Shown one piece after another: positions 1 through 64,000 of a stretch of DNA of 64,000 bases (the first letter of the stretch is position 1; each line of letters begins with the position of its first letter). Location: positions 1 through 64,000 of the forward strand of contig NZ_JAKZAJ010000007.1 of the NCBI RefSeq assembly GCF_023156285.1, written 5' to 3'. The notes under the pieces were generated by a model. The model was given only the letters and a program-made list of their open reading frames with translations. It did not search any database and was not told the origin of the DNA. The DNA is from Marinobacter koreensis. Its GTDB lineage: Bacteria; Pseudomonadota; Gammaproteobacteria; Pseudomonadales; Oleiphilaceae. The translations under genes and the position numbers were made by a program.

Positions 1-55
1 CAGCGCCGATGGTAGTGTGGCATGGCCCATGCGAGAGTAGGTCATCGTCAGGCTC
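1..55 (+). rRNA. rrf: 5S ribosomal RNA, 3' part
   Basis: The first bases match the 3' half of a gammaproteobacterial 5S rRNA: the GATGGTAGTGTGG segment, then CCATGCGAGAGTAGG, ending near GTCAGGCT. The 5' half and the rest of the rRNA operon lie before the window. The exact 3' end is estimated from the conserved core. Confidence 0.9.
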
Positions 56-63
56 CTAACCCA

Positions 64-95
64 AACCCCAGCATCTCAGATGCTGGGGTTTTTTA
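64..95 (+). terminator. rRNA operon terminator
   Basis: A perfect inverted repeat, CCCCAGCATCT with AGATGCTGGGG at 66-76 and 78-88, is followed by a run of six T. It sits directly after the 5S gene, where the intrinsic terminator of an rRNA operon is expected. Bases 96-290, between it and the first gene, hold no gene. The promoter of the downstream cassette should lie there, but no convincing -35/-10 pair stands out. Confidence 0.93.
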
Positions 96-290
96 TTGCC
101 CGTCAGAAAGTTTTTCCAATTTCATGACGCTCCGCACAGTGACATTCTGTAATGAACGGTAACCTTGAAGATATAAACAAGATCGGATAAACGGCCCTTT
201 ATTGGCGAATCCGGCACTTCAGAGACACTCATCAGTCATTCAGACAAACCGCAAGATCAATAAGAAATGCGGTCGTTATGAGACGTGACT

Positions 291-1490
291 ATGAGTAAAA
301 ATGGATTTTTTTGTCTTTTCCTCGCTGTCGCGAGCGCAGGCGCTTATGGTGATTTGCGTCCGATTACCGATCATCAGATGTCCGAGGTCACCGGGCAGGC
401 CTTTGTCTCGGTGGACCGGCAATATCACCCCGATCCCAATAATTCGACAGCCTATACCCGTGTAAACCTCGGGATGGACATTGATATCCAGACCAACGTG
501 GATGTTCTGGAAATGGGGCGATACGATCGGGCCGGGGAAAAGCCTGGAAGCTCCGATGTGTTGATCAAGGATTTCGCCCTCGGGTATATCAATAACCGGG
601 CCTATTACGATGCCAACCCCAAGGCTCCTCGCACCTTCAAGCCTGACGGCAGTGCGTATGGCGAAGGGGAAATTGTGCCCTTCCACATCGATAATCCTTT
701 CTTCGAGTTTGCCTACGACGAAACCTCCCAGGAAATTGTGGGTGTGCGCCTTGGCTTCGGTAAGTCTATGGGAGTTCTGTCAGGGAAAATCGAAACTCTC
801 ACGGGTAACGTCAATGTCGACATCATTGACCACGGTGAGGGGCTCTCCAGCGCGCAGTCCAGCGGCAACCTGTTCGACCAGTTGATCGTCCTCCTGACCC
901 CGCTTCTGGAGGGCGGCAGTCCGTTGGAGACCAAGGCGAGACTCGTATACGGGGCCGACGGTGATCCGAATATTGGCTCACTGGATCCGGTTCGGGCGGA
1001 ATATATCGGCGTACCCGATGGCGAAAAGTTCGTGCTCAAGGATGCCAGTGCTTTCACCCGTTGGTCCGTCAAAAACCTCATCGGATGGGGCTCCAGTTCG
1101 GAAATCGAAGTTCCGGGGTGTTCCTTCCTCAGTTGCCCTGGTGGCGACATCTATGTGTACGCAAAGGACTGCCTGGTCCTGGGTATCGACTCCTGTTTTG
1201 ACCTCGATATCTATAACAGTTTTCCCATTGGTACGGTGGGTGAGAAAAACGGTGTCCGTGCGATCACCGGGCCTGCCGACGGAGCGTTTATCTCCTTCCA
1301 AACCAAGGATCTTGACTGGCTCAAGGATGTCAGCAAAACCGATATCACGCCGGAAGATTTCGTTCGGGCGACCGCCGGTGCCTTTTTTAACATCCCGAAC
1401 GGAGCGACCGAAGTGAACCTCAACGAGGCGCTTTATGGAACCCAGCGATATCGCACCGAGTATATTGATCGGGGCAAGGGGCTGTTCTAG
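291..1490 (+). CDS. exported protein of unknown function (cassette gene 1)
   Basis: No function is recognised. The 399-residue product begins with a signal peptide (MSKNGFFCLFLAVASAGAYG), so it is exported. Immediately after it comes L-R-P-I-T-D-H-Q-M-S-E-V-T-G-Q-A, a motif shared with the next three gene products. The rest is acidic and looks rich in beta strand, with four Cys near residues 276-305 that could form disulfides. From memory, proteins with this N-terminal motif in Marinobacter relatives are labelled DUF6160; this is unchecked. ATG at 291 is preferred, with GTG at 285 as an alternative; no strong Shine-Dalgarno decides. It is first in a four-gene overlapping run and abuts the next gene. 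Confidence 0.8.
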   Translation: MSKNGFFCLFLAVASAGAYGDLRPITDHQMSEVTGQAFVSVDRQYHPDPNNSTAYTRVNLGMDIDIQTNVDVLEMGRYDRAGEKPGSSDVLIKDFALGYINNRAYYDANPKAPRTFKPDGSAYGEGEIVPFHIDNPFFEFAYDETSQEIVGVRLGFGKSMGVLSGKIETLTGNVNVDIIDHGEGLSSAQSSGNLFDQLIVLLTPLLEGGSPLETKARLVYGADGDPNIGSLDPVRAEYIGVPDGEKFVLKDASAFTRWSVKNLIGWGSSSEIEVPGCSFLSCPGGDIYVYAKDCLVLGIDSCFDLDIYNSFPIGTVGEKNGVRAITGPADGAFISFQTKDLDWLKDVSKTDITPEDFVRATAGAFFNIPNGATEVNLNEALYGTQRYRTEYIDRGKGLF

Positions 1491-2578
1491 TGAGTAATGT
1501 CAGGGTGAGCTTACGATCAATAGTCGCTTCCGTCATTCCTGCACGCCTCCTCGCGTGTGTTCTGGTCCTGGTTTCGGTGCCAGCGGTGGCCGAACTCAAA
1601 GGGCTCTCAGAGGGAGAGATGGCCAGGATTGATGGTGCCGGATTGGGCCTGGTGTTTGAGAATTTCAAGTTTTCCCATGGAACCGACCAGCCTGATGCCA
1701 ATGGTGAACAGGCCAGGATCTTCAGGATTTCGGGAATAAAGAGTACCGATGGGCGGGACGTCGATATCACCGTGAATCACCTCTACATTTCCGGTACCGG
1801 AAGCAACTACGGGGAGAATCTCAGCCCGGTGAATCTCGGGCGCCTGGCGAACCCATGGGAAATCGATGTCGTTGACGGCAATACCATCGGAGTGCCCGAC
1901 AAGGCGGTGCTTCAATTTTCTGCGCCTTCACAGGTGGCGGCGGCCGAGGGTTATGACTGTTTCGGGGCCTCGGCATCCGCCGGTACGGGTACCTGTTCCA
2001 GTCGTCCGGCCACGGCGGACTATATTGGTGAGCGGGCGGATGTGGGTATCCAGATGAACGTCGCGGTGGGTGACGACCGTTCTGCCAACATCAATATCCA
2101 TGCAAAGAGCGCGGTTATCGATGGCAGCTACCTCCGGCTGTGGGGGGACAATAACCGTCACCAGATGGTGGGGCAGTTCAAGCTGAACTTCTATTCGCCG
2201 GAAGTTTCCATAAATGCCTGCGCTCAGGACGGAAGTTCGTGCGGGTCGCGAATCATTCTGTCCAATTTTGCTCTGGAGCTGGCGCTCGGCAATGAGCTGC
2301 AGCCCATGCTGTTTGATGTGGATGGTTCCGGCAATTTCGTTGTCGAGATTGCGGCCATTCGGCAGCCAGCCTCTGGTGAGATCGGCGCGGATGGGTTGCG
2401 AAGCAGTAGCAACGCGGAAACCTGGGATTTCTACAATTCGTACTACACCAACCCGGATTACCGCAGCAATCTGTCCATCGGCAATTTCAGTGTGGCGGAC
2501 CGTGACTTTGGTTCCGCCAGGGTTCAGGGAATGCTGATTCAGCATCTGAATATCCAGACGAAGGACCTTGCACAATGA
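1490..2578 (+). CDS. exported protein of unknown function (cassette gene 2)
   Basis: This 362-residue product is not recognised functionally. It starts at GTG sharing one base with the preceding TAG stop, so translational coupling is likely. A signal peptide spans about residues 1-34 (core LLACVLVLVSVPAVA), followed at once by L-S-E-G-E-M-A-R-I-D-G-A-G-L-G, the degenerate form of the cassette motif with Ala in place of the usual Gln. The C terminus, MLIQHLNIQTKDL, resembles the end of cassette gene 4 (IKMQNFDIKANL). The body is beta-rich, with four Cys in total in two regions (about residues 156-167 and 243-249). Most likely periplasmic or surface-exposed; no catalytic motif seen. Confidence 0.8.
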   Translation: MSNVRVSLRSIVASVIPARLLACVLVLVSVPAVAELKGLSEGEMARIDGAGLGLVFENFKFSHGTDQPDANGEQARIFRISGIKSTDGRDVDITVNHLYISGTGSNYGENLSPVNLGRLANPWEIDVVDGNTIGVPDKAVLQFSAPSQVAAAEGYDCFGASASAGTGTCSSRPATADYIGERADVGIQMNVAVGDDRSANINIHAKSAVIDGSYLRLWGDNNRHQMVGQFKLNFYSPEVSINACAQDGSSCGSRIILSNFALELALGNELQPMLFDVDGSGNFVVEIAAIRQPASGEIGADGLRSSSNAETWDFYNSYYTNPDYRSNLSIGNFSVADRDFGSARVQGMLIQHLNIQTKDLAQ

Positions 2579-3132
2579 TTCGCCACCCAGGGACAGCAAA
2601 ATACGGTTTGGCTCTCGCCATGTTGATCGCCTTGCCATCTCCGGTACGGGCGGAGTTGGCCAGTCTCGGGGATCAGGCACTCTCTGATGTGTCCGGTCAG
2701 GGCGGTATATACCTGTCCGGCGATGTCAGCATCAACGAGATGGGTGGTCCGGTCGAAAACTCTCACTTCGGACGTTGTGATGATGCCACCAGAAAGTGTG
2801 GTGCCCGGTTCGCCTGGCGGCTGAAGGAGACCGGCGGGTGGATGGTCCTTGATGATATACGCGGGAACTTTTCCTTTGAAGGACTCACCCTGCGTGTCCG
2901 GCATGTTGATTCCGGGTTTGGTGGCGACGGCGAGCTGTTTAATCGGGATGTCCTGGAGCTGGGGCTTCCGAACACCGTTCGTTTCAACGATGTCCGTTTC
3001 AAGATTGCAGCCAGCAATACGGCCCGCCCGACCGATCCGGGATTCCTCCAGACCGATATTTTCTCGGTTGAGATGCGGGGGGAGGTCGTCATGGAAGGCA
3101 ATCTTCTGGTATTCCCGACGGGTAATCCATGA
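2575..3132 (+). CDS. exported protein of unknown function (cassette gene 3)
   Basis: A short 185-residue exported protein whose ATG overlaps the previous stop as ATGA. A signal peptide ends near SPVRA, and the mature part opens with L-G-D-Q-A-L-S-D-V-S-G-Q-G-G-I-Y-L, the clearest copy of the motif that marks the cassette. Two Cys lie in a C-x6-C arrangement near residues 65-72. The remainder predicts as alternating short beta strands, with no transmembrane segment or enzyme signature. It is less than half the length of its neighbours and may be a minor partner of the large product of gene 4. Confidence 0.8.
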   Translation: MIRHPGTAKYGLALAMLIALPSPVRAELASLGDQALSDVSGQGGIYLSGDVSINEMGGPVENSHFGRCDDATRKCGARFAWRLKETGGWMVLDDIRGNFSFEGLTLRVRHVDSGFGGDGELFNRDVLELGLPNTVRFNDVRFKIAASNTARPTDPGFLQTDIFSVEMRGEVVMEGNLLVFPTGNP

Positions 3133-3155
3133 GTAGCCGGGGAGTTGGAGGACGA

Positions 3156-5534
3156 ATGACGCGCCAAACGATCGTTGCAGGTCTGATCACGCTCTGGTTG
3201 CCGCTGCCGGTGTCCGCAGACCTCAAGCGGCTGGATGATAACGCCATGGCAGACATTCAGGGCCAAAGCGGGATTACCCTTGAAATGGATGTCGGGGTAA
3301 GCGCCGATCGGGTGTCCTATTACGATGATGGGCAGGGAGTGCACCTTGAAGGATTCAGGGTTGGTTCCTCCGTGACCCCGGACGCTCCGGCGCATCACGA
3401 GATCACCCTTGATGTGGGGCAGGACGCGTCCCTCAATCTCGAGTATCTGGTGGAAGACCGCCGGATCGAGTTCGGTGACGTCCGGCTGGCTGGCGCCCCC
3501 GATGTCAGTATGGGGGGGCTTTTCCTGGATCAGAGCCTCCAGGGTACTCTGACGATGAGGTCCGGTGGCGCGACGGGGCATGGCTATACCTTTGATACCG
3601 CCTACACCATGACCGGTGGTCGTCTTGGATACCGGACCAACGGTAACGAAGTCTTCCTCGACGATATTACCCTGACGGTTGAGGCGCTCGGTACAACGCT
3701 GGATGTCGTTGGTAATACGTTGACGTTGAACTCGCCGAGCGTGGTCGGGAGCCTGGATGTGGGAGCAATTCGCTACAGCGGGAATTCGCTTAACCATGGG
3801 CGCAGCACCGACGCATCCACCGGTGCCCTGCTGCCCAGTTATGGCGGGCTGAGTCTGGACTACGATCTTTCGTCCCGCACCGACCTGACTGCCGGCGGCC
3901 GTAGCGGTGAAGGGCTCCGTATCGATCATGAAACCACCATCCATTCGGCCAGTTTTCTGTATCGGGACGATGCCCATACCCTGGCATTGCGGGACATGAG
4001 TGGCCGTTATCAGATCAGCGACCTGCGTCTGGACGTCGACCATGACTGGAAGGGGCGGCCGGCCCTGGCATTAACGTTGGGTACTCTGGAGGGCGACCTG
4101 CACATTGGCGCCATAGAAATGGGAGCCAACGGAAAGAGTGTCGGGCAGGTAAACGTCAGCTTCCTGTTCAAGGATCAGGTGTTTAACGGTCGAACCTATA
4201 CCAACGCCGTGTACCTGCAGGGCGGCGGGCATCCTGATGCTGGTCCGCAAGGCTTGCGCATGGCCGCAGAGTGGAGTCTCAGCCTCGCGGACCTGAGTTA
4301 TACCGAGGATGGCAACCGGGTCATTTTCAGTGGTTTGCAGTCCTGGGGACAGGGTGACATTACGGTCAATGTTACCCGGGATGAAACCCGAAACGGCACC
4401 CGGTTCTATGACGGGCTCAGAATTGGCTTTGATGGAGTAAAAGCCGGCTATCGGATCAACGGACTGAAAGTGGGCGATGAGAATGCACCTTTGCAGGGCG
4501 GGACCGAACTGCTCCTGGCCCTGGGCTTCTATCCGGCTTACGAGTTCGAGATGGACGGCCACATCACACTGGCACCGGGCGGTGCAACGGGAGAGGGGCT
4601 GACCGTGAATTCGGATATCCAGCTGCACAACGGCAAGGCTGCCGTGATCGCTGCGCCATACGATGAAGGCAGCGGTGACATCCCCCAGAAGGGGCTCTGG
4701 CTGACGGAGGTCGAATACGACGGCCACGTTCGGGAAATGACGCTGGATGTCACGGATGAGGGCCTGATCCTGGGAACGGGCGAATCCTGGAGCACTATGG
4801 ACATTGGCAATGTCCGGGTTGGTGATAAAAGCAGTGGCGGCAGTTTTGGTCGTCTGGTGCTTCAGAAATTCGAAAAGGGCAGCACCATGACCATTGTCCC
4901 GGGTGGCGCGGGAGATGTGTGCGCCGGGGGTGTTGGATCGAGTGCATCCGCGTGCGCGGCCTCCGGAGGAATCTGGCAGCAGCGGGGCGACGAGGGTATC
5001 ACGATCCGTCTGAAGCAATTGCTCGCACCGGCCGATGGTTCCGGCAGAAAGAATGCCATTGCCTGGGAAACCAATCGTTCTTCGGATGGATCGGGCAACG
5101 CGGTGAACGGCACCGGCACCCAGTTGGTGCTGAATGACATCTATACCAGTGACGGCGGCGATTTTGACGGCGATGGTCGAGACGACAACACTTTCGGTAT
5201 CCGCACAGATCTGTCGGTGGACGTTTACCAGACCAAGGTCGTCAAGAAAACCGACGGTGCCGACTCGCTCGGAGTCACCGGTAACCGCGGCGATGAAAAA
5301 ATCATGGATTCGTCCGTTGCGCAGGGATACCGCTATGTGGCTAATCCGACGCCGGATGAAATTCTTGATCGGCCACTCGGCTTTGCCGTCAAGGCGGAAT
5401 CCCGGTTCAAGGAGCTGTCGATCAACCGCGTTGATCTGGTGCACCCGGTGGGAGGGCCACAGACGGCAATTTACGGCATCAAGATGCAGAATTTCGATAT
5501 CAAAGCCAATCTGACGGCGACGCCGATCCCCTGA
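3156..5534 (+). CDS. large repetitive exported protein (cassette gene 4)
   Basis: A 792-residue exported protein of unknown function. ATG at 3156 is chosen because GGAGGA precedes it; ATG at 3129, overlapping the previous stop, is in frame and possible. The signal peptide ends near LPVSA and is followed by L-D-D-N-A-M-A-D-I-Q-G-Q-S-G-I-T-L. Glycine-led turns of the form G-x-G-(L/Y)-x-(hydrophobic) recur near residues 136, 247, 362 and 475, with a weaker one near 610. This gives a repeat of about 113 residues, each with beta-strand pairs around an L-x-Y core. An Asp-rich stretch near residues 668-675 (GDFDGDGRDD) resembles a calcium-binding loop. A beta-repeat surface or adhesin-like protein is plausible but unproven. 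Confidence 0.82.
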   Translation: MTRQTIVAGLITLWLPLPVSADLKRLDDNAMADIQGQSGITLEMDVGVSADRVSYYDDGQGVHLEGFRVGSSVTPDAPAHHEITLDVGQDASLNLEYLVEDRRIEFGDVRLAGAPDVSMGGLFLDQSLQGTLTMRSGGATGHGYTFDTAYTMTGGRLGYRTNGNEVFLDDITLTVEALGTTLDVVGNTLTLNSPSVVGSLDVGAIRYSGNSLNHGRSTDASTGALLPSYGGLSLDYDLSSRTDLTAGGRSGEGLRIDHETTIHSASFLYRDDAHTLALRDMSGRYQISDLRLDVDHDWKGRPALALTLGTLEGDLHIGAIEMGANGKSVGQVNVSFLFKDQVFNGRTYTNAVYLQGGGHPDAGPQGLRMAAEWSLSLADLSYTEDGNRVIFSGLQSWGQGDITVNVTRDETRNGTRFYDGLRIGFDGVKAGYRINGLKVGDENAPLQGGTELLLALGFYPAYEFEMDGHITLAPGGATGEGLTVNSDIQLHNGKAAVIAAPYDEGSGDIPQKGLWLTEVEYDGHVREMTLDVTDEGLILGTGESWSTMDIGNVRVGDKSSGGSFGRLVLQKFEKGSTMTIVPGGAGDVCAGGVGSSASACAASGGIWQQRGDEGITIRLKQLLAPADGSGRKNAIAWETNRSSDGSGNAVNGTGTQLVLNDIYTSDGGDFDGDGRDDNTFGIRTDLSVDVYQTKVVKKTDGADSLGVTGNRGDEKIMDSSVAQGYRYVANPTPDEILDRPLGFAVKAESRFKELSINRVDLVHPVGGPQTAIYGIKMQNFDIKANLTATPIP

Positions 5535-5537
5535 TCG

Positions 5538-5575
5538 AGGTCGCCACCCCAGCCCCGGTGACTTTGTATTTTCTG
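5538..5575 (+). terminator. possible weak terminator of the cassette
   Basis: AGGTCGCC and GGTGACTT can pair over an 11-base loop with two G-U pairs, followed by TTTGTATTTT. It lies just after the last cassette gene and overlaps the -35 box proposed for birA. The stem is imperfect, so this is tentative. Confidence 0.35.
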
Positions 5576-5592
5576 CCCCGCTGGTGTTTAAT
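5564..5592 (+). promoter_or_regulatory. sigma-70 promoter of birA-coaX
   Basis: TTGTAT and TTTAAT are separated by exactly 17 bases. The -10 box matches the consensus at five of six positions and the -35 at three. Transcription would start near 5600, inside an inverted repeat (5593-5619) treated separately. Confidence 0.55.
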
Positions 5593-5619
5593 CCGGCCTG
5601 ATCCTTCCTCTCAGGCCGG
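5593..5619. repeat. inverted repeat over the birA transcription start
   Basis: CCGGCCTGA and TCAGGCCGG are perfect 9-base arms around a 9-base pyrimidine-rich loop. The repeat starts one base after the proposed -10 box and ends 10 bases before the birA ATG. No T run follows, so it is not a terminator. It could be an operator or an mRNA hairpin holding the only AG-rich stretch near the start. Confidence 0.6.
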
Positions 5620-5629
5620 TGACTACTTC

Positions 5630-6595
5630 ATGAAATCCAAAGCGTTGCTCAATCTTCTCAGGGATGGCGAGGTCCATTCCGGTGAGTCCCTTGCCGAACA
5701 GCTGGGCGTCAGTCGGACTGCCGTGTGGAAGCAGGTTCGCAAGGCGATGGAGGATGGTTGCGACATTGCGACCATTCGGGGGCGAGGGTATCAGCTGCTA
5801 AGCCCGGTGGACCTGCTGGATGAGGGTGAGATCGTGCAGGGGCTCGATGCCCAGGTCCGATCGGCGGTTCACCTGTCCGTGCAGGATGAAGTCGACTCCA
5901 CTAACGCCGAGGTTTTGCGGCTGTGGCAGTCGGGTTCGCCCGGAGTGCCGGTGTGCATCGCAGATTGCCAGACGGCCGGTCGGGGGCGCCGGGGACGTGC
6001 CTGGCAGAGTCCCCGGGGTGAAAATCTCTATTTGAGCATGGGGTTGACCTTTCATGGTGGTTTTTCGGTCCTGGACGGCCTGAGCCTGGTACTGGGTGTG
6101 GGCGTCGCCAATGCTCTCGAAACGCTGGGCGCCCGGGACATTGGTCTCAAGTGGCCAAACGACATCTTTCTCCCCGGCGGCAAACTCGGCGGTATCCTCG
6201 TTGAACTTCAGGGAGAGCTTCAAGAGGGCGTAGTTCAGGTGATCGTTGGCATCGGGATCAATGTGCACATGGCGCAGGCTCCAGGTGTGGATCAACCCTG
6301 GGCAAGCCTGGATAGCACATTCCCGGGACAGGTGTGGGCCCGAAACCGGCTGGCGTCGTCATTGATCAACGCTGTCATGGATGTTGCGGCCCTGTTCGCG
6401 GAAGAGGGGTTCAAGGTCTTTCGGGCTCCCTGGCAAGCCCGGGACATCTTCGAGGGGCAACTCCTCAGGGCTCGTGAGGGGAAGCTTGAAGGGATTGGCG
6501 CGGGCATTGATGAGGCCGGCAATTACCTCCTGAAGACGAACGAAGGTACCGTCCCGGTCCGGGCCGGCGAAATCAGTCTAAGGGTGACGGAATGA
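5630..6595 (+). CDS. birA: biotin-protein ligase / biotin operon repressor BirA
   Basis: BirA makes biotinyl-AMP from biotin and ATP and attaches biotin to the acetyl-CoA carboxylase carrier protein; class II members also repress biotin genes. With ATG at 5630 it is 321 residues, the length of E. coli BirA. An N-terminal winged helix (about 5-60, LGVSRTAVWKQVRK) shows it is the DNA-binding class. The catalytic domain carries GRGRRGRAW, the biotinyl-AMP loop, and KWPNDI with its key Lys, followed by an SH3-like C-terminal domain. A longer reading from 5558 runs through the promoter hairpin and is rejected. Its stop overlaps the coaX start. Confidence 0.97.
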   Translation: MKSKALLNLLRDGEVHSGESLAEQLGVSRTAVWKQVRKAMEDGCDIATIRGRGYQLLSPVDLLDEGEIVQGLDAQVRSAVHLSVQDEVDSTNAEVLRLWQSGSPGVPVCIADCQTAGRGRRGRAWQSPRGENLYLSMGLTFHGGFSVLDGLSLVLGVGVANALETLGARDIGLKWPNDIFLPGGKLGGILVELQGELQEGVVQVIVGIGINVHMAQAPGVDQPWASLDSTFPGQVWARNRLASSLINAVMDVAALFAEEGFKVFRAPWQARDIFEGQLLRAREGKLEGIGAGIDEAGNYLLKTNEGTVPVRAGEISLRVTE

Positions 6596-7320
6596 GGTTG
6601 CTGATCGATGCCGGAAATACCCGGCTGAAGTGGCGGCTGGCAACCGGAGATGCGGTGGTTGCCGAGGGGCTGGGAGCATTTGACGATGATCTCCTGAGTG
6701 GGTTTCCCGCGACGAGTCGGGTTCGCCGGATTTCGGTGTCGACTGTGGCGGCTGAGCCCAGGCGCCAGGCTCTGACCGAATACCTTGAAGCGCGTTTCTC
6801 GATACCTGTCGCCTACCATTGGGCCGAGTCCGGTCGTGGCGGGCTGGTCAACGCCTATGAGGATCCCCGGCGCATGGGTGCCGACCGATGGCACGCGATG
6901 TACGCAGCGTGGATCGAGACACGTCGCGGGTTTGTTGTGGTGGATGCGGGCAGCGCCATCACGGTGGATTTTGTCGATGACGCCGGACGCCATATTGGCG
7001 GCTACATACTGCCCGGGGTTCAAATGATGCTGCGTAGCCTGAAAACCGATGCCGCCCGAATCCTGTTTGATGGCACGCCGGCCTCCGATTCAGCGCCTGG
7101 CACGACTACCGGAGAATGCGTCCATCATGGCGTATCCTGGATGCTGCAGTCGGCGACAGAGCGCGTGCTGACCGATGCTGAACAGATGGGTATCCAGCGT
7201 GTCATCGTGACAGGCGGTGATGCTGGTTTTCTGCTCCAGTTGGGGCTCAAGGCTGATTATCGCCCCGACCTTGTGCTTGACGGCCTCGCGGCCATCGATG
7301 CCGAGGATCTGGCGCTGTGA
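6592..7320 (+). CDS. coaX: type III pantothenate kinase
   Basis: Catalyses ATP-dependent phosphorylation of pantothenate, the first step of coenzyme A synthesis, in the cytosol. The 242-residue protein has the type III (ASKHA fold) signatures: the phosphate-binding DAGNTRLKWR at the N terminus, GADRWHAM near residue 100, and VDAGSAITVDFVD with GGYILPG near 120-145. The start overlaps the birA stop as ATGA, so the two are coupled. In E. coli this position between birA and the tRNA-tufB cluster holds the unrelated type I kinase coaA. Confidence 0.96.
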   Translation: MRLLIDAGNTRLKWRLATGDAVVAEGLGAFDDDLLSGFPATSRVRRISVSTVAAEPRRQALTEYLEARFSIPVAYHWAESGRGGLVNAYEDPRRMGADRWHAMYAAWIETRRGFVVVDAGSAITVDFVDDAGRHIGGYILPGVQMMLRSLKTDAARILFDGTPASDSAPGTTTGECVHHGVSWMLQSATERVLTDAEQMGIQRVIVTGGDAGFLLQLGLKADYRPDLVLDGLAAIDAEDLAL

Positions 7321-7973
7321 GATGGGTTGCAGCCTTCCTTTTATCTCTTATTGTGCTGGTCTGGTATCTGTCCGGTGCCTTGCAGCCACCCCGGCGCTCG
7401 ACGGAGCCGGTTACCGGAACGCTTCCGCGAGTGGCCAGCCTGAAACCTTCCTCCAAAGCCGATCCGGTGCCTGAGTCCGCCCAACCCCGGTGTGTGCGTA
7501 TTGGCTGGATTGATACACAGCAGAAGGCTGAGGCGCTGATTGCGGCGGTCCCTCTTCTGCGGCACTGGGAGCCAGTGGTGTCGGAGGTCGTGCGGGAACT
7601 GCCGCCGCTGCACTGGGTGATCATCCCTCCGCAGCCCAGGGAGATTGCTCTACGGCAGTTCCGGGACATTCAGCGTCGTGGCATTGATTCCTATCTGGTG
7701 ACCGAAGGCGAGTACCGGAATGCCATTTCACTGGGGCTGTTCGAGTCTCTGGCGTCCGCCAGAACCGTGCTTGAAGAAAAAAAACGTCAGAATCTCAATG
7801 CGGTACTAGCCAATTACGACCGAAATCAGATAAGCTACGCGCTCGATTTTGAGGCGGATCCGGATCTCGTAGAAGAGACGGTTCAGGCAGTATCCTCGGA
7901 ATCTGGTCGCGATTTCGATTTCGTCGAAATTCACCCTTGCGAGGGTGTTGCAACGCCAGAAAAAAATCCGTAG
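7317..7973 (+). CDS. SPOR-domain inner-membrane protein
   Basis: A 218-residue protein with one N-terminal transmembrane segment (about residues 3-20), a Pro/Ser-rich linker, and a C-terminal SPOR-like domain (about 125-200, with QFRDIQRRGIDSYLV and SLGLFESLASARTV). SPOR domains bind denuded glycan strands of septal peptidoglycan, so a periplasmic, possibly division-linked role is likely. It starts at GTG overlapping the coaX stop (GTGA). The promoter of the downstream tRNA operon lies inside its last codons. Exact function is unknown. Confidence 0.85.
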   Translation: MRWVAAFLLSLIVLVWYLSGALQPPRRSTEPVTGTLPRVASLKPSSKADPVPESAQPRCVRIGWIDTQQKAEALIAAVPLLRHWEPVVSEVVRELPPLHWVIIPPQPREIALRQFRDIQRRGIDSYLVTEGEYRNAISLGLFESLASARTVLEEKKRQNLNAVLANYDRNQISYALDFEADPDLVEETVQAVSSESGRDFDFVEIHPCEGVATPEKNP

Positions 7974-7976
7974 TAT
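7948..7976 (+). promoter_or_regulatory. sigma-70 promoter of the tRNA-tufB operon
   Basis: TTGCAA and TAGTAT are separated by exactly 17 bases, including an A-rich stretch. A GC-rich discriminator (ACCGCCCTCG) lies between the -10 and the predicted start near 7983. Such discriminators are typical of stringently controlled stable-RNA promoters. The site overlaps the end of the SPOR gene. Confidence 0.75.
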
Positions 7977-8004
7977 ACCGCCCTCGCTGACGAGGCGAAT
8001 GTGA

Positions 8005-8080
8005 GCTGGCGTAGCTCAGTTGGTAGAGCAGCTGACTTGTAATCAGCAGGTCGGGGGTTCGATTCCGTCCGCCAGCTCCA
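8005..8080 (+). tRNA. tRNA-Thr (anticodon TGT)
   Basis: A 76-base cloverleaf: acceptor GCTGGCG pairs with CGCCAGC (one G-U-type variation allowed), D-arm AGCTCAGTTGGTAGAGC, anticodon loop CTTGTAA with TGT, T-arm GGGGGTTCGATTCC, and encoded CCA. It is first in a Thr-Tyr-Gly-Thr-tuf order identical to E. coli thrU-tyrU-glyT-thrT-tufB. Confidence 0.97.
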
Positions 8081-8121
8081 CTTTTAGTTTTGAGCAAATT
8101 CGCGGTTTGCGGATTTGTGCG

Positions 8122-8206
8122 GGAGGGGTTCCCGAGTGGCCAAAGGGATCAGACTGTAAATCTGACGGCATCGCCTTCGCAGGTTCGAATCCTGCCCCCT
8201 CCACCA
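8122..8206 (+). tRNA. tRNA-Tyr (anticodon GTA)
   Basis: An 85-base tRNA with the long variable arm typical of bacterial tRNA-Tyr. Acceptor GGAGGGG pairs with CCCCTCC, the anticodon loop holds GTA, the T-loop GTTCGAATC is present, and CCA is encoded. Confidence 0.97.
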
Positions 8207-8216
8207 CTAATTGCTC

Positions 8217-8291
<75 letters not shown>

Positions 8292-8303
8292 ATTTGTTTG
8301 AAT

Positions 8304-8379
8304 GCTCATGTAGCTCAGTTGGTAGAGCACACCCTTGGTAAGGGTGAGGTCGGCGGTTCAAATCCGCCCATGAGCTCCA
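8304..8379 (+). tRNA. tRNA-Thr (anticodon GGT)
   Basis: A 76-base tRNA with acceptor GCTCATG pairing CATGAGC, anticodon loop TTGGTAA carrying GGT, T-loop GTTCAAATC, and encoded CCA. It ends 50 bases before the tufB start and is probably processed from the same transcript. Confidence 0.97.
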
Positions 8380-8429
8380 TTTTTATCCGGTCAACGTTAC
8401 GGTCCAGGTTGATTAGGGGAGTTGGTCAA

Positions 8430-9626
8430 ATGTCCAAAGAAAAATTTGAGCGTAGTAAACCGCACGTAAACGTGGGCACCATTGGTCACGTTGACCATGG
8501 TAAGACCACTCTGACGGCGGCACTGACCCGTGTATGTCACGAAGTGTGGGGTACAGGTTCTGCGAGTGCGTTTGACCAGATCGATAACGCACCGGAAGAG
8601 AAGGCGCGTGGTATCACCATCGCGACTTCCCACGTTGAGTACGATTCTCCGACCCGTCACTACGCCCACGTAGACTGCCCGGGCCACGCTGACTATGTGA
8701 AGAACATGATCACTGGTGCGGCGCAGATGGACGGCGCGATCCTGGTTTGCTCCGCAGCTGACGGCCCCATGCCGCAGACTCGCGAGCACATCCTGCTGTC
8801 CCGTCAGGTTGGCGTACCTTACATCGTTGTGTTCCTGAACAAGGCCGACATGGTCGACGACGAAGAGCTGCTGGAACTGGTCGAGATGGAAGTTCGCGAC
8901 CTGCTGAGCCAGTACGACTTCCCGGGCGACGACACTCCGATCATTACCGGTTCTGCGCTGATGGCGCTGGAAGGTAAGGACGACAACGAAATGGGTACTA
9001 CCGCTGTGAAGAAGCTGGTAGAAGCCCTGGACGACTACATCCCTGAGCCGGAGCGTGCGATCGATCAGCCGTTCCTGATGCCGATTGAGGACGTTTTCTC
9101 CATTTCCGGTCGTGGTACGGTTGTAACCGGTCGTGTTGAGCGTGGCATCATCAAGGTTGGTGACGAAGTGGAGATTGTTGGTATCAAGGATACCGTCAAG
9201 ACCACTTGTACCGGTGTTGAGATGTTCCGCAAGCTGCTGGACGAAGGCCGTGCTGGTGAGAACGTTGGCGTTCTGCTGCGTGGTACCAAGCGTGACGACG
9301 TTGAGCGTGGTCAGGTTCTGGCGGTTCCGGGCTCCATCACTCCGCACACCAAGTTCGAGTGCGAAGTGTACGTACTGAGCAAGGAAGAAGGCGGTCGTCA
9401 TACTCCGTTCTTCAAGGGCTACCGTCCGCAGTTCTACTTCCGTACCACTGACGTGACTGGCTCTTGCGAGCTGCCGGAAGGCGTTGAGATGGTAATGCCG
9501 GGTGACAACGTGAAGATGAGTGTTACCCTGATCGCTCCGATCGCCATGGAAGATGGTCTGCGCTTCGCGATTCGCGAAGGCGGCCGTACCGTTGGTGCCG
9601 GCGTGGTCTCCAAGATCATCGAGTGA
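8430..9626 (+). CDS. tufB: elongation factor Tu (copy B)
   Basis: EF-Tu carries aminoacyl-tRNA to the ribosomal A site as a GTP complex. The 398-residue protein has the G-domain motifs GHVDHGKT (about 19-26), DCPGHAD and NKAD, then two beta-barrel domains. The start is ATG at 8430; a longer in-frame reading from 8259 only translates the tRNA genes and is rejected. It lies in the tRNA-tufB-trpT-secE order. The protein is identical to the product at 24995, with only a handful of silent base differences plus different start and stop codons. Its TGA stop lies within an inverted repeat at 9618-9643. Confidence 0.98.
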
Positions 9627-9643
9627 CCCCAGGGTCACTCGAT
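9618..9643. repeat. inverted repeat spanning the tufB stop codon
   Basis: ATCGAGTGACCC and GGGTCACTCGAT are perfect 12-base arms separated by CA. The TGA stop lies in the left arm. No T run follows. A role as a 3'-end or processing hairpin between tufB and tRNA-Trp is likely. Confidence 0.7.
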
Positions 9644-9670
9644 TGTAGTTGCACTGAGTTGTTTCGGTGC

Positions 9671-9746
<76 letters not shown>

Positions 9747-9779
9747 TTTTTTAACATCCGGATACATAAGCTGATTCCT

Positions 9780-10148
9780 ATGGAGTCAAAAGCCGTTCAG
9801 TCAGCCAGCCGTTTCGATATTGCGAAGTGGCTGGTTGTTTTTGTTCTGATTGCCGCCGGTGTGGTGGGTAATCAGTATTTCAGTGCCGAATCTCTTCTTT
9901 ATCGTGTTCTGGCTCTCGTAGGTCTCGGTATTGTGGCGGCTCTCGTTGCACTGCAGACAGGCCGTGGGCGTCGATTTGCGACACTGCTGAAAGAGGCACG
10001 GGTCGAAATCCGGAAGGTGGTATGGCCCACCCGGCCAGAGCTCGTCCAGACAACGTTGATTGTCGTGGTTTTTGTGCTCGTGGTTGCGCTGATTTTGTGG
10101 GGTATGGATTCCCTGATCAGTTGGTTGGTCGCCGGGTTTATTGGTTAA
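9780..10148 (+). CDS. secE: preprotein translocase subunit SecE
   Basis: SecE clamps SecY in the SecYEG channel of the inner membrane. The 122-residue product has three transmembrane segments (about 12-32, 37-55 and 90-115), as in the long gammaproteobacterial form. It also has the conserved amphipathic stretch EARVEIRKVVWPTRPE before the last helix. ATG at 9780 is used; an upstream in-frame ATG (9717) lies inside tRNA-Trp and is rejected. nusG follows after 12 bases. Confidence 0.96.
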   Translation: MESKAVQSASRFDIAKWLVVFVLIAAGVVGNQYFSAESLLYRVLALVGLGIVAALVALQTGRGRRFATLLKEARVEIRKVVWPTRPELVQTTLIVVVFVLVVALILWGMDSLISWLVAGFIG

Positions 10149-10160
10149 CAGGAGTGGGCA

Positions 10161-10694
10161 ATGGCTAAGCGCTGGTACGTGGTTCATGCGTATTCTGGCT
10201 TTGAGAAGCACGTAATGCGCACTCTGAAGGAGCGCGTTGCGCTCAACGGCATGGAAGACAAGTTCGGCGAGATCCTGGTCCCGACCGAAGAAGTTGTCGA
10301 AATGCGCGATGGCAAAAAGCGCAAGAGTGAGCGCAAGTTCTATCCGGGATACGTACTCGTCCAGATGGAAATGGACGATGGTACATGGCACCTTGTGAAG
10401 AATACCCCGCGGGTTCTTGGCTTTATCGGCGGTACCAAGGATAAGCCTGCGCCGATTACCGAACGTGAGGCTGAGGCCATTCTCCGTCGTGTTGAGAGTG
10501 GTGCCGATAAGCCCAAGCCGAAAACCCTGTTCGAGCCGGGTGAGATTGTTCGGGTCGTTGAAGGGCCGTTCGCGGACTTCAATGGCGTCGTGGAAGAAGT
10601 CGACTACGACAAGAGTCGAGTCAAGGTGGCCGTTCTGATTTTCGGTCGCTCAACTCCGGTGGAGCTGGAGTTCGGGCAGGTCGAGAAAGACTGA
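10161..10694 (+). CDS. nusG: transcription termination/antitermination factor NusG
   Basis: NusG binds the RNA polymerase clamp, suppresses pausing, aids Rho and links polymerase to ribosomal S10. The 177-residue protein has the NGN domain (about 1-115, opening [16 protein letters not shown]) and a C-terminal KOW domain (from [21 protein letters not shown]). It is in the usual secE-nusG pair, which is followed by a hairpin terminator before rplK. Confidence 0.98.
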
Positions 10695-10711
10695 CGGGCC
10701 ATCAAAACCAG

Positions 10712-10746
10712 GAAAGCTCGCGCGCTCAGGCGACGCGGGCTTTTTG
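10712..10746 (+). terminator. terminator between nusG and rplK
   Basis: AAAGC-T-CGCG pairs with CGCG-G-GCTTT across an 11-base loop and runs directly into TTTTT. It should reduce read-through from the secE-nusG unit into rplK. No clear rplK promoter was found in 10747-10795. Confidence 0.7.
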
Positions 10747-10795
10747 TGTCTGAGTTGGGGAGCCGAGAGGCGTTCGAACCCATAGGAGATATATC

Positions 10796-11227
10796 ATGGC
10801 AAAGAAGATCGAAGCGTATATCAAGCTTCAGGTTGCTGCCGGACAGGCCAACCCGAGTCCCCCCGTTGGTCCGGCCCTCGGTCAGCGTGGTGTTAATATC
10901 ATGGAATTCTGCAAGGCGTTCAATGCCCAGACACAGGGCATGGAGCCGGGTCTGCCGATTCCGACTGTTATCACTGTGTACAGTGATCGCAGCTTTACCT
11001 TCATTACCAAGACTCCGCCTGCACCGGTTCTGCTGAAGAAAGCGGCCGGTATCAAGAGCGGTTCTGGTCGTCCGAACACCGACAAGGTTGGCACGGTCAC
11101 CCGTGAGCAGCTGGAAGAGATCGCGAAGACCAAGGAGCCGGATCTGACTGCAGCCGATATGGATGCAGCTGTTCGTACCATTGCCGGAACTGCCCGCAGT
11201 ATGGGCCTGAACGTGGAGGGCCTCTGA
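10796..11227 (+). CDS. rplK: 50S ribosomal protein L11
   Basis: L11 binds 23S rRNA at the GTPase-associated centre and is needed for RelA sensing. The 143-residue protein has the N-terminal proline-rich segment [16 protein letters not shown], the thiostrepton-site region, and the C-terminal rRNA-binding domain. A good Shine-Dalgarno (AGGAGA) precedes ATG. rplA follows after one base, and in E. coli L1 controls this pair by feedback. Confidence 0.98.
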
Positions 11228-11228
11228 A

Positions 11229-11927
11229 ATGGCAAAGTTGAGCAAGCGTCAGAAGCTGATTCGTGAAAAGGTTGACTCCACTCGCGCCTATTCCGTTGAC
11301 GAAGCGGTTGCGCTGTTGGCCGAACTGGGCCAGAGCGTGAAGTTCAAGGAATCTGTGGATGTTGCCGTGAACCTGGGCGTCGATGCCCGGAAATCCGATC
11401 AGGTTGTTCGGAGCAGCACCGTGCTGCCGCACGGCACTGGTAAAAGCGTTCGTGTCGCCGTCTTTACTCAGGGTGCGAACGCAGAGAAGGCCACAGCGGC
11501 CGGTGCGGACATCGTTGGTATGGATGATCTCGCCGACGAGGTCAAAAAGGGCAACATGGATTTCGATGTGGTTATCGCCACTCCGGACGCGATGCGAGTC
11601 GTTGGTCAGCTGGGTCAGATTCTTGGTCCTCGTGGCCTGATGCCTAACCCGAAAGTGGGTACGGTGACTCCGGATGTCGAAACCGCTGTGAAAAACGCGA
11701 AAGCGGGTCAGGTGCGCTACCGGACTGATAAGAACGGTATTATCCACGCACCGCTGGGTAACATTGAATTCTCTGCACAGAACATCAAGGAAAACCTTGA
11801 AGCTCTAGTTGCGGATCTGAAAAAGGCCAAGCCTGCGTCATCGAAAGGTGTGTATCTCAAGAAGATCACCATTTCTTCGACCATGGGTCCTGGCCTGACT
11901 ATCGATCAGAGCGGTCTCGCTATCTGA
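11229..11927 (+). CDS. rplA: 50S ribosomal protein L1
   Basis: L1 forms the mobile stalk at the ribosomal E site and represses its own operon in related bacteria. At 232 residues it is close to E. coli L1 (234). It shows the conserved [26 protein letters not shown] and the C-terminal [17 protein letters not shown] segment. It is separated from rplJ by a 223-base leader. Confidence 0.98.
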
Positions 11928-12150
11928 TCCTTTGATCGGTGGTTACTTTGTAGTCTGGGCGGAAGCCAAGGCTGTCAAAGACCGCAGGCCCCCGAAGCCT
12001 TCCTGTTTGTCGGGAAGGCTGCAAGGGTTAAAGCAACGCCTGCGCAGACGGTGTGACGACGTTCTCTCTGAACCCAAACACCGTTAAGGCGCCCGAAAGG
12101 GCAATGATGGGTTTGCCGGCAACAAGCTGGCGAAATCGAGGAGAAAACCA
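11928..12150 (+). ncRNA. L10 leader (rplJL autoregulatory mRNA leader)
   Basis: This gene-free stretch matches the known L10 leader, bound by the L10(L12)4 complex to repress rplJL translation. GACCGCAGGC (11981-11990) pairs with GCCTGCGCAGACGGT (12040-12054) across a branched region containing GTTAAAGC, as in E. coli. The leader ends in a strong GAGGAG Shine-Dalgarno before the GTG start of rplJ. Confidence 0.85.
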
Positions 12151-12681
12151 GTGGCAATTAGACTCGAAGACAAGAAAGCGATCGTCGCTGAAGTCAACGA
12201 GACTGCTGGTACTGCTCTGTCTGTGGTTTTGGCTGACTATCGCGGTGTCACCTCCGGTGATATGACCGCGCTTCGTGCCAAGGCTCGTGCCGAGAACGTG
12301 CATCTGAAGGTTGTTCGTAACAACCTGGCAAAGATCGCCATTCGCGGTACCGAGTTCGAGTGCATTGACGAAGCTCTGGTTGGTCCGACCATCCTCGCGT
12401 TTTCTATGGAAGATCCCGGTGCGGCAGCGCGTCTGCTGAAGGATTTTGCCAAAGGAAACGAAGCGTTCGAAATCAAAGGTCTGGCTGTCGGCGGTGAGCT
12501 GATGGGCGCAGATCAAATCGATCGCCTTGCCACGCTGCCGACGCTGCACGAAGCGTTGACCAAGCTGGCCGTGGTTACACAGGCACCAGTTACCAAGCTC
12601 GCACGCAGCCTGAACGATATTCCGGGTCGGGTTACGCGTGTCGTAGCGGCAGTTCGCGACCAGAAGCGGGACGCTGCTTGA
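12151..12681 (+). CDS. rplJ: 50S ribosomal protein L10
   Basis: L10 is the base of the ribosomal stalk and anchors L7/L12 dimers. The 176-residue protein is about ten residues longer than E. coli L10. It starts at GTG after GAGGAG, with MAIRLEDKKAIVAEVNETA as N terminus and the rRNA-binding RVVRNN-type segment (HLKVVRNNLAKIA) near residue 50. Its C-terminal helix, which binds L12, precedes rplL by 39 bases. Translation is expected to be controlled by the leader upstream. Confidence 0.97.
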   Translation: MAIRLEDKKAIVAEVNETAGTALSVVLADYRGVTSGDMTALRAKARAENVHLKVVRNNLAKIAIRGTEFECIDEALVGPTILAFSMEDPGAAARLLKDFAKGNEAFEIKGLAVGGELMGADQIDRLATLPTLHEALTKLAVVTQAPVTKLARSLNDIPGRVTRVVAAVRDQKRDAA

Positions 12682-12720
12682 TTCTGTTGAACACCATTTT
12701 TATATTTTTGGGAGAAAGTC

Positions 12721-13098
12721 ATGGCTCTGTCTAAAGACGATATTTTGAATGCAATTGCTGAAATGAGCGTAATGGAAGTTGTTGAGCTCGTTGAAGCTAT
12801 GGAAGAGAAGTTCGGCGTTTCTGCAGAAGCTGCCGTTGCTGCTGCTCCGGCCGCTGCCGGCGGTGAAGCTGCTGCTGCCGAAGAGAAGACCGAATTTGAC
12901 GTTGTTCTGACCGGCGCTGGTGAGAAGAAAGTTAACGTCATCAAGGCTGTTCGTGAACTGACCGGCCTGGGTCTGAAAGAAGCGAAAGAAATGGTTGACG
13001 GTGCTCCGTCTACCGTTAAGGAAGCTGCTTCCAAGGACGACGCCGAAGAAGCCAAGAAGAAGCTCGAGGAAGCAGGCGCTTCTGTTGAGCTTAAGTAA
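12721..13098 (+). CDS. rplL: 50S ribosomal protein L7/L12
   Basis: The multicopy stalk protein that recruits translation factors. It has 125 residues: an N-terminal dimerisation helix, an Ala/Gly-rich hinge (about 36-55, [19 protein letters not shown]), and a C-terminal factor-binding domain with [18 protein letters not shown]. Its codon use is strongly biased toward GCT, GGT and GAA, as expected for a very highly expressed gene. An attenuator hairpin follows before rpoB. Confidence 0.98.
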
Positions 13099-13138
13099 GA
13101 GTCGGCTGTTGATCGACACCGTGCATTAAGCATGGACG

Positions 13139-13168
13139 GGCTGGTGGCTTTGCGCCACCGGCCTTTTT
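13139..13168 (+). terminator. rplL-rpoB attenuator
   Basis: GGCTGGTGGC pairs with GCCACCGGCC over a 4-base loop and is followed by TTTTT. In E. coli a partly efficient terminator at the same place lowers rpoBC output relative to ribosomal proteins; the same role is inferred here. Several smaller hairpins follow up to 13316. Confidence 0.85.
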
Positions 13169-13339
13169 CTGTTGTATATGCTATAGAGTCTGGTGTGCAA
13201 TTACAGGTTGATGTCAGTTCTATAACCTACAGCCAGAGTCTTGTTCAAGACGGCGCGATAAGCCGAGCAATTCGGCCCCGAAGCAGAAAAATGGTTGCTT
13301 CTTGATACCAGGTATCAGGTCTAAAGCTGGGGAATGCAG

Positions 13340-16300
13340 ATGACTTACTCCTACACTGAGAAAAAGCGGATTCGCAAAGATTTTAGTAAATTGCCTTCCG
13401 TGATGGACGTCCCCTATTTGCTGTCTATTCAGCTGGATTCGTTCCGGGACTTCCTTCAAATGGAAGCCGCTCCTGAAGACCGCCGGGAAACCGGTCTTCA
13501 CGCAGCATTCAAATCCGTATTCCCGATTGTCAGTTACTCTGGCAACGCCGCGCTCGAGTACGTGAGCTATCGTATTGGTGAGCCGGTATTTGACGTCAAG
13601 GAATGCCAGCTTAGGGGCGTAACCTATGCAGCGCCGCTGCGCGTGAAAGTCCGCCTTATCATTTACGATAAGGAGTCGTCCAACAAGGCGATCAAGGACA
13701 TCAAAGAGCAAGAAGTCTACATGGGCGAGATGCCCCTGATGACTGAAAACGGTACCTTCGTTATCAACGGTACCGAGCGTGTTATCGTTTCCCAGCTCCA
13801 TCGTTCACCCGGCGTATTTTTCGATCACGACAAGGGCAAGACCCACTCATCCGGAAAACTGTTGTATTCCGCTCGGGTGATTCCCTACCGTGGTTCCTGG
13901 CTGGACTTCGAGTTCGATCCGAAAGACTGCGTCTTCGTCCGTATCGACCGTCGACGCAAGTTGCCGGCGTCTATTCTGCTGCGTGGCCTCGGCTATACCT
14001 CCGAGCAGATGCTGGACATGTTCTTCGACACCAGTAAGTTCGCCATCGGAGCGGAAACCTGTCAGCTGGAACTGGTTCCGAGTCGACTGCGGGGTGACAT
14101 TGCCACCTTCGATATCAAGGATCCGGATGGCAATGTAATTGTCGAGGAAGGTCGTCGGATCACGGCGCGTCATATCAAGCAGCTCGAAAAGGCCGGCATC
14201 AACCAGCTGGAAGTGCCGACCGAGTATCTGTACGGCCGTGTCCTGGCCAAGGATATGATTGACGAATCGACCGGTGAAGTGCTGGTCGAGTGTAACACCG
14301 AGCTGACCGAGGAAGTGGTTACCAAGATCCTCGATGCCGGTGTGAAGGAAATTGAAACCCTGTATACCAACGACCTCGACTGCGGTCCGTTCATGTCGGA
14401 TACCCTGCGTATCGATCCGACCCGTACGCCGCTGGAAGCGCTCGTTGAGATCTACCGTATGATGCGCCCGGGCGAGCCGCCCACGAAAGAATCTGCGGAG
14501 AATCTGTTCCACAACCTGTTCTTCTCTGACGAACGCTACGATCTGTCTGCGGTTGGCCGGATGAAGCTCAACCGGCGCCTCGGACGTGAGGAGAGCACCG
14601 GTGAGGGCACTCTGACCAACGAGGACATCATCGACGTACTGCGTACCCTGATCAATATCCGTAACGGGCAGGGTAACGTTGACGATATCGATAACCTGGG
14701 CAACCGTCGCGTTCGTTGTGTTGGTGAAATGGCGGAAAACCAGTTCCGTGTCGGTCTCGTGCGTGTTGAGCGGGCTGTGCGTGAGCGCTTGAGCCTGGCC
14801 GAAAGTGAAGGCCTGATGCCTCAGGACCTGATCAATGCCAAGCCGGTTGCAGCGGCGGTCAAAGAGTTTTTCGGTTCCAGTCAGCTGTCACAGTTCATGG
14901 ACCAGAACAACCCGCTGTCCGAGGTCACTCACAAACGTCGTATCTCGGCCTTGGGGCCAGGCGGTCTGACCCGTGAGCGTGCCGGCTTCGAGGTACGGGA
15001 CGTACACCCGACGCATTATGGCCGGGTATGTCCGATCGAGACGCCGGAAGGCCCGAACATCGGTCTGATTAACTCACTGGCGACCTATGCCCGTTCCAAC
15101 TCCTACGGCTTCCTTGAAAGCCCGTACCGGAAGGTGGTCGATGGCGTCGTGACCGACGAACTGGTGTACCTCTCCGCCATCGAAGAGAGCAACTATGTGA
15201 TCGCCCAGGCCAGTGCGGCCACGGACGAGAGCAAGCGTCTGACGGATGAGCTGGTTACCGTTCGGCACCAGAACGAATTCACCGTGGCTCCGCCGGAGTC
15301 GGTGAACTTCATGGACGTATCTCCGCGCCAGGTGGTGTCGGTTGCTGCTTCGCTGATTCCGTTCCTTGAGCACGACGACGCCAACCGGGCCCTGATGGGC
15401 GCCAACATGCAACGTCAGGCCGTTCCGACGCTGAAGTCGCAGGTACCGCTGGTCGGTACCGGTGTTGAGCGTACCGTGGCACAGGACTCCGGTGTGTGTG
15501 TGACAGCGCGTCGAGGCGGGGTTATCGAGAGCGTGGATGCGGCCCGTATCGTGGTTCGTGTCAACGATCAGGAAACCGCGGCAGGTGACGCCGGTGTGGA
15601 TATCTATAACCTCACCAAATACACCCGCTCGAACCAGAATACCTGCATCAACCAGCGTTCGATCGTGCGTCAGGGCGACGTGATCGCGCGGGGTGACGTC
15701 CTGGCAGACGGTCCGTCCGTGGATCTGGGTGAGCTGGCGCTGGGGCAGAACATGCGCATCGCATTCATGCCCTGGAACGGTTACAACTTTGAGGACTCGA
15801 TCCTCATCTCCGAAAAAGTGGTTCAGGAAGACCGGCTGACCACGATCCACATTCAGGAACTGACCTGTGTGGCTCGGGACACCAAGCTGGGCAGCGAAGA
15901 AATCACGGCGGATATCCCCAACGTCGGTGAAAGCGCGCTCTCCAAACTGGATGAGTCCGGTATCGTCTATATCGGCGCTGAAGTCGGCCCGGGCGATATC
16001 CTCGTTGGTAAGGTAACGCCGAAGGGCGAGACCCAGCTGACCCCGGAAGAGAAGCTGCTGAGGGCCATCTTTGGTGAGAAGGCGTCCGATGTGAAGGACA
16101 CCTCCTCCCGTGTCCCGACTGGCACCCGTGGCACCGTTATCGACGTGCAGGTCTTTACCCGCGATGGTATCGAGAAGGATCAGCGGGCCCAGTCCATCGA
16201 GAAAGAGCAGCTGGACCAGTACCGCAAGGATCTGAAGGATGAGTACCGCATCGTCGAAGGCGCGACCTTCGAGCGTCTGATGAACGCCCTGAAAGGTCAG

Positions 16301-17416
16301 GAAGTCATCAGCGGTCCGGGACTGAAAAAGGGCGCTGCCCTGGAAGAGGCTTATCTGGCGGAACTGCCGCGCTCTGATTGGTTCAAGCTGCGGATGAAGG
16401 ACGAAGCCCTGAACGAGCTGCTCGAAAAGTCCGAGCAGGGTCTGGAAGACCGGAAGAAGGAGCACGAAGCTCGCTTTGAGGACAAGAAGTCCAAGCTTCA
16501 GCAGGGCGATGACCTGGCGCCGGGCGTGTTGAAGATCGTCAAGGTTTACCTCGCCATCAAGCGTCGTATTCAGCCGGGTGACAAGATGGCCGGCCGTCAC
16601 GGGAACAAAGGTGTTATCTCCGCGGTCATGCCCATAGAGGATATGCCCTATGACGAGCATGGCACTACCGTGGATATCGTCCTGAACCCGCTGGGCGTAC
16701 CGTCGCGGATGAACGTTGGTCAGGTCCTGGAGACGCACCTCGGTGCGGCTGCGAAGGGTCTGGGTGAGAAGATCAGCCGGATGCTGGACGAGCAACGCAA
16801 GATTGCGGAGCTGCGCCAGCTGCTGGATGAGATCTACAACCACTCGGATGAGGTCTTCAAGGTCGATCTGGATTCCCTGAATGACAAGGAAATCCTCGAG
16901 CTCTGCAACAACCTCCGCTCAGGTGTACCGATGGCAACGCCGGTATTCGACGGCGCCAAGGAAGCCGAGGTGAAGCGGATGCTGGAATTGGCGGACATGG
17001 ATACCAGTGGTCAGGTGACACTGTACGATGGCCGTACTGGCGATAAATTCGATCGTCCGGTGACTGTCGGCTACATGTACATTCTGAAGCTGAACCACCT
17101 GATCGACGACAAGATGCACGCTCGTTCCACTGGCTCCTACAGCCTGGTTACCCAGCAGCCGCTGGGTGGTAAGGCCCAGTTTGGTGGTCAGCGGTTCGGT
17201 GAGATGGAAGTGTGGGCCCTCGAGGCCTACGGCGCAGCCTATACGCTTCAGGAAATGCTCACCGTCAAGTCGGACGACGTCAACGGTCGGACCAAGATGT
17301 ACAAGAACATTGTCGATGGCGACCATCGCATGGAGCCGGGCATGCCCGAATCCTTCAACGTTCTTGTCAAGGAGATCCGCTCGCTGGGTATCGACATCGA
17401 GCTGGAATCCGAGTGA
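13340..17416 (+). CDS. rpoB: RNA polymerase beta subunit
   Basis: The beta subunit forms one pincer of RNA polymerase and much of the active-site cleft. It has 1358 residues. ATG at 13340 is chosen over 13334 because GGGGA would touch the earlier ATG but sits six bases before this one, and the protein then opens like E. coli ([14 protein letters not shown]). The rifampicin-binding region [20 protein letters not shown] keeps the wild-type Asp, His and Ser positions. Conserved [15 protein letters not shown] and [20 protein letters not shown] are present. rpoC follows after 76 bases containing a hairpin. Confidence 0.98.
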
Positions 17417-17440
17417 GCCGAATTGTTTTTGGCAGCGTGA

Positions 17441-17461
17441 GCGGGCACCGTGTGTGCCCGC
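17441..17461. repeat. hairpin between rpoB and rpoC
   Basis: GCGGGCAC and GTGCCCGC are perfect 8-base arms with loop CGTGT. No T tract follows, so termination is unlikely. A processing or mRNA-stability hairpin between the two large cistrons is more plausible. Confidence 0.6.
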
Positions 17462-17492
17462 CCGAGATTAACGCCATCCGGAGCTTTTACTG

Positions 17493-21707
<4,215 letters not shown>

Positions 21708-21717
21708 GTTGAGCGTG

Positions 21718-21757
21718 TAACCACCCTCCGGGTAGATACGTACCCGGAGGGTGGTTA
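21718..21757. repeat. 17-base perfect palindrome after rpoC
   Basis: TAACCACCCTCCGGGTA and TACCCGGAGGGTGGTTA flank GATACG. The very stable stem is followed by A-rich rather than T-rich sequence on the plus strand. It is therefore not a classical intrinsic terminator in that direction, but could protect the rpoC mRNA 3' end or act with Rho. Confidence 0.85.
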
Positions 21758-21774
21758 AAAAGACATCAGTCTCC

Positions 21775-21803
21775 TTGACTGATATGGGGTGCAGGCTTAC
21801 ACT
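21775..21803 (+). promoter_or_regulatory. sigma-70 promoter of the str operon (rpsL)
   Basis: TTGACT (five of six consensus bases) and TACACT (four of six) are spaced by exactly 17 bases, placing the start near 21810. The -35 overlaps the right arm of a small hairpin (21765-21783). A second perfect stem, TTACCCCC with GGGGGTAA (21819-21840), would lie in the leader of the mRNA. Confidence 0.75.
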
Positions 21804-21874
21804 TGCGTCCCTTAAATTTTACCCCCTGTCTAGGGGGTAAGTTTCATTGGTATGGTTTTTTGGAGTTTGCTTAC

Positions 21875-22249
21875 ATGGCAACGATTAATCAGTTGGTGCG
21901 TAAGCCTCGTAAGCGCAAGGTAGCCAAGAGCGACGTTCCCGCGCTCCAGGCCTGTCCTCAGCGCCGTGGTGTCTGCACTCGTGTGTACACCACAACGCCG
22001 AAGAAGCCGAACTCAGCACTTCGTAAAGTGTGCCGTGTTCGTCTGACCAACGGCTACGAGGTTTCCTCATACATTGGTGGTGAAGGTCACAACCTTCAGG
22101 AGCACAGTGTTGTGCTGATCCGTGGCGGTCGAGTAAAAGACCTTCCGGGTGTGCGCTATCACACTGTTCGCGGAACGCTGGACACCCAGGGTGTGCAGAA
22201 CCGTAAGCAGGGCCGCTCCAAGTACGGTGCAAAACGACCCAAGTCCTGA
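21875..22249 (+). CDS. rpsL: 30S ribosomal protein S12
   Basis: S12 lies at the decoding centre and affects fidelity. The 124-residue length matches E. coli. The loops that carry streptomycin-resistance changes are wild type: Lys43 in [12 protein letters not shown] and Lys88 in [13 protein letters not shown]. Asp89, the usual methylthiolation site, is present. ATG at 21875 gives the normal N terminus [12 protein letters not shown]; a longer reading from 21803 crosses the leader hairpin and is rejected. First gene of the rpsL-rpsG-fusA-tufA operon. Confidence 0.98.
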
Positions 22250-22335
22250 TGTCCCACGCGGGTGTCTTTTATCGTTGCTTGTCAGAACGGTAAGAGTAAG
22301 GCTGAGTAGCAGATGGCTATCTCAGGGGTTCCTGA

Positions 22336-22836
<501 letters not shown>

Positions 22837-22854
22837 TCAGCCGAGGTTTATATC

Positions 22855-24960
22855 GTGGCACGCAAGACTCCGATCAAGCGATACAGAAACATTGGTATTT
22901 GTGCGCACGTTGATGCGGGCAAAACCACTACCACCGAGCGGGTCCTGTTCTATACAGGTATTTCCCACAAGATCGGTGAAGTTCATGATGGTGCGGCCAC
23001 CATGGACTGGATGGAGCAGGAGCAGGAGCGTGGTATCACCATTACCTCTGCTGCGACCACCACTTTCTGGCAGGGTATGGACAAGCAGTACCCTGAACAC
23101 CGCATCAACATCATCGATACCCCGGGACACGTCGACTTTACCATTGAGGTAGAGCGTTCTCTGCGTGTACTGGACGGTGCTGTTGTTGTGTTCTGTGGCT
23201 CCTCCGGTGTTGAGCCTCAGTCCGAAACCGTATGGCGTCAGGCAAACAAGTACGAAGTGCCCCGCATGGTGTTCGTCAACAAGATGGACCGTGCTGGTGC
23301 TAACTTCCTGCGCGTCGTTGACCAGATCAAGAACCGTCTGGGTGCTAACTGCGTTCCCATTCAGTTGCCGATTGGTGCCGAGGACGAGTTCGCCGGTATT
23401 GTCGATCTGATTCGTAACAAGGCGATTTACTGGAACGAAGCCGATTCCGGTGCAACCTACGAGCAGAAAGACGTGCCCGCTGAAATGGCCGACGAAGTGG
23501 CCATGTACCGTGAGCAAATGGTTGAGGCGGCTGCCGAAGCCAATGAAGAGCTCATGGAGAAGTATCTCGAAGAAGGTGAGCTGTCCATCGATGAGATCAA
23601 GCAAGGGTTGCGCATGCGCACTCTGGCAAACGAGATCGTGGTGGCAACTTGCGGCTCTGCGTTCAAGAACAAGGGTGTTCAGGCGGTTCTGGACGCTGTT
23701 GTTGAATTCCTGCCTGCTCCGGATGAAGTTAAAGCCATCCGCGGTGAAGTTGACGACGAGGGTACTGAAGAGACTCGTCCGGTTGACGATGACGCACCGT
23801 TTGCGGCGCTGGCCTTCAAGATCGCAACTGACCCGTTTGTCGGCACCCTGACCTTCTTCCGGGTTTACTCCGGTAAGCTTGAGTCCGGTAATGCGGTGTA
23901 CAACTCCGTGAAGGGCAAGAAAGAGCGTGTCGGCCGTATGGTTCAGATGCACTCCAAAGAGCGTCAGGAAATCAAAGAGGTTCTGGCGGGTGACATTGCA
24001 GCGGCTATCGGCCTCAAGAGTGTGACCACTGGTGACACTCTGTGCGACGAGAATCACAAGATTGTTCTCGAGCGCATGGAATTCCCCGAGCCGGTTATTT
24101 CCGTTGCGGTTGAGCCGAAGTCAAAGGCCGACCAGGAAAAGATGGGTGTGGCTCTGGGCAAGCTGGCCCAGGAAGATCCGTCCTTCCGGGTTCGTACCGA
24201 CGAAGAGTCCGGCCAGACCATTATCTCCGGTATGGGTGAGCTGCACCTGGACATCATCGTTGATCGTATGAAGCGGGAGTTCAAGGTAGAGGCCAACATC
24301 GGTAAGCCGCAGGTAGCGTACCGTGAGTGTATCCGCAAGCCGGTAGACGTCGAAGGCAAGTTTGTGCGCCAGTCCGGTGGTCGCGGTCAGTACGGTCACG
24401 TCAAGGTGAAGCTTGAGCCGCTGCCCCTGGATGATGAAGATGGCGAAAACTTTATCTTCGTGAACGAGATCGTTGGTGGTGTGGTTCCGAAGGAATACAT
24501 TCCTGCAGTGCAGCAGGGTATCGAGGAGCAGATGCAGAACGGCTGTCTGGCCGGCTATCCGCTGCTGGGTATCAAGGCAACACTGTACGATGGTTCCTAC
24601 CACGATGTTGACTCCAACGAGATGGCCTTCAAGATCGCCGGTTCCATGGCGATGAAGAAAGGCGCCCTCGAAGCGAATCCTGCCCTTCTTGAGCCGCTCA
24701 TGAAGGTAGAGGTTGTCACCCCCGAGGAGTACATGGGTGACGTGGTCGGCGACCTGAACCGTCGTCGTGGCCTTGTGCAGGGTATGGAAGAAGGCCCGTC
24801 GGGCAAAATCATCCGTGCTGAAGTTCCGTTGTCGGAGATGTTCGGTTACGCCACCGACCTGCGTTCTGCAACACAGGGCCGGGCGTCTTATGCGATGGAG
24901 TTCTCCCGCTACATGGAAGCTCCTTCGAACATTGCCGAAGCGATCATTAAAAAGGGTTGA
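22855..24960 (+). CDS. fusA: elongation factor G
   Basis: EF-G is the GTPase that drives translocation and, with RRF, ribosome recycling. The 701-residue protein shows the G-domain P-loop [25 protein letters not shown] and NKMDRAGA. Further on come domains II-V, with [21 protein letters not shown] opening domain IV. GTG start at 22855 after a GAGG Shine-Dalgarno. Sits between rpsG and tufA in the classic str operon. Confidence 0.98.
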
Positions 24961-24994
24961 TCCCAGGACTTAAGAAACAGGAAGAGGTGTAACC

Positions 24995-26191
24995 GTGTCT
25001 AAAGAAAAATTTGAGCGTAGTAAACCGCACGTAAACGTGGGCACCATTGGTCACGTTGACCATGGTAAGACCACTCTGACGGCGGCACTGACCCGTGTAT
25101 GTCACGAAGTGTGGGGTACGGGTTCTGCGAGTGCGTTTGACCAGATCGATAACGCACCGGAAGAGAAGGCGCGTGGTATCACCATCGCGACTTCCCACGT
25201 TGAGTACGATTCTCCGACCCGTCACTACGCCCACGTAGACTGCCCGGGCCACGCTGACTATGTGAAGAACATGATCACTGGTGCGGCGCAGATGGACGGC
25301 GCGATCCTGGTTTGCTCCGCAGCTGACGGCCCCATGCCGCAGACTCGCGAGCACATCCTGCTGTCCCGTCAGGTTGGCGTACCTTACATCGTTGTGTTCC
25401 TGAACAAGGCCGACATGGTCGACGACGAAGAGCTGCTGGAACTGGTCGAGATGGAAGTTCGCGACCTGCTGAGCCAGTATGACTTCCCGGGTGACGACAC
25501 TCCGATCATTACCGGTTCTGCGCTGATGGCGCTGGAAGGTAAGGACGACAACGAAATGGGTACTACCGCTGTGAAGAAGCTGGTAGAAGCCCTGGACGAC
25601 TACATCCCTGAGCCGGAGCGTGCGATCGATCAGCCGTTCCTGATGCCGATTGAGGACGTTTTCTCCATTTCCGGTCGTGGTACTGTTGTAACCGGTCGTG
25701 TTGAGCGTGGCATCATCAAGGTTGGTGATGAAGTGGAGATTGTTGGTATCAAGGATACCGTCAAGACCACTTGTACCGGTGTTGAGATGTTCCGCAAGCT
25801 GCTGGACGAAGGCCGTGCTGGTGAGAACGTTGGTGTTCTGCTGCGTGGTACCAAGCGTGACGACGTTGAGCGTGGTCAGGTTCTGGCGGTTCCGGGCTCC
25901 ATCACTCCGCACACCAAGTTCGAGTGCGAAGTGTACGTACTGAGCAAGGAAGAAGGCGGTCGTCATACTCCGTTCTTCAAGGGTTACCGTCCGCAGTTCT
26001 ACTTCCGTACCACTGACGTGACTGGCTCTTGCGAGCTGCCGGAAGGCGTTGAGATGGTAATGCCGGGTGACAACGTGAAGATGAGTGTTACCCTGATCGC
26101 TCCGATCGCCATGGAAGATGGTCTGCGCTTCGCGATTCGCGAAGGCGGCCGTACCGTTGGTGCCGGCGTGGTCTCCAAGATCATCGAGTAA
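24995..26191 (+). CDS. tufA: elongation factor Tu (copy A)
   Basis: Second EF-Tu gene, last of the str operon. The 398-residue protein is identical to the product at 8430, and the DNA differs at only about ten positions, nearly all third-codon bases. Here the start is GTG (GAGGTG Shine-Dalgarno) instead of ATG, and the stop is TAA instead of TGA. Identity ends abruptly at the gene borders, the pattern expected from gene conversion. A strong terminator follows. Confidence 0.98.
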
Positions 26192-26208
26192 TCACGCTCG
26201 TTGGTCAG

Positions 26209-26239
26209 GAAAAAGGGGCTGAATGATCAGCCCCTTTTT
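26209..26239 (+). terminator. str operon terminator
   Basis: AAAAGGGGCTGA pairs with TCAGCCCCTTTT around loop ATGA and ends in five T. It lies 18 bases after the tufA stop and separates the str operon from the S10 promoter 48 bases further on. Confidence 0.93.
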
Positions 26240-26286
26240 CTGTTTCAGTCGCAAAGTCTGCCTGACCTGGTCAATCAGCATGGCTG

Positions 26287-26315
26287 TTGACAGGGTTGGG
26301 TATTATGCATACAAT
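26287..26315 (+). promoter_or_regulatory. sigma-70 promoter of the S10 operon
   Basis: A consensus TTGACA, a 17-base spacer and TACAAT (five of six) form the strongest promoter match in the window. Transcription would start near 26322, giving a leader of about 55 bases before rpsJ. Confidence 0.9.
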
Positions 26316-26376
26316 GCGGCTCCTTTTTTTGAAGGTCGGCTAAACAGTAGCTGCTACGAGTGGAGTTTGGTGCATC

Positions 26377-26688
26377 ATGCAAAGCCAAAAAATTCGAATT
26401 CGGTTGAAGGCGTTTGATTATCGCCTGATCGACCAGTCCACGCAGGAGATCGTCGATACCGCCAAGCGGACCGGCGCTCAGGTGCGTGGCCCAATCCCTC
26501 TGCCGACGCGGAAGGAAAAGTACACGGTATTGATTTCTCCGCACGTCAACAAAGACGCGCGGGATCAGTATGAAATTCGTACGCATAAGCGTCTGCTCGA
26601 CATCGTTGAGCCGACGGAGAAGACAGTAGATGCTCTGATGAAGTTGGACCTGGCAGCAGGTGTCGACGTTCAGATCAGCCTCGGCTAA
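26377..26688 (+). CDS. rpsJ: 30S ribosomal protein S10
   Basis: S10 is part of the 30S head and, as NusE, of antitermination complexes; it also binds NusG. It has 103 residues, identical in length to E. coli, with the conserved [15 protein letters not shown] start and [15 protein letters not shown]. First gene of the eleven-gene S10 operon. Confidence 0.98.
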
Positions 26689-26764
26689 TACCGCCCGGTA
26701 TTAGTCTGTGTAACTGTCATAAGGCCATAGAGGGTGCGAGCCCCGTACACTTAAGAGGTGAAAC

Positions 26765-27403
26765 ATGGCAATTGGTGTTGTCGGCCGGAAGGCCGGTATG
26801 ACCCGTATTTTTACGGAAGACGGGCAAGCGTTGCCCGTAACGGTAATTGAGGTTGAGCCCAACCGGATTACCCAGCTTAAGACTCTCGAAAGCGATGGCT
26901 ATCGGGCCGTTCAGGTCACGGTAGGCACCCGTCGTTCCTCACGTGTTACCAAGGCTGAGGCCGGTCATTTCGCCAAAGCAGGCGTTGAAGCTGGTCGCGG
27001 TGTCTGGGAATTCCGGCTTGCCGACGGCGAAGGTGAAGAGCTTGCTGCTGGTGGCGAAATCGGCGCGTCCATCTTTGAAGATGGTCAGATGGTCGATGCC
27101 ATTGGTCAGTCCAAGGGTAAGGGCTTTCAGGGTGGTGTGAAGCGCTGGAACTTCTCCATGCAAGACGCGACTCACGGTAACTCCCTGTCCCACCGTGCTC
27201 CGGGTTCCATTGGTCAGAACCAGACTCCGGGCAAGGTGTTCAAGGGCAAAAAGATGGCGGGCCAGATGGGTAATGCGCAGGTTACCGTGCAGAACCTGAA
27301 GATCGTCCGTGTTGACGCCGAGCGCAGCCTGCTGCTGGTAAGTGGTGCCGTTCCTGGCGCAACTGGCGGCGACGTTGTCATCAAGCCTGCAGTCAAAGCC
27401 TGA
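26765..27403 (+). CDS. rplC: 50S ribosomal protein L3
   Basis: L3 is an early assembly protein whose loop reaches the peptidyl transferase centre. It has 212 residues, with the conserved [13 protein letters not shown] start. The central [15 protein letters not shown] and [21 protein letters not shown] segment includes the Gln that PrmB methylates in relatives. The 76-base gap after rpsJ is the largest inside the S10 operon. Confidence 0.98.
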
Positions 27404-27414
27404 GGAGCGGTGCG

Positions 27415-28020
27415 ATGGAATTGACAATTACTGGTAGCGGCAAGGGAATTTCTGTTTCCGACGCTACGTTCGCCAAAGATTTCAACGAGTCCCTGGTTCA
27501 TCAGGTCGTCACTGCCTACATGGCTGCTGGTCGTCAGGGTACCAAGGCTCAGAAGACACGTTCCGAAGTCAGTGGTGGTGGCAAAAAGCCCTGGCGTCAA
27601 AAGGGTACCGGTCGTGCCCGTGCGGGTACTATCCGTAGCCCGATCTGGCGTTCAGGTGGTGTTACGTTTGCGGCCAAGCCCCGCGATTTCGAGCAAAAGG
27701 TCAACCGCAAGATGTATCGTGCGGCGATGCGCTCAATTTTCTCTGAGCTGGTTCGCCAGGAGCGTCTCGTGGTGGTCGACGACATGAATGTCGAAAGCCC
27801 GAAGACCAAGGCGTTTAACGCCAAGCTGAAGGATCTGGGTGTCTCCAATGCGCTGATCCTGTCCGAAAATGTCGAGCAGAACCTGCATCTCGCTTCCCGC
27901 AACATTCCCCACGTGGATGTTCGTGATGTTGCAGGGCTTGATCCGGTCAGCCTGGTTGCCTTCGAGAACGTCGTGGTGACTGTTCCCGCTCTGAAGAAGA
28001 TCGAGGAGATGCTGGGATGA
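27415..28020 (+). CDS. rplD: 50S ribosomal protein L4
   Basis: L4 lines the nascent-peptide exit tunnel. In E. coli it also represses the S10 operon through the mRNA leader; no such leader is evident upstream here. It has 201 residues, the E. coli length, with the tunnel-loop segment [19 protein letters not shown] and the downstream [11 protein letters not shown]. Its stop overlaps the rplW start. Confidence 0.98.
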
Positions 28021-28310
28021 ATCAGGAACGTATTTACAAGGTCCTGCTTGGGCCGCACGTATCAGAGAAAGCGTCTCTGGCAGCAGAGCGTGGTCAGGTA
28101 GTGTTTCGTGTAGCACCTGACGCGACCAAGCCGGAGATCAAGAAAGCCGTTGAACAGCTGTTCAACGTCACCGTAGAAGGTGTTCAGGTTCTGAACCGCA
28201 AGGGTAAGCTCAAGCGCACTATCCGCGGATTCGGCAAGCGTAATGACATTCGTAAGGCTTACGTCAAGCTGGCAGAAGGTCAGGACATCGATTTTCTGGA
28301 TGTGGAATAA
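28017..28310 (+). CDS. rplW: 50S ribosomal protein L23
   Basis: L23 lies at the tunnel exit and docks trigger factor and SRP. It has 97 residues. The start ATG overlaps the rplD stop by four bases. A basic loop ([16 protein letters not shown]) and the conserved VSEKASL near the N terminus identify it. Confidence 0.97.
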
Positions 28311-28327
28311 GGTAAAGGGGTCGTAAT

Positions 28328-29155
28328 ATGCCGATCGTCAAAACCAAACCAACATCTGCCGGACGCCGCCACGTTGTAAAGCTTTACAACCCGGATCTGC
28401 ACAAGGGGCGCCCCTACGAGCCGTTGGTAGAAACTCTGAGCAAGTCGGGTGGTCGTAACCATTTTGGTCGCATTACCACTCGTCACGTTGGTGGTGGTCA
28501 TAAAAAGCACTACCGTGTTATCGATTTCAAGCGGACCAAAGATGGTATTCCGGCGATCATTGAGCGCCTGGAGTACGATCCGAACCGCTCTGCGCACATC
28601 GCACTGTTGAAGTATGCCGATGGCGAGCGTCGCTACATTATCGCTCCCAAAGGAATGCAGATCGGTGACCCGGTGCGCTCCGGTATCGACGCGCCGATCA
28701 AGGTGGGTTCCACTCTGCCGCTCCGGAATATCCCGGTCGGTTCTGTGATCCATTGCGTCGAACTCAAGCCTGGCAAAGGTGCCCAGCTGGCTCGCTCCGC
28801 GGGCGCATCCGTACAGCTGGTAGCGCGTGAAGGTGCATATGCCACCATCCGCCTGCGTTCAGGTGAAATGCGAAAGGTGCTTGTAGATTGCCGTGCCACG
28901 TTGGGTGAAGTGTCCAACAGTGAGCATAGCCTCAAGCAACTTGGTAAAGCGGGTGCATCACGTTGGCGCGGCAAACGGCCAACAGTACGTGGTGTTGCTA
29001 TGAACCCAGTTGACCACCCGCATGGTGGTGGTGAAGGGCGTACCTCTGGCGGACGTCACCCGGTTACTCCGTGGGGTGTTCCGACCAAAGGGCATAAGAC
29101 TCGTAAGAACAAGCGTACTGACAAGATGATAGTACGTCGTCGTTCGGCCAAGTAA
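28328..29155 (+). CDS. rplB: 50S ribosomal protein L2
   Basis: L2 supports subunit association and peptidyl transferase structure. It has 275 residues. It contains the [20 protein letters not shown]-terminal segment and the universally conserved C-terminal [14 protein letters not shown] with the critical His residues. Preceded by a short Shine-Dalgarno-bearing gap after rplW. Confidence 0.98.
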
Positions 29156-29179
29156 ACGACTACATAGAGGTAATTTGCT

Positions 29180-29455
29180 GTGCCACGTTCTTTGAAGAAA
29201 GGTCCTTTTATAGACCTGCATCTGTTGAAGAAGGTCGAGGCAGCTCTGGAAGCTAACGACAAGCGGCCCATTAAAACCTGGTCCCGCCGGTCAACAGTCT
29301 TTCCGGAGATGGTAGGCCTGACCATTGCAGTCCACAACGGCAAGCAGCACGTGCCGGTTTATGTCACCGAAGATATGGTTGGACATAAGCTGGGTGAGTT
29401 CGCGGCAACGCGTACTTATCGTGGTCATGCGGCCGACAAGAAAGCTAAACGCTGA
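29180..29455 (+). CDS. rpsS: 30S ribosomal protein S19
   Basis: S19 is a 30S head protein contacting S13 and the A site. It has 91 residues and starts with GTG; the product opens [17 protein letters not shown]. Conserved [19 protein letters not shown] and the basic C terminus are present. Confidence 0.97.
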
Positions 29456-29471
29456 TTCTGAGGTAATAGAA

Positions 29472-29804
29472 ATGGAAGTAGCAGCCAAGTACAAGGGCGC
29501 TCGCCTCTCAGCTCAGAAAGCACGTCTTGTCGCTGACCAGGTACGCGGCAAGGCGGTTGAGGACGCCCTGAACATTCTGACTTTCAGCCCAAAAAAGGCG
29601 GCCGTAGTCATCAAGAAAGCTCTTGAGTCTGCGATTGCCAATGCTGAGCACAACGAAGGTCTGGACGTAGATGATCTGCGGGTTTCCACCGTTATGGTGG
29701 ATGAGGGCCCAACGCTCAAGCGCATCAAAGCTCGAGCCAAGGGGCGCGCTGACCGTATTTTCAAGCGCACCTGTCATATCACCGTCAAGGTCGCCGACAA
29801 GTAG
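29472..29804 (+). CDS. rplV: 50S ribosomal protein L22
   Basis: L22 extends a beta-hairpin into the exit tunnel, the erythromycin-resistance region in relatives. ATG at 29472 gives 110 residues, the E. coli length, opening [20 protein letters not shown] longer reading from 29325 overlaps rpsS and is rejected. The hairpin loop [16 protein letters not shown] is intact. Confidence 0.97.
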
Positions 29805-29815
29805 GAGATGCTCAG

Positions 29816-30499
29816 ATGGGTCATAAAGTAAATCCAACCGGCATTCGCCTGGGTGTGATCAAAGAGCACAACTCAGTCTGGTATGCCGACAAGAAGGAAT
29901 ACTCCAAGAACCTGCTGAATGATATTCAGGTTCGCGAGTTTCTGGACAAGCGTCTGGTTAAGGCGTCTGTCAGCAAGATTGTGATCGAGCGCCCGGCTCA
30001 GAACGCCCGGATCACGATCCATACTGCCCGCCCCGGTATTGTTATCGGTAAGAAGGGCGAAGATGTTGACCGTCTGCGTCGCGAAGTCAGCGACATGATG
30101 GGTGTGCCTGTGCACATCAACATCGAGGAAGTCCGCAAGCCGGACCTGGATGCCCGCCTGGTAGCGCAGAACGTTGCCGGTCAGCTGGAGCGCCGTGTGA
30201 TGTTCCGTCGCGCCATGAAGCGCGCGGTTCAAAACGCCATGCGTCAAGGCGCCAAGGGTATCAAGATTCAGGTAGGCGGTCGTCTCGGGGGCGCTGAGAT
30301 TGCCCGTTCAGAGTGGTATCGCGAAGGTCGCGTTCCGCTGCACACACTGCGTGCAGACATCGATTACTCGACCTACGAAGCGAAAACTACCTACGGCATC
30401 ATCGGCGTCAAGGTATGGATCTTCAAAGGTGAGATTCTTGGTGGTATGGAGCAGGTCCGTGCTGACAAGAAAGCCTCTGGGAAGAAAGGTTCTAAGTAA
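29816..30499 (+). CDS. rpsC: 30S ribosomal protein S3
   Basis: S3 lies at the mRNA entry tunnel and has helicase activity with S4 and S5. It has 227 residues, with [15 protein letters not shown] at the N terminus, the KH-domain signature [14 protein letters not shown], and the C-terminal domain with [27 protein letters not shown]-type sequence. Ends in a Lys-rich tail. Confidence 0.98.
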
Positions 30500-30511
30500 A
30501 GGGGCACTCTT

Positions 30512-30925
30512 ATGCTGCAACCAAAACGCACCAAATTCCGCAAGGTAATGAAAGGCCGTAACACCGGTCTTGCTCACCGTGCCAACAAGGTGAGCTTCGG
30601 TGAATACGGATTGAAAGCGACCAGTCGTGGACGTATAACTGCGCGCCAGATTGAGGCAGCGCGTCGTACCATGACCCGTCGAATCAAGCGGGGCGGTAAG
30701 ATCTGGATCCGGGTGTTCCCGGACAAGCCGATCTCAAGCAAGCCGCTCGAAGTACGGATGGGTAAAGGTAAAGGTTCTGTCGAATATTGGGTGGCTGAGA
30801 TCCAGCCTGGCCGTATGCTCTATGAGATGGAAGGCGTTGCCGAAGATGTGGCACGTGAAGCCTTCACTCTCGCCGCGGCCAAACTGCCGGTACAGACCAC
30901 CTTTGTAACGAGGACGGTGATGTGA
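30512..30925 (+). CDS. rplP: 50S ribosomal protein L16
   Basis: L16 helps position A-site tRNA on the 50S subunit. It has 137 residues, with [16 protein letters not shown] at the start, the [19 protein letters not shown] core, and a short C terminus. Its TGA overlaps the ATG chosen for rpmC. Confidence 0.98.
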
Positions 30926-31116
30926 TGAAAGCAACAGAGCTGCGTGAAAAGTCAGTCGAGGAGCTGAACAAAGAGCTGATCGACCTCCTGAAGGAGCAGT
31001 TCAACCTGCGCATGCGTAAGGCGACAGGTCAGCTGAATCAGTCTCACCTTCTCGGCAAGGTGAAGCGCGACGTCGCTCGCGTGAAAACAGTATTGAACGA
31101 AAAGGCAGGACAGTGA
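30925..31116 (+). CDS. rpmC: 50S ribosomal protein L29
   Basis: A small helical protein near the exit tunnel that contributes to SRP and trigger-factor docking. ATG at 30925 overlaps the rplP stop as ATGA-type coupling (TGATG) and gives 63 residues, the same as E. coli; GTG at 30922 would add one residue. The sequence [18 protein letters not shown] is typical. Confidence 0.96.
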
Positions 31117-31117
31117 C

Positions 31118-31384
31118 ATGACCGAAGCTACCCAAACTGCCAGAACTCTGAGCGGGAAGGTCGTGAGCAACAAGATGGACAAGTCCATCGTGGTTCTGGT
31201 CGAGCGTCAGGTTAAGCACCCGCTGTACGGAAAGTACATGAAGCGCTCTACCAAGATCCACGCTCATGATGAGAGCAACCAGTGCAACATCGGTGACAGT
31301 GTAACAATCCAGGAAACCCGCCCGGTCTCCAAGACCAAAAGCTGGGCCCTGGTTGAAGTTACCGAACGTGCATCGAAGGTGTAA
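31118..31384 (+). CDS. rpsQ: 30S ribosomal protein S17
   Basis: A primary 16S-binding OB-fold protein; 88 residues. Conserved [20 protein letters not shown] and [14 protein letters not shown] segments identify it. Last gene of the S10 operon; only 18 bases separate it from rplN, so the S10 and spc units are probably cotranscribed, at least in part. Confidence 0.97.
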
Positions 31385-31402
31385 TTCGCCCGGAGAACAA
31401 CC

Positions 31403-31771
31403 ATGATTCAGACTCAAACAATGCTTGAAGTCGCGGACAACAGTGGTGCACGTCAGGTTCAGTGCATCAAGGTCCTGGGCGGGTCACACCGGCGTTATGC
31501 CAGCGTCGGGGATATCATCAAGGTGACCGTCAAGGAAGCCATTCCCCGCGGCAAGGTGAAGAAAGGCCAGGTCCTGAAAGCTGTAGTCGTGCGCACCCGT
31601 AAGGGTGTTCGTCGTCCGGACGGGTCTTTGATCCGCTTTGACGGTAACGCGGCAGTACTTCTGAACAATCAGGACGCACCGATTGGTACCCGTATCTTCG
31701 GACCGGTTACCCGTGAACTGCGTAATGAGAAGTTCATGAAAATTATCTCACTGGCACCCGAAGTACTTTAA
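31403..31771 (+). CDS. rplN: 50S ribosomal protein L14
   Basis: L14 forms an intersubunit bridge and binds the RsfS silencing factor in relatives. It has 122 residues, opening [27 protein letters not shown], with the classic [20 protein letters not shown] near the C terminus. First gene of the spc block. Confidence 0.98.
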
Positions 31772-31788
31772 AGGACCAGAGGCCGGTT

Positions 31789-32109
31789 ATGAAAAAGATC
31801 AAACGAGACGACGAAGTCATCGTCACAACGGGCAAAGACAAAGGCAAACGTGGTAAAGTCCTGAAAGTTCAGGACGATGGTAAGGTGATTGTTTCCGGGA
31901 TCAACATGATCAAGAAGCACACCAAGCCGAACCCGATGCTGGGCACCCCGGGTGGCATCGTCGAGAAAGAAGCACCTATCCAGGTTTCCAACGTGGCTAT
32001 CTTCAATCCGCAGACCGGCAAAGCCGATCGTGTTGGCTTCCAGACCAAGGAAGACGGCAGCAAGACGCGGATCTTCAGATCCACGAATGAAGCCGTCGAT
32101 AACCAGTAA
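31789..32109 (+). CDS. rplX: 50S ribosomal protein L24
   Basis: An assembly-initiator KOW-domain protein; 106 residues. The KOW motif is visible ([19 protein letters not shown]), as is the conserved [20 protein letters not shown]. Confidence 0.97.
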
Positions 32110-32124
32110 GCGGTGGTGGTTACG

Positions 32125-32664
32125 ATGCTAAACAGTAAAGAGCAGTACAGTAAGGAAGTGGTACCCGCCCTGCAGAAGGAGTTCGGCTACAAGAACGTTA
32201 TGCAGGTGCCGCGTATCGAAAAAATCACCCTCAACATGGGTGTGGGTGAAGCAGTAGGTGACAAGAAGCTGATCGAGAACGCTGTCGCCGATCTCGAGCG
32301 TCTGGCCGGTCAAAAGCCGGTGGTCACCAAGGCCCGGAAATCCGTAGCGGGTTTCAAAATCCGTGAAGGTTGGCCGATCGGTTGTAAAGTCACGCTGCGC
32401 GGAGAGCGCATGTGGGACTTCTTTGATCGCCTGGTTCACATTGCGGTTCCCCGCATTCGTGACTTCCGTGGCCTGAACCCGAAGTCCTTCGACGGACGCG
32501 GTAACTACAGCATGGGTGTTCGTGAGCAGATCATCTTCCCGGAAATCGAGTACGACAAGGTCGACAAGATTCGCGGGCTGGATATCACCATCACCACCAC
32601 GGCTGATACCGACGACGAAGGTCGCGAACTGCTGAAAGCCTTCGGCTTTCCGTTCAAGAAATAA
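32125..32664 (+). CDS. rplE: 50S ribosomal protein L5
   Basis: L5 binds 5S rRNA and bridges to the 30S head. ATG at 32125 gives 179 residues, the E. coli length; an earlier in-frame GTG (32113) would add four residues and is less likely. Conserved [22 protein letters not shown] and the C-terminal [22 protein letters not shown] are present. In E. coli the S8 repressor site sits at this start; its presence here was not established. Confidence 0.97.
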
Positions 32665-32677
32665 AGGAACGAGTGAC

Positions 32678-32983
32678 ATGGCTAAGGTATCCATGAAACA
32701 GCGTGAGCTGAAGCGCGAAAAGATGGTTGCAAAATACGCAGCCAAGCGCGCTGAGCTCAAGGCGATTATCAAGAACCCGAATACCAGCGATGAAGAACGC
32801 TGGGACGCGCAGATCAAGCTCCAGCAGCTTCCTCGTAATGCCAGTCCCGCACGTCTTCGTAATCGTTGCCAGGTGACTGGTCGTCCCCACGGCGTTCTGC
32901 GCAAGTTCGAGCTGTCACGGATCAAGCTCCGTGAATACGGCATGCGCGGCGACGTTCCGGGCCTGACCAAGGCAAGCTGGTAA
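32678..32983 (+). CDS. rpsN: 30S ribosomal protein S14
   Basis: A late-binding 30S head protein. At 101 residues it is the long, zinc-independent form lacking the CxxC pairs. The conserved C-terminal half [19 protein letters not shown] is intact. The next gap (88 bases) contains a GC-rich hairpin, AGCGG with CCGCT near 33020-33038. Confidence 0.97.
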
Positions 32984-33071
32984 GATAGGTGGCCTGGCCT
33001 CGGCCGGGTGCCTGTTGGTAAGCGGTGCGGCAAGCCGCTGCACAACTAAAAAGATCAGGAGCCTCATACCA

Positions 33072-33464
33072 ATGAGTATGCAAGACACGCTTGCGGATAT
33101 GTTTACGCGTATCCGTAACGCACAGATGGCATCAAAAGCTGATGTGACGATGCCATCTTCGAAAATGAAGGTCTCCGTAGCCCAGGTCCTCAAGGACGAA
33201 GGTTACGTTGAAGATTTCTCTGTTTCAGCTGACGCGAAGCCCGAGCTGACGATTACCCTCAAATACTTCGGCGGCAAGCCGGTTATTGAGGAGATCAAGC
33301 GGGTCAGCCGTCCGAGTCTGCGCCAGTATAAAGGCGCCGGGGAACTGCCGAAGGTATCCGGCGGTCTGGGAGTCGCGATTGTCTCAACGTCCAAGGGCGT
33401 TATGACAGACCGCGCCGCACGAGCTGCGGGCGTGGGTGGCGAAGTCATCTGCACCGTATTTTAG
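33072..33464 (+). CDS. rpsH: 30S ribosomal protein S8
   Basis: A primary 16S-binding protein and, in E. coli, repressor of the spc operon. ATG at 33072 after AGGAG gives 130 residues, the E. coli length, starting [18 protein letters not shown]; a longer reading from 33015 is rejected. The C terminus ends [11 protein letters not shown], as expected. Confidence 0.97.
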
Positions 33465-33473
33465 GAGAACCAC

Positions 33474-34007
33474 ATGTCCAGGGTTGCCAATAATCCTGTC
33501 GTGCTGCCTTCCGGTGTTGAGGTTAAGCTGAACGGACAGGAAATTAATGTGAAGGGCTCCAAGGGAGCGCTTCAATTCACCATTCACCAGGCGGTCGAAG
33601 TGAGCCAGGAAGAAAACGTCCTGCGCTTTGTTGCCCGCGATGGTGCAAAACAGTCCCGCGCTCTTGCTGGTACCACCCGTGCTCTGATTAACAACATGGT
33701 GACCGGTGTTTCCACAGGCTGGGAGCGCAGGCTCACGCTGACGGGCGTAGGTTACCGTGCCCAAGCGCAAGGTAAGAAGCTCAATCTGACTCTGGGTTTT
33801 TCACACCCGGTCGAGTATGAGCTGCCCGAGGGGATCACCGCCGAGACTCCGTCCAACACGGAAGTCGTGATTCGCGGGATCGACAAGCAACAGGTTGGCC
33901 AGGTCGCTGCAGAAATCCGCGCGTTCCGTCCGCCCGAGCCGTACAAGGGCAAGGGTGTTCGTTATGCGGATGAGCAGGTCAGACGCAAAGAAGCCAAGAA
34001 GAAATAA
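33474..34007 (+). CDS. rplF: 50S ribosomal protein L6
   Basis: L6 lies near the factor-binding site. It has 177 residues, identical in length to E. coli, with two duplicated subdomains. The C-terminal signature [25 protein letters not shown]-type end is present. Confidence 0.98.
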
Positions 34008-34016
34008 GGCGGGACT

Positions 34017-34364
34017 ATGAGCGCGAATACTGAAAGATTGCGTCGCGCACGCAAAGTGCGCATGAAGATCCGTGAGCTGGGTACTGACCGTCTGTGCGTT
34101 CATCGCACGCCGCGTCACATGTACGCTCAGGTCACGACTGCGGATGGCAGCAAGGTGCTGGCATCTGCCTCCACGTTGGATAAGGAACTGCGCCAGGGTG
34201 CAACCGGTAACGTGGAAGCCGCCAAGAAAGTCGGTCAGCTGATTGCTGAGCGTGCGAAGGCGGCGGGCATTGAGAAGGTTGCGTTTGACCGTTCCGGTTT
34301 CCGCTACCACGGTCGCGTACAGGCTCTGGCCGATGCGGCCCGTGAAGCTGGCTTGCAATTCTAA
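34017..34364 (+). CDS. rplR: 50S ribosomal protein L18
   Basis: A 5S rRNA-binding protein of the central protuberance; 115 residues. Basic N-terminal tail ([16 protein letters not shown]), then the conserved [27 protein letters not shown]-terminal core. Confidence 0.97.
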
Positions 34365-34376
34365 GAGGTGGAGAAG

Positions 34377-34877
34377 ATGAGCGTTAACGAACAGAAGGCG
34401 CCTGAGCTCCAGGAGAAGCTGGTTCAGGTTAACCGTGTCGCCAAGGTTGTTAAAGGTGGCCGGATTTTCGCCTTCACCGCACTGACTGTAGTGGGTGACG
34501 GCAAAGGTCGCGTTGGTTTCGGCCGTGGTAAGGCCCGGGAAGTTCCCGTGGCTATCCAGAAGGCGATGGAAGCTGCACGTAAGAACATGGTAGACGTGGC
34601 GCTGGACGGCACCACTCTGCAATACCCGGTCAAGGCTCAGCACGGGGGCTCCAAAGTCTTCATGCAGCCGGCCTCTGAAGGTACTGGTATCATCGCCGGC
34701 GGTGCGATGCGTGCGGTACTCGAAGTAGCGGGTGTTCAGAACGTACTGTCCAAGTGTTATGGGTCTACCAACCCGGTGAACGTGGTACGTTCCACCATCA
34801 AGGGTCTCCAGGCCATGAAGGCGCCTGAGGACGTTGCAGCCAAGCGCGGTAAATCCGTGGAAGACATTCTGGGTTGA
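34377..34877 (+). CDS. rpsE: 30S ribosomal protein S5
   Basis: S5 contributes to decoding fidelity and the mRNA entry helicase. ATG at 34377 is chosen because AGGTGGAG precedes it; an in-frame GTG at 34368 falls inside that Shine-Dalgarno. The product is 166 residues. Conserved [20 protein letters not shown] and [17 protein letters not shown] match the S5 fold; the spectinomycin-site loop is normal. Confidence 0.97.
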
Positions 34878-34881
34878 AGTC

Positions 34882-35070
34882 ATGGCGAACGCGAAAACAA
34901 TCAAGGTAACACTGACCCGCAGCCCGATCAGCTGTCAGCCGAAGCACAAGCTGTGTGTGAAGGGCCTGGGTCTTCGTAAAATCGGTCAGACCGTTGAGCT
35001 GGAGGACACCCCCTCCATTCGCGGCATGATCAACCGGGTAAATTACCTGGTACGGGTTGAGGAGAACTAA
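34882..35070 (+). CDS. rpmD: 50S ribosomal protein L30
   Basis: A small 50S protein of 62 residues, with ATG at 34882 five bases after rpsE. Sequence [18 protein letters not shown] and [19 protein letters not shown] is typical. The upstream in-frame start at 34834 lies inside rpsE and is rejected. Confidence 0.96.
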
Positions 35071-35071
35071 G

Positions 35072-35506
35072 ATGCGTCTGAACGAACTTGCTCCGGAACC
35101 CGGTTCACGTCCCGACGCCAAGCGCGTTGGTCGTGGTATCGGTAGCGGTCTCGGCAAGACCGGCGGCCGTGGTCACAAAGGTCTGAAGTCCCGTTCCGGT
35201 GGCTCCGTAGCTCCCGGTTTCGAGGGCGGTCAGCAGCCGTTGGCCCGTCGTCTGCCGAAATTTGGTTTCACTTCCCGTCAGCAGCGCTATGTCGCGGAAA
35301 TTCGCCTGAACGAACTGGCGAAAGTCGATGGCGACGTTGCTGATCTGGAGGCTCTGAAGAAGGCTGACGTGATCCGTGAGGAGATTCGGGAAGCCAAGGT
35401 TATCCTGTCTGGCGAACTGACTCGTCCGGTAACCGTCAAGGGCCTGCGGGTCACCAAAGGCGCACGCGAGGCAATTGCTGCCGCGGGCGGTAAAGTCGAA
35501 GACTAA
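35072..35506 (+). CDS. rplO: 50S ribosomal protein L15
   Basis: A late 50S assembly protein. ATG at 35072 gives 144 residues, the E. coli length, opening [20 protein letters not shown]. The Gly-rich, basic N-terminal extension ([18 protein letters not shown]) is characteristic. secY follows after 17 bases. Confidence 0.97.
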
Positions 35507-35523
35507 GGCGAGTCGAGGACTAA

Positions 35524-36846
35524 ATGGCCAAGACAGCATCATTGCCTGCGGGCGGGGGAAAAGGACTTGCAGAGCTGCGTTCGCGGCTCTGGTTTGTCTT
35601 TCTGGCATTGCTGGTGTACCGGATCGGTGCCCATATTCCGGTGCCAGGTATCAATCCCGATCGACTGGCGGCACTGTTTGAGCAGAATCAGGGTACGATC
35701 CTGAGCATGTTCAACATGTTTTCCGGTGGTGCGCTTGAGCGCATGAGTATCTTCGCACTCGGTATCATGCCGTACATTTCGGCTTCTATTATCATGCAGC
35801 TCATGACTGCGGTCAGTCCGCAGCTTGAGCAGCTGAAGAAGGAAGGCGAAGCTGGTCGTCGCAAGATCAGTCAGTATACGCGGTACGGTACGGTCATTCT
35901 GGCGCTTGTTCAGGGCGCCGGTATTTCCATGGGGTTGGCCTCTCAGGGGGTCACCTTTACCGATAGCTTCAGTTTCCACTTCGTAGCGGTTGTCTCTTTT
36001 GTAAGTGGTGCCGTGTTCATGATGTGGTTGGGTGAGCAGATCACCGAGCGGGGCGTTGGCAACGGCATCTCGCTGTTGATTTTTGCCGGTATTGTCGCCG
36101 GGTTGCCCGGTGCGATCGGCCAGACGCTTGAGCAGGCCCGCAATGGCGAGATGAGCCTCCTGGTGGTTTTGGGAATTGCGATTCTTGCTGTGGCTGTAAT
36201 TGGCTTTGTGGTTTTCATGGAGCGCGGTCAGCGCCGATTGACTATCAATTACGCCAAGCGTCAGCAGGGCCGTCGGGTATTTGCTCAACAATCCAGCCAT
36301 CTTCCCCTGAAGGTGAACATGGCCGGCGTGATCCCGCCGATCTTCGCCTCATCAATCCTCCTGTTTCCGGCATCGCTGGGGCAATGGTTTGGTCAGGGCG
36401 AAGGAATGGAGTGGTTGGGCGAGTTGTCCCAGGCCTTGGCGCCGAGTCAGCCCCTGTACATCATCCTGTTTGCAGCAGCAGTGATTTTCTTCTGCTACTT
36501 CTACACGGCACTGATGTACAACTCGAAGGAAGTTGCGGATAACCTCAAGCGTTCCGGCGCCTTTATTCCGGGCATTCGTCCGGGCGAGCAGACTGCCAAA
36601 TATATTGATGGCGTGCTGACCCGCCTGACGCTGTTCGGTGCAATGTACATTACAGCAGTATCCCTGTTCCCTCAGTTCCTGATGGTGGCCGGGAATGTAC
36701 CTTTCTATCTGGGCGGTACGTCGCTGCTGATTGTGGTAGTCGTGGTGATGGATTTTATGGCACAGGTGCAGTCACACCTGATGTCTCATCAGTATGAATC
36801 GCTGATGAAGAAATCCAATCTCAAGGGCTATGGACGGAACGGGTAA
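35524..36846 (+). CDS. secY: preprotein translocase subunit SecY
   Basis: The channel-forming subunit of SecYEG in the inner membrane. It has 440 residues with ten predicted transmembrane segments. The plug and early helices ([30 protein letters not shown]-type region) and the C5 cytoplasmic loop with its conserved [11 protein letters not shown] are visible. Encoded between rplO and rpmJ as usual. Confidence 0.98.
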
Positions 36847-36879
36847 AAGTCCCGTTCCCCTTGAAAACTGGAGTCGACA

Positions 36880-36993
36880 ATGAAAGTACGCGCTTCGGTA
36901 AAGAAAATTTGCCGTAACTGCAAAGTAATTCGTCGCAATGGCTCGGTTCGAGTCATCTGCACGGAGCCTCGTCACAAGCAGCGCCAGGGCTGA
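36880..36993 (+). CDS. rpmJ: 50S ribosomal protein L36
   Basis: A 37-residue protein translated directly from the [23 protein letters not shown], then [17 protein letters not shown]. Cys11, Cys14, Cys27 and His32 form the zinc ribbon, so this is the zinc-binding (C+) form. GGAG lies just upstream of the ATG. Last gene of the spc operon. Confidence 0.96.
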
Positions 36994-37040
36994 TTCCTTC
37001 GGGAAACGTTCTGACATTGCAAATGGGGTTCGGAATAGTG

Positions 37041-37074
37041 GCGCTTGACTCGGATGCGAGTCAGGCGCTATTAT
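37041..37074 (+). promoter_or_regulatory. alpha operon promoter inside a palindrome
   Basis: TTGACT and TATTAT are separated by 18 bases. GCGC-T-TGACTCG and CGAGTCA-G-GCGC (37041-37052 and 37057-37068) form an almost perfect inverted repeat. The -35 box lies in its left arm and the -10 begins right after its right arm. The same sequence could fold as an RNA hairpin followed by TATTATTT and so end spc transcripts. Confidence 0.7.
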
Positions 37075-37135
37075 TTCGCGCCCTTTTTGTGGCGGAAAAT
37101 TCACACAGCAAAGCTTTGAACGCGGAGTAATTTGG

Positions 37136-37492
37136 ATGGCACGTATAGCCGGTGTCAATATACCCGATAACAAACATGCTGTTATCTCGCTCACCTACAT
37201 CTTTGGTGTTGGCAAGACAACAGCCCAGAAGCTTTGCGATGCAACCGGCGTCAAGCCGGACGTCAAGGTCAAGGACCTTACCGACGAGCAGCTTGAAGCA
37301 CTTCGTACTGAAGTCGGAAAGGTGTCTGTCGAAGGCGATCTGCGTCGTGAAGTACAGATGAACATCAAGCGTTTGAAGGATCTCGGATGCCACCGTGGTC
37401 TGCGTCATCGTCATGGCCTTCCGGTCCGTGGCCAGCGCACCAAGACCAACGCCCGCACCCGTAAAGGTCCTCGCAAACCTATTCGCAAGTAA
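37136..37492 (+). CDS. rpsM: 30S ribosomal protein S13
   Basis: S13 contacts P-site tRNA and forms intersubunit bridges. It has 118 residues, as in E. coli, with the start [20 protein letters not shown], the H2TH segment near residues 14-60, and the basic tail [18 protein letters not shown]. First gene of the alpha operon; S4 feedback control is known in E. coli but not demonstrable here. Confidence 0.98.
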
Positions 37493-37505
37493 CAGGTAGG
37501 CAAAC

Positions 37506-37895
37506 ATGGCAAAGCCAGGTACACGTACCCGTAAAAAGGTGAAAAAGACGGTTGTTGATGGCGTCGCGCACATCCACGCGTCCTTCAACAACACTATCGT
37601 GACCATTTCGGACCGCCAGGGCAACGTTCTGTCCTGGGCCACTTCAGGTGGTTCCGGTTTCCGCGGCTCACGTAAGAGTACACCTTTTGCTGCGCAGGTA
37701 GCAGCTGAAAGAGCCGGTAACGCGGCTGCTGAATACGGCCTTAAAAACCTGGATGTAGAGGTTAAGGGTCCTGGGCCCGGACGTGAATCTGCAGTTCGCG
37801 CGCTGAATGCGTGTGGCTACAAGATTACCAACATCACTGATGTGACGCCGATTCCCCACAACGGCTGTCGTCCGCCCAAGAAGCGCCGCGTCTAA
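37506..37895 (+). CDS. rpsK: 30S ribosomal protein S11
   Basis: A platform protein near the E-site mRNA. It has 129 residues, the E. coli length. Conserved [21 protein letters not shown] and the C-terminal [15 protein letters not shown] are exact family landmarks. Confidence 0.98.
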
Positions 37896-37913
37896 CACAG
37901 GAGACAGTGAAAT

Positions 37914-38534
37914 ATGGCTCGTTATATAGGCCCGAAGTGCAAGCTGTCTCGTCGTGAAGGGACAGATCTTTTTCTGAAGAGCGGCGTTCGCGCGCTCGAT
38001 TCGAAGTGCAACATCGAGACTCCGCCGGGTATGCACGGCGCGCGTCGCGGTCGTCTGTCCGAGTACGGCGTACAGCTTCGTGAAAAACAGAAAGTCCGTC
38101 GTATCTACGGCGTACTGGAGAAGCAGTTCCGCAACTACTACAAGGAAGCTGCGCGTCTCAAGGGCGCAACAGGTGAAAACCTGCTTCAGCTTCTGGAAGG
38201 TCGTCTGGACAATGTTGTATACCGCATGGGTTTTGGTTCGACCCGTGCAGAAGCCCGTCAGCTCGTCTCTCACAAGGCGATCCTGGTAAATGACAAGGCG
38301 GTGAATATCCCGTCCTACCAGGTTAAGCCAGGTGACGTTGTGAGCGTGCGCGAGAAGGCCAAAAACCAGTTGCGCGTTAAAGGTGCCCTGGATCTGGCCG
38401 GAAGTCGTGCACCGGTAAGCTGGGTAGAGGTTGACGCCAACAAGATGTCCGGCGTTTACAAGTCAGTGCCTGAGCGTACTGAACTGCCGGCCGACATCAA
38501 CGAGAACCTCATCGTCGAGCTTTACTCCAAGTAA
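37914..38534 (+). CDS. rpsD: 30S ribosomal protein S4
   Basis: S4 nucleates 30S assembly and in E. coli represses the alpha operon. It has 206 residues, the same as E. coli, with [19 protein letters not shown] at the N terminus and an S4 RNA-binding motif in the middle ([21 protein letters not shown]). Confidence 0.98.
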
Positions 38535-38569
38535 AGTCCAGTAAGCAACGATAGCAGATAGGGGCGTCT

Positions 38570-39574
38570 ATGCAGCGTTCAGTACATGAGTTATTGACAC
38601 CTCGTACCATTGACGTGAAGGAATCCAGCGCAACGCGTGCGAAGGTGACTCTCGAGCCTCTGGAGCGTGGTTTCGGCCACACTCTGGGCAGTGCACTGCG
38701 CCGTATTCTCTTGTCATCGATGCCGGGCTGCGCCATTACTGAAGCGCAGATCGACGGTGTCCTGCACGAATACAGCGCCATCGAGGGTGTCCAGGAGGAT
38801 GTCATTGAGATTCTTCTGAATCTCAAGGGCGTCGCCGTGAAAATGAACGGCCGGGACGAAGCCGAGCTCACGCTCAGCAAGAAAGGCCCGGGTGTTGTAA
38901 CAGCCGGCGATATCAAGCTGGATCACGACGTTGAGATCGCGAATCCGGATCATGTGATCTGCCACCTGAGTGAAAACGGTGAAGTGAACATGCGTCTGCG
39001 TATCGCCCGTGGTCGCGGCTATGAGCCGGCAGACCAGCGTGGCCTTGACGAGGACGAGACTCGCGCCATCGGACGCCTGCAGCTGGACGCTACTTTCAGC
39101 CCGGTTCGTCGCGTGGCCTACGCCGTAGAAAGTGCGCGGGTTGAGCAGCGGACCGATCTGGACAAGCTGGTGATTGACCTGGAAACGAATGGCACGATTG
39201 ACCCGGAAGAAGCGATTCGTCGGGCGGCAACCATTCTCCAGCAGCAACTGGCGGTGTTTGTTGATTTCGATCACGAGAAAGAGCCCGAGCGTGTTGAGGA
39301 AGAGGAAGAAATAGATCCCATCCTCCTGCGCCCGGTCGACGATCTGGAATTGACAGTGCGTTCAGCTAACTGCTTGAAGGCTGAGAACATTTACTATATC
39401 GGCGATCTGATTCAGCGTACCGAAGTGGAGCTGCTGAAGACGCCTAACCTTGGCAAAAAGTCGCTGACAGAGATCAAGGACGTTCTGGCGTCCCGTGGTT
39501 TGTCTCTGGGCATGCGTCTTGATAACTGGCCGCCGGCTAGCCTTCGTGGCGACGACCGGGTTCTGGGCGGTTAA
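38570..39574 (+). CDS. rpoA: RNA polymerase alpha subunit
   Basis: The alpha dimer scaffolds RNA polymerase; its C-terminal domain binds UP elements and activators. It has 334 residues. The N-terminal domain contains [19 protein letters not shown], and the C-terminal domain runs from about residue 250 ([21 protein letters not shown]), ending with the helix-hairpin-helix [20 protein letters not shown]. The acidic linker ([12 protein letters not shown]) is typical. Confidence 0.98.
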
Positions 39575-39607
39575 TCGCCGATTAGTTTAAGGTAAGGAAT
39601 CAGAGCA

Positions 39608-40006
39608 ATGCGTCATCGTAAGAGTGGTCGTAAGTTCAGCAGGACCAGTGCGCATCGCAAGGCCATGTTCCGTAACATGACTGCGTCACTGGTTGAACAC
39701 GAGCTGATCAAAACAACGCTGCCGAAAGCCAAAGAGCTTCGTCGGGTAGCGGAACCTTTGATCACGCTTTCCAAGAAAGATTCGGTTGCGAATCGTCGTC
39801 TGGCATTTGCCCGCCTGCGCGACGATGCTGCGGTTGCCAAGCTCTTTGATGAGCTGGGCCCGCGCTACAGCGACCGTCCGGGGGGTTACCTCCGCATCCT
39901 GAAGTGCGGCTTCCGTGCTGGCGACAATGCCCCGATGGCATTCGTCGAGCTGGTTGGTCGTCCTCTGGATGTCGAAGCGGAAGAGGTGGACGAAGACGAG
40001 GATTAA
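39608..40006 (+). CDS. rplQ: 50S ribosomal protein L17
   Basis: L17 lies near the exit tunnel. It has 132 residues, with [20 protein letters not shown] at the N terminus and an acidic tail ([10 protein letters not shown]) slightly longer than in E. coli. It ends the long gene-expression block, and a bidirectional-looking terminator follows. Confidence 0.98.
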
Positions 40007-40035
40007 TTGCCTCGGCTTTGGCCAACGACAAAAAG

Positions 40036-40068
40036 ACCGGGTTCCGTCAGGATCCCGGTTTTTTTGTG
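40036..40068. terminator. terminator after rplQ
   Basis: ACCGGGTTCC pairs with GGATCCCGGT (one T-T mismatch) over loop GTCA, followed by a run of seven T on the plus strand. The complementary strand also ends the stem in a T run, so it can stop transcripts from uvrA as well. Confidence 0.9.
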
Positions 40069-40110
40069 TCTGGGTTTTATATGGCTGGTAGCCTGAGAGC
40101 TTGGGTGGCT

Positions 40111-40203
40111 GGTGCGGGGGTGAGGGTGTCTTTTCTTTGGGAAAACAACTCGCTTCGCTCAGACATCTTTTCCCGGCAGAAAATACACCCTCACCCCCGC
40201 ACC
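40111..40203. repeat. palindromic intergenic element (REP/MITE-like)
   Basis: GGTGCGGGGGTGAGGGTGT (40111-40129) and its exact reverse complement (40185-40203) are 19-base arms. Inside, TTTTCTTTGGGAAAA and TTTTCCCGGCAGAAAA continue the pairing with a few mismatches. The loop carries CTCGCTTCGCTCAGACA. There is no open reading frame and no T tract. The size and nested structure suggest a dispersed extragenic palindrome, which only a whole-genome count can show. Confidence 0.75.
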
Positions 40204-40228
40204 GACAGAGCTGTGGTTTGCCCGTCGG

Positions 40229-43051
<2,823 letters not shown>

Positions 43052-43079
43052 AACACCTCTCAGGTCGAAAAAAACGAAA

Positions 43080-43109
43080 ATTATACCGCGTTATCATAGT
43101 GGTCGTGAA
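43080..43109 (-). promoter_or_regulatory. uvrA promoter
   Basis: On the minus strand a perfect TATAAT lies 29 bases before the uvrA ATG. TTCACG, matching four of six -35 bases, lies 18 bases further upstream. No CTGT-N8-ACAG operator overlaps it. Confidence 0.55.
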
Positions 43110-43158
43110 ACCGCAAATGACTCATGGCATGCCGTCAGTCCCTCGCCAACGCGGCTTC

Positions 43159-43167
43159 TGTTACAAT
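43159..43167 (+). promoter_or_regulatory. extended -10 promoter of the MFS gene
   Basis: TG-T-TACAAT forms an extended -10 element 70 bases before the MFS ATG. No good -35 is seen at 17 or 18 bases. Confidence 0.4.
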
Positions 43168-43237
43168 GCGCGCCCTGCGGGAAGCCCCACGCTTCCTGGC
43201 CATTGGCTTTCACTCCGCGGCTGAGGTACCCACTGCG

Positions 43238-44608
43238 ATGAATGCACTGGAAAAACGTTCTGTTTCTGCTCTGGCGTCCGTTTACGCGATGCGCATGCTG
43301 GGCCTGTTCATGGTGCTGCCCGTATTCATGCTGCTCGGTAAGGACCTCCAGGGCGCAACACCGGCGCTGCTTGGTCTCGCCATCGGTGCCTACGGCTTGA
43401 GCCAGGCACTCCTTCAGATTCCCTTCGGCATGCTATCTGACCGAGTTGGTCGTAAGCGGATGATCTACATTGGGTTGATCCTGTTTGCGATCGGCAGCCT
43501 GCTTGCCGCGTCCACCGATTCAATATACGTGGTGATTGCGGGAAGGGTTTTACAGGGGTCGGGTGCGATTGCCAGTGTTTTGATGGCACTGTTGAGTGAC
43601 CTTACCCGCGAGGAGGAGCGTACCAAGGCCATGGCGACGGTGGGTATGTCCATTGGCCTGTCGTTTTCGGTGTCGCTGGTGTTGGGGCCGTTGATTGGCT
43701 CGCACTTCGGGCTGTCCGGCATTTTCTACGCCACCGGCGTGTTATCCCTCGTTGCGCTGGTGATTGTCCACCAGGTGGTGCCAACGCCGCATCAGCAGCG
43801 TGCCAGCGCGGATACTCAGCCGGCACGGGAGATGCTGGGGCGGGTGCTGAGCGAAGGGCGCTTGCTGCGTCTCGACTTCGGAATTTTTTCCCTCCATCTG
43901 GTGCTGACTTCCCTCTTCCTTGTGTTCCCGACCGTGCTTGAGGACAAGCTGGGGCTGGCCAGCAGCTCGCACTGGTGGTTCTATCTCACCGTGATGGTGA
44001 CGTCGTTCTTTGCGATGATTCCATTTATCATCATTGGCGAGAAAAAAAGGCAGATGAAAGCGATTCTGTGTGGCGCCATTGCCTTGTTGACGGCCGCCGC
44101 CGGTGCGCTGTCGAATCTTCGCCACAGCCTGGTATTTGCCTGGGTGGTCCTGTTCTTCTTTTTCATGGCGTTCAACCTTCTTGAGGCCAGCCTGCCGTCA
44201 CTGATCAGTAAGGAAGCGCCGGCGGCGAGCAAGGGCACGGCCATGGGGGTTTATTCCACCTCCCAGTTCCTGGGAGCATTCATTGGCGGTTCCCTTGGCG
44301 GTATGATGCTGGAGTCTATTGGTGTGTCCGGCGTGGTGGGGCTGATGGTTGCGGTGCTTCTGGTCTGGCTTTTGGTAGCTCTCACGATGCCGACGCCGGG
44401 CTACACGACCAGTTTCATGGTACAGTTGCAGCAAGCCGTGTCCGGCCGGTTTGACGATGTGGACGCGAGCCTCCGCGAACTGCCGGGAGTGCGGGATGTG
44501 GTCATTGTCGAGGAGGCATCAACTGCCTATCTCAAAATCGACCGGCAGGAGTTCGATGAAGGACGGCTTGCTGAACTGGCATTTGTCCGGCAGGGTAACA
44601 GTCTTTGA
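43238..44608 (+). CDS. YajR-like MFS transporter
   Basis: A proton-driven major facilitator transporter of the inner membrane; substrate unknown. It has 456 residues from ATG 43238, which follows a GAGG. An upstream reading from 43124 has no Shine-Dalgarno and a non-membrane N terminus. Twelve transmembrane segments are predicted. The MFS motif A appears as GMLSDRVGRKRMIYIG near residue 64. After the last helix a small domain (about 395-456, LQQAVSGRFDDVDASLREL through YLKIDRQEFDE) resembles the YAM domain of E. coli YajR. It sits in the uvrA-MFS-ssb order found in Pseudomonas. Confidence 0.85.
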   Translation: MNALEKRSVSALASVYAMRMLGLFMVLPVFMLLGKDLQGATPALLGLAIGAYGLSQALLQIPFGMLSDRVGRKRMIYIGLILFAIGSLLAASTDSIYVVIAGRVLQGSGAIASVLMALLSDLTREEERTKAMATVGMSIGLSFSVSLVLGPLIGSHFGLSGIFYATGVLSLVALVIVHQVVPTPHQQRASADTQPAREMLGRVLSEGRLLRLDFGIFSLHLVLTSLFLVFPTVLEDKLGLASSSHWWFYLTVMVTSFFAMIPFIIIGEKKRQMKAILCGAIALLTAAAGALSNLRHSLVFAWVVLFFFFMAFNLLEASLPSLISKEAPAASKGTAMGVYSTSQFLGAFIGGSLGGMMLESIGVSGVVGLMVAVLLVWLLVALTMPTPGYTTSFMVQLQQAVSGRFDDVDASLRELPGVRDVVIVEEASTAYLKIDRQEFDEGRLAELAFVRQGNSL

Positions 44609-44616
44609 GATCCGGA

Positions 44617-44637
44617 AGCCCGCAAGGAGTGCGGGCT
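44617..44637. repeat. hairpin between the MFS gene and ssb
   Basis: AGCCCGCA and TGCGGGCT are perfect 8-base arms with loop AGGAG. No T run follows, so termination is uncertain. The sequence lies 29 bases before the ssb ATG. Confidence 0.55.
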
Positions 44638-44665
44638 CCCCAGAAACTTCAGTCAGGAGCATACG

Positions 44666-45190
44666 ATGGCACGAGGCGTAAACAAGGTCATTCTTATTGG
44701 CAATCTCGGACAGGATCCGGATACCCGCTACACCCCGAATGGTAATGCGGTGGTTAATCTGAACCTGGCCACCGATGAGAGCTACAAGGATCGTCAGACA
44801 GGGCAGCTGGTTCCGAAAACCGAATGGCACCGGGTCGTTCTGTTCGGCAAGGTAGCGGAAGTGGCCGGGCAGTACCTTCGGAAGGGCTCCAAAGTCTACA
44901 TCGAAGGTAAGCTGCAAACCCGGAAATGGCAGGGTCAGGATGGCCAGGATCGTTACACCACCGAAGTGGTTGTCGATATCAATGGGCAGATGCAGATGCT
45001 GGATAGTCGAGGTGGTGAAGGTGGTATGTCCCAGGGCGCGCCGGCAGGACGTCCTCAGCAGACCAGTCAGCCTGCGGCGGCGCCCCAGTCAGGACCTTCG
45101 CAGGCCCCGGCGGGCGGATATGGCCAGCCGTCACAGAGCGGTGGTATGCCGGAACCGATTGACGACTTCGATGACGACATTCCGTTCTGA
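44666..45190 (+). CDS. ssb: single-stranded DNA-binding protein
   Basis: SSB coats single-stranded DNA in replication and repair and recruits partners by its tail. It has 174 residues: an OB fold (about 4-110, [19 protein letters not shown] to [15 protein letters not shown]), a Gly/Gln/Pro-rich linker, and the canonical acidic tip [10 protein letters not shown] strong terminator follows. In Vibrio, ssb also neighbours the MSHA locus. Confidence 0.98.
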
Positions 45191-45214
45191 CGTATTCATT
45201 TCATCGCCTTGTTG

Positions 45215-45246
45215 AAAAGCCCTCGCGTTTGCGGGGGCTTTTTTGT
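45215..45246 (+). terminator. ssb terminator
   Basis: AAAAGCCCTCGC pairs with GCGGGGGCTTTT (one T-G pair) over GTTT and continues into T residues. It insulates ssb from the MSHA operon. Confidence 0.93.
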
Positions 45247-45273
45247 AACGCTGCTGCAAAAAGACGTGAAATC

Positions 45274-45309
45274 GATCAAAAAACGTAGAGTTAGGGTTAT
45301 TTTTTGATC
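45274..45309. repeat. inverted repeat upstream of the MSHA operon
   Basis: GATCAAAAAA and TTTTTTGATC are perfect 10-base arms 16 bases apart in the gap between the ssb terminator and mshI. A smaller repeat TGGCC-N7-GGCCA follows at 45330-45346. The two-turn spacing of half-sites suits a dimeric regulator. No clear promoter boxes were recognised beside it. Confidence 0.65.
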
Positions 45310-45397
45310 TATCATGTAACCCACTGTAAATGGCCGTTTTTTGGCCAATAATAATAAACCGGATCGTGCGAGTGCTTTCATCTTCCAGTCTGTATCC

Positions 45398-46321
45398 ATG
45401 GGCAGCGTTTCCTTGTTTCAAAAACTGAAAAACATGTTTCGGCCAGGGCGCGCCACCCAACGCGTTTCCCTCGAAGTGCGTCCCGACGGGATTGCCTGGG
45501 CGATGAATGTTCAGGGCCCTGATCCCCGCTCCGGTTTTTCCGAATGTCTGCCGGCCAGACGAGGGGAAACCCTAAAGTCCCTGGTCGAACAGAATGGCTG
45601 GGCAGGTGCAGTCGCCACATTGGTTCTGCCGCTGGATCAGTACCAGGTCTTCCAGATGGAACGGCCCGAGGGTATCGAAGAAGACGAATTGGCGGATGCC
45701 CTGAAGTGGAAGCTCAAGGATCTGCTCGATTTCAGCCCTTCGGATGCTGTCTCAGACGTTTTTCCTTTCCCCAGCGATGGCGCCAGAGGCCGTGGAGAAC
45801 TGGCCAATGTGGTGGCGGCTCGAAAAGCGCTGGTGAGCGATTTGGCGGCCCTGGTACTGGACTGCGGCATGCAACTGGAACGCGTGGATATCGCGGAGTT
45901 GGCTTTGCGCAATCTCGTGGCCCGGATGTCCGGTACTGACCGGAGCACCGCGTTGGTCCACTTGCGTGAGGGTTACGGTCAGCTTGTTATCTGTCGGGGC
46001 CAAACCCTCTATCTGTCCCGTCGGCTCGATGTCTCTTACGATGAGCTGCGTGATGCGGCCCGTCAGGAGAGTGCGGTACAGACGCTGGCGCTGGAGATCC
46101 AGCGGTCTCTCGATTATTACGAGAGCCAGATGGGGCAGGTTCCCCCGAATACCATTTTCCTGGTCGCCCGGGACAGCGTTCTGCCTTTGTCCTCCATGTT
46201 GTCCTCCTACGTGGCCGCCGAGATTGCCACACCTGACTGGGCGTCCCTCGGCCTGGACGGGTCGCTCGATAGCCGGTGCATCGCCGCATGGAGCAGTGCT
46301 CTCGTGGGGGGCGTTGCATGA
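45398..46321 (+). CDS. mshI: MSHA biogenesis protein MshI (PilM-like)
   Basis: A cytoplasmic, actin-like-fold protein expected to couple the MSHA pilus ATPase to the inner-membrane complex. ATG at 45398 gives 307 residues; an in-frame TTG at 45341 is less likely. The N-terminal part (VSLEVRPDGIAWAM) and the segment with SLDYYESQMGQVPPNTIFLV match PilM/MshI proteins. The next gene overlaps by four bases. In Vibrio, mshH precedes mshI; here it is absent. Confidence 0.88.
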   Translation: MGSVSLFQKLKNMFRPGRATQRVSLEVRPDGIAWAMNVQGPDPRSGFSECLPARRGETLKSLVEQNGWAGAVATLVLPLDQYQVFQMERPEGIEEDELADALKWKLKDLLDFSPSDAVSDVFPFPSDGARGRGELANVVAARKALVSDLAALVLDCGMQLERVDIAELALRNLVARMSGTDRSTALVHLREGYGQLVICRGQTLYLSRRLDVSYDELRDAARQESAVQTLALEIQRSLDYYESQMGQVPPNTIFLVARDSVLPLSSMLSSYVAAEIATPDWASLGLDGSLDSRCIAAWSSALVGGVA

Positions 46322-46929
46322 GGATTCAGCAAGTCAATCTTTACACCAGTGAACTGCGCCCGCGGAATCAGCGGCTTACAGCGACTACGGCTGTCTTGTC
46401 GCTGGTGGTGGTGTTTGTCGGGGTTCTTGCGATCAGCGTCTGGTCGTCTTATCAGAGCCGGCAGCTGGAGGCGAAATTGGCAATGACGCAGCATCGTAAT
46501 GAGCAGTTGCAGGCTGCCGTCACTGCGATGTCCGAAGCGGTGAAACAGCGCCAACCCGATCCCGGGTTGGAGGCGGAACTGGAAGGTCTCAACCGCACTT
46601 TGGCCCGTCGGCAGCGCTTGCTGGATCGGGTCTCCGGGCTTGCGGTCGGACAAAGCGGTACGTTTTCCCCCCTGATGTCCGCGTTGGCACAGCAGATACC
46701 GGATCAGGTCTGGCTTACCGGAATTACCCTGGAGCTGGATCCGCTTCATGCTGAAATTCGTGGCCGGACGCGTGACAGCCATCGGGTGCCCGTCTATCTG
46801 GAACGGCTGGGGCAGTCGGCGGAGTTTCGCGGACGCACCTTTGGTTCGTTCCGTCTGAGTCGTCCGGAAAAGGGCGGCCCGGTCGAGTTTTTCGTGGCCA
46901 CGCGGCCCGGTGAGGAGGGTGGATCATGA
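46318..46929 (+). CDS. PilN-like MSHA biogenesis protein (MshI2)
   Basis: A 203-residue bitopic membrane protein with the PilN opening RIQQVNLYTSELRPRNQRL, one transmembrane helix (about 22-42), a coiled coil (about 44-110), and a ferredoxin-like periplasmic domain with QIPDQVWLTGITLE. PilN-type proteins bind the PilM-like partner by the short N-terminal tail. ATG overlaps the mshI stop; the next gene also overlaps by four bases. Confidence 0.82.
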   Translation: MRIQQVNLYTSELRPRNQRLTATTAVLSLVVVFVGVLAISVWSSYQSRQLEAKLAMTQHRNEQLQAAVTAMSEAVKQRQPDPGLEAELEGLNRTLARRQRLLDRVSGLAVGQSGTFSPLMSALAQQIPDQVWLTGITLELDPLHAEIRGRTRDSHRVPVYLERLGQSAEFRGRTFGSFRLSRPEKGGPVEFFVATRPGEEGGS

Positions 46930-47612
46930 TCGGCCACCTGAAAAATCTGTATCAGCAAGGCGCAGACCGCTTTGATGAGCGGCCTGTTCGCGAACGCACC
47001 CTCATGACGATTACCGCCATAGTGGTGGTTCTTTTCCTGGTCTGGATTCTGATTCTGGAGCCTCAGTACCGGGCCCGTGATGAACTGGGACAACAGTTGG
47101 ATGCTGCCGGGAATCAACAGGATCAGTTGCTGGCCCAGCAGCAGACCCTGGAGCAGACGCTGTCCGAGGATCCCTCTGAAGCGTTGCGGGAAACACTCGC
47201 TCAGCGGCGCCAGCGGCTCGATGATTTGAACCGGCAGATCGGCGAGACCGCGGATCGGCTTATCGCGCCACAAGCCATGGTTGCCTTGCTTCGTGAGATC
47301 CTGGCTGCCCAGGACGATCTTGTTCTTGAATCCCTCGAACTCAAAACACCTGAACCGGTGTTTGCCGAAAGTGGCTCACCCGATAAAGCACAGAGTGACA
47401 GTGAGTCGGAACCACTTTTGTACGCGCATCAGGTGGAGCTACGTATCTCCGGGAGTTACCCGGCGGTGCTTGCCTATCTGAAAAAACTCGAGTCTCTTGA
47501 TGATCGCCTTGGGTGGGTCCGGCTGGAATACACGGCTGGTGACTGGCCCAAAGGGGAGGCCGTCATTGACGTGCGCACTCTGAGCCTGGATAAGGCATGG
47601 CTGGGAATCTGA
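46926..47612 (+). CDS. mshJ: MSHA biogenesis protein MshJ (PilO-like)
   Basis: A 228-residue inner-membrane protein: short cytoplasmic tail, transmembrane helix (about 28-48, TAIVVVLFLVWILIL), long coiled coil (about 50-120) and a periplasmic PilO-like domain. It should pair with the PilN-like product to link the inner-membrane platform to the secretin. Starts within the stop codon of its neighbour. Confidence 0.85.
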   Translation: MIGHLKNLYQQGADRFDERPVRERTLMTITAIVVVLFLVWILILEPQYRARDELGQQLDAAGNQQDQLLAQQQTLEQTLSEDPSEALRETLAQRRQRLDDLNRQIGETADRLIAPQAMVALLREILAAQDDLVLESLELKTPEPVFAESGSPDKAQSDSESEPLLYAHQVELRISGSYPAVLAYLKKLESLDDRLGWVRLEYTAGDWPKGEAVIDVRTLSLDKAWLGI

Positions 47613-47613
47613 T

Positions 47614-47937
47614 ATGAACATCGCCCGTAGCTTTGGATTGATCGTGTTTTTGCTTGTCTGGGGACAGGCCAATGCGGTGCAGGACCCCACGCGTCCGCCG
47701 CACGCTGGGGAACCGACAGCGAACCCTGCGCCACTCAGGACGCTGTCGCTGGATTCCATTGTGTACGGCGAGGGTCGGCGAGTGGCCGTGATTGACGGTC
47801 GCCCAATGCGCGAAGGTGAGACCGTGAACGGGGTGCGCGTGAAAGCCATTCATTCTGATCGGGTTGAGGTCCTCGACCGTGGGCACAAACGCGTGCTAAG
47901 GCTTGAGCCGTTGCCGGGTGTGCGGGTGAGTCGATGA
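47614..47937 (+). CDS. mshK: MSHA biogenesis protein MshK
   Basis: A 107-residue periplasmic protein with a signal peptide (to about residue 21, ending QANA). Then comes QDPTRPP, common at the start of PilP/GspC-type secretin-binding proteins, and a small beta domain (LDSIVYGEGRRVAVIDGRPM ... GVRVKAIHSDRVEV). Likely bridges inner-membrane MshJ and the secretin MshL. Overlaps mshL by four bases. Confidence 0.82.
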   Translation: MNIARSFGLIVFLLVWGQANAVQDPTRPPHAGEPTANPAPLRTLSLDSIVYGEGRRVAVIDGRPMREGETVNGVRVKAIHSDRVEVLDRGHKRVLRLEPLPGVRVSR

Positions 47938-49682
47938 ACAATACGGAGGCAACCAGAAGCATCATGAGAAAGATCTGCCGACCGGCACTGGCCTGTATGG
48001 TCGGGCTGGCACTGTCCGCGTGCAGCAACAATCCTCTCATGCGAACGTCCACCGCCACGTCGACCGATGCAGCCGACGAGATTGTTAAGACCCTGGACAA
48101 AGCTGATGCTGCTGGTCAGAACCAGCAGGCCGATGCCTCGAAGCAGACGGCGCAGCACAGCCTGCCGGCCGATGTCAGTGCGGCTCTGCTGCCGCCCCTG
48201 CAACCGGCTGGCTCGCGTGATGACCGGTTCGATGTTAACGCCCGTGCGGTGGAAGCCCGCAGTTTCTTCGAATCTCTGGTGGCCGGCACCCGATTCAACG
48301 TGGTGGTAGAGCCGGGGCTGTCGATGCCGATCGACCTTCGCCTTCACGATGTCACCGTACCGGAAGTCATGGACATCGTCTCGGATCTCTACAATCTCGA
48401 TATCGAGCGCAATGGGCGCCTCTATCGGGTCAAGGCCGACAGGCTCCAGACCCGCATCTTCTCGATCGATTACCTCGATTTCAAGCGCAAGGGTGGTTCG
48501 GAAACCCGGGTCAGTTCCGGTCAGGTGACGGGGTCACGCTCGTCGGGTACTAACAATGGAACCACTAACTCAAACACGGGTAACGAGGACCGGAACCTGG
48601 TGGGTACCACCATTTCCACAAAAACCGAGTCGGATTTCTGGAATGACCTGCAGGCCACCCTGAATATGATGGTTGATTCGGAGGCCGGCGATCAGGTGAT
48701 TGTGAATGCCGGTGCGGGCCTGGTTATGGTTCGGGGACGCTCTGATACCCTGAAGCTGGTAGAGGATTATCTCCGGCGCACGGAATTGATCATGCAGCGG
48801 CAGGTGGTGCTGGAAGCCAAGATTCTGGAAGTGGCCCTCAATGAAGGCTATCAGCAGGGCATCAACTGGTCGGATCTGCAGCGCGCATCGTCCATTACCG
48901 CAAGCGACGGCCTTCCCGCTGACTTCACCGCTCAATCCCTGGCTGGCCAGACCATCAGCACCTCGGATATTGGCGGCCTGTTCTCCGCCTCTTTCCGTGA
49001 GGGCAGCTTTTCAGCGTTGATCCAGCTCCTTGGAAGCCAGGGCAATGTTCAGATTCTGTCCAGCCCGAGGGTCTCCACGGTGAATAACCAGAAAGCGGTG
49101 ATCAAGGTTGGTACGGATGAGTTCTTTGTCACCGATATTGACTTCAACAAGGACAACACCAACCTGACCGGGTCAGACAGTACGACCACCTCGGTTGAGC
49201 TGACGCCATTTTTCTCGGGTATTTCCCTGGATGTAACACCCCAGATCGCGGATGACGGGGCCATCACGCTGCACGTTCACCCGTCCGTCAGTGAGGTCAG
49301 CGATCAGGAAAAGGTGATTACGGTGGGTGATCGGGATGTCACGCTGCCGCTGGCGAAGAGCACGGTTCGGGAAACGGACAGCGTCGTTCGGGCTGACAGC
49401 GGGCAGATTGTCGTGATCGGTGGCCTGATTCAGAATACCAGTGAAGACAACAATTCCGCGGTTCCGTTTTTCAGCGATATTCCGCTGGTGGGTGAGCTGT
49501 TCAAACAGCGCAAGTTTGACTCACGCAAGAGCGAGCTGGTGATTCTGCTCCGGCCGGTGGTTGCCGGCAGGGGCACCATGGCTTCGGATATCTCGTCGAG
49601 CCACCAACGGATGAAGGTGTTGCGGGAACTCCTGCAATCTTCCCAGTCGGTCAAGCCCGAACCGGAGCGCGCGCCACGGTAA
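47934..49682 (+). CDS. mshL: MSHA secretin MshL
   Basis: The outer-membrane secretin through which the pilus exits. It has 582 residues. A lipobox LSAC near residue 30 indicates a lipoprotein. Short N-domains (about 80-250) precede the secretin core, with VQILSSPRVSTVNNQKAVIKVG and the C-terminal VVIGGLIQNTSEDN / IPLVGELFK signature. A Ser/Thr/Asn/Gly-rich insert lies near 195-220. A later in-frame ATG (47964) would still keep the lipobox. Confidence 0.93.
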   Translation: MNNTEATRSIMRKICRPALACMVGLALSACSNNPLMRTSTATSTDAADEIVKTLDKADAAGQNQQADASKQTAQHSLPADVSAALLPPLQPAGSRDDRFDVNARAVEARSFFESLVAGTRFNVVVEPGLSMPIDLRLHDVTVPEVMDIVSDLYNLDIERNGRLYRVKADRLQTRIFSIDYLDFKRKGGSETRVSSGQVTGSRSSGTNNGTTNSNTGNEDRNLVGTTISTKTESDFWNDLQATLNMMVDSEAGDQVIVNAGAGLVMVRGRSDTLKLVEDYLRRTELIMQRQVVLEAKILEVALNEGYQQGINWSDLQRASSITASDGLPADFTAQSLAGQTISTSDIGGLFSASFREGSFSALIQLLGSQGNVQILSSPRVSTVNNQKAVIKVGTDEFFVTDIDFNKDNTNLTGSDSTTTSVELTPFFSGISLDVTPQIADDGAITLHVHPSVSEVSDQEKVITVGDRDVTLPLAKSTVRETDSVVRADSGQIVVIGGLIQNTSEDNNSAVPFFSDIPLVGELFKQRKFDSRKSELVILLRPVVAGRGTMASDISSSHQRMKVLRELLQSSQSVKPEPERAPR

Positions 49683-49683
49683 T

Positions 49684-50523
49684 ATGTACGAGACCCACTT
49701 CGGACTGCAGGAAGCACCGTTCGCATTGACGCCCAATACCCGCTACTTTCTGCGGTCACCCAGCCATGCTGATGCGCTGGAACTCCTGCTGGTGGCACTC
49801 CGGGAAAGGGAGGGTTTTATCAAGATCACCGGCGAGGTGGGCACGGGAAAAACCCTGCTGTGTCGACTGTTACTTAACGAGCTGGATGATATTGCCTGTA
49901 CGGCCTACATACCCAATCCTCACCTGTCGGCGGATACCCTTTACGAGGCGGTGGCGGAAGAGCTCGGTGTCGATATATCCGGCTGTGCCAACACCCATCA
50001 GGTGCTCAAGGCGCTTAACCAGCGCCTGATCGACCTGGCGATGGACCAGCAGCCGGTTGTGCTGGTGATTGACGAAGCCCAGGCCATGCCGGAACCCACC
50101 ATCGAGGCGTTAAGACTGCTGACCAACCTCGAAACCGAGAGCACGAAACTGCTCCAGGTCGTGCTGTTTGGTCAGCCTGAACTGGATCAGCTGCTCGGCA
50201 AGGACAGTCTGCGCCAGCTGCGTCAGCGAATCACCTTTCAGTATCACCTGAAGCCACTGGATCGCGCCTCGGTTGCCCAGTATCTTCGCCACCGGCTTGC
50301 CCAGGCCGGATATAACGGCGGTGAACTGTTTGCGCCCGGCGCCCTGAAGCTCATTGCCCGCTCCTCCGGAGGGATTCCCCGGCTGGTCAATATCCTGGCG
50401 CACAAGGGACTGCTTGCGGCCTGGGGGCAGGGCGCCCGACAGGTCGGGCGAGTTCATGTGTTGAGTGCGATCCGGGACACCGACAGCGCGATCCGTCCCG
50501 GGCTGATCGGGAGGTGGCTATGA
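49684..50523 (+). CDS. mshM: MSHA biogenesis ATPase MshM (ExeA-like)
   Basis: An AAA ATPase of the ExeA/GspA type, probably helping secretin insertion or pilus assembly. It has 279 residues, opening MYETHFGLQEAPFALTPNTR, with Walker A GEVGTGKT (about 47-54), Walker B VLVIDEAQAMP, and a C-terminal helical lid. No peptidoglycan-binding domain is fused. The mshN ATG overlaps its stop. Confidence 0.9.
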   Translation: MYETHFGLQEAPFALTPNTRYFLRSPSHADALELLLVALREREGFIKITGEVGTGKTLLCRLLLNELDDIACTAYIPNPHLSADTLYEAVAEELGVDISGCANTHQVLKALNQRLIDLAMDQQPVVLVIDEAQAMPEPTIEALRLLTNLETESTKLLQVVLFGQPELDQLLGKDSLRQLRQRITFQYHLKPLDRASVAQYLRHRLAQAGYNGGELFAPGALKLIARSSGGIPRLVNILAHKGLLAAWGQGARQVGRVHVLSAIRDTDSAIRPGLIGRWL

Positions 50524-51629
50524 GTCTGCTGAACGATGCCCTTCGGGCGGCGGAACAGCGCCAGAAGCGCACTGGTCAATCGGGTGCCTATACGGGGCAA
50601 CCGTCTGCCCCCGGAACACGATCGCGCCAATTCCCGCTTCTTGCCGCACTCCTTGGTGTCATCGCCGCGGGGTTGGGAGGCTGGTACCTGTGGCCTGATT
50701 CTCCCTCAAAGACGCAGGAGTCCGTTGCCGTGATGCCGCCGGCGGAGGCTTCCTCATCCCTTGCGACGGGGCACAAGGAAGCCCCGCCGGTAGCCACCGA
50801 GCAGAAGTCCGTCGCCGAGCCCCCTGCAGAAACGCATCCGGAACCCACGTCAGGGAGTAAGCCTCCGAGTAATCCGGTCAGGGATAATGTCGAATCCGTG
50901 TCGGGTGACCGGCCTGAAGCCTCATCAGGTGTCGCATCCGATCCGCAGGCGGTAGAAAAAGCAGCAACCGTTTCGGTTCCGACGAGCGACAAGCCGGAAA
51001 CCTCCGAAGCGGCAACGGAGAGCAAACCGCCATCGCCGCCGGTAAAACGAGTGCGTGAGACGCCGGAGTTTCGTGATCGGCAGTTGAGCCGGGATATTGG
51101 TGAACTGTTGCAGTCTGGCCGGACCGACGAAGCCGAAGCAAGGTTGCGTTCCCTGCTGCAGCAACAACAGGCACCGCAGAGCCGCGAGGCGCTCGCCCGG
51201 GGATTCCTCGTGTCGGGCGATTACCAGAAAGCACTGGACTGGTTGCCCGAGGATGCAGGGGCTGGGAACCCGAACCTTCGGGTGTTGCGTGCCAGGGCAT
51301 TGCTTGCCGGCGGAAATCTGGAGGCGGCCCTGTCCACGTTGCGTAATGATATTCCGCCGGTGCAAAACCATCCGGAGTACCTGGTCACACTGGCCACGCT
51401 GTTGCAGCAGGCCGGAGAGAACCAGGCGGCCGCGGAGCAGTGGACCCGACTGCTGGCCTCCGATGACAGTCGTCCGGCCTGGTGGGTGGGGCTTGGCATT
51501 GCCCTGGAGTCTCAGGGCCAGCTGGACAGCGCAACGCGGGCCTACGCCGAGGCAGCGTCGCTGCCGGGGCTGTCGCCGGCGCTTGTTGATTATGTACGCA
51601 AACGTCTGAAAACCTTGCAGGCTGGATGA
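50520..51629 (+). CDS. mshN: MSHA biogenesis TPR protein MshN
   Basis: A 369-residue bitopic protein. The N terminus SLLNDALRAAEQRQ is the conserved cytoplasmic motif. A transmembrane helix follows at about 40-60, then a long Pro/Glu/Ser-rich spacer (about 65-180) and TPR-like helices (about 195-369). It probably works with MshM at the envelope. ATG at 50520 (overlap ATGA) is preferred to GTG at 50514. Confidence 0.87.
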   Translation: MSLLNDALRAAEQRQKRTGQSGAYTGQPSAPGTRSRQFPLLAALLGVIAAGLGGWYLWPDSPSKTQESVAVMPPAEASSSLATGHKEAPPVATEQKSVAEPPAETHPEPTSGSKPPSNPVRDNVESVSGDRPEASSGVASDPQAVEKAATVSVPTSDKPETSEAATESKPPSPPVKRVRETPEFRDRQLSRDIGELLQSGRTDEAEARLRSLLQQQQAPQSREALARGFLVSGDYQKALDWLPEDAGAGNPNLRVLRARALLAGGNLEAALSTLRNDIPPVQNHPEYLVTLATLLQQAGENQAAAEQWTRLLASDDSRPAWWVGLGIALESQGQLDSATRAYAEAASLPGLSPALVDYVRKRLKTLQAG

Positions 51630-53398
51630 TGACGACCGAACCGAAAAAGAAGATCCGCATTGGTGACCTGCTGGTTCAGAATGAGGTCATCACCGAAGAC
51701 CAGTTGATGACGGCACTGCGGGAGCAGAAAGATACCGGGCGCAAACTGGGGCGCACGCTGATCGATCTCGGCTATGTCGACGAAGACAGTCTGTTGAACA
51801 TTCTGTCGCGCCAGCTCGACGTGCCCTTTGTGCAATTGCGTCACTATCAGTTCAACAATGAGCTGGTGAAAAAGCTTCCCGAGGCGATGGCACGTCGGTT
51901 CCGGGCCATCGTGCTGGCGGAACAGCATGGCGAACTGCTGGTAGGCATGGCGGATCCACTGGACATCTTTGCCTACGATGAACTTGTCCGGGTGCTCAAG
52001 CAGCCCATCAAACAGGCCGTCGTCCGGGAAAGCGAACTGCTCAACACGCTGGATCTCGTCTACCGTCGAACCGAAGAGATTGCCTCCCTGGCGGAGGAGC
52101 TGGAAGACGAACTGGGCGACGACGCCTTCGACCTCGCGGATTTGTCAGCCGAGTCGGAGAGCGAGGATGCGCCGGTCGTCAAGCTGCTGAAAACGCTGTT
52201 TGAGGACGCCGTGCAGGCGCGGAGTTCGGATATCCATATCGAGCCGGACGAGTCCGTCGTCCGGATTCGCCAACGGGTGGATGGCGTGCTCCAGGAACAG
52301 GTGATGAAGGAAAAACGGGTCAATGCTGCTCTCGTTCTTCGTTTGAAACTCATGGCCGGCCTGAATATTTCCGAGAAGCGGTTACCCCAGGACGGGCGCT
52401 TCAATGTGCGCGTCAAAGGCCGCAGCATTGATGTGCGGGTATCCACCATGCCCGTTCAGTTCGGCGAATCGGTGGTCATGCGTCTGCTCGACCAGAGTCA
52501 GGGCATTCTGAATCTGGACAGCACGGGCATGCCCGAGGATGTCCTGGACCGTTTCCGCCGGATGATCCGCAAACCCCACGGCATGATCCTGGTAACGGGC
52601 CCGACGGGTAGCGGTAAAACCACGACCCTCTACGGTGCACTCACCGAACTGAACCGACCTGAGGTGAAGGTGATCACTGCCGAGGACCCGGTGGAGTATC
52701 GCCTGCCACGGATCACCCAGGTTCAGGTCAATCCCAGAATCGGTCTTGAATTTGCCAACGTGCTGCGAGCCGCACTGCGACAGGATCCGGACGTTATCCT
52801 GGTGGGGGAAATGCGGGACCGGGAAACCGTGGAGATCGGCTTGCGAGCGGCCATGACCGGTCACCTTGTCCTGTCGACCCTGCACACAAACGACTCAATC
52901 AGCAGCGCCATGCGCCTGATTGATATGGGCGCGGAGCCCTTCCTCGTGGCCAGTTCGCTGTTGGGGGTGGTGGCGCAGCGTCTCGTCAGACGGGTTTGTG
53001 AGAACTGCTCGTCTCCTTATGAGCCGACGGATCAGGAACGGGTCTGGCTGGAAACTTATGACCTGGATCCGCTGGATCTTGAGGCCGGCTTTGTCCAGGG
53101 GCGCGGTTGCTATCAGTGCAGCAACACCGGTTACAAGGGCCGGGTGGGCGTTTACGAATTACTGGAAATGAATGAATTCATGCTCGACGCGCTGCGGCGC
53201 AGCGACGTATCCGGCTTCACTCGGGCCGCCAGAAACAGTCCGTGGTACAGGCCATTGGGCCGGTGTGCCATGGATTATGCATTACGCGGTGTAACGACGC
53301 TGGAAGAAGTGGCGCGGGTGGCGGCGACATCGGAAGGGGAGTTCTCGCCCGAGGATGAGATTCCCATGCCCGATAGTCCGCTGGGAGGTTCTTCCTGA
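51626..53398 (+). CDS. mshE: MSHA pilus extension ATPase MshE
   Basis: The hexameric secretion ATPase that polymerises the pilus. It has 590 residues. An N-terminal MshEN domain has paired RIGDLLVQNEVI and KLGRTLIDLGYV motifs (residues about 10-60), the tandem pattern known to bind c-di-GMP in Vibrio MshE. The ATPase core has Walker A GPTGSGKT, the Asp and His boxes (TAEDPVEYRL, GHLVLSTLHTND), Walker B VILVGEMRD, and a C-x2-C ... C-x2-C zinc site (CENC, CYQC). Starts inside the mshN stop. Confidence 0.95.
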   Translation: MMTTEPKKKIRIGDLLVQNEVITEDQLMTALREQKDTGRKLGRTLIDLGYVDEDSLLNILSRQLDVPFVQLRHYQFNNELVKKLPEAMARRFRAIVLAEQHGELLVGMADPLDIFAYDELVRVLKQPIKQAVVRESELLNTLDLVYRRTEEIASLAEELEDELGDDAFDLADLSAESESEDAPVVKLLKTLFEDAVQARSSDIHIEPDESVVRIRQRVDGVLQEQVMKEKRVNAALVLRLKLMAGLNISEKRLPQDGRFNVRVKGRSIDVRVSTMPVQFGESVVMRLLDQSQGILNLDSTGMPEDVLDRFRRMIRKPHGMILVTGPTGSGKTTTLYGALTELNRPEVKVITAEDPVEYRLPRITQVQVNPRIGLEFANVLRAALRQDPDVILVGEMRDRETVEIGLRAAMTGHLVLSTLHTNDSISSAMRLIDMGAEPFLVASSLLGVVAQRLVRRVCENCSSPYEPTDQERVWLETYDLDPLDLEAGFVQGRGCYQCSNTGYKGRVGVYELLEMNEFMLDALRRSDVSGFTRAARNSPWYRPLGRCAMDYALRGVTTLEEVARVAATSEGEFSPEDEIPMPDSPLGGSS

Positions 53399-54624
53399 TG
53401 GATTTCCGGTATCGGGGGAAAGATGCTTCCGGCAGTGTCCAGCAGGGGGAGCTGTCGGCGCCGAATGTGGATGCCGCCGCCTCCGAATTGATGCGCCGGG
53501 GCATTACACCACTGACTATCCGCGAACATCAGCCGCGTGTCTCGGTAACAGACCGAATCCAGACTATGGGCGTGTTCCGCCAGAATGTGACTCTCGATGA
53601 GTTGATCGTTTTCTGTCGTCAGATGTATGCACTGACCCGCGCCGGGATTCCTCTGATCCGGACCATGCGGGGGCTGGCGGAAACCTCCCGGTCACCGGTG
53701 CTGGCCAAGGTTCTTGAGGACGTCACTACCCGGTTGGAAGGCGGTACCACCATGGCGACCGCCATGCAGGCCCATCCCCGCGTGTTTTCTGATCTGTTTG
53801 TGGCCATGATCCACGTCGGCGAAAACACGGGCAGGCTGGATGAAGCGTTCAAGCGACTTTCGGAGATTCTGGAGCTCGAGCGGGACACCAAGCGACGGTT
53901 GAAACAGGCCATGCGGTATCCCACCTTTGTGATGGTCGCCCTGCTGGCTGCGCTGATGGTGGTGAACTTCCTGGTGATCCCGAAATTTGCGGCGGTTTTC
54001 AACAAACTGGGTGCCGATCTGCCGTTCCTCACCCAGATACTGGTTGCGACCTCCAATTTTCTGCTCGGCTACTGGTACGTCGTCCTGTTCGCAGGAGTGG
54101 CGCTTGGAATGCTGGTGCAGCAGTGGAAGCAGACAGAGCAGGGGCGTTTGACCTGGGATCGATACAAGTTGCGTTTGCCGGTGATTGGTAACCTCCTGGA
54201 ACTGATTACCCTGAGCCGGTTTGCCCGTAATTTCGCGACCATGCTGGCGGCTGGCATGCCGGTGACCCATGCCCTGAGCGTGGTGGCCGACGCCACCGAC
54301 AATGCGTGGATTGCGACCCACATCCGGGACATGCGATTCGGAATCGAGCGGGGTGAAAGCCTGCTCCGTACGGCTCGTCAGAGTGGCATGTTCCCGCCGC
54401 TGATCCTGCAGATGATCGCCGTGGGTGAGGAAACCGGTTCCGTGGATGAAATGCTGAACAATGTAGCGGATTTCTACGACGAGGACGTCGATTTCGGTCT
54501 GAAGCGCCTGGCCGAATCCATTGAGCCGATTCTGATCGTAGCCATGGGCATACTGGTGTTGATTCTGGCGTTGGGTGTATTTCTGCCGATCTGGGACCTG
54601 GGAGCCGCAGCGCTGGGGAGGTAG
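53398..54624 (+). CDS. mshG: MSHA inner-membrane platform protein MshG
   Basis: The PilC/GspF-type polytopic platform on which MshE acts. It has 408 residues with two T2SSF repeats (about 70-195 and 275-400) and three to four transmembrane segments. The family motifs FCRQMYALTRAGIPL and FARNFATMLAAGMPVTHAL begin each repeat. Shares one base with the mshE stop. Confidence 0.94.
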   Translation: MDFRYRGKDASGSVQQGELSAPNVDAAASELMRRGITPLTIREHQPRVSVTDRIQTMGVFRQNVTLDELIVFCRQMYALTRAGIPLIRTMRGLAETSRSPVLAKVLEDVTTRLEGGTTMATAMQAHPRVFSDLFVAMIHVGENTGRLDEAFKRLSEILELERDTKRRLKQAMRYPTFVMVALLAALMVVNFLVIPKFAAVFNKLGADLPFLTQILVATSNFLLGYWYVVLFAGVALGMLVQQWKQTEQGRLTWDRYKLRLPVIGNLLELITLSRFARNFATMLAAGMPVTHALSVVADATDNAWIATHIRDMRFGIERGESLLRTARQSGMFPPLILQMIAVGEETGSVDEMLNNVADFYDEDVDFGLKRLAESIEPILIVAMGILVLILALGVFLPIWDLGAAALGR

Positions 54625-54627
54625 CCA

Positions 54628-55176
54628 TTGCCAGTGTCGAGGCTGACGGGAAGCAGTGAGCTCGCAAATAGCCGGCGATTTCGGCTGGCTCTGGTGCTGG
54701 TAATACTGGCGGTGCTCGGGTGGTTTTTGGTGGGAGCACTGGAACGCCAGGCCAGCAAGGTAGAGCGGCAGAGTGTCGGGCTTGTGCTCAGTCAGCTCAG
54801 GGCGGCCCTGGTGGTCAAGGGCGCAGAAATCATGCTGGACCGGGGCGCTCGTTTCGAAAGCTACGTAGGCATCAACCCGGTGGGGTTGGTGCAGCAGAAC
54901 TGGAATTCGTTCGAAGGCGCCTGCACGGACGATGGTCCAGCGAGAGGGAAATGGTGTTTTCGGCCTTCTCCGGAAGTGAAAGGCGATACCGCGAAGACTG
55001 GCCGATTGTTATACCGGCCGGAACACCGAATCCAGATCGGCCAGCGGGTGGCCGAGCCAGGCGCGACGCTGGGCTGGATGGTGACGACACAGTTTTCGGA
55101 CCGGAACGGCGATGGTCGTCAGGACGAATCAGAGAGAACGACCGGGTTGATGTTGGAACCGGTGACAGAGAATTGA
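54628..55176 (+). CDS. mshF: MSHA biogenesis protein MshF
   Basis: A 182-residue bitopic protein with one transmembrane helix (about 18-38) and a periplasmic domain. Position between mshG and the first pilin, and overall form, fit MshF; sequence conservation in this family is low. The TTG at 54628 lies six bases after GGGGAGG, with an in-frame GTG at 54634 as an alternative. An Asp/Gly/Arg-rich segment near the end (DRNGDGRQDESE) could bind metal. Confidence 0.75.
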   Translation: MPVSRLTGSSELANSRRFRLALVLVILAVLGWFLVGALERQASKVERQSVGLVLSQLRAALVVKGAEIMLDRGARFESYVGINPVGLVQQNWNSFEGACTDDGPARGKWCFRPSPEVKGDTAKTGRLLYRPEHRIQIGQRVAEPGATLGWMVTTQFSDRNGDGRQDESERTTGLMLEPVTEN

Positions 55177-55212
55177 TGTAGGGCCCCACACAAAAAGAAG
55201 GAACGCATTACT

Positions 55213-55746
55213 ATGAAAAGCCAGACAAGACTGAATCGCGGCCAGGGTTTTACCCTGATCGAACTGGTGGTGGTGATCGCCATACTGGGCATTCTGGCGG
55301 CATTTGCTCTGCCACGGTTTGCTCAGTTGTCCGAACAGGCCCACCAGTCCAGTATTCGGGCGACGGCAGGCGCCTTGTCCGCCGGCGTGGCCCTGGCCAA
55401 GACCCAGTGGGTTTCGAACGGGTTTACCGCAGCCACCACCAACGTTCAGGGGTTTGGCAACGACAATATCGATGTGAGCGGCGACGGTTGGCCCACGGCC
55501 ACCGGCGGTGCCATTGATACCAATATGACCGTGACTCGTTGTCAGGAAGTCTGGCAGGGTTTGTTGCAGGCCAATGCGCCGACAATCACGGGAACGAGTG
55601 CCTCGCCCGACTATGCAGTCAGCGTCCAGCCGGATGGTGATGCGGGGCAGGGCCCTGACTGTGTTTACACCTACCAGCCGGACGGCCAGGGCAGCACCAT
55701 CGTCTATGACGCCGACACCGGTGAAGTAACCACAACCATTAACTGA
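55213..55746 (+). CDS. mshB: MSHA minor pilin MshB
   Basis: A type IVa prepilin-like protein of 177 residues. The leader MKSQTRLNRGQG is cut before Phe, giving FTLIELVVVIAILGILAAFALPR with Glu5. Two Cys near the C terminus (about 117 and 156) could form the pilin D-loop. Order mshB then mshA matches Vibrio. Confidence 0.9.
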   Translation: MKSQTRLNRGQGFTLIELVVVIAILGILAAFALPRFAQLSEQAHQSSIRATAGALSAGVALAKTQWVSNGFTAATTNVQGFGNDNIDVSGDGWPTATGGAIDTNMTVTRCQEVWQGLLQANAPTITGTSASPDYAVSVQPDGDAGQGPDCVYTYQPDGQGSTIVYDADTGEVTTTIN

Positions 55747-55774
55747 TCAACCAAGCAAAACGTGGAGTAGAGCC

Positions 55775-56260
55775 ATGAAAATGATGAACGCAATTCCTGC
55801 GCGCAATGAAAAAGGTTTCACCCTGATCGAACTGGTCATGGTGATTGTAATTCTGGGCATTCTGGCGGCGTTTGCGTTGCCGAGGTTTGCGGATCTGGGA
55901 ACTGATGCAAAGAGCGCAACGAGAGCTGGTATTCTCGGTGCGATGAAATCTGCTTCTTCAATTGCACATTCGAAGTGTCTTGCTGATAACGCCTGTAATA
56001 CGTCTGCGTCTACTATCGAAACGGCTGCTCTGGATGGAGCCGATGTAGACATGATTTACGGCTATCCTGATGCGACGGATAGTGGAATCATTGCTGCTGC
56101 ACAAATTGACACTGCACTAAGCGATGGTGGCACAAGTGGTGCAGGTGAGACCCTTACGGTCACCATTGACAAGGATTCCACATGCACCGTGACCTATCAG
56201 TCACCCTCCGCCGCAACTGGCGCTCCTAAGTTTGGAGGCGCCACTAAAGGATGTCCGTAA
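55775..56260 (+). CDS. mshA: MSHA major pilin MshA
   Basis: The main pilus subunit; 161 residues. The prepilin leader ends NEKG, followed by FTLIELVMVIVILGILAAFA with Glu5 for assembly. The mature part has four Cys (two near 69-74, two near 140 and 160). Bases after about 55910 use noticeably more A and T, and codons such as TCA, ATT and CTA, than the flanking pilin genes. This suggests recombination of the exposed domain or a different expression bias. A 126-base gap without a gene follows. Confidence 0.92.
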   Translation: MKMMNAIPARNEKGFTLIELVMVIVILGILAAFALPRFADLGTDAKSATRAGILGAMKSASSIAHSKCLADNACNTSASTIETAALDGADVDMIYGYPDATDSGIIAAAQIDTALSDGGTSGAGETLTVTIDKDSTCTVTYQSPSAATGAPKFGGATKGCP

Positions 56261-56386
56261 CGTAGCGAAAAATACTGCTCCGGTTTAGCACCAAATAAGT
56301 TTGTTGGGGGATATCCCTCAGAGTTCTCTAGGGTTTCTCATATATAAGCATAGCTTGGGCGGTATTTGAATGAAGTGGGAGAGCGG

Positions 56387-56842
56387 ATGATGATTCGAGA
56401 TGCCCCTTGCTCGTCCGGTTTCACTCTGGTCGAGCTGGTAATGGTACTCGTTCTGATCGGCGTTATTTCAGCGGTTGGTGTTGGACTATTCACCAGCCGC
56501 TCCGCCTTCTCTCCTCTGGTTGCTACCCAGCAACTTGCCTCCGCCACGCTGCTTGCCCAGCAGGCAGCGTTGGCAGGCAATCCCGCCGGGAGTCTGACGA
56601 TCGATCAGACATCCGATGAGTTCCGGTTTACGGTCGGCAGCGGCACCTCCATATCTCGAACCTTTTCAATCAATCGAAACGGTACCTCTTTGAACGGGGC
56701 ATCACTGCCTCTTACCCTGAACTTCACGTCATTGGGGGCGCTCGCGTCCGGATCGGATGTGGCTCTGACCTTTACCGGTGAGAGTACCTTCCAAACCTGC
56801 ATCAGTTCTCTGGGCGCCGTGTATCAGGGGGCCTGTCAGTGA
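56387..56842 (+). CDS. mshC: MSHA minor pilin MshC
   Basis: A prepilin-like minor subunit of 151 residues. ATG at 56387 follows GGGAGAG; an earlier in-frame TTG (56366) lacks a good Shine-Dalgarno. The leader ends SSG, and the mature N terminus is FTLVELVMVLVLIGVISAVGV. The gap before it (56261-56386) is the longest among the pilin genes and has no obvious terminator. Overlaps mshD by four bases. Confidence 0.88.
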   Translation: MMIRDAPCSSGFTLVELVMVLVLIGVISAVGVGLFTSRSAFSPLVATQQLASATLLAQQAALAGNPAGSLTIDQTSDEFRFTVGSGTSISRTFSINRNGTSLNGASLPLTLNFTSLGALASGSDVALTFTGESTFQTCISSLGAVYQGACQ

Positions 56843-57333
56843 AGGCATTGCAGCGCGGCGCGACCCTGGTGGAGCTGGTCATCACCATTGTGATTATCAG
56901 TGTAGCTGTGGCCGGTGTGGTGGGTGCCTTTGCCCTGATCAGCGGTCGCAGCGCCGATCCGCTCAACCAGACCCGAGCGGTGGCACTGGCCCAGCTTTAT
57001 GCGGATGAAATTCTGTCGCGGAAGTATGATGAAAATACCCCGCCGGGTGGAGTCCCCCGGCATTCCGGGTGCAGTATCAACACGGAAGAAGCCGGTCGCG
57101 CCTCCTACGATGACGTGGACGATTACGATGCGATATCGAACGATCCTCCCCGTGATGCATCAGGAGCGGCTCTGGATCCGACCTCGTACAGCGGGTTTCA
57201 GGTCAGTGTCAGCGTACAGTGCGCCGGTAGCGAGGTTGGTCTGCCCGCAGCCGACGCCAAACGGATCGATATCACGATTCGGGATCCAGGCAATGCAACG
57301 TACGCCTTTACGTTCTACAGGGCCAATTTCTGA
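56839..57333 (+). CDS. mshD: MSHA minor pilin MshD
   Basis: A minor pilin of 164 residues. It starts at GTG overlapping the mshC stop. The cleavage site is RG followed by ATLVELVITIVIISVAVAG, with Ala at +1 rather than Phe but Glu5 kept. Two Cys occur near residues 75 and 132. Shares one base with mshO. Confidence 0.87.
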   Translation: MKALQRGATLVELVITIVIISVAVAGVVGAFALISGRSADPLNQTRAVALAQLYADEILSRKYDENTPPGGVPRHSGCSINTEEAGRASYDDVDDYDAISNDPPRDASGAALDPTSYSGFQVSVSVQCAGSEVGLPAADAKRIDITIRDPGNATYAFTFYRANF

Positions 57334-58103
57334 TGCGTCGCGCCAGGGGATTCACGCTCGTGGAACTGGTCATGGTGATTGTCATCCTCGCCATCGTGGC
57401 CACCATCTCGGTCCAGTTCGTATCGCTGTCCACCCGGGGTGCCCTGGATGTTAGTGCCCGGCAGCAACGGGCACTGCAGGGCGTGGTCATCAGCGAACAG
57501 CTTTCACGCCAGTTGCGGGAAGCCTTTCCATTGTCTATACGGGTCAGTGGCCAGTGCCTGGAGTGGCTACCAGTGCTGGCGGCGACCAACTACATTCACC
57601 GGCCGCAGGGGCCGGGGTTCGACAAGATCGACATCGTGCCTTTCAGCCAGGTGCCTGCGGTGGGAAACCGGGCTCTGATCTATGGCTATGGTGCGACAAC
57701 GTCGGAGCTGTACGGAACAGCCAATCCGGGTCCGGTCTCGACGCCCATTGCCGGTATAGCCGGTGGAACAATCACCCTCAGCAGTGCCCATCGGTTTCGT
57801 CAGCAGTCCCCGGTGCGCCGTTTGTATGTCATCGGAAGCCCGGTCAGTGTGTGCCAGAACGGACGTATGCTTTACCGGTATTCGGGATATGGACGCGCAA
57901 CTTCTCAACCATCGCCCCCGACAGGCGGTGTGCGGGAAGTGATGTCGGCAAACCTTTCAGGGCCAGTCGATTTCCGGTTTACCCCGCCAACCTATCAGAG
58001 AGCGGCCGTTGTCGAATTTGCGCTTACCCTCAAGGATTTCGATACCGGTAGTGACGAAACCACCACCACACGGCAGGAGGTCCAGATCCGGAATGTACCC
58101 TAG
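57333..58103 (+). CDS. mshO: MSHA minor pilin MshO
   Basis: A larger prepilin-like protein of 256 residues with leader MRRARG and mature FTLVELVMVIVILAIVATISV. It is similar in layout to pseudopilin GspJ/PilW, which cap the pilus tip complex. The start shares a base with the mshD stop, and the end overlaps mshP by 11 bases. Confidence 0.87.
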   Translation: MRRARGFTLVELVMVIVILAIVATISVQFVSLSTRGALDVSARQQRALQGVVISEQLSRQLREAFPLSIRVSGQCLEWLPVLAATNYIHRPQGPGFDKIDIVPFSQVPAVGNRALIYGYGATTSELYGTANPGPVSTPIAGIAGGTITLSSAHRFRQQSPVRRLYVIGSPVSVCQNGRMLYRYSGYGRATSQPSPPTGGVREVMSANLSGPVDFRFTPPTYQRAAVVEFALTLKDFDTGSDETTTTRQEVQIRNVP

Positions 58104-58515
58104 ATCTCCCGGTAAGTATCAGAATGGTGCGGGTTTGCCGATTGCGATATTTGTTATCACGGTGCTGTCGCTGCTGGTCTTCGGTATGGCCCAGTTGCAG
58201 CAGCAGTCCGGCGAATCGCTGAGTCTCCAGATCCAGTCCCAGCGGGCATTTTTTGCCGCTGAGAGTGGCGCTCAGGTGGGTGTGACGGATGTGTTATACG
58301 AGGGCCGCGTCTGTCCTGCGAGCGGCTCGAGCTGGACTATAGCCTTTACCAAACAGGCGCTTTCCGGATGTGAGGCCCGGCTCCAGTGTTCACAGGAGGA
58401 TGCCACTGCCGTGAATGGAAATGGTGGCGACAGGCTTTATACCATCCTCAGTGAAGGTCGCTGCGGGATGGGGCAAGAGGCTGCCCGTCGAGTTGTGGAG
58501 GTACGGGTACGATGA
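58093..58515 (+). CDS. mshP: MSHA biogenesis protein MshP (PilX-like)
   Basis: A 140-residue protein from ATG 58093, inside the end of mshO. It has a long hydrophobic segment (GLPIAIFVITVLSLLVFGMAQ) without Glu5, followed by QRAFFAAESGAQVG. The latter matches the conserved helix of PilX/GspK-type minor pilins (RAFYAAEAG). Four Cys follow. Overlaps mshQ by four bases. Confidence 0.85.
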   Translation: MYPRSPGKYQNGAGLPIAIFVITVLSLLVFGMAQLQQQSGESLSLQIQSQRAFFAAESGAQVGVTDVLYEGRVCPASGSSWTIAFTKQALSGCEARLQCSQEDATAVNGNGGDRLYTILSEGRCGMGQEAARRVVEVRVR

Positions 58516-61500
58516 GGTTGTTGCTCTCCTGCTTCATTCTTCTGGGGCTGCTCACACAAACAGCATTCGGAACAGTTGTTTTGTCAGCCAACGGGGATGT
58601 AGCGGGTCCTGTAACAGTAAATGTTGGTGATACCGTTGATTTTGTAGTTCGCGCTACAAATTGTTCGAACATTAATGGATACGGTGGTGCTTGGAGAGAC
58701 ACTTGGGTGGTCGGTGGGCAAGCTGAAAGTCAAATATTTGGTTCAAGTCCGTGCACCGTACCCTCTTTGGGTCGGCAAACAACGTTTGCTTCCCCTGGCT
58801 CATATAAGGTGGAGTATATTTCCGAATACTGTCGCAACTACCGGTTTGGCCTTTGTTTTTCCGGTTGGCAAACGGATCAGTCTGACTCCATTGTCGTTGA
58901 AGTTCGGGATCCGAATGCCCTGACTTGTTTTGATGATGATTTTTCTGCTGGGGGTTTAAGTACTAGTGATTGGGTGACTTCCGTTTCGCGTGGAAACTTT
59001 GTGCCCGGCGTTACGAGCAATGGCCGGCTAAGAATGACCGAAGCTGCCAGTAACCAGGCCACGGCCGCCACTTTACAGCGCGAGATCCCTGGTGCAGATA
59101 ACCTCATTGTTCTGGAATTCGACTATTACGCATACGGTGGCAGCGGGGCAGATGGTGTCGCAGTGGTTTTGTCGGATGCGCTGATCACACCTCAGCCCGG
59201 CAGTTACGGTGGGTCGCTTGGTTACGCTCAGAGAAACAATGGTGACAGTGGGTTTGCGGGCGGCTGGCTTGGCGTTGGTCTTGATGAGTTCGGAAACTTT
59301 GCAAATGAAAGTGAAGGAAGGTCCGGAGGCAATCGAAAAGGCGCGGTGCCAGACGCAGTTACGTTGAGAGGCTCTGCGCCTAGTTATCAGTATCTGGCCG
59401 ACTCTGGACGGCTCAATCCCGGCGTGGACGCAACGGGGCAGTTCAGTCCCCACCGCTACCGCATTACCGTGGACTCCAGAGCTGGTGTCGGGCCCATTGC
59501 TACCGTCGAGAGGGACACCAGCGGAACCGGCAATAATTTCTCCGAACTGGTGCGAATTGATCTTGGAGCGGTTTCTTCCCAGAGTGCCATTCCGGAAAAC
59601 CTGTTGCTGTCGCTGACTGGATCGACGGGTGGCTCCAATAACATCCATGAGCTGGACAATGTTCAGTTGTGCGCCCTGAAGCTGAACCCGGTCGGTCAGC
59701 AGGTCGACCACTTCGAAATTGTTCACGATGGCGTCGCGTTAACCTGCCAGCCGGAGACTGTTACCGTGCGGGCCTGTGCCAATGCGGCCTGTGACCAGCT
59801 GTTCACCGATCCGGTGGCTGCGACGCTGGCACCGAGCAGTGGGTGGTCCGGGGGCAATGTCTTGTCGATTACCGGAGGAACGGGCTTGGCGTCACTGCAG
59901 CACACCACCGCTGGAAATGTTTCGCTCAACGTTGTGGGCTCGCAACCCTCTACCCGGCCTCAGTCCGTCACTTTGTGCGATAACGGAAACGGGGGACTTT
60001 CGAGTAGCAACTGCACTTTGCCATTCTATGATTCCGGTTTGGCTTTTGATGTGCCGGACCTCACCTCGCACAAGCCGGAAAACGCGATACAGGTCCGGGC
60101 TGTCCGGCGGGACAACCAGACGGATGCCTGTGTGCCGGCATTCGAGAACGTGCGTAAGCCCGTTTCCTTCTGGTCCACCTACGTCGACCCCGGTGCCACA
60201 GGGCGTCCGGCTAGCCGTCCATTGTCGGTGAATGGTACGGCGATCGGTGGAAGCCAGACCGCTGCTACAACGCTGGACCTGGACTTCGGTGTTGGTGGCG
60301 TCGCACAGATTGATGTGATGTATCCGGATGCGGGGCGGATGAACCTGAATGCGCGTTACCTCGGGTCCACGGCAACTGGCGACAGTGGTCTGGAGATGCC
60401 CGGTGCCGACGGTTTTGTCAGCATTCCGGCCGGCCTGTGCGTCCGGTCGGCAGGAGAATGTCTGGCCGGCGACTCAACCTGCCCGACGTTCCGGAAAGCC
60501 GGGGAGTCCTTTGACCTGAACATTCAGGCCGTCGGTTGGGAGGGCAGTGGCGATACCGATCTTTGCCAGGGCAATCCGTCTACGCCGAATTTCACGCTTT
60601 CGGATATCCCGTTAGCCGCCAACCTGGTAGCGCCGTCTGGCGGGGCTCCGGGAACGGTTGTGCCAGCCACCTATTCACATGGTGCATCATCGACGGCAAC
60701 GCAAACGGTGGCCACTCGGGTTTCCGAAGTCGGCGTATTCCGGTTCCTGGCAACACCGGCTTCTGGAAGTTATCTGGGACGAACGGTTCCCGGGGGCACC
60801 AGTGCGCCGATTGGTCGCTTCTATCCGGACCGTTTCGAGGTGACTACAGATCCCGGCGAATTACAGGCCGAGTGTACCGCCGGCGGTTCTCCCTTTACCT
60901 ATACCGGCGAGCCGTTTGGCTGGAAGGTCCCCGCGTCCTTGAGCATCGAGCCGGTGTCGGTTCAGGGGGTGCCAACATTGAATTATACCGCCCCGGGATT
61001 CAGAAAACTGGTTGCCAGTGATGTCGATCGTGTTTTCCCGAGCACTGATTCGACGGCAGTTGATACGTCCGGATCATTGATGCCCCTGACCAGCACACCC
61101 ACGATAGGTAATCTGGCTGTAGTGCAGCCGGGACTGATGTCTTATCAGTTCTCCATGGCAGATCAGATGGCATTCGATAAATCTGTCGGGCAGAGGATAT
61201 CGCCATTTGTTCCGGATATTGCATTCCAGATTTCGGACATGACGGATTCCGACGGTGTGTCTGCAAGTGCAACGCCCTACAGTTTTACCCCAGGCGCAGG
61301 CTTCGACATCCGCTACGGCCGCCTTTTCCTGGAAAACGCCTATGGCCCGGAAACCCTGTCCGCGCTTCCGATGCCGTTCCGAGTGGAGTACTGGAATGGC
61401 TCGGGCTTTGTCACCAACACGGCAGACAGTTGCACCGCCTGGTCGACCACGGACATCACCGATACCGAAAATTATCATTCACTGGATGCGGCCAGTGGCA

Positions 61501-61697
61501 CCCTGAGTGCCGGGCAGGGAGGCCCGCTGACCCTGGTGCCGGATGGCACACAAGGCACCGATTCCCTGGTCTGGAATGTGGCGGACTGGCTGGAGTTTGA
61601 TCAGGATGGCGATGGCACACTCGAGGACCCGTCGGCATTGGCAACGTTCGGGGTCTATCGGGGACATGACCGCGTGATCTACTGGCAGGAGCAATAA
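58512..61697 (+). CDS. mshQ: MSHA tip/adhesin-type protein MshQ
   Basis: A 1061-residue exported protein, last gene of the locus. Signal peptide to about residue 20 (LLTQTAFG). Residues about 21-135 look like an Ig/PKD-type beta domain with paired Cys. Residues about 138-385 resemble a legume-type lectin or LamG domain, with FDYYAYGGSGADGVAVVLSD and GGWLGVGLDEFGNF as the two hallmark strands. The rest is a Cys-containing beta-rich region corresponding to the conserved MshQ part (DUF6701 from memory). The first 400 bases are visibly more AT-rich than the rest. Surface attachment is a likely role. Confidence 0.85.
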   Translation: MRLLLSCFILLGLLTQTAFGTVVLSANGDVAGPVTVNVGDTVDFVVRATNCSNINGYGGAWRDTWVVGGQAESQIFGSSPCTVPSLGRQTTFASPGSYKVEYISEYCRNYRFGLCFSGWQTDQSDSIVVEVRDPNALTCFDDDFSAGGLSTSDWVTSVSRGNFVPGVTSNGRLRMTEAASNQATAATLQREIPGADNLIVLEFDYYAYGGSGADGVAVVLSDALITPQPGSYGGSLGYAQRNNGDSGFAGGWLGVGLDEFGNFANESEGRSGGNRKGAVPDAVTLRGSAPSYQYLADSGRLNPGVDATGQFSPHRYRITVDSRAGVGPIATVERDTSGTGNNFSELVRIDLGAVSSQSAIPENLLLSLTGSTGGSNNIHELDNVQLCALKLNPVGQQVDHFEIVHDGVALTCQPETVTVRACANAACDQLFTDPVAATLAPSSGWSGGNVLSITGGTGLASLQHTTAGNVSLNVVGSQPSTRPQSVTLCDNGNGGLSSSNCTLPFYDSGLAFDVPDLTSHKPENAIQVRAVRRDNQTDACVPAFENVRKPVSFWSTYVDPGATGRPASRPLSVNGTAIGGSQTAATTLDLDFGVGGVAQIDVMYPDAGRMNLNARYLGSTATGDSGLEMPGADGFVSIPAGLCVRSAGECLAGDSTCPTFRKAGESFDLNIQAVGWEGSGDTDLCQGNPSTPNFTLSDIPLAANLVAPSGGAPGTVVPATYSHGASSTATQTVATRVSEVGVFRFLATPASGSYLGRTVPGGTSAPIGRFYPDRFEVTTDPGELQAECTAGGSPFTYTGEPFGWKVPASLSIEPVSVQGVPTLNYTAPGFRKLVASDVDRVFPSTDSTAVDTSGSLMPLTSTPTIGNLAVVQPGLMSYQFSMADQMAFDKSVGQRISPFVPDIAFQISDMTDSDGVSASATPYSFTPGAGFDIRYGRLFLENAYGPETLSALPMPFRVEYWNGSGFVTNTADSCTAWSTTDITDTENYHSLDAASGTLSAGQGGPLTLVPDGTQGTDSLVWNVADWLEFDQDGDGTLEDPSALATFGVYRGHDRVIYWQEQ

Positions 61698-61698
61698 A

Positions 61699-61725
61699 AA
61701 AGGCGAGGCCAGGGCCCCGCCAAAC
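61699..61725 (-). terminator. ntrC terminator
   Basis: On the minus strand GGCGGGGCC and GGCCTCGCC form a GC-rich stem (one G-T-type mismatch) over CT, followed by six T. On the plus strand no T run follows, so mshQ has no evident intrinsic terminator of its own. Confidence 0.85.
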
Positions 61726-61747
61726 CGCTTACGAACCATGCGGTTCG

Positions 61748-63181
61748 TTAATCGTCGTCGTTTTCGGGGTGGTCCAGTCCCAGTTCATTGATTTTGCGGG
61801 TCAGGGTATTGCGCCCCCAACCGAGCAGGATGGAGGCATCCCGCCTGCGGCCCCCGGTGTGGCGAAGGGCGGTTTCGATCATGATCCGTTCGAACTCCGG
61901 CACCGCTGTGTCCAGGATGCCCTTTTTGCCCCGTTTGAGCTCTTGCTCCGCCCAATTGCGCAGGCCTTCCTGCCAGGTCAGCCCGGTTGCCGCCATTTCT
62001 GACTCGGCCTGGTGCAGCAGTTCTGGGGGCAGGTCGTCGATGTGAATCTCGCGGCCACTGGCCATGACGGTCAACCACCGGCAGGTATTCTCCAGCTGGC
62101 GGACGTTTCCGGGCCAGGGCAGTGTGGTCAGGTATTCTTCCGCTTCCGGCCGGAGAATCTTGGGCTCAACCGAGAGTTCCTTGGCCGCCCGCTTGAGAAA
62201 GTGCTGCATCAGCCGTGGAATGTCCTCCCGGCGTTCGGCCAGCTTGGGCAGGTGTACGCGGATGACGTTCAGGCGATGGAAAAGGTCTTCCCGGAAGCTC
62301 CCGGCCTGGACCAGTTTCTCGAGATCCTGGTGAGTGGCGGCGATGATGCGGACATCCACCTTGATGGGCGTGGTTCCTCCCACCCGGTAAAACTCGCCAT
62401 CGGCGAGGACCCGAAGCAGGCGGGTCTGCGTATCGGCTGGCATATCGCCGATTTCATCAAGGAACAGCGTGCCGCCATTAGCCTGCTCGAAACGGCCCTG
62501 GCGCGCGGCCCCGGCCCCGGTGAAGGCGCCCTTTTCATGACCGAACAGCTCGGACTCGATCAGGTCTTTGGGAATGGCCGCCATATTCAGCGCAATAAAC
62601 GGGTGCTTGGCCCTGGGGCTGTGATTGTGCAGGGCCTGGGCGACCAGTTCCTTGCCGGTCCCGCTTTCGCCGTTGATCAGAACCGTGATGTTGGAGTGTG
62701 AGAGTCGTCCGATCGCCCGGAAGACCTCCTGCATGGCCGGCGCCTCACCGATGATCTCCGTGTTGCGCTGATTGCTCTCGGCCGGAGGTTCCGACGTGGC
62801 CCGCTTTTCGTGGGCGTGGGCGACCGCGCGTTTGACCAGGGCAACGGCATCGTCCACGTCGAAGGGCTTGGGCAGATACTCGAACGCACCGGTCTGATAA
62901 CTGGTCACCGCACTCTCAAGATCAGAATGGGCGGTCATGATGATGACGGGCACGTCGGGGTAGCCTTCGACAATGCGTGACAGCAGGGTGATTCCGTCCA
63001 CGCCCGGCATGCGGATGTCACTGATAACGGCATCCGGCCGTTCGTGCTCCAGTCGGGTCATGATACTGTCGCCGCTGTCGAAGACGCGGGGATTCATACC
63101 GGCCTGGCTGAGGGCGCGCTCCAGCACCCAGCGAATACTTTTATCGTCGTCTATGATCCAGACGTTTGCCGGTTGGCTCAT
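61748..63181 (-). CDS. ntrC: nitrogen regulator NtrC (sigma-54 activator)
   Basis: Response regulator that activates sigma-54 promoters under nitrogen limitation. It has 477 residues: receiver domain (about 1-120, with phospho-acceptor Asp in [13 protein letters not shown]), AAA+ domain with Walker A GESGTGKE, the sigma-54 contact loop GAFTGA, and Walker [15 protein letters not shown]-terminal Fis-type helix-turn-helix ends it ([20 protein letters not shown]). Its start overlaps the ntrB stop by four bases, so sensor and regulator are coupled. Confidence 0.97.
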
Positions 63182-64000
63182 GAGTTTTCCTCCAGGGGCA
63201 GGAAGATGATGAAGTCGGTTTGTCCGGGTTCGCTTTCACACTCGACCAGTCCATGGTGCTGTCCGATGATGCTCTGGGTGATGGACAGCCCGAGACCGGT
63301 TCCGCTGGCGCGTCCGCTGATCATTGGATAGAAAATGTTCTGCAGCAGGTCGGGTGGAATGCCGGGGCCGTTGTCGATGATGTCCACCCGACATACCAGG
63401 CGATATCGGCGGTGGCCGATGGTGAACTGTCGCAAGGCCCGAGTCCGGAATGTGATGGTTGGAGGCTGGCTGTTCGTCTGGTCGATCTGGTTCTCGAACG
63501 CCGCTTCCATGGCATTACGGGCAATGTTCAGAAAGGCCTGAATGAGTTGTTCCTTGTCTCCGATCAGTTCAGGCAGACTGGGATCGTAATCCCTGCAGAA
63601 GGTCACACGACCTTTACTTTCCGCCTCCAGCAGCGTTCGTACCCGCTCCAGAACTTCGTGGACGTTGGTGGGGGCCAGCTGCAGTGCCTTGTGCGGTCCA
63701 AGCATCCGATCGACGAGGCTTCTGAGGCGATCCGCCTCATCAATGATCACCCGGGTATATTCCCTTTGCTCCTCGTCGTTGAGTTCCCGGTCCAGAAGCT
63801 GAGCTGCGCCACGTATTCCTCCGAGCGGGTTCTTGATCTCGTGAGCCATGCCCCGGACGAGGATGCGTGTGGTTTCCTGCTGGGAAATAATGTCTTCTTC
63901 CCGGCTGATCCGCAGGAGGCGATCCCGTGGCTGGATTTCAATCAACAACTCTGTGGGGTCCAGCGAGATGGGGGTGACTGAGTAGTCGACGGTGAGTCGT
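63178..64000 (-). CDS. glnL: nitrogen sensor kinase NtrB, 3' part
   Basis: Histidine kinase/phosphatase partner of NtrC, normally controlled by PII protein. Only the last 274 codons are in the window, and the reading frame stays open to base 64000. The end of the PAS domain (VDYSVTPISL, LLIEIQPRDRLLRIS), the phospho-acceptor His in GMAHEIKNPLGGIRGAAQLL, and the ATPase boxes (N box FLNIARNAMEA, G boxes DNGPGIPPDL and GTGLGLSI) are present. The true start lies beyond the edge. Confidence 0.96.
   Translation of the reverse strand, partial: RLTVDYSVTPISLDPTELLIEIQPRDRLLRISREEDIISQQETTRILVRGMAHEIKNPLGGIRGAAQLLDRELNDEEQREYTRVIIDEADRLRSLVDRMLGPHKALQLAPTNVHEVLERVRTLLEAESKGRVTFCRDYDPSLPELIGDKEQLIQAFLNIARNAMEAAFENQIDQTNSQPPTITFRTRALRQFTIGHRRYRLVCRVDIIDNGPGIPPDLLQNIFYPMISGRASGTGLGLSITQSIIGQHHGLVECESEPGQTDFIIFLPLEENS

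Follow-up and report, generated by a model that had tools for sequence, protein, structure and literature searches.

What do the proteins encoded between an rRNA operon and birA in Marinobacter koreensis do, and what connects the four overlapping genes that fill this interval? The locus lies in the stretch of 64,000 nucleotides analysed here (the window), which is the start of contig C7 in a genome of 3.78 Mb. The favoured reading, given a probability of roughly 0.7, is that all four cassette proteins are clients of a Fil-type export system related to Fap.

A conserved but accessory cassette between rRNA and birA

The cassette was described in a preliminary description as four overlapping genes at 291-5534, and these are real: all open frames lie on the forward strand (Table 1) and meet at the junctions TAGTG (1488-1492) and twice ATGA (2575 and 3129), giving overlaps of one base between p1 and p2 and of four bases between p2 and p3 and between p3 and p4. 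Signal peptides were likewise recognised by eye on all four proteins, each with a basic start, a hydrophobic core and an A-x-A-like site before D/E-L. The position directly after an rRNA operon terminator is borne out by a terminator with a 13-bp stem and by the 5S rRNA 3' end preceding it, a segment that also lies upstream of birA in relatives with 86-97% identity. Rfam made no call on this truncated piece at 1-59, and it found no rRNA at the gathering threshold in positions 1-9000 of a related locus (L105), where the 5S tail matches over 23 bases, so that the evidence for the rRNA link is the terminator together with the 5S tail. A search for promoter consensus sequences on the forward strand of the locus found none.

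Table 1. Features of the cassette and its flanks (positions in the window)
Feature	Position	Strand	Description
5S rRNA 3' end	1-59 (about)	+	from sequence; end of the upstream rRNA operon; contig begins here
rRNA-operon intrinsic terminator	63-91	+	13-bp stem, T tail
p1	291-1490	+	exported protein, 399 aa from ATG 291; 401 aa from GTG 285
p1 leader	351-398	+	DLRPITDHQMSEVTGQ; 16 aa behind putative signal peptidase site
p2	1490-2578	+	exported protein, 362 aa
p2 leader	1592-1639	+	ELKGLSEGEMARIDGA; nearest to canonical double-glycine: L-12, S-11, E-8, M-7, I-4, G-2, A-1
p3	2575-3132	+	exported protein, 185 aa
p3 leader	2653-2700	+	ELASLGDQALSDVSGQ; leader alignment
p4	3129-5534	+	exported protein, 801 aa
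p4 leader	3219-3266	+	DLKRLDDNAMADIQGQ; leader alignment, AlphaFold2 model
birA	5630-6595	+	downstream neighbour, outside the system; coaX also follows the cassette

Among named relatives, Marinobacter santoriniensis comes closest by p4 (97%). Public genomes scanned for p4 relatives yielded 60 loci, almost all from Marinobacter with the addition of Tamilnaduibacter and Mangrovitalea; distant p4 relatives with 32-35% identity belong to uncultured Saccharospirillaceae, Bermanella and Oceanospirillaceae. Because orthologues of the whole set, or of most of it, occur in these 60 loci, with birA next in 56, the arrangement is not a product of chance, and comparison of the rRNA-birA interval confirms a conserved neighbourhood. 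Four loci lie away from birA: the three distant loci and a second copy of the cassette (L106). This copy is a diverged whole cassette in Marinobacter sp. PBR18_bin50, a genome bin that also contains a cassette between rRNA and birA (L103) and may be mixed. In cassette-free Marinobacter the rRNA is followed directly by birA, at about 110-360 bp from the 5S rRNA end, which leaves the earlier comparison with murB of E. coli beside the point.

Export of the proteins, coordinated synthesis and the conserved order p1-p2-p3-p4 are supported. The further suggestion of an obligate multi-protein system is supported only in part, and not as an obligate stand-alone system, since related cassettes lacking p1 occur (L112, G042) and some Marinobacter that possess the FilC channel described below have no cassette though close relatives have it. 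Several FilC-positive genomes that lack a p4 relative stand next to p4-bearing ones on a rough birA-coaX tree (G013/G023, G027/G015, G028/G008), and in G004 the cassette is decayed; this distribution suggests repeated loss, on a tree that is a sketch with weak nodes. Being widespread in Marinobacter yet missing from several FilC-positive genomes, the cassette is accessory.

A shared leader on dissimilar bodies

Behind the Sec signal peptide, all four proteins carry the 16-residue pattern [DE]L-x-x-[LIM]-x-[DE]-x-x-[LM]-x-x-[VI]-x-G-[QA]. At the N-terminus, p1 (28.2 bits), p3 (28.3) and p4 (62.6) pass the 27-bit cut-off of Pfam DUF6160 (PF19657); p2, with 15.2 bits, falls below it and matches a leader profile with an E-value of 4.4e-8, a profile that itself included p2-type leaders. 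The earlier statement that the proteins have no recognised function is accurate for function but not for family, since DUF6160 covers members of the cassette; this family has no assigned function, and its common part is read here as an export or processing tag. When five family pairs were compared using hhalign, four alignments did not extend past the signal peptide and the 20-30 residues after it, and the fifth (p2-p3) was longer, weak and, beyond the leader, probably spurious; convincing homology among p1-p4 beyond signal peptide and leader was not detected in these five pairs.

Among 119 leaders, position -12 is L, I, M or V, position -10 is D or E and position -7 is L or M in every case, followed in constancy by V or I at -4 (117/119), a small residue (A, G or S) at -17 (115/119) and G at -2 (113/119). 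The small residues at -17 indicate that the leader spans 16 residues from the putative signal-peptidase site. This is the register of double-glycine leaders, which is defined by hydrophobic -12, -7 and -4 and by G at -2. In ABC exporters, the C39 peptidase domain reads L(-12)xxxE(-8)L(-7) together with a hydrophobic residue at -4; its hydrophobic groove takes up residues -10 to -4 in the form of a short helix, and processing is impaired by charged residues at -4 or -7 and by most substitutions at -12 (PMC6363468, PMC6959990). In the AlphaFold2 models of p1 and p4, a short low-confidence helix is likewise predicted at -10 to -6 before the folded body (residues 37-41 in p4). The p2 leader, LSEGEMARIDGA, is close to a canonical double-glycine leader, and E at -8 is dominant only in leaders of the p2 type; a gap-shifted alignment of the p2 leader is possible, which counts against the client reading. 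At -1, where double-glycine leaders have G, A or S, Q is found in p1, p3 and p4 and A in p2, with Q in 89 of the 119 leaders.

The leader is also present on five further proteins of the same genome. These lie at C3:557-576 kb (L046), C3:196 kb (L047), C1:230 kb (L048) and C1:639 kb (L049), unlinked to the fil genes; the L049 protein resembles p1 in its N-terminal part, and a paralogue at C3:567 kb has a leader with GG at its end. Twenty leaders from five other genomes (G178, G277, G052, G243 and G042) all have Ala at -17 and are followed by mostly different sequence after G-Q; the tagged proteins, 97-823 aa long, have nothing obvious in common past this point, except for the p2-p4 relatives of G042. 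In a further genome, DUF6160 was seen on neighbouring frames, one of them inside an open frame of 2071 residues (G038:C177:1857-2568).

Among the bodies, the p1 model is beta-rich (pLDDT 70), with no convincing relative in a fold search (best Z 2.7); p3 has two invariant cysteines after the leader (C68, C75); and p4 is predicted as an extended antiparallel beta-sheet body (pLDDT 85.7, pTM 0.81), for which a PDB sequence search gave no match and a fold search gave generic beta-sheet and barrel matches with no clear structural relative. PADLOC assigned no defence family. VIA-align matched p4 to outer-membrane barrels with Z 9-14, as expected if p4, and p1, were integral outer-membrane beta-barrels whose leader has no role in export. 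These are local beta-sheet matches with an rmsd of 8-19 A and a Foldseek TM below 0.2, the alternation of inward and outward residues is no more than moderate, p4 lacks a terminal aromatic residue and the association with Fil would be left unexplained, so that the barrel explanation is very improbable. A role as amyloid subunits was rejected on composition, the proteins being rich in G and D, with N+Q at 7-12% (3.9% N and 3.3% Q in p4), rather than Asn/Gln-rich.

The FilB/FilC machine and the distribution of the tag

A candidate partner for the leader is encoded on a separate contig, where filB, filC and filD are adjacent at C1:930.9-934.5 kb (filB and filC at C1:930.9-932.8 kb). FilB is a predicted exported C39 peptidase (Pfam C39, E 8.6e-20) that keeps the active-site Q, C, H and D conserved across seven aligned FilB/FapD-like sequences. 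FilC, a FapF-like outer-membrane channel, matches NF050079 (E 1.8e-102) and FapF (E 1.8e-19), and FilD is identified with an E-value of 1.8e-166. The genome thus contains a C39 peptidase with an N-terminal export signal adjoining a FapF-like channel; the scores of FilB and FilC lie below the curated NCBI cut-offs, which counts against the client reading.

Tag and machine occur together. DUF6160 is present in all 33 of 58 relatives with a strong FilC match and in none of the other 25 (Fisher 6e-17, with genomes treated as independent and phylogeny ignored), and FilC-negative Marinobacter occupy at least two separate places on the rough birA-coaX tree. In a class-wide sample of 276 genomes, five of six with strong FilC had DUF6160, compared with none of 270 others, and none of 24 genomes with only weaker, FapF-like matches carried it. 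Among more than 300 genomes examined, the tag is found only alongside FilB/FilC machinery. A leader-only profile, partly built from sequences of three of the genomes it was run on and applied at E 0.05, gave no match in six FilC-negative Marinobacter; of eight genomes with strong FilC, seven yielded 3-13 matching proteins each. The exception, G065, has FilB- and FilC-like genes and no leader-profile match in its genome, which counts against the client reading; here the machine may be a variant, or its clients may bear another tag. In this genome an OmpA-like gene separates the FilB- and FilC-like genes (L121, G065:C9). Direct linkage is also observed: tagged genes stand upstream of filB-C-D at L117, and at L118 a tagged gene is followed by one gene and then filB-C-D. 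The intervening gene (L118, 1766-2482) encodes a 238-aa exported protein with a divergent leader-like start, LEYLSDEELSQHDGYTS.

A FapD/FapF-type locus was considered as an alternative partner and rejected; two Marinobacter with only weak FapD/FapF-like matches (G026, G029) lack DUF6160, so that the FilB/FilC pair is preferred. M. koreensis has a second C39 locus (L053, G000:C2:110000-129000; positions 7954-11885) with genes for a FapF-like channel (NF058560, E 6e-46), a FapD-like peptidase (E 2.4e-41) and an S/T/N-rich protein, and for two further proteins, one of 256 aa with the leader PLDDAELAQLRGG and one of 133 aa with MSSDQLEHSSGK. This is possibly a Fap-like locus, with its GG-leader protein as a candidate FapD substrate.

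Conserved gene order and overlaps would also be expected if p1-p4 formed one fixed envelope complex, for example a pilus, an adhesin or a lipid-handling assembly, joined via the N-terminal segment and co-inherited with the machine as a fil regulon. The large antiparallel sheet of p4, weakly similar to barrels and lipoprotein sheets, and the raised level of Acinetobacter FilF in pellicles (PMC3203104) are compatible with such a complex. However, the leader occurs on many unlinked and unrelated proteins, reaching 13 tagged, otherwise unrelated proteins per genome in distant relatives, the cassette has variants and losses, and the register matches that of a peptidase leader, not an interface; a fixed complex is therefore improbable. 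A tag that keeps its position and register, sits on unrelated bodies and occurs with one peptidase-channel pair only is best accounted for as the signal that hands clients over to that pair.

A proposed export route and its place among known systems

In Pseudomonas Fap (FapA-FapF), proteins exported by Sec meet a periplasmic C39 peptidase, FapD, and a trimeric outer-membrane channel, FapF, which are related to FilB and FilC. FapD acts in the periplasm and needs its catalytic cysteine for secretion (PMC5557850). Its substrate has been described as undetermined (PMC5557850, PMC6173800) in the open-access literature, which may miss later work; action on an alternative sequence was considered possible by its authors (PMC5557850), and FapC had no known targeting sequence (PMC6173800). 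On these grounds the leader is proposed to be bound by FilB, with probable cleavage after G-Q/G-A, and the bodies to leave through FilC.

As judged from sequence, each cassette protein would cross the inner membrane via Sec and lose its signal peptide at the A/G-D/E junction. The new N-terminus would be the 16-residue double-glycine-like leader, whose side chains at -12, -7 and -4 may dock in the groove of FilB in the periplasm. FilB would then cleave after G-Q or G-A, which is the least certain step. Finally, homology and co-occurrence suggest that the bodies could pass or assemble through FilC, together with FilD and neighbouring proteins, to reach the surface. For p4 this counts against the client reading, as the protein would need to stay unfolded through a FapF-type pore despite its confident beta model.

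The cleavage step may be questioned, because the C39 cleft is reported to be narrow and specific for double glycine (PMC6959990) and Q at -1 is unfavourable for it, so that FilB may bind the leader without cutting. The leader would then stay on the protein and serve FilB, or the periplasmic part of FilC, for docking or as a chaperone site. C39-like domains that act only as chaperones are known (PMC6173800), and residues just past the leader are conserved within families (A-F in p1, G-G-I-Y-L in p3, S-G-I-T in p4), as if leader and body were one folded unit. This version is nevertheless unlikely, given the retained active-site residues of FilB, the requirement for the FapD catalytic cysteine (PMC5557850) and the end of conservation at G-Q in distant genomes.

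Among the closest known systems is Acinetobacter Fil (FilA-FilF; NCBIfam NF050077-NF050080, 'putative pilus system'), which the cassette resembles in its leader-bearing, FilA-like proteins and in the presence of FilB (C39), FilC (FapF-like) and FilD (OmpP1/FadL-type) in its genome. Against FilA (NF050077, cut-off 220 bits), p4 scores 19.3 and p3 12.3 bits over the N-terminal part only, and p1 and p2 have no match; the cassette also lies apart from filBCD, between rRNA and birA. In comparison to Fap, the cassette proteins lack the Asn/Gln-rich amyloid repeats of the fibre subunits. Double-glycine leaders of bacteriocins, ComC, LahA and CtA share the register L-12, E/A-8, L/M-7, V/I-4 and G-2 and a C39 partner. 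Unlike these clients of peptidase-containing ABC exporters, the cassette leader follows a Sec signal, would be recognised in the periplasm, usually ends in Q at -1, precedes large protein cargo and is associated with no ABC exporter.

The leader is proposed to be a reusable sorting tag on unrelated bodies, with the rRNA-birA cassette as one cargo set for a machine encoded elsewhere. Because the tag follows FilB/FilC, it provides a specific set of candidate substrates, opens the way to cataloguing clients by sequence and suggests what part of DUF6160 may do; the G-Q/G-A leader is a testable candidate signal for FapD-related peptidases. The same question applies to Acinetobacter, which has a Fil operon and whose FilF is being studied as a surface antigen. 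More broadly, and with somewhat better than even odds, the N-termini of DUF6160 and FilA proteins may constitute a general two-step signal, in which Sec export is followed by a GQ leader read by the stand-alone periplasmic C39 peptidase FilB, committing many unrelated proteins to a Fap-type channel. If so, the system would amount to a secretion pathway whose cargo tag is portable, extending beyond a single amyloid or pilus operon.
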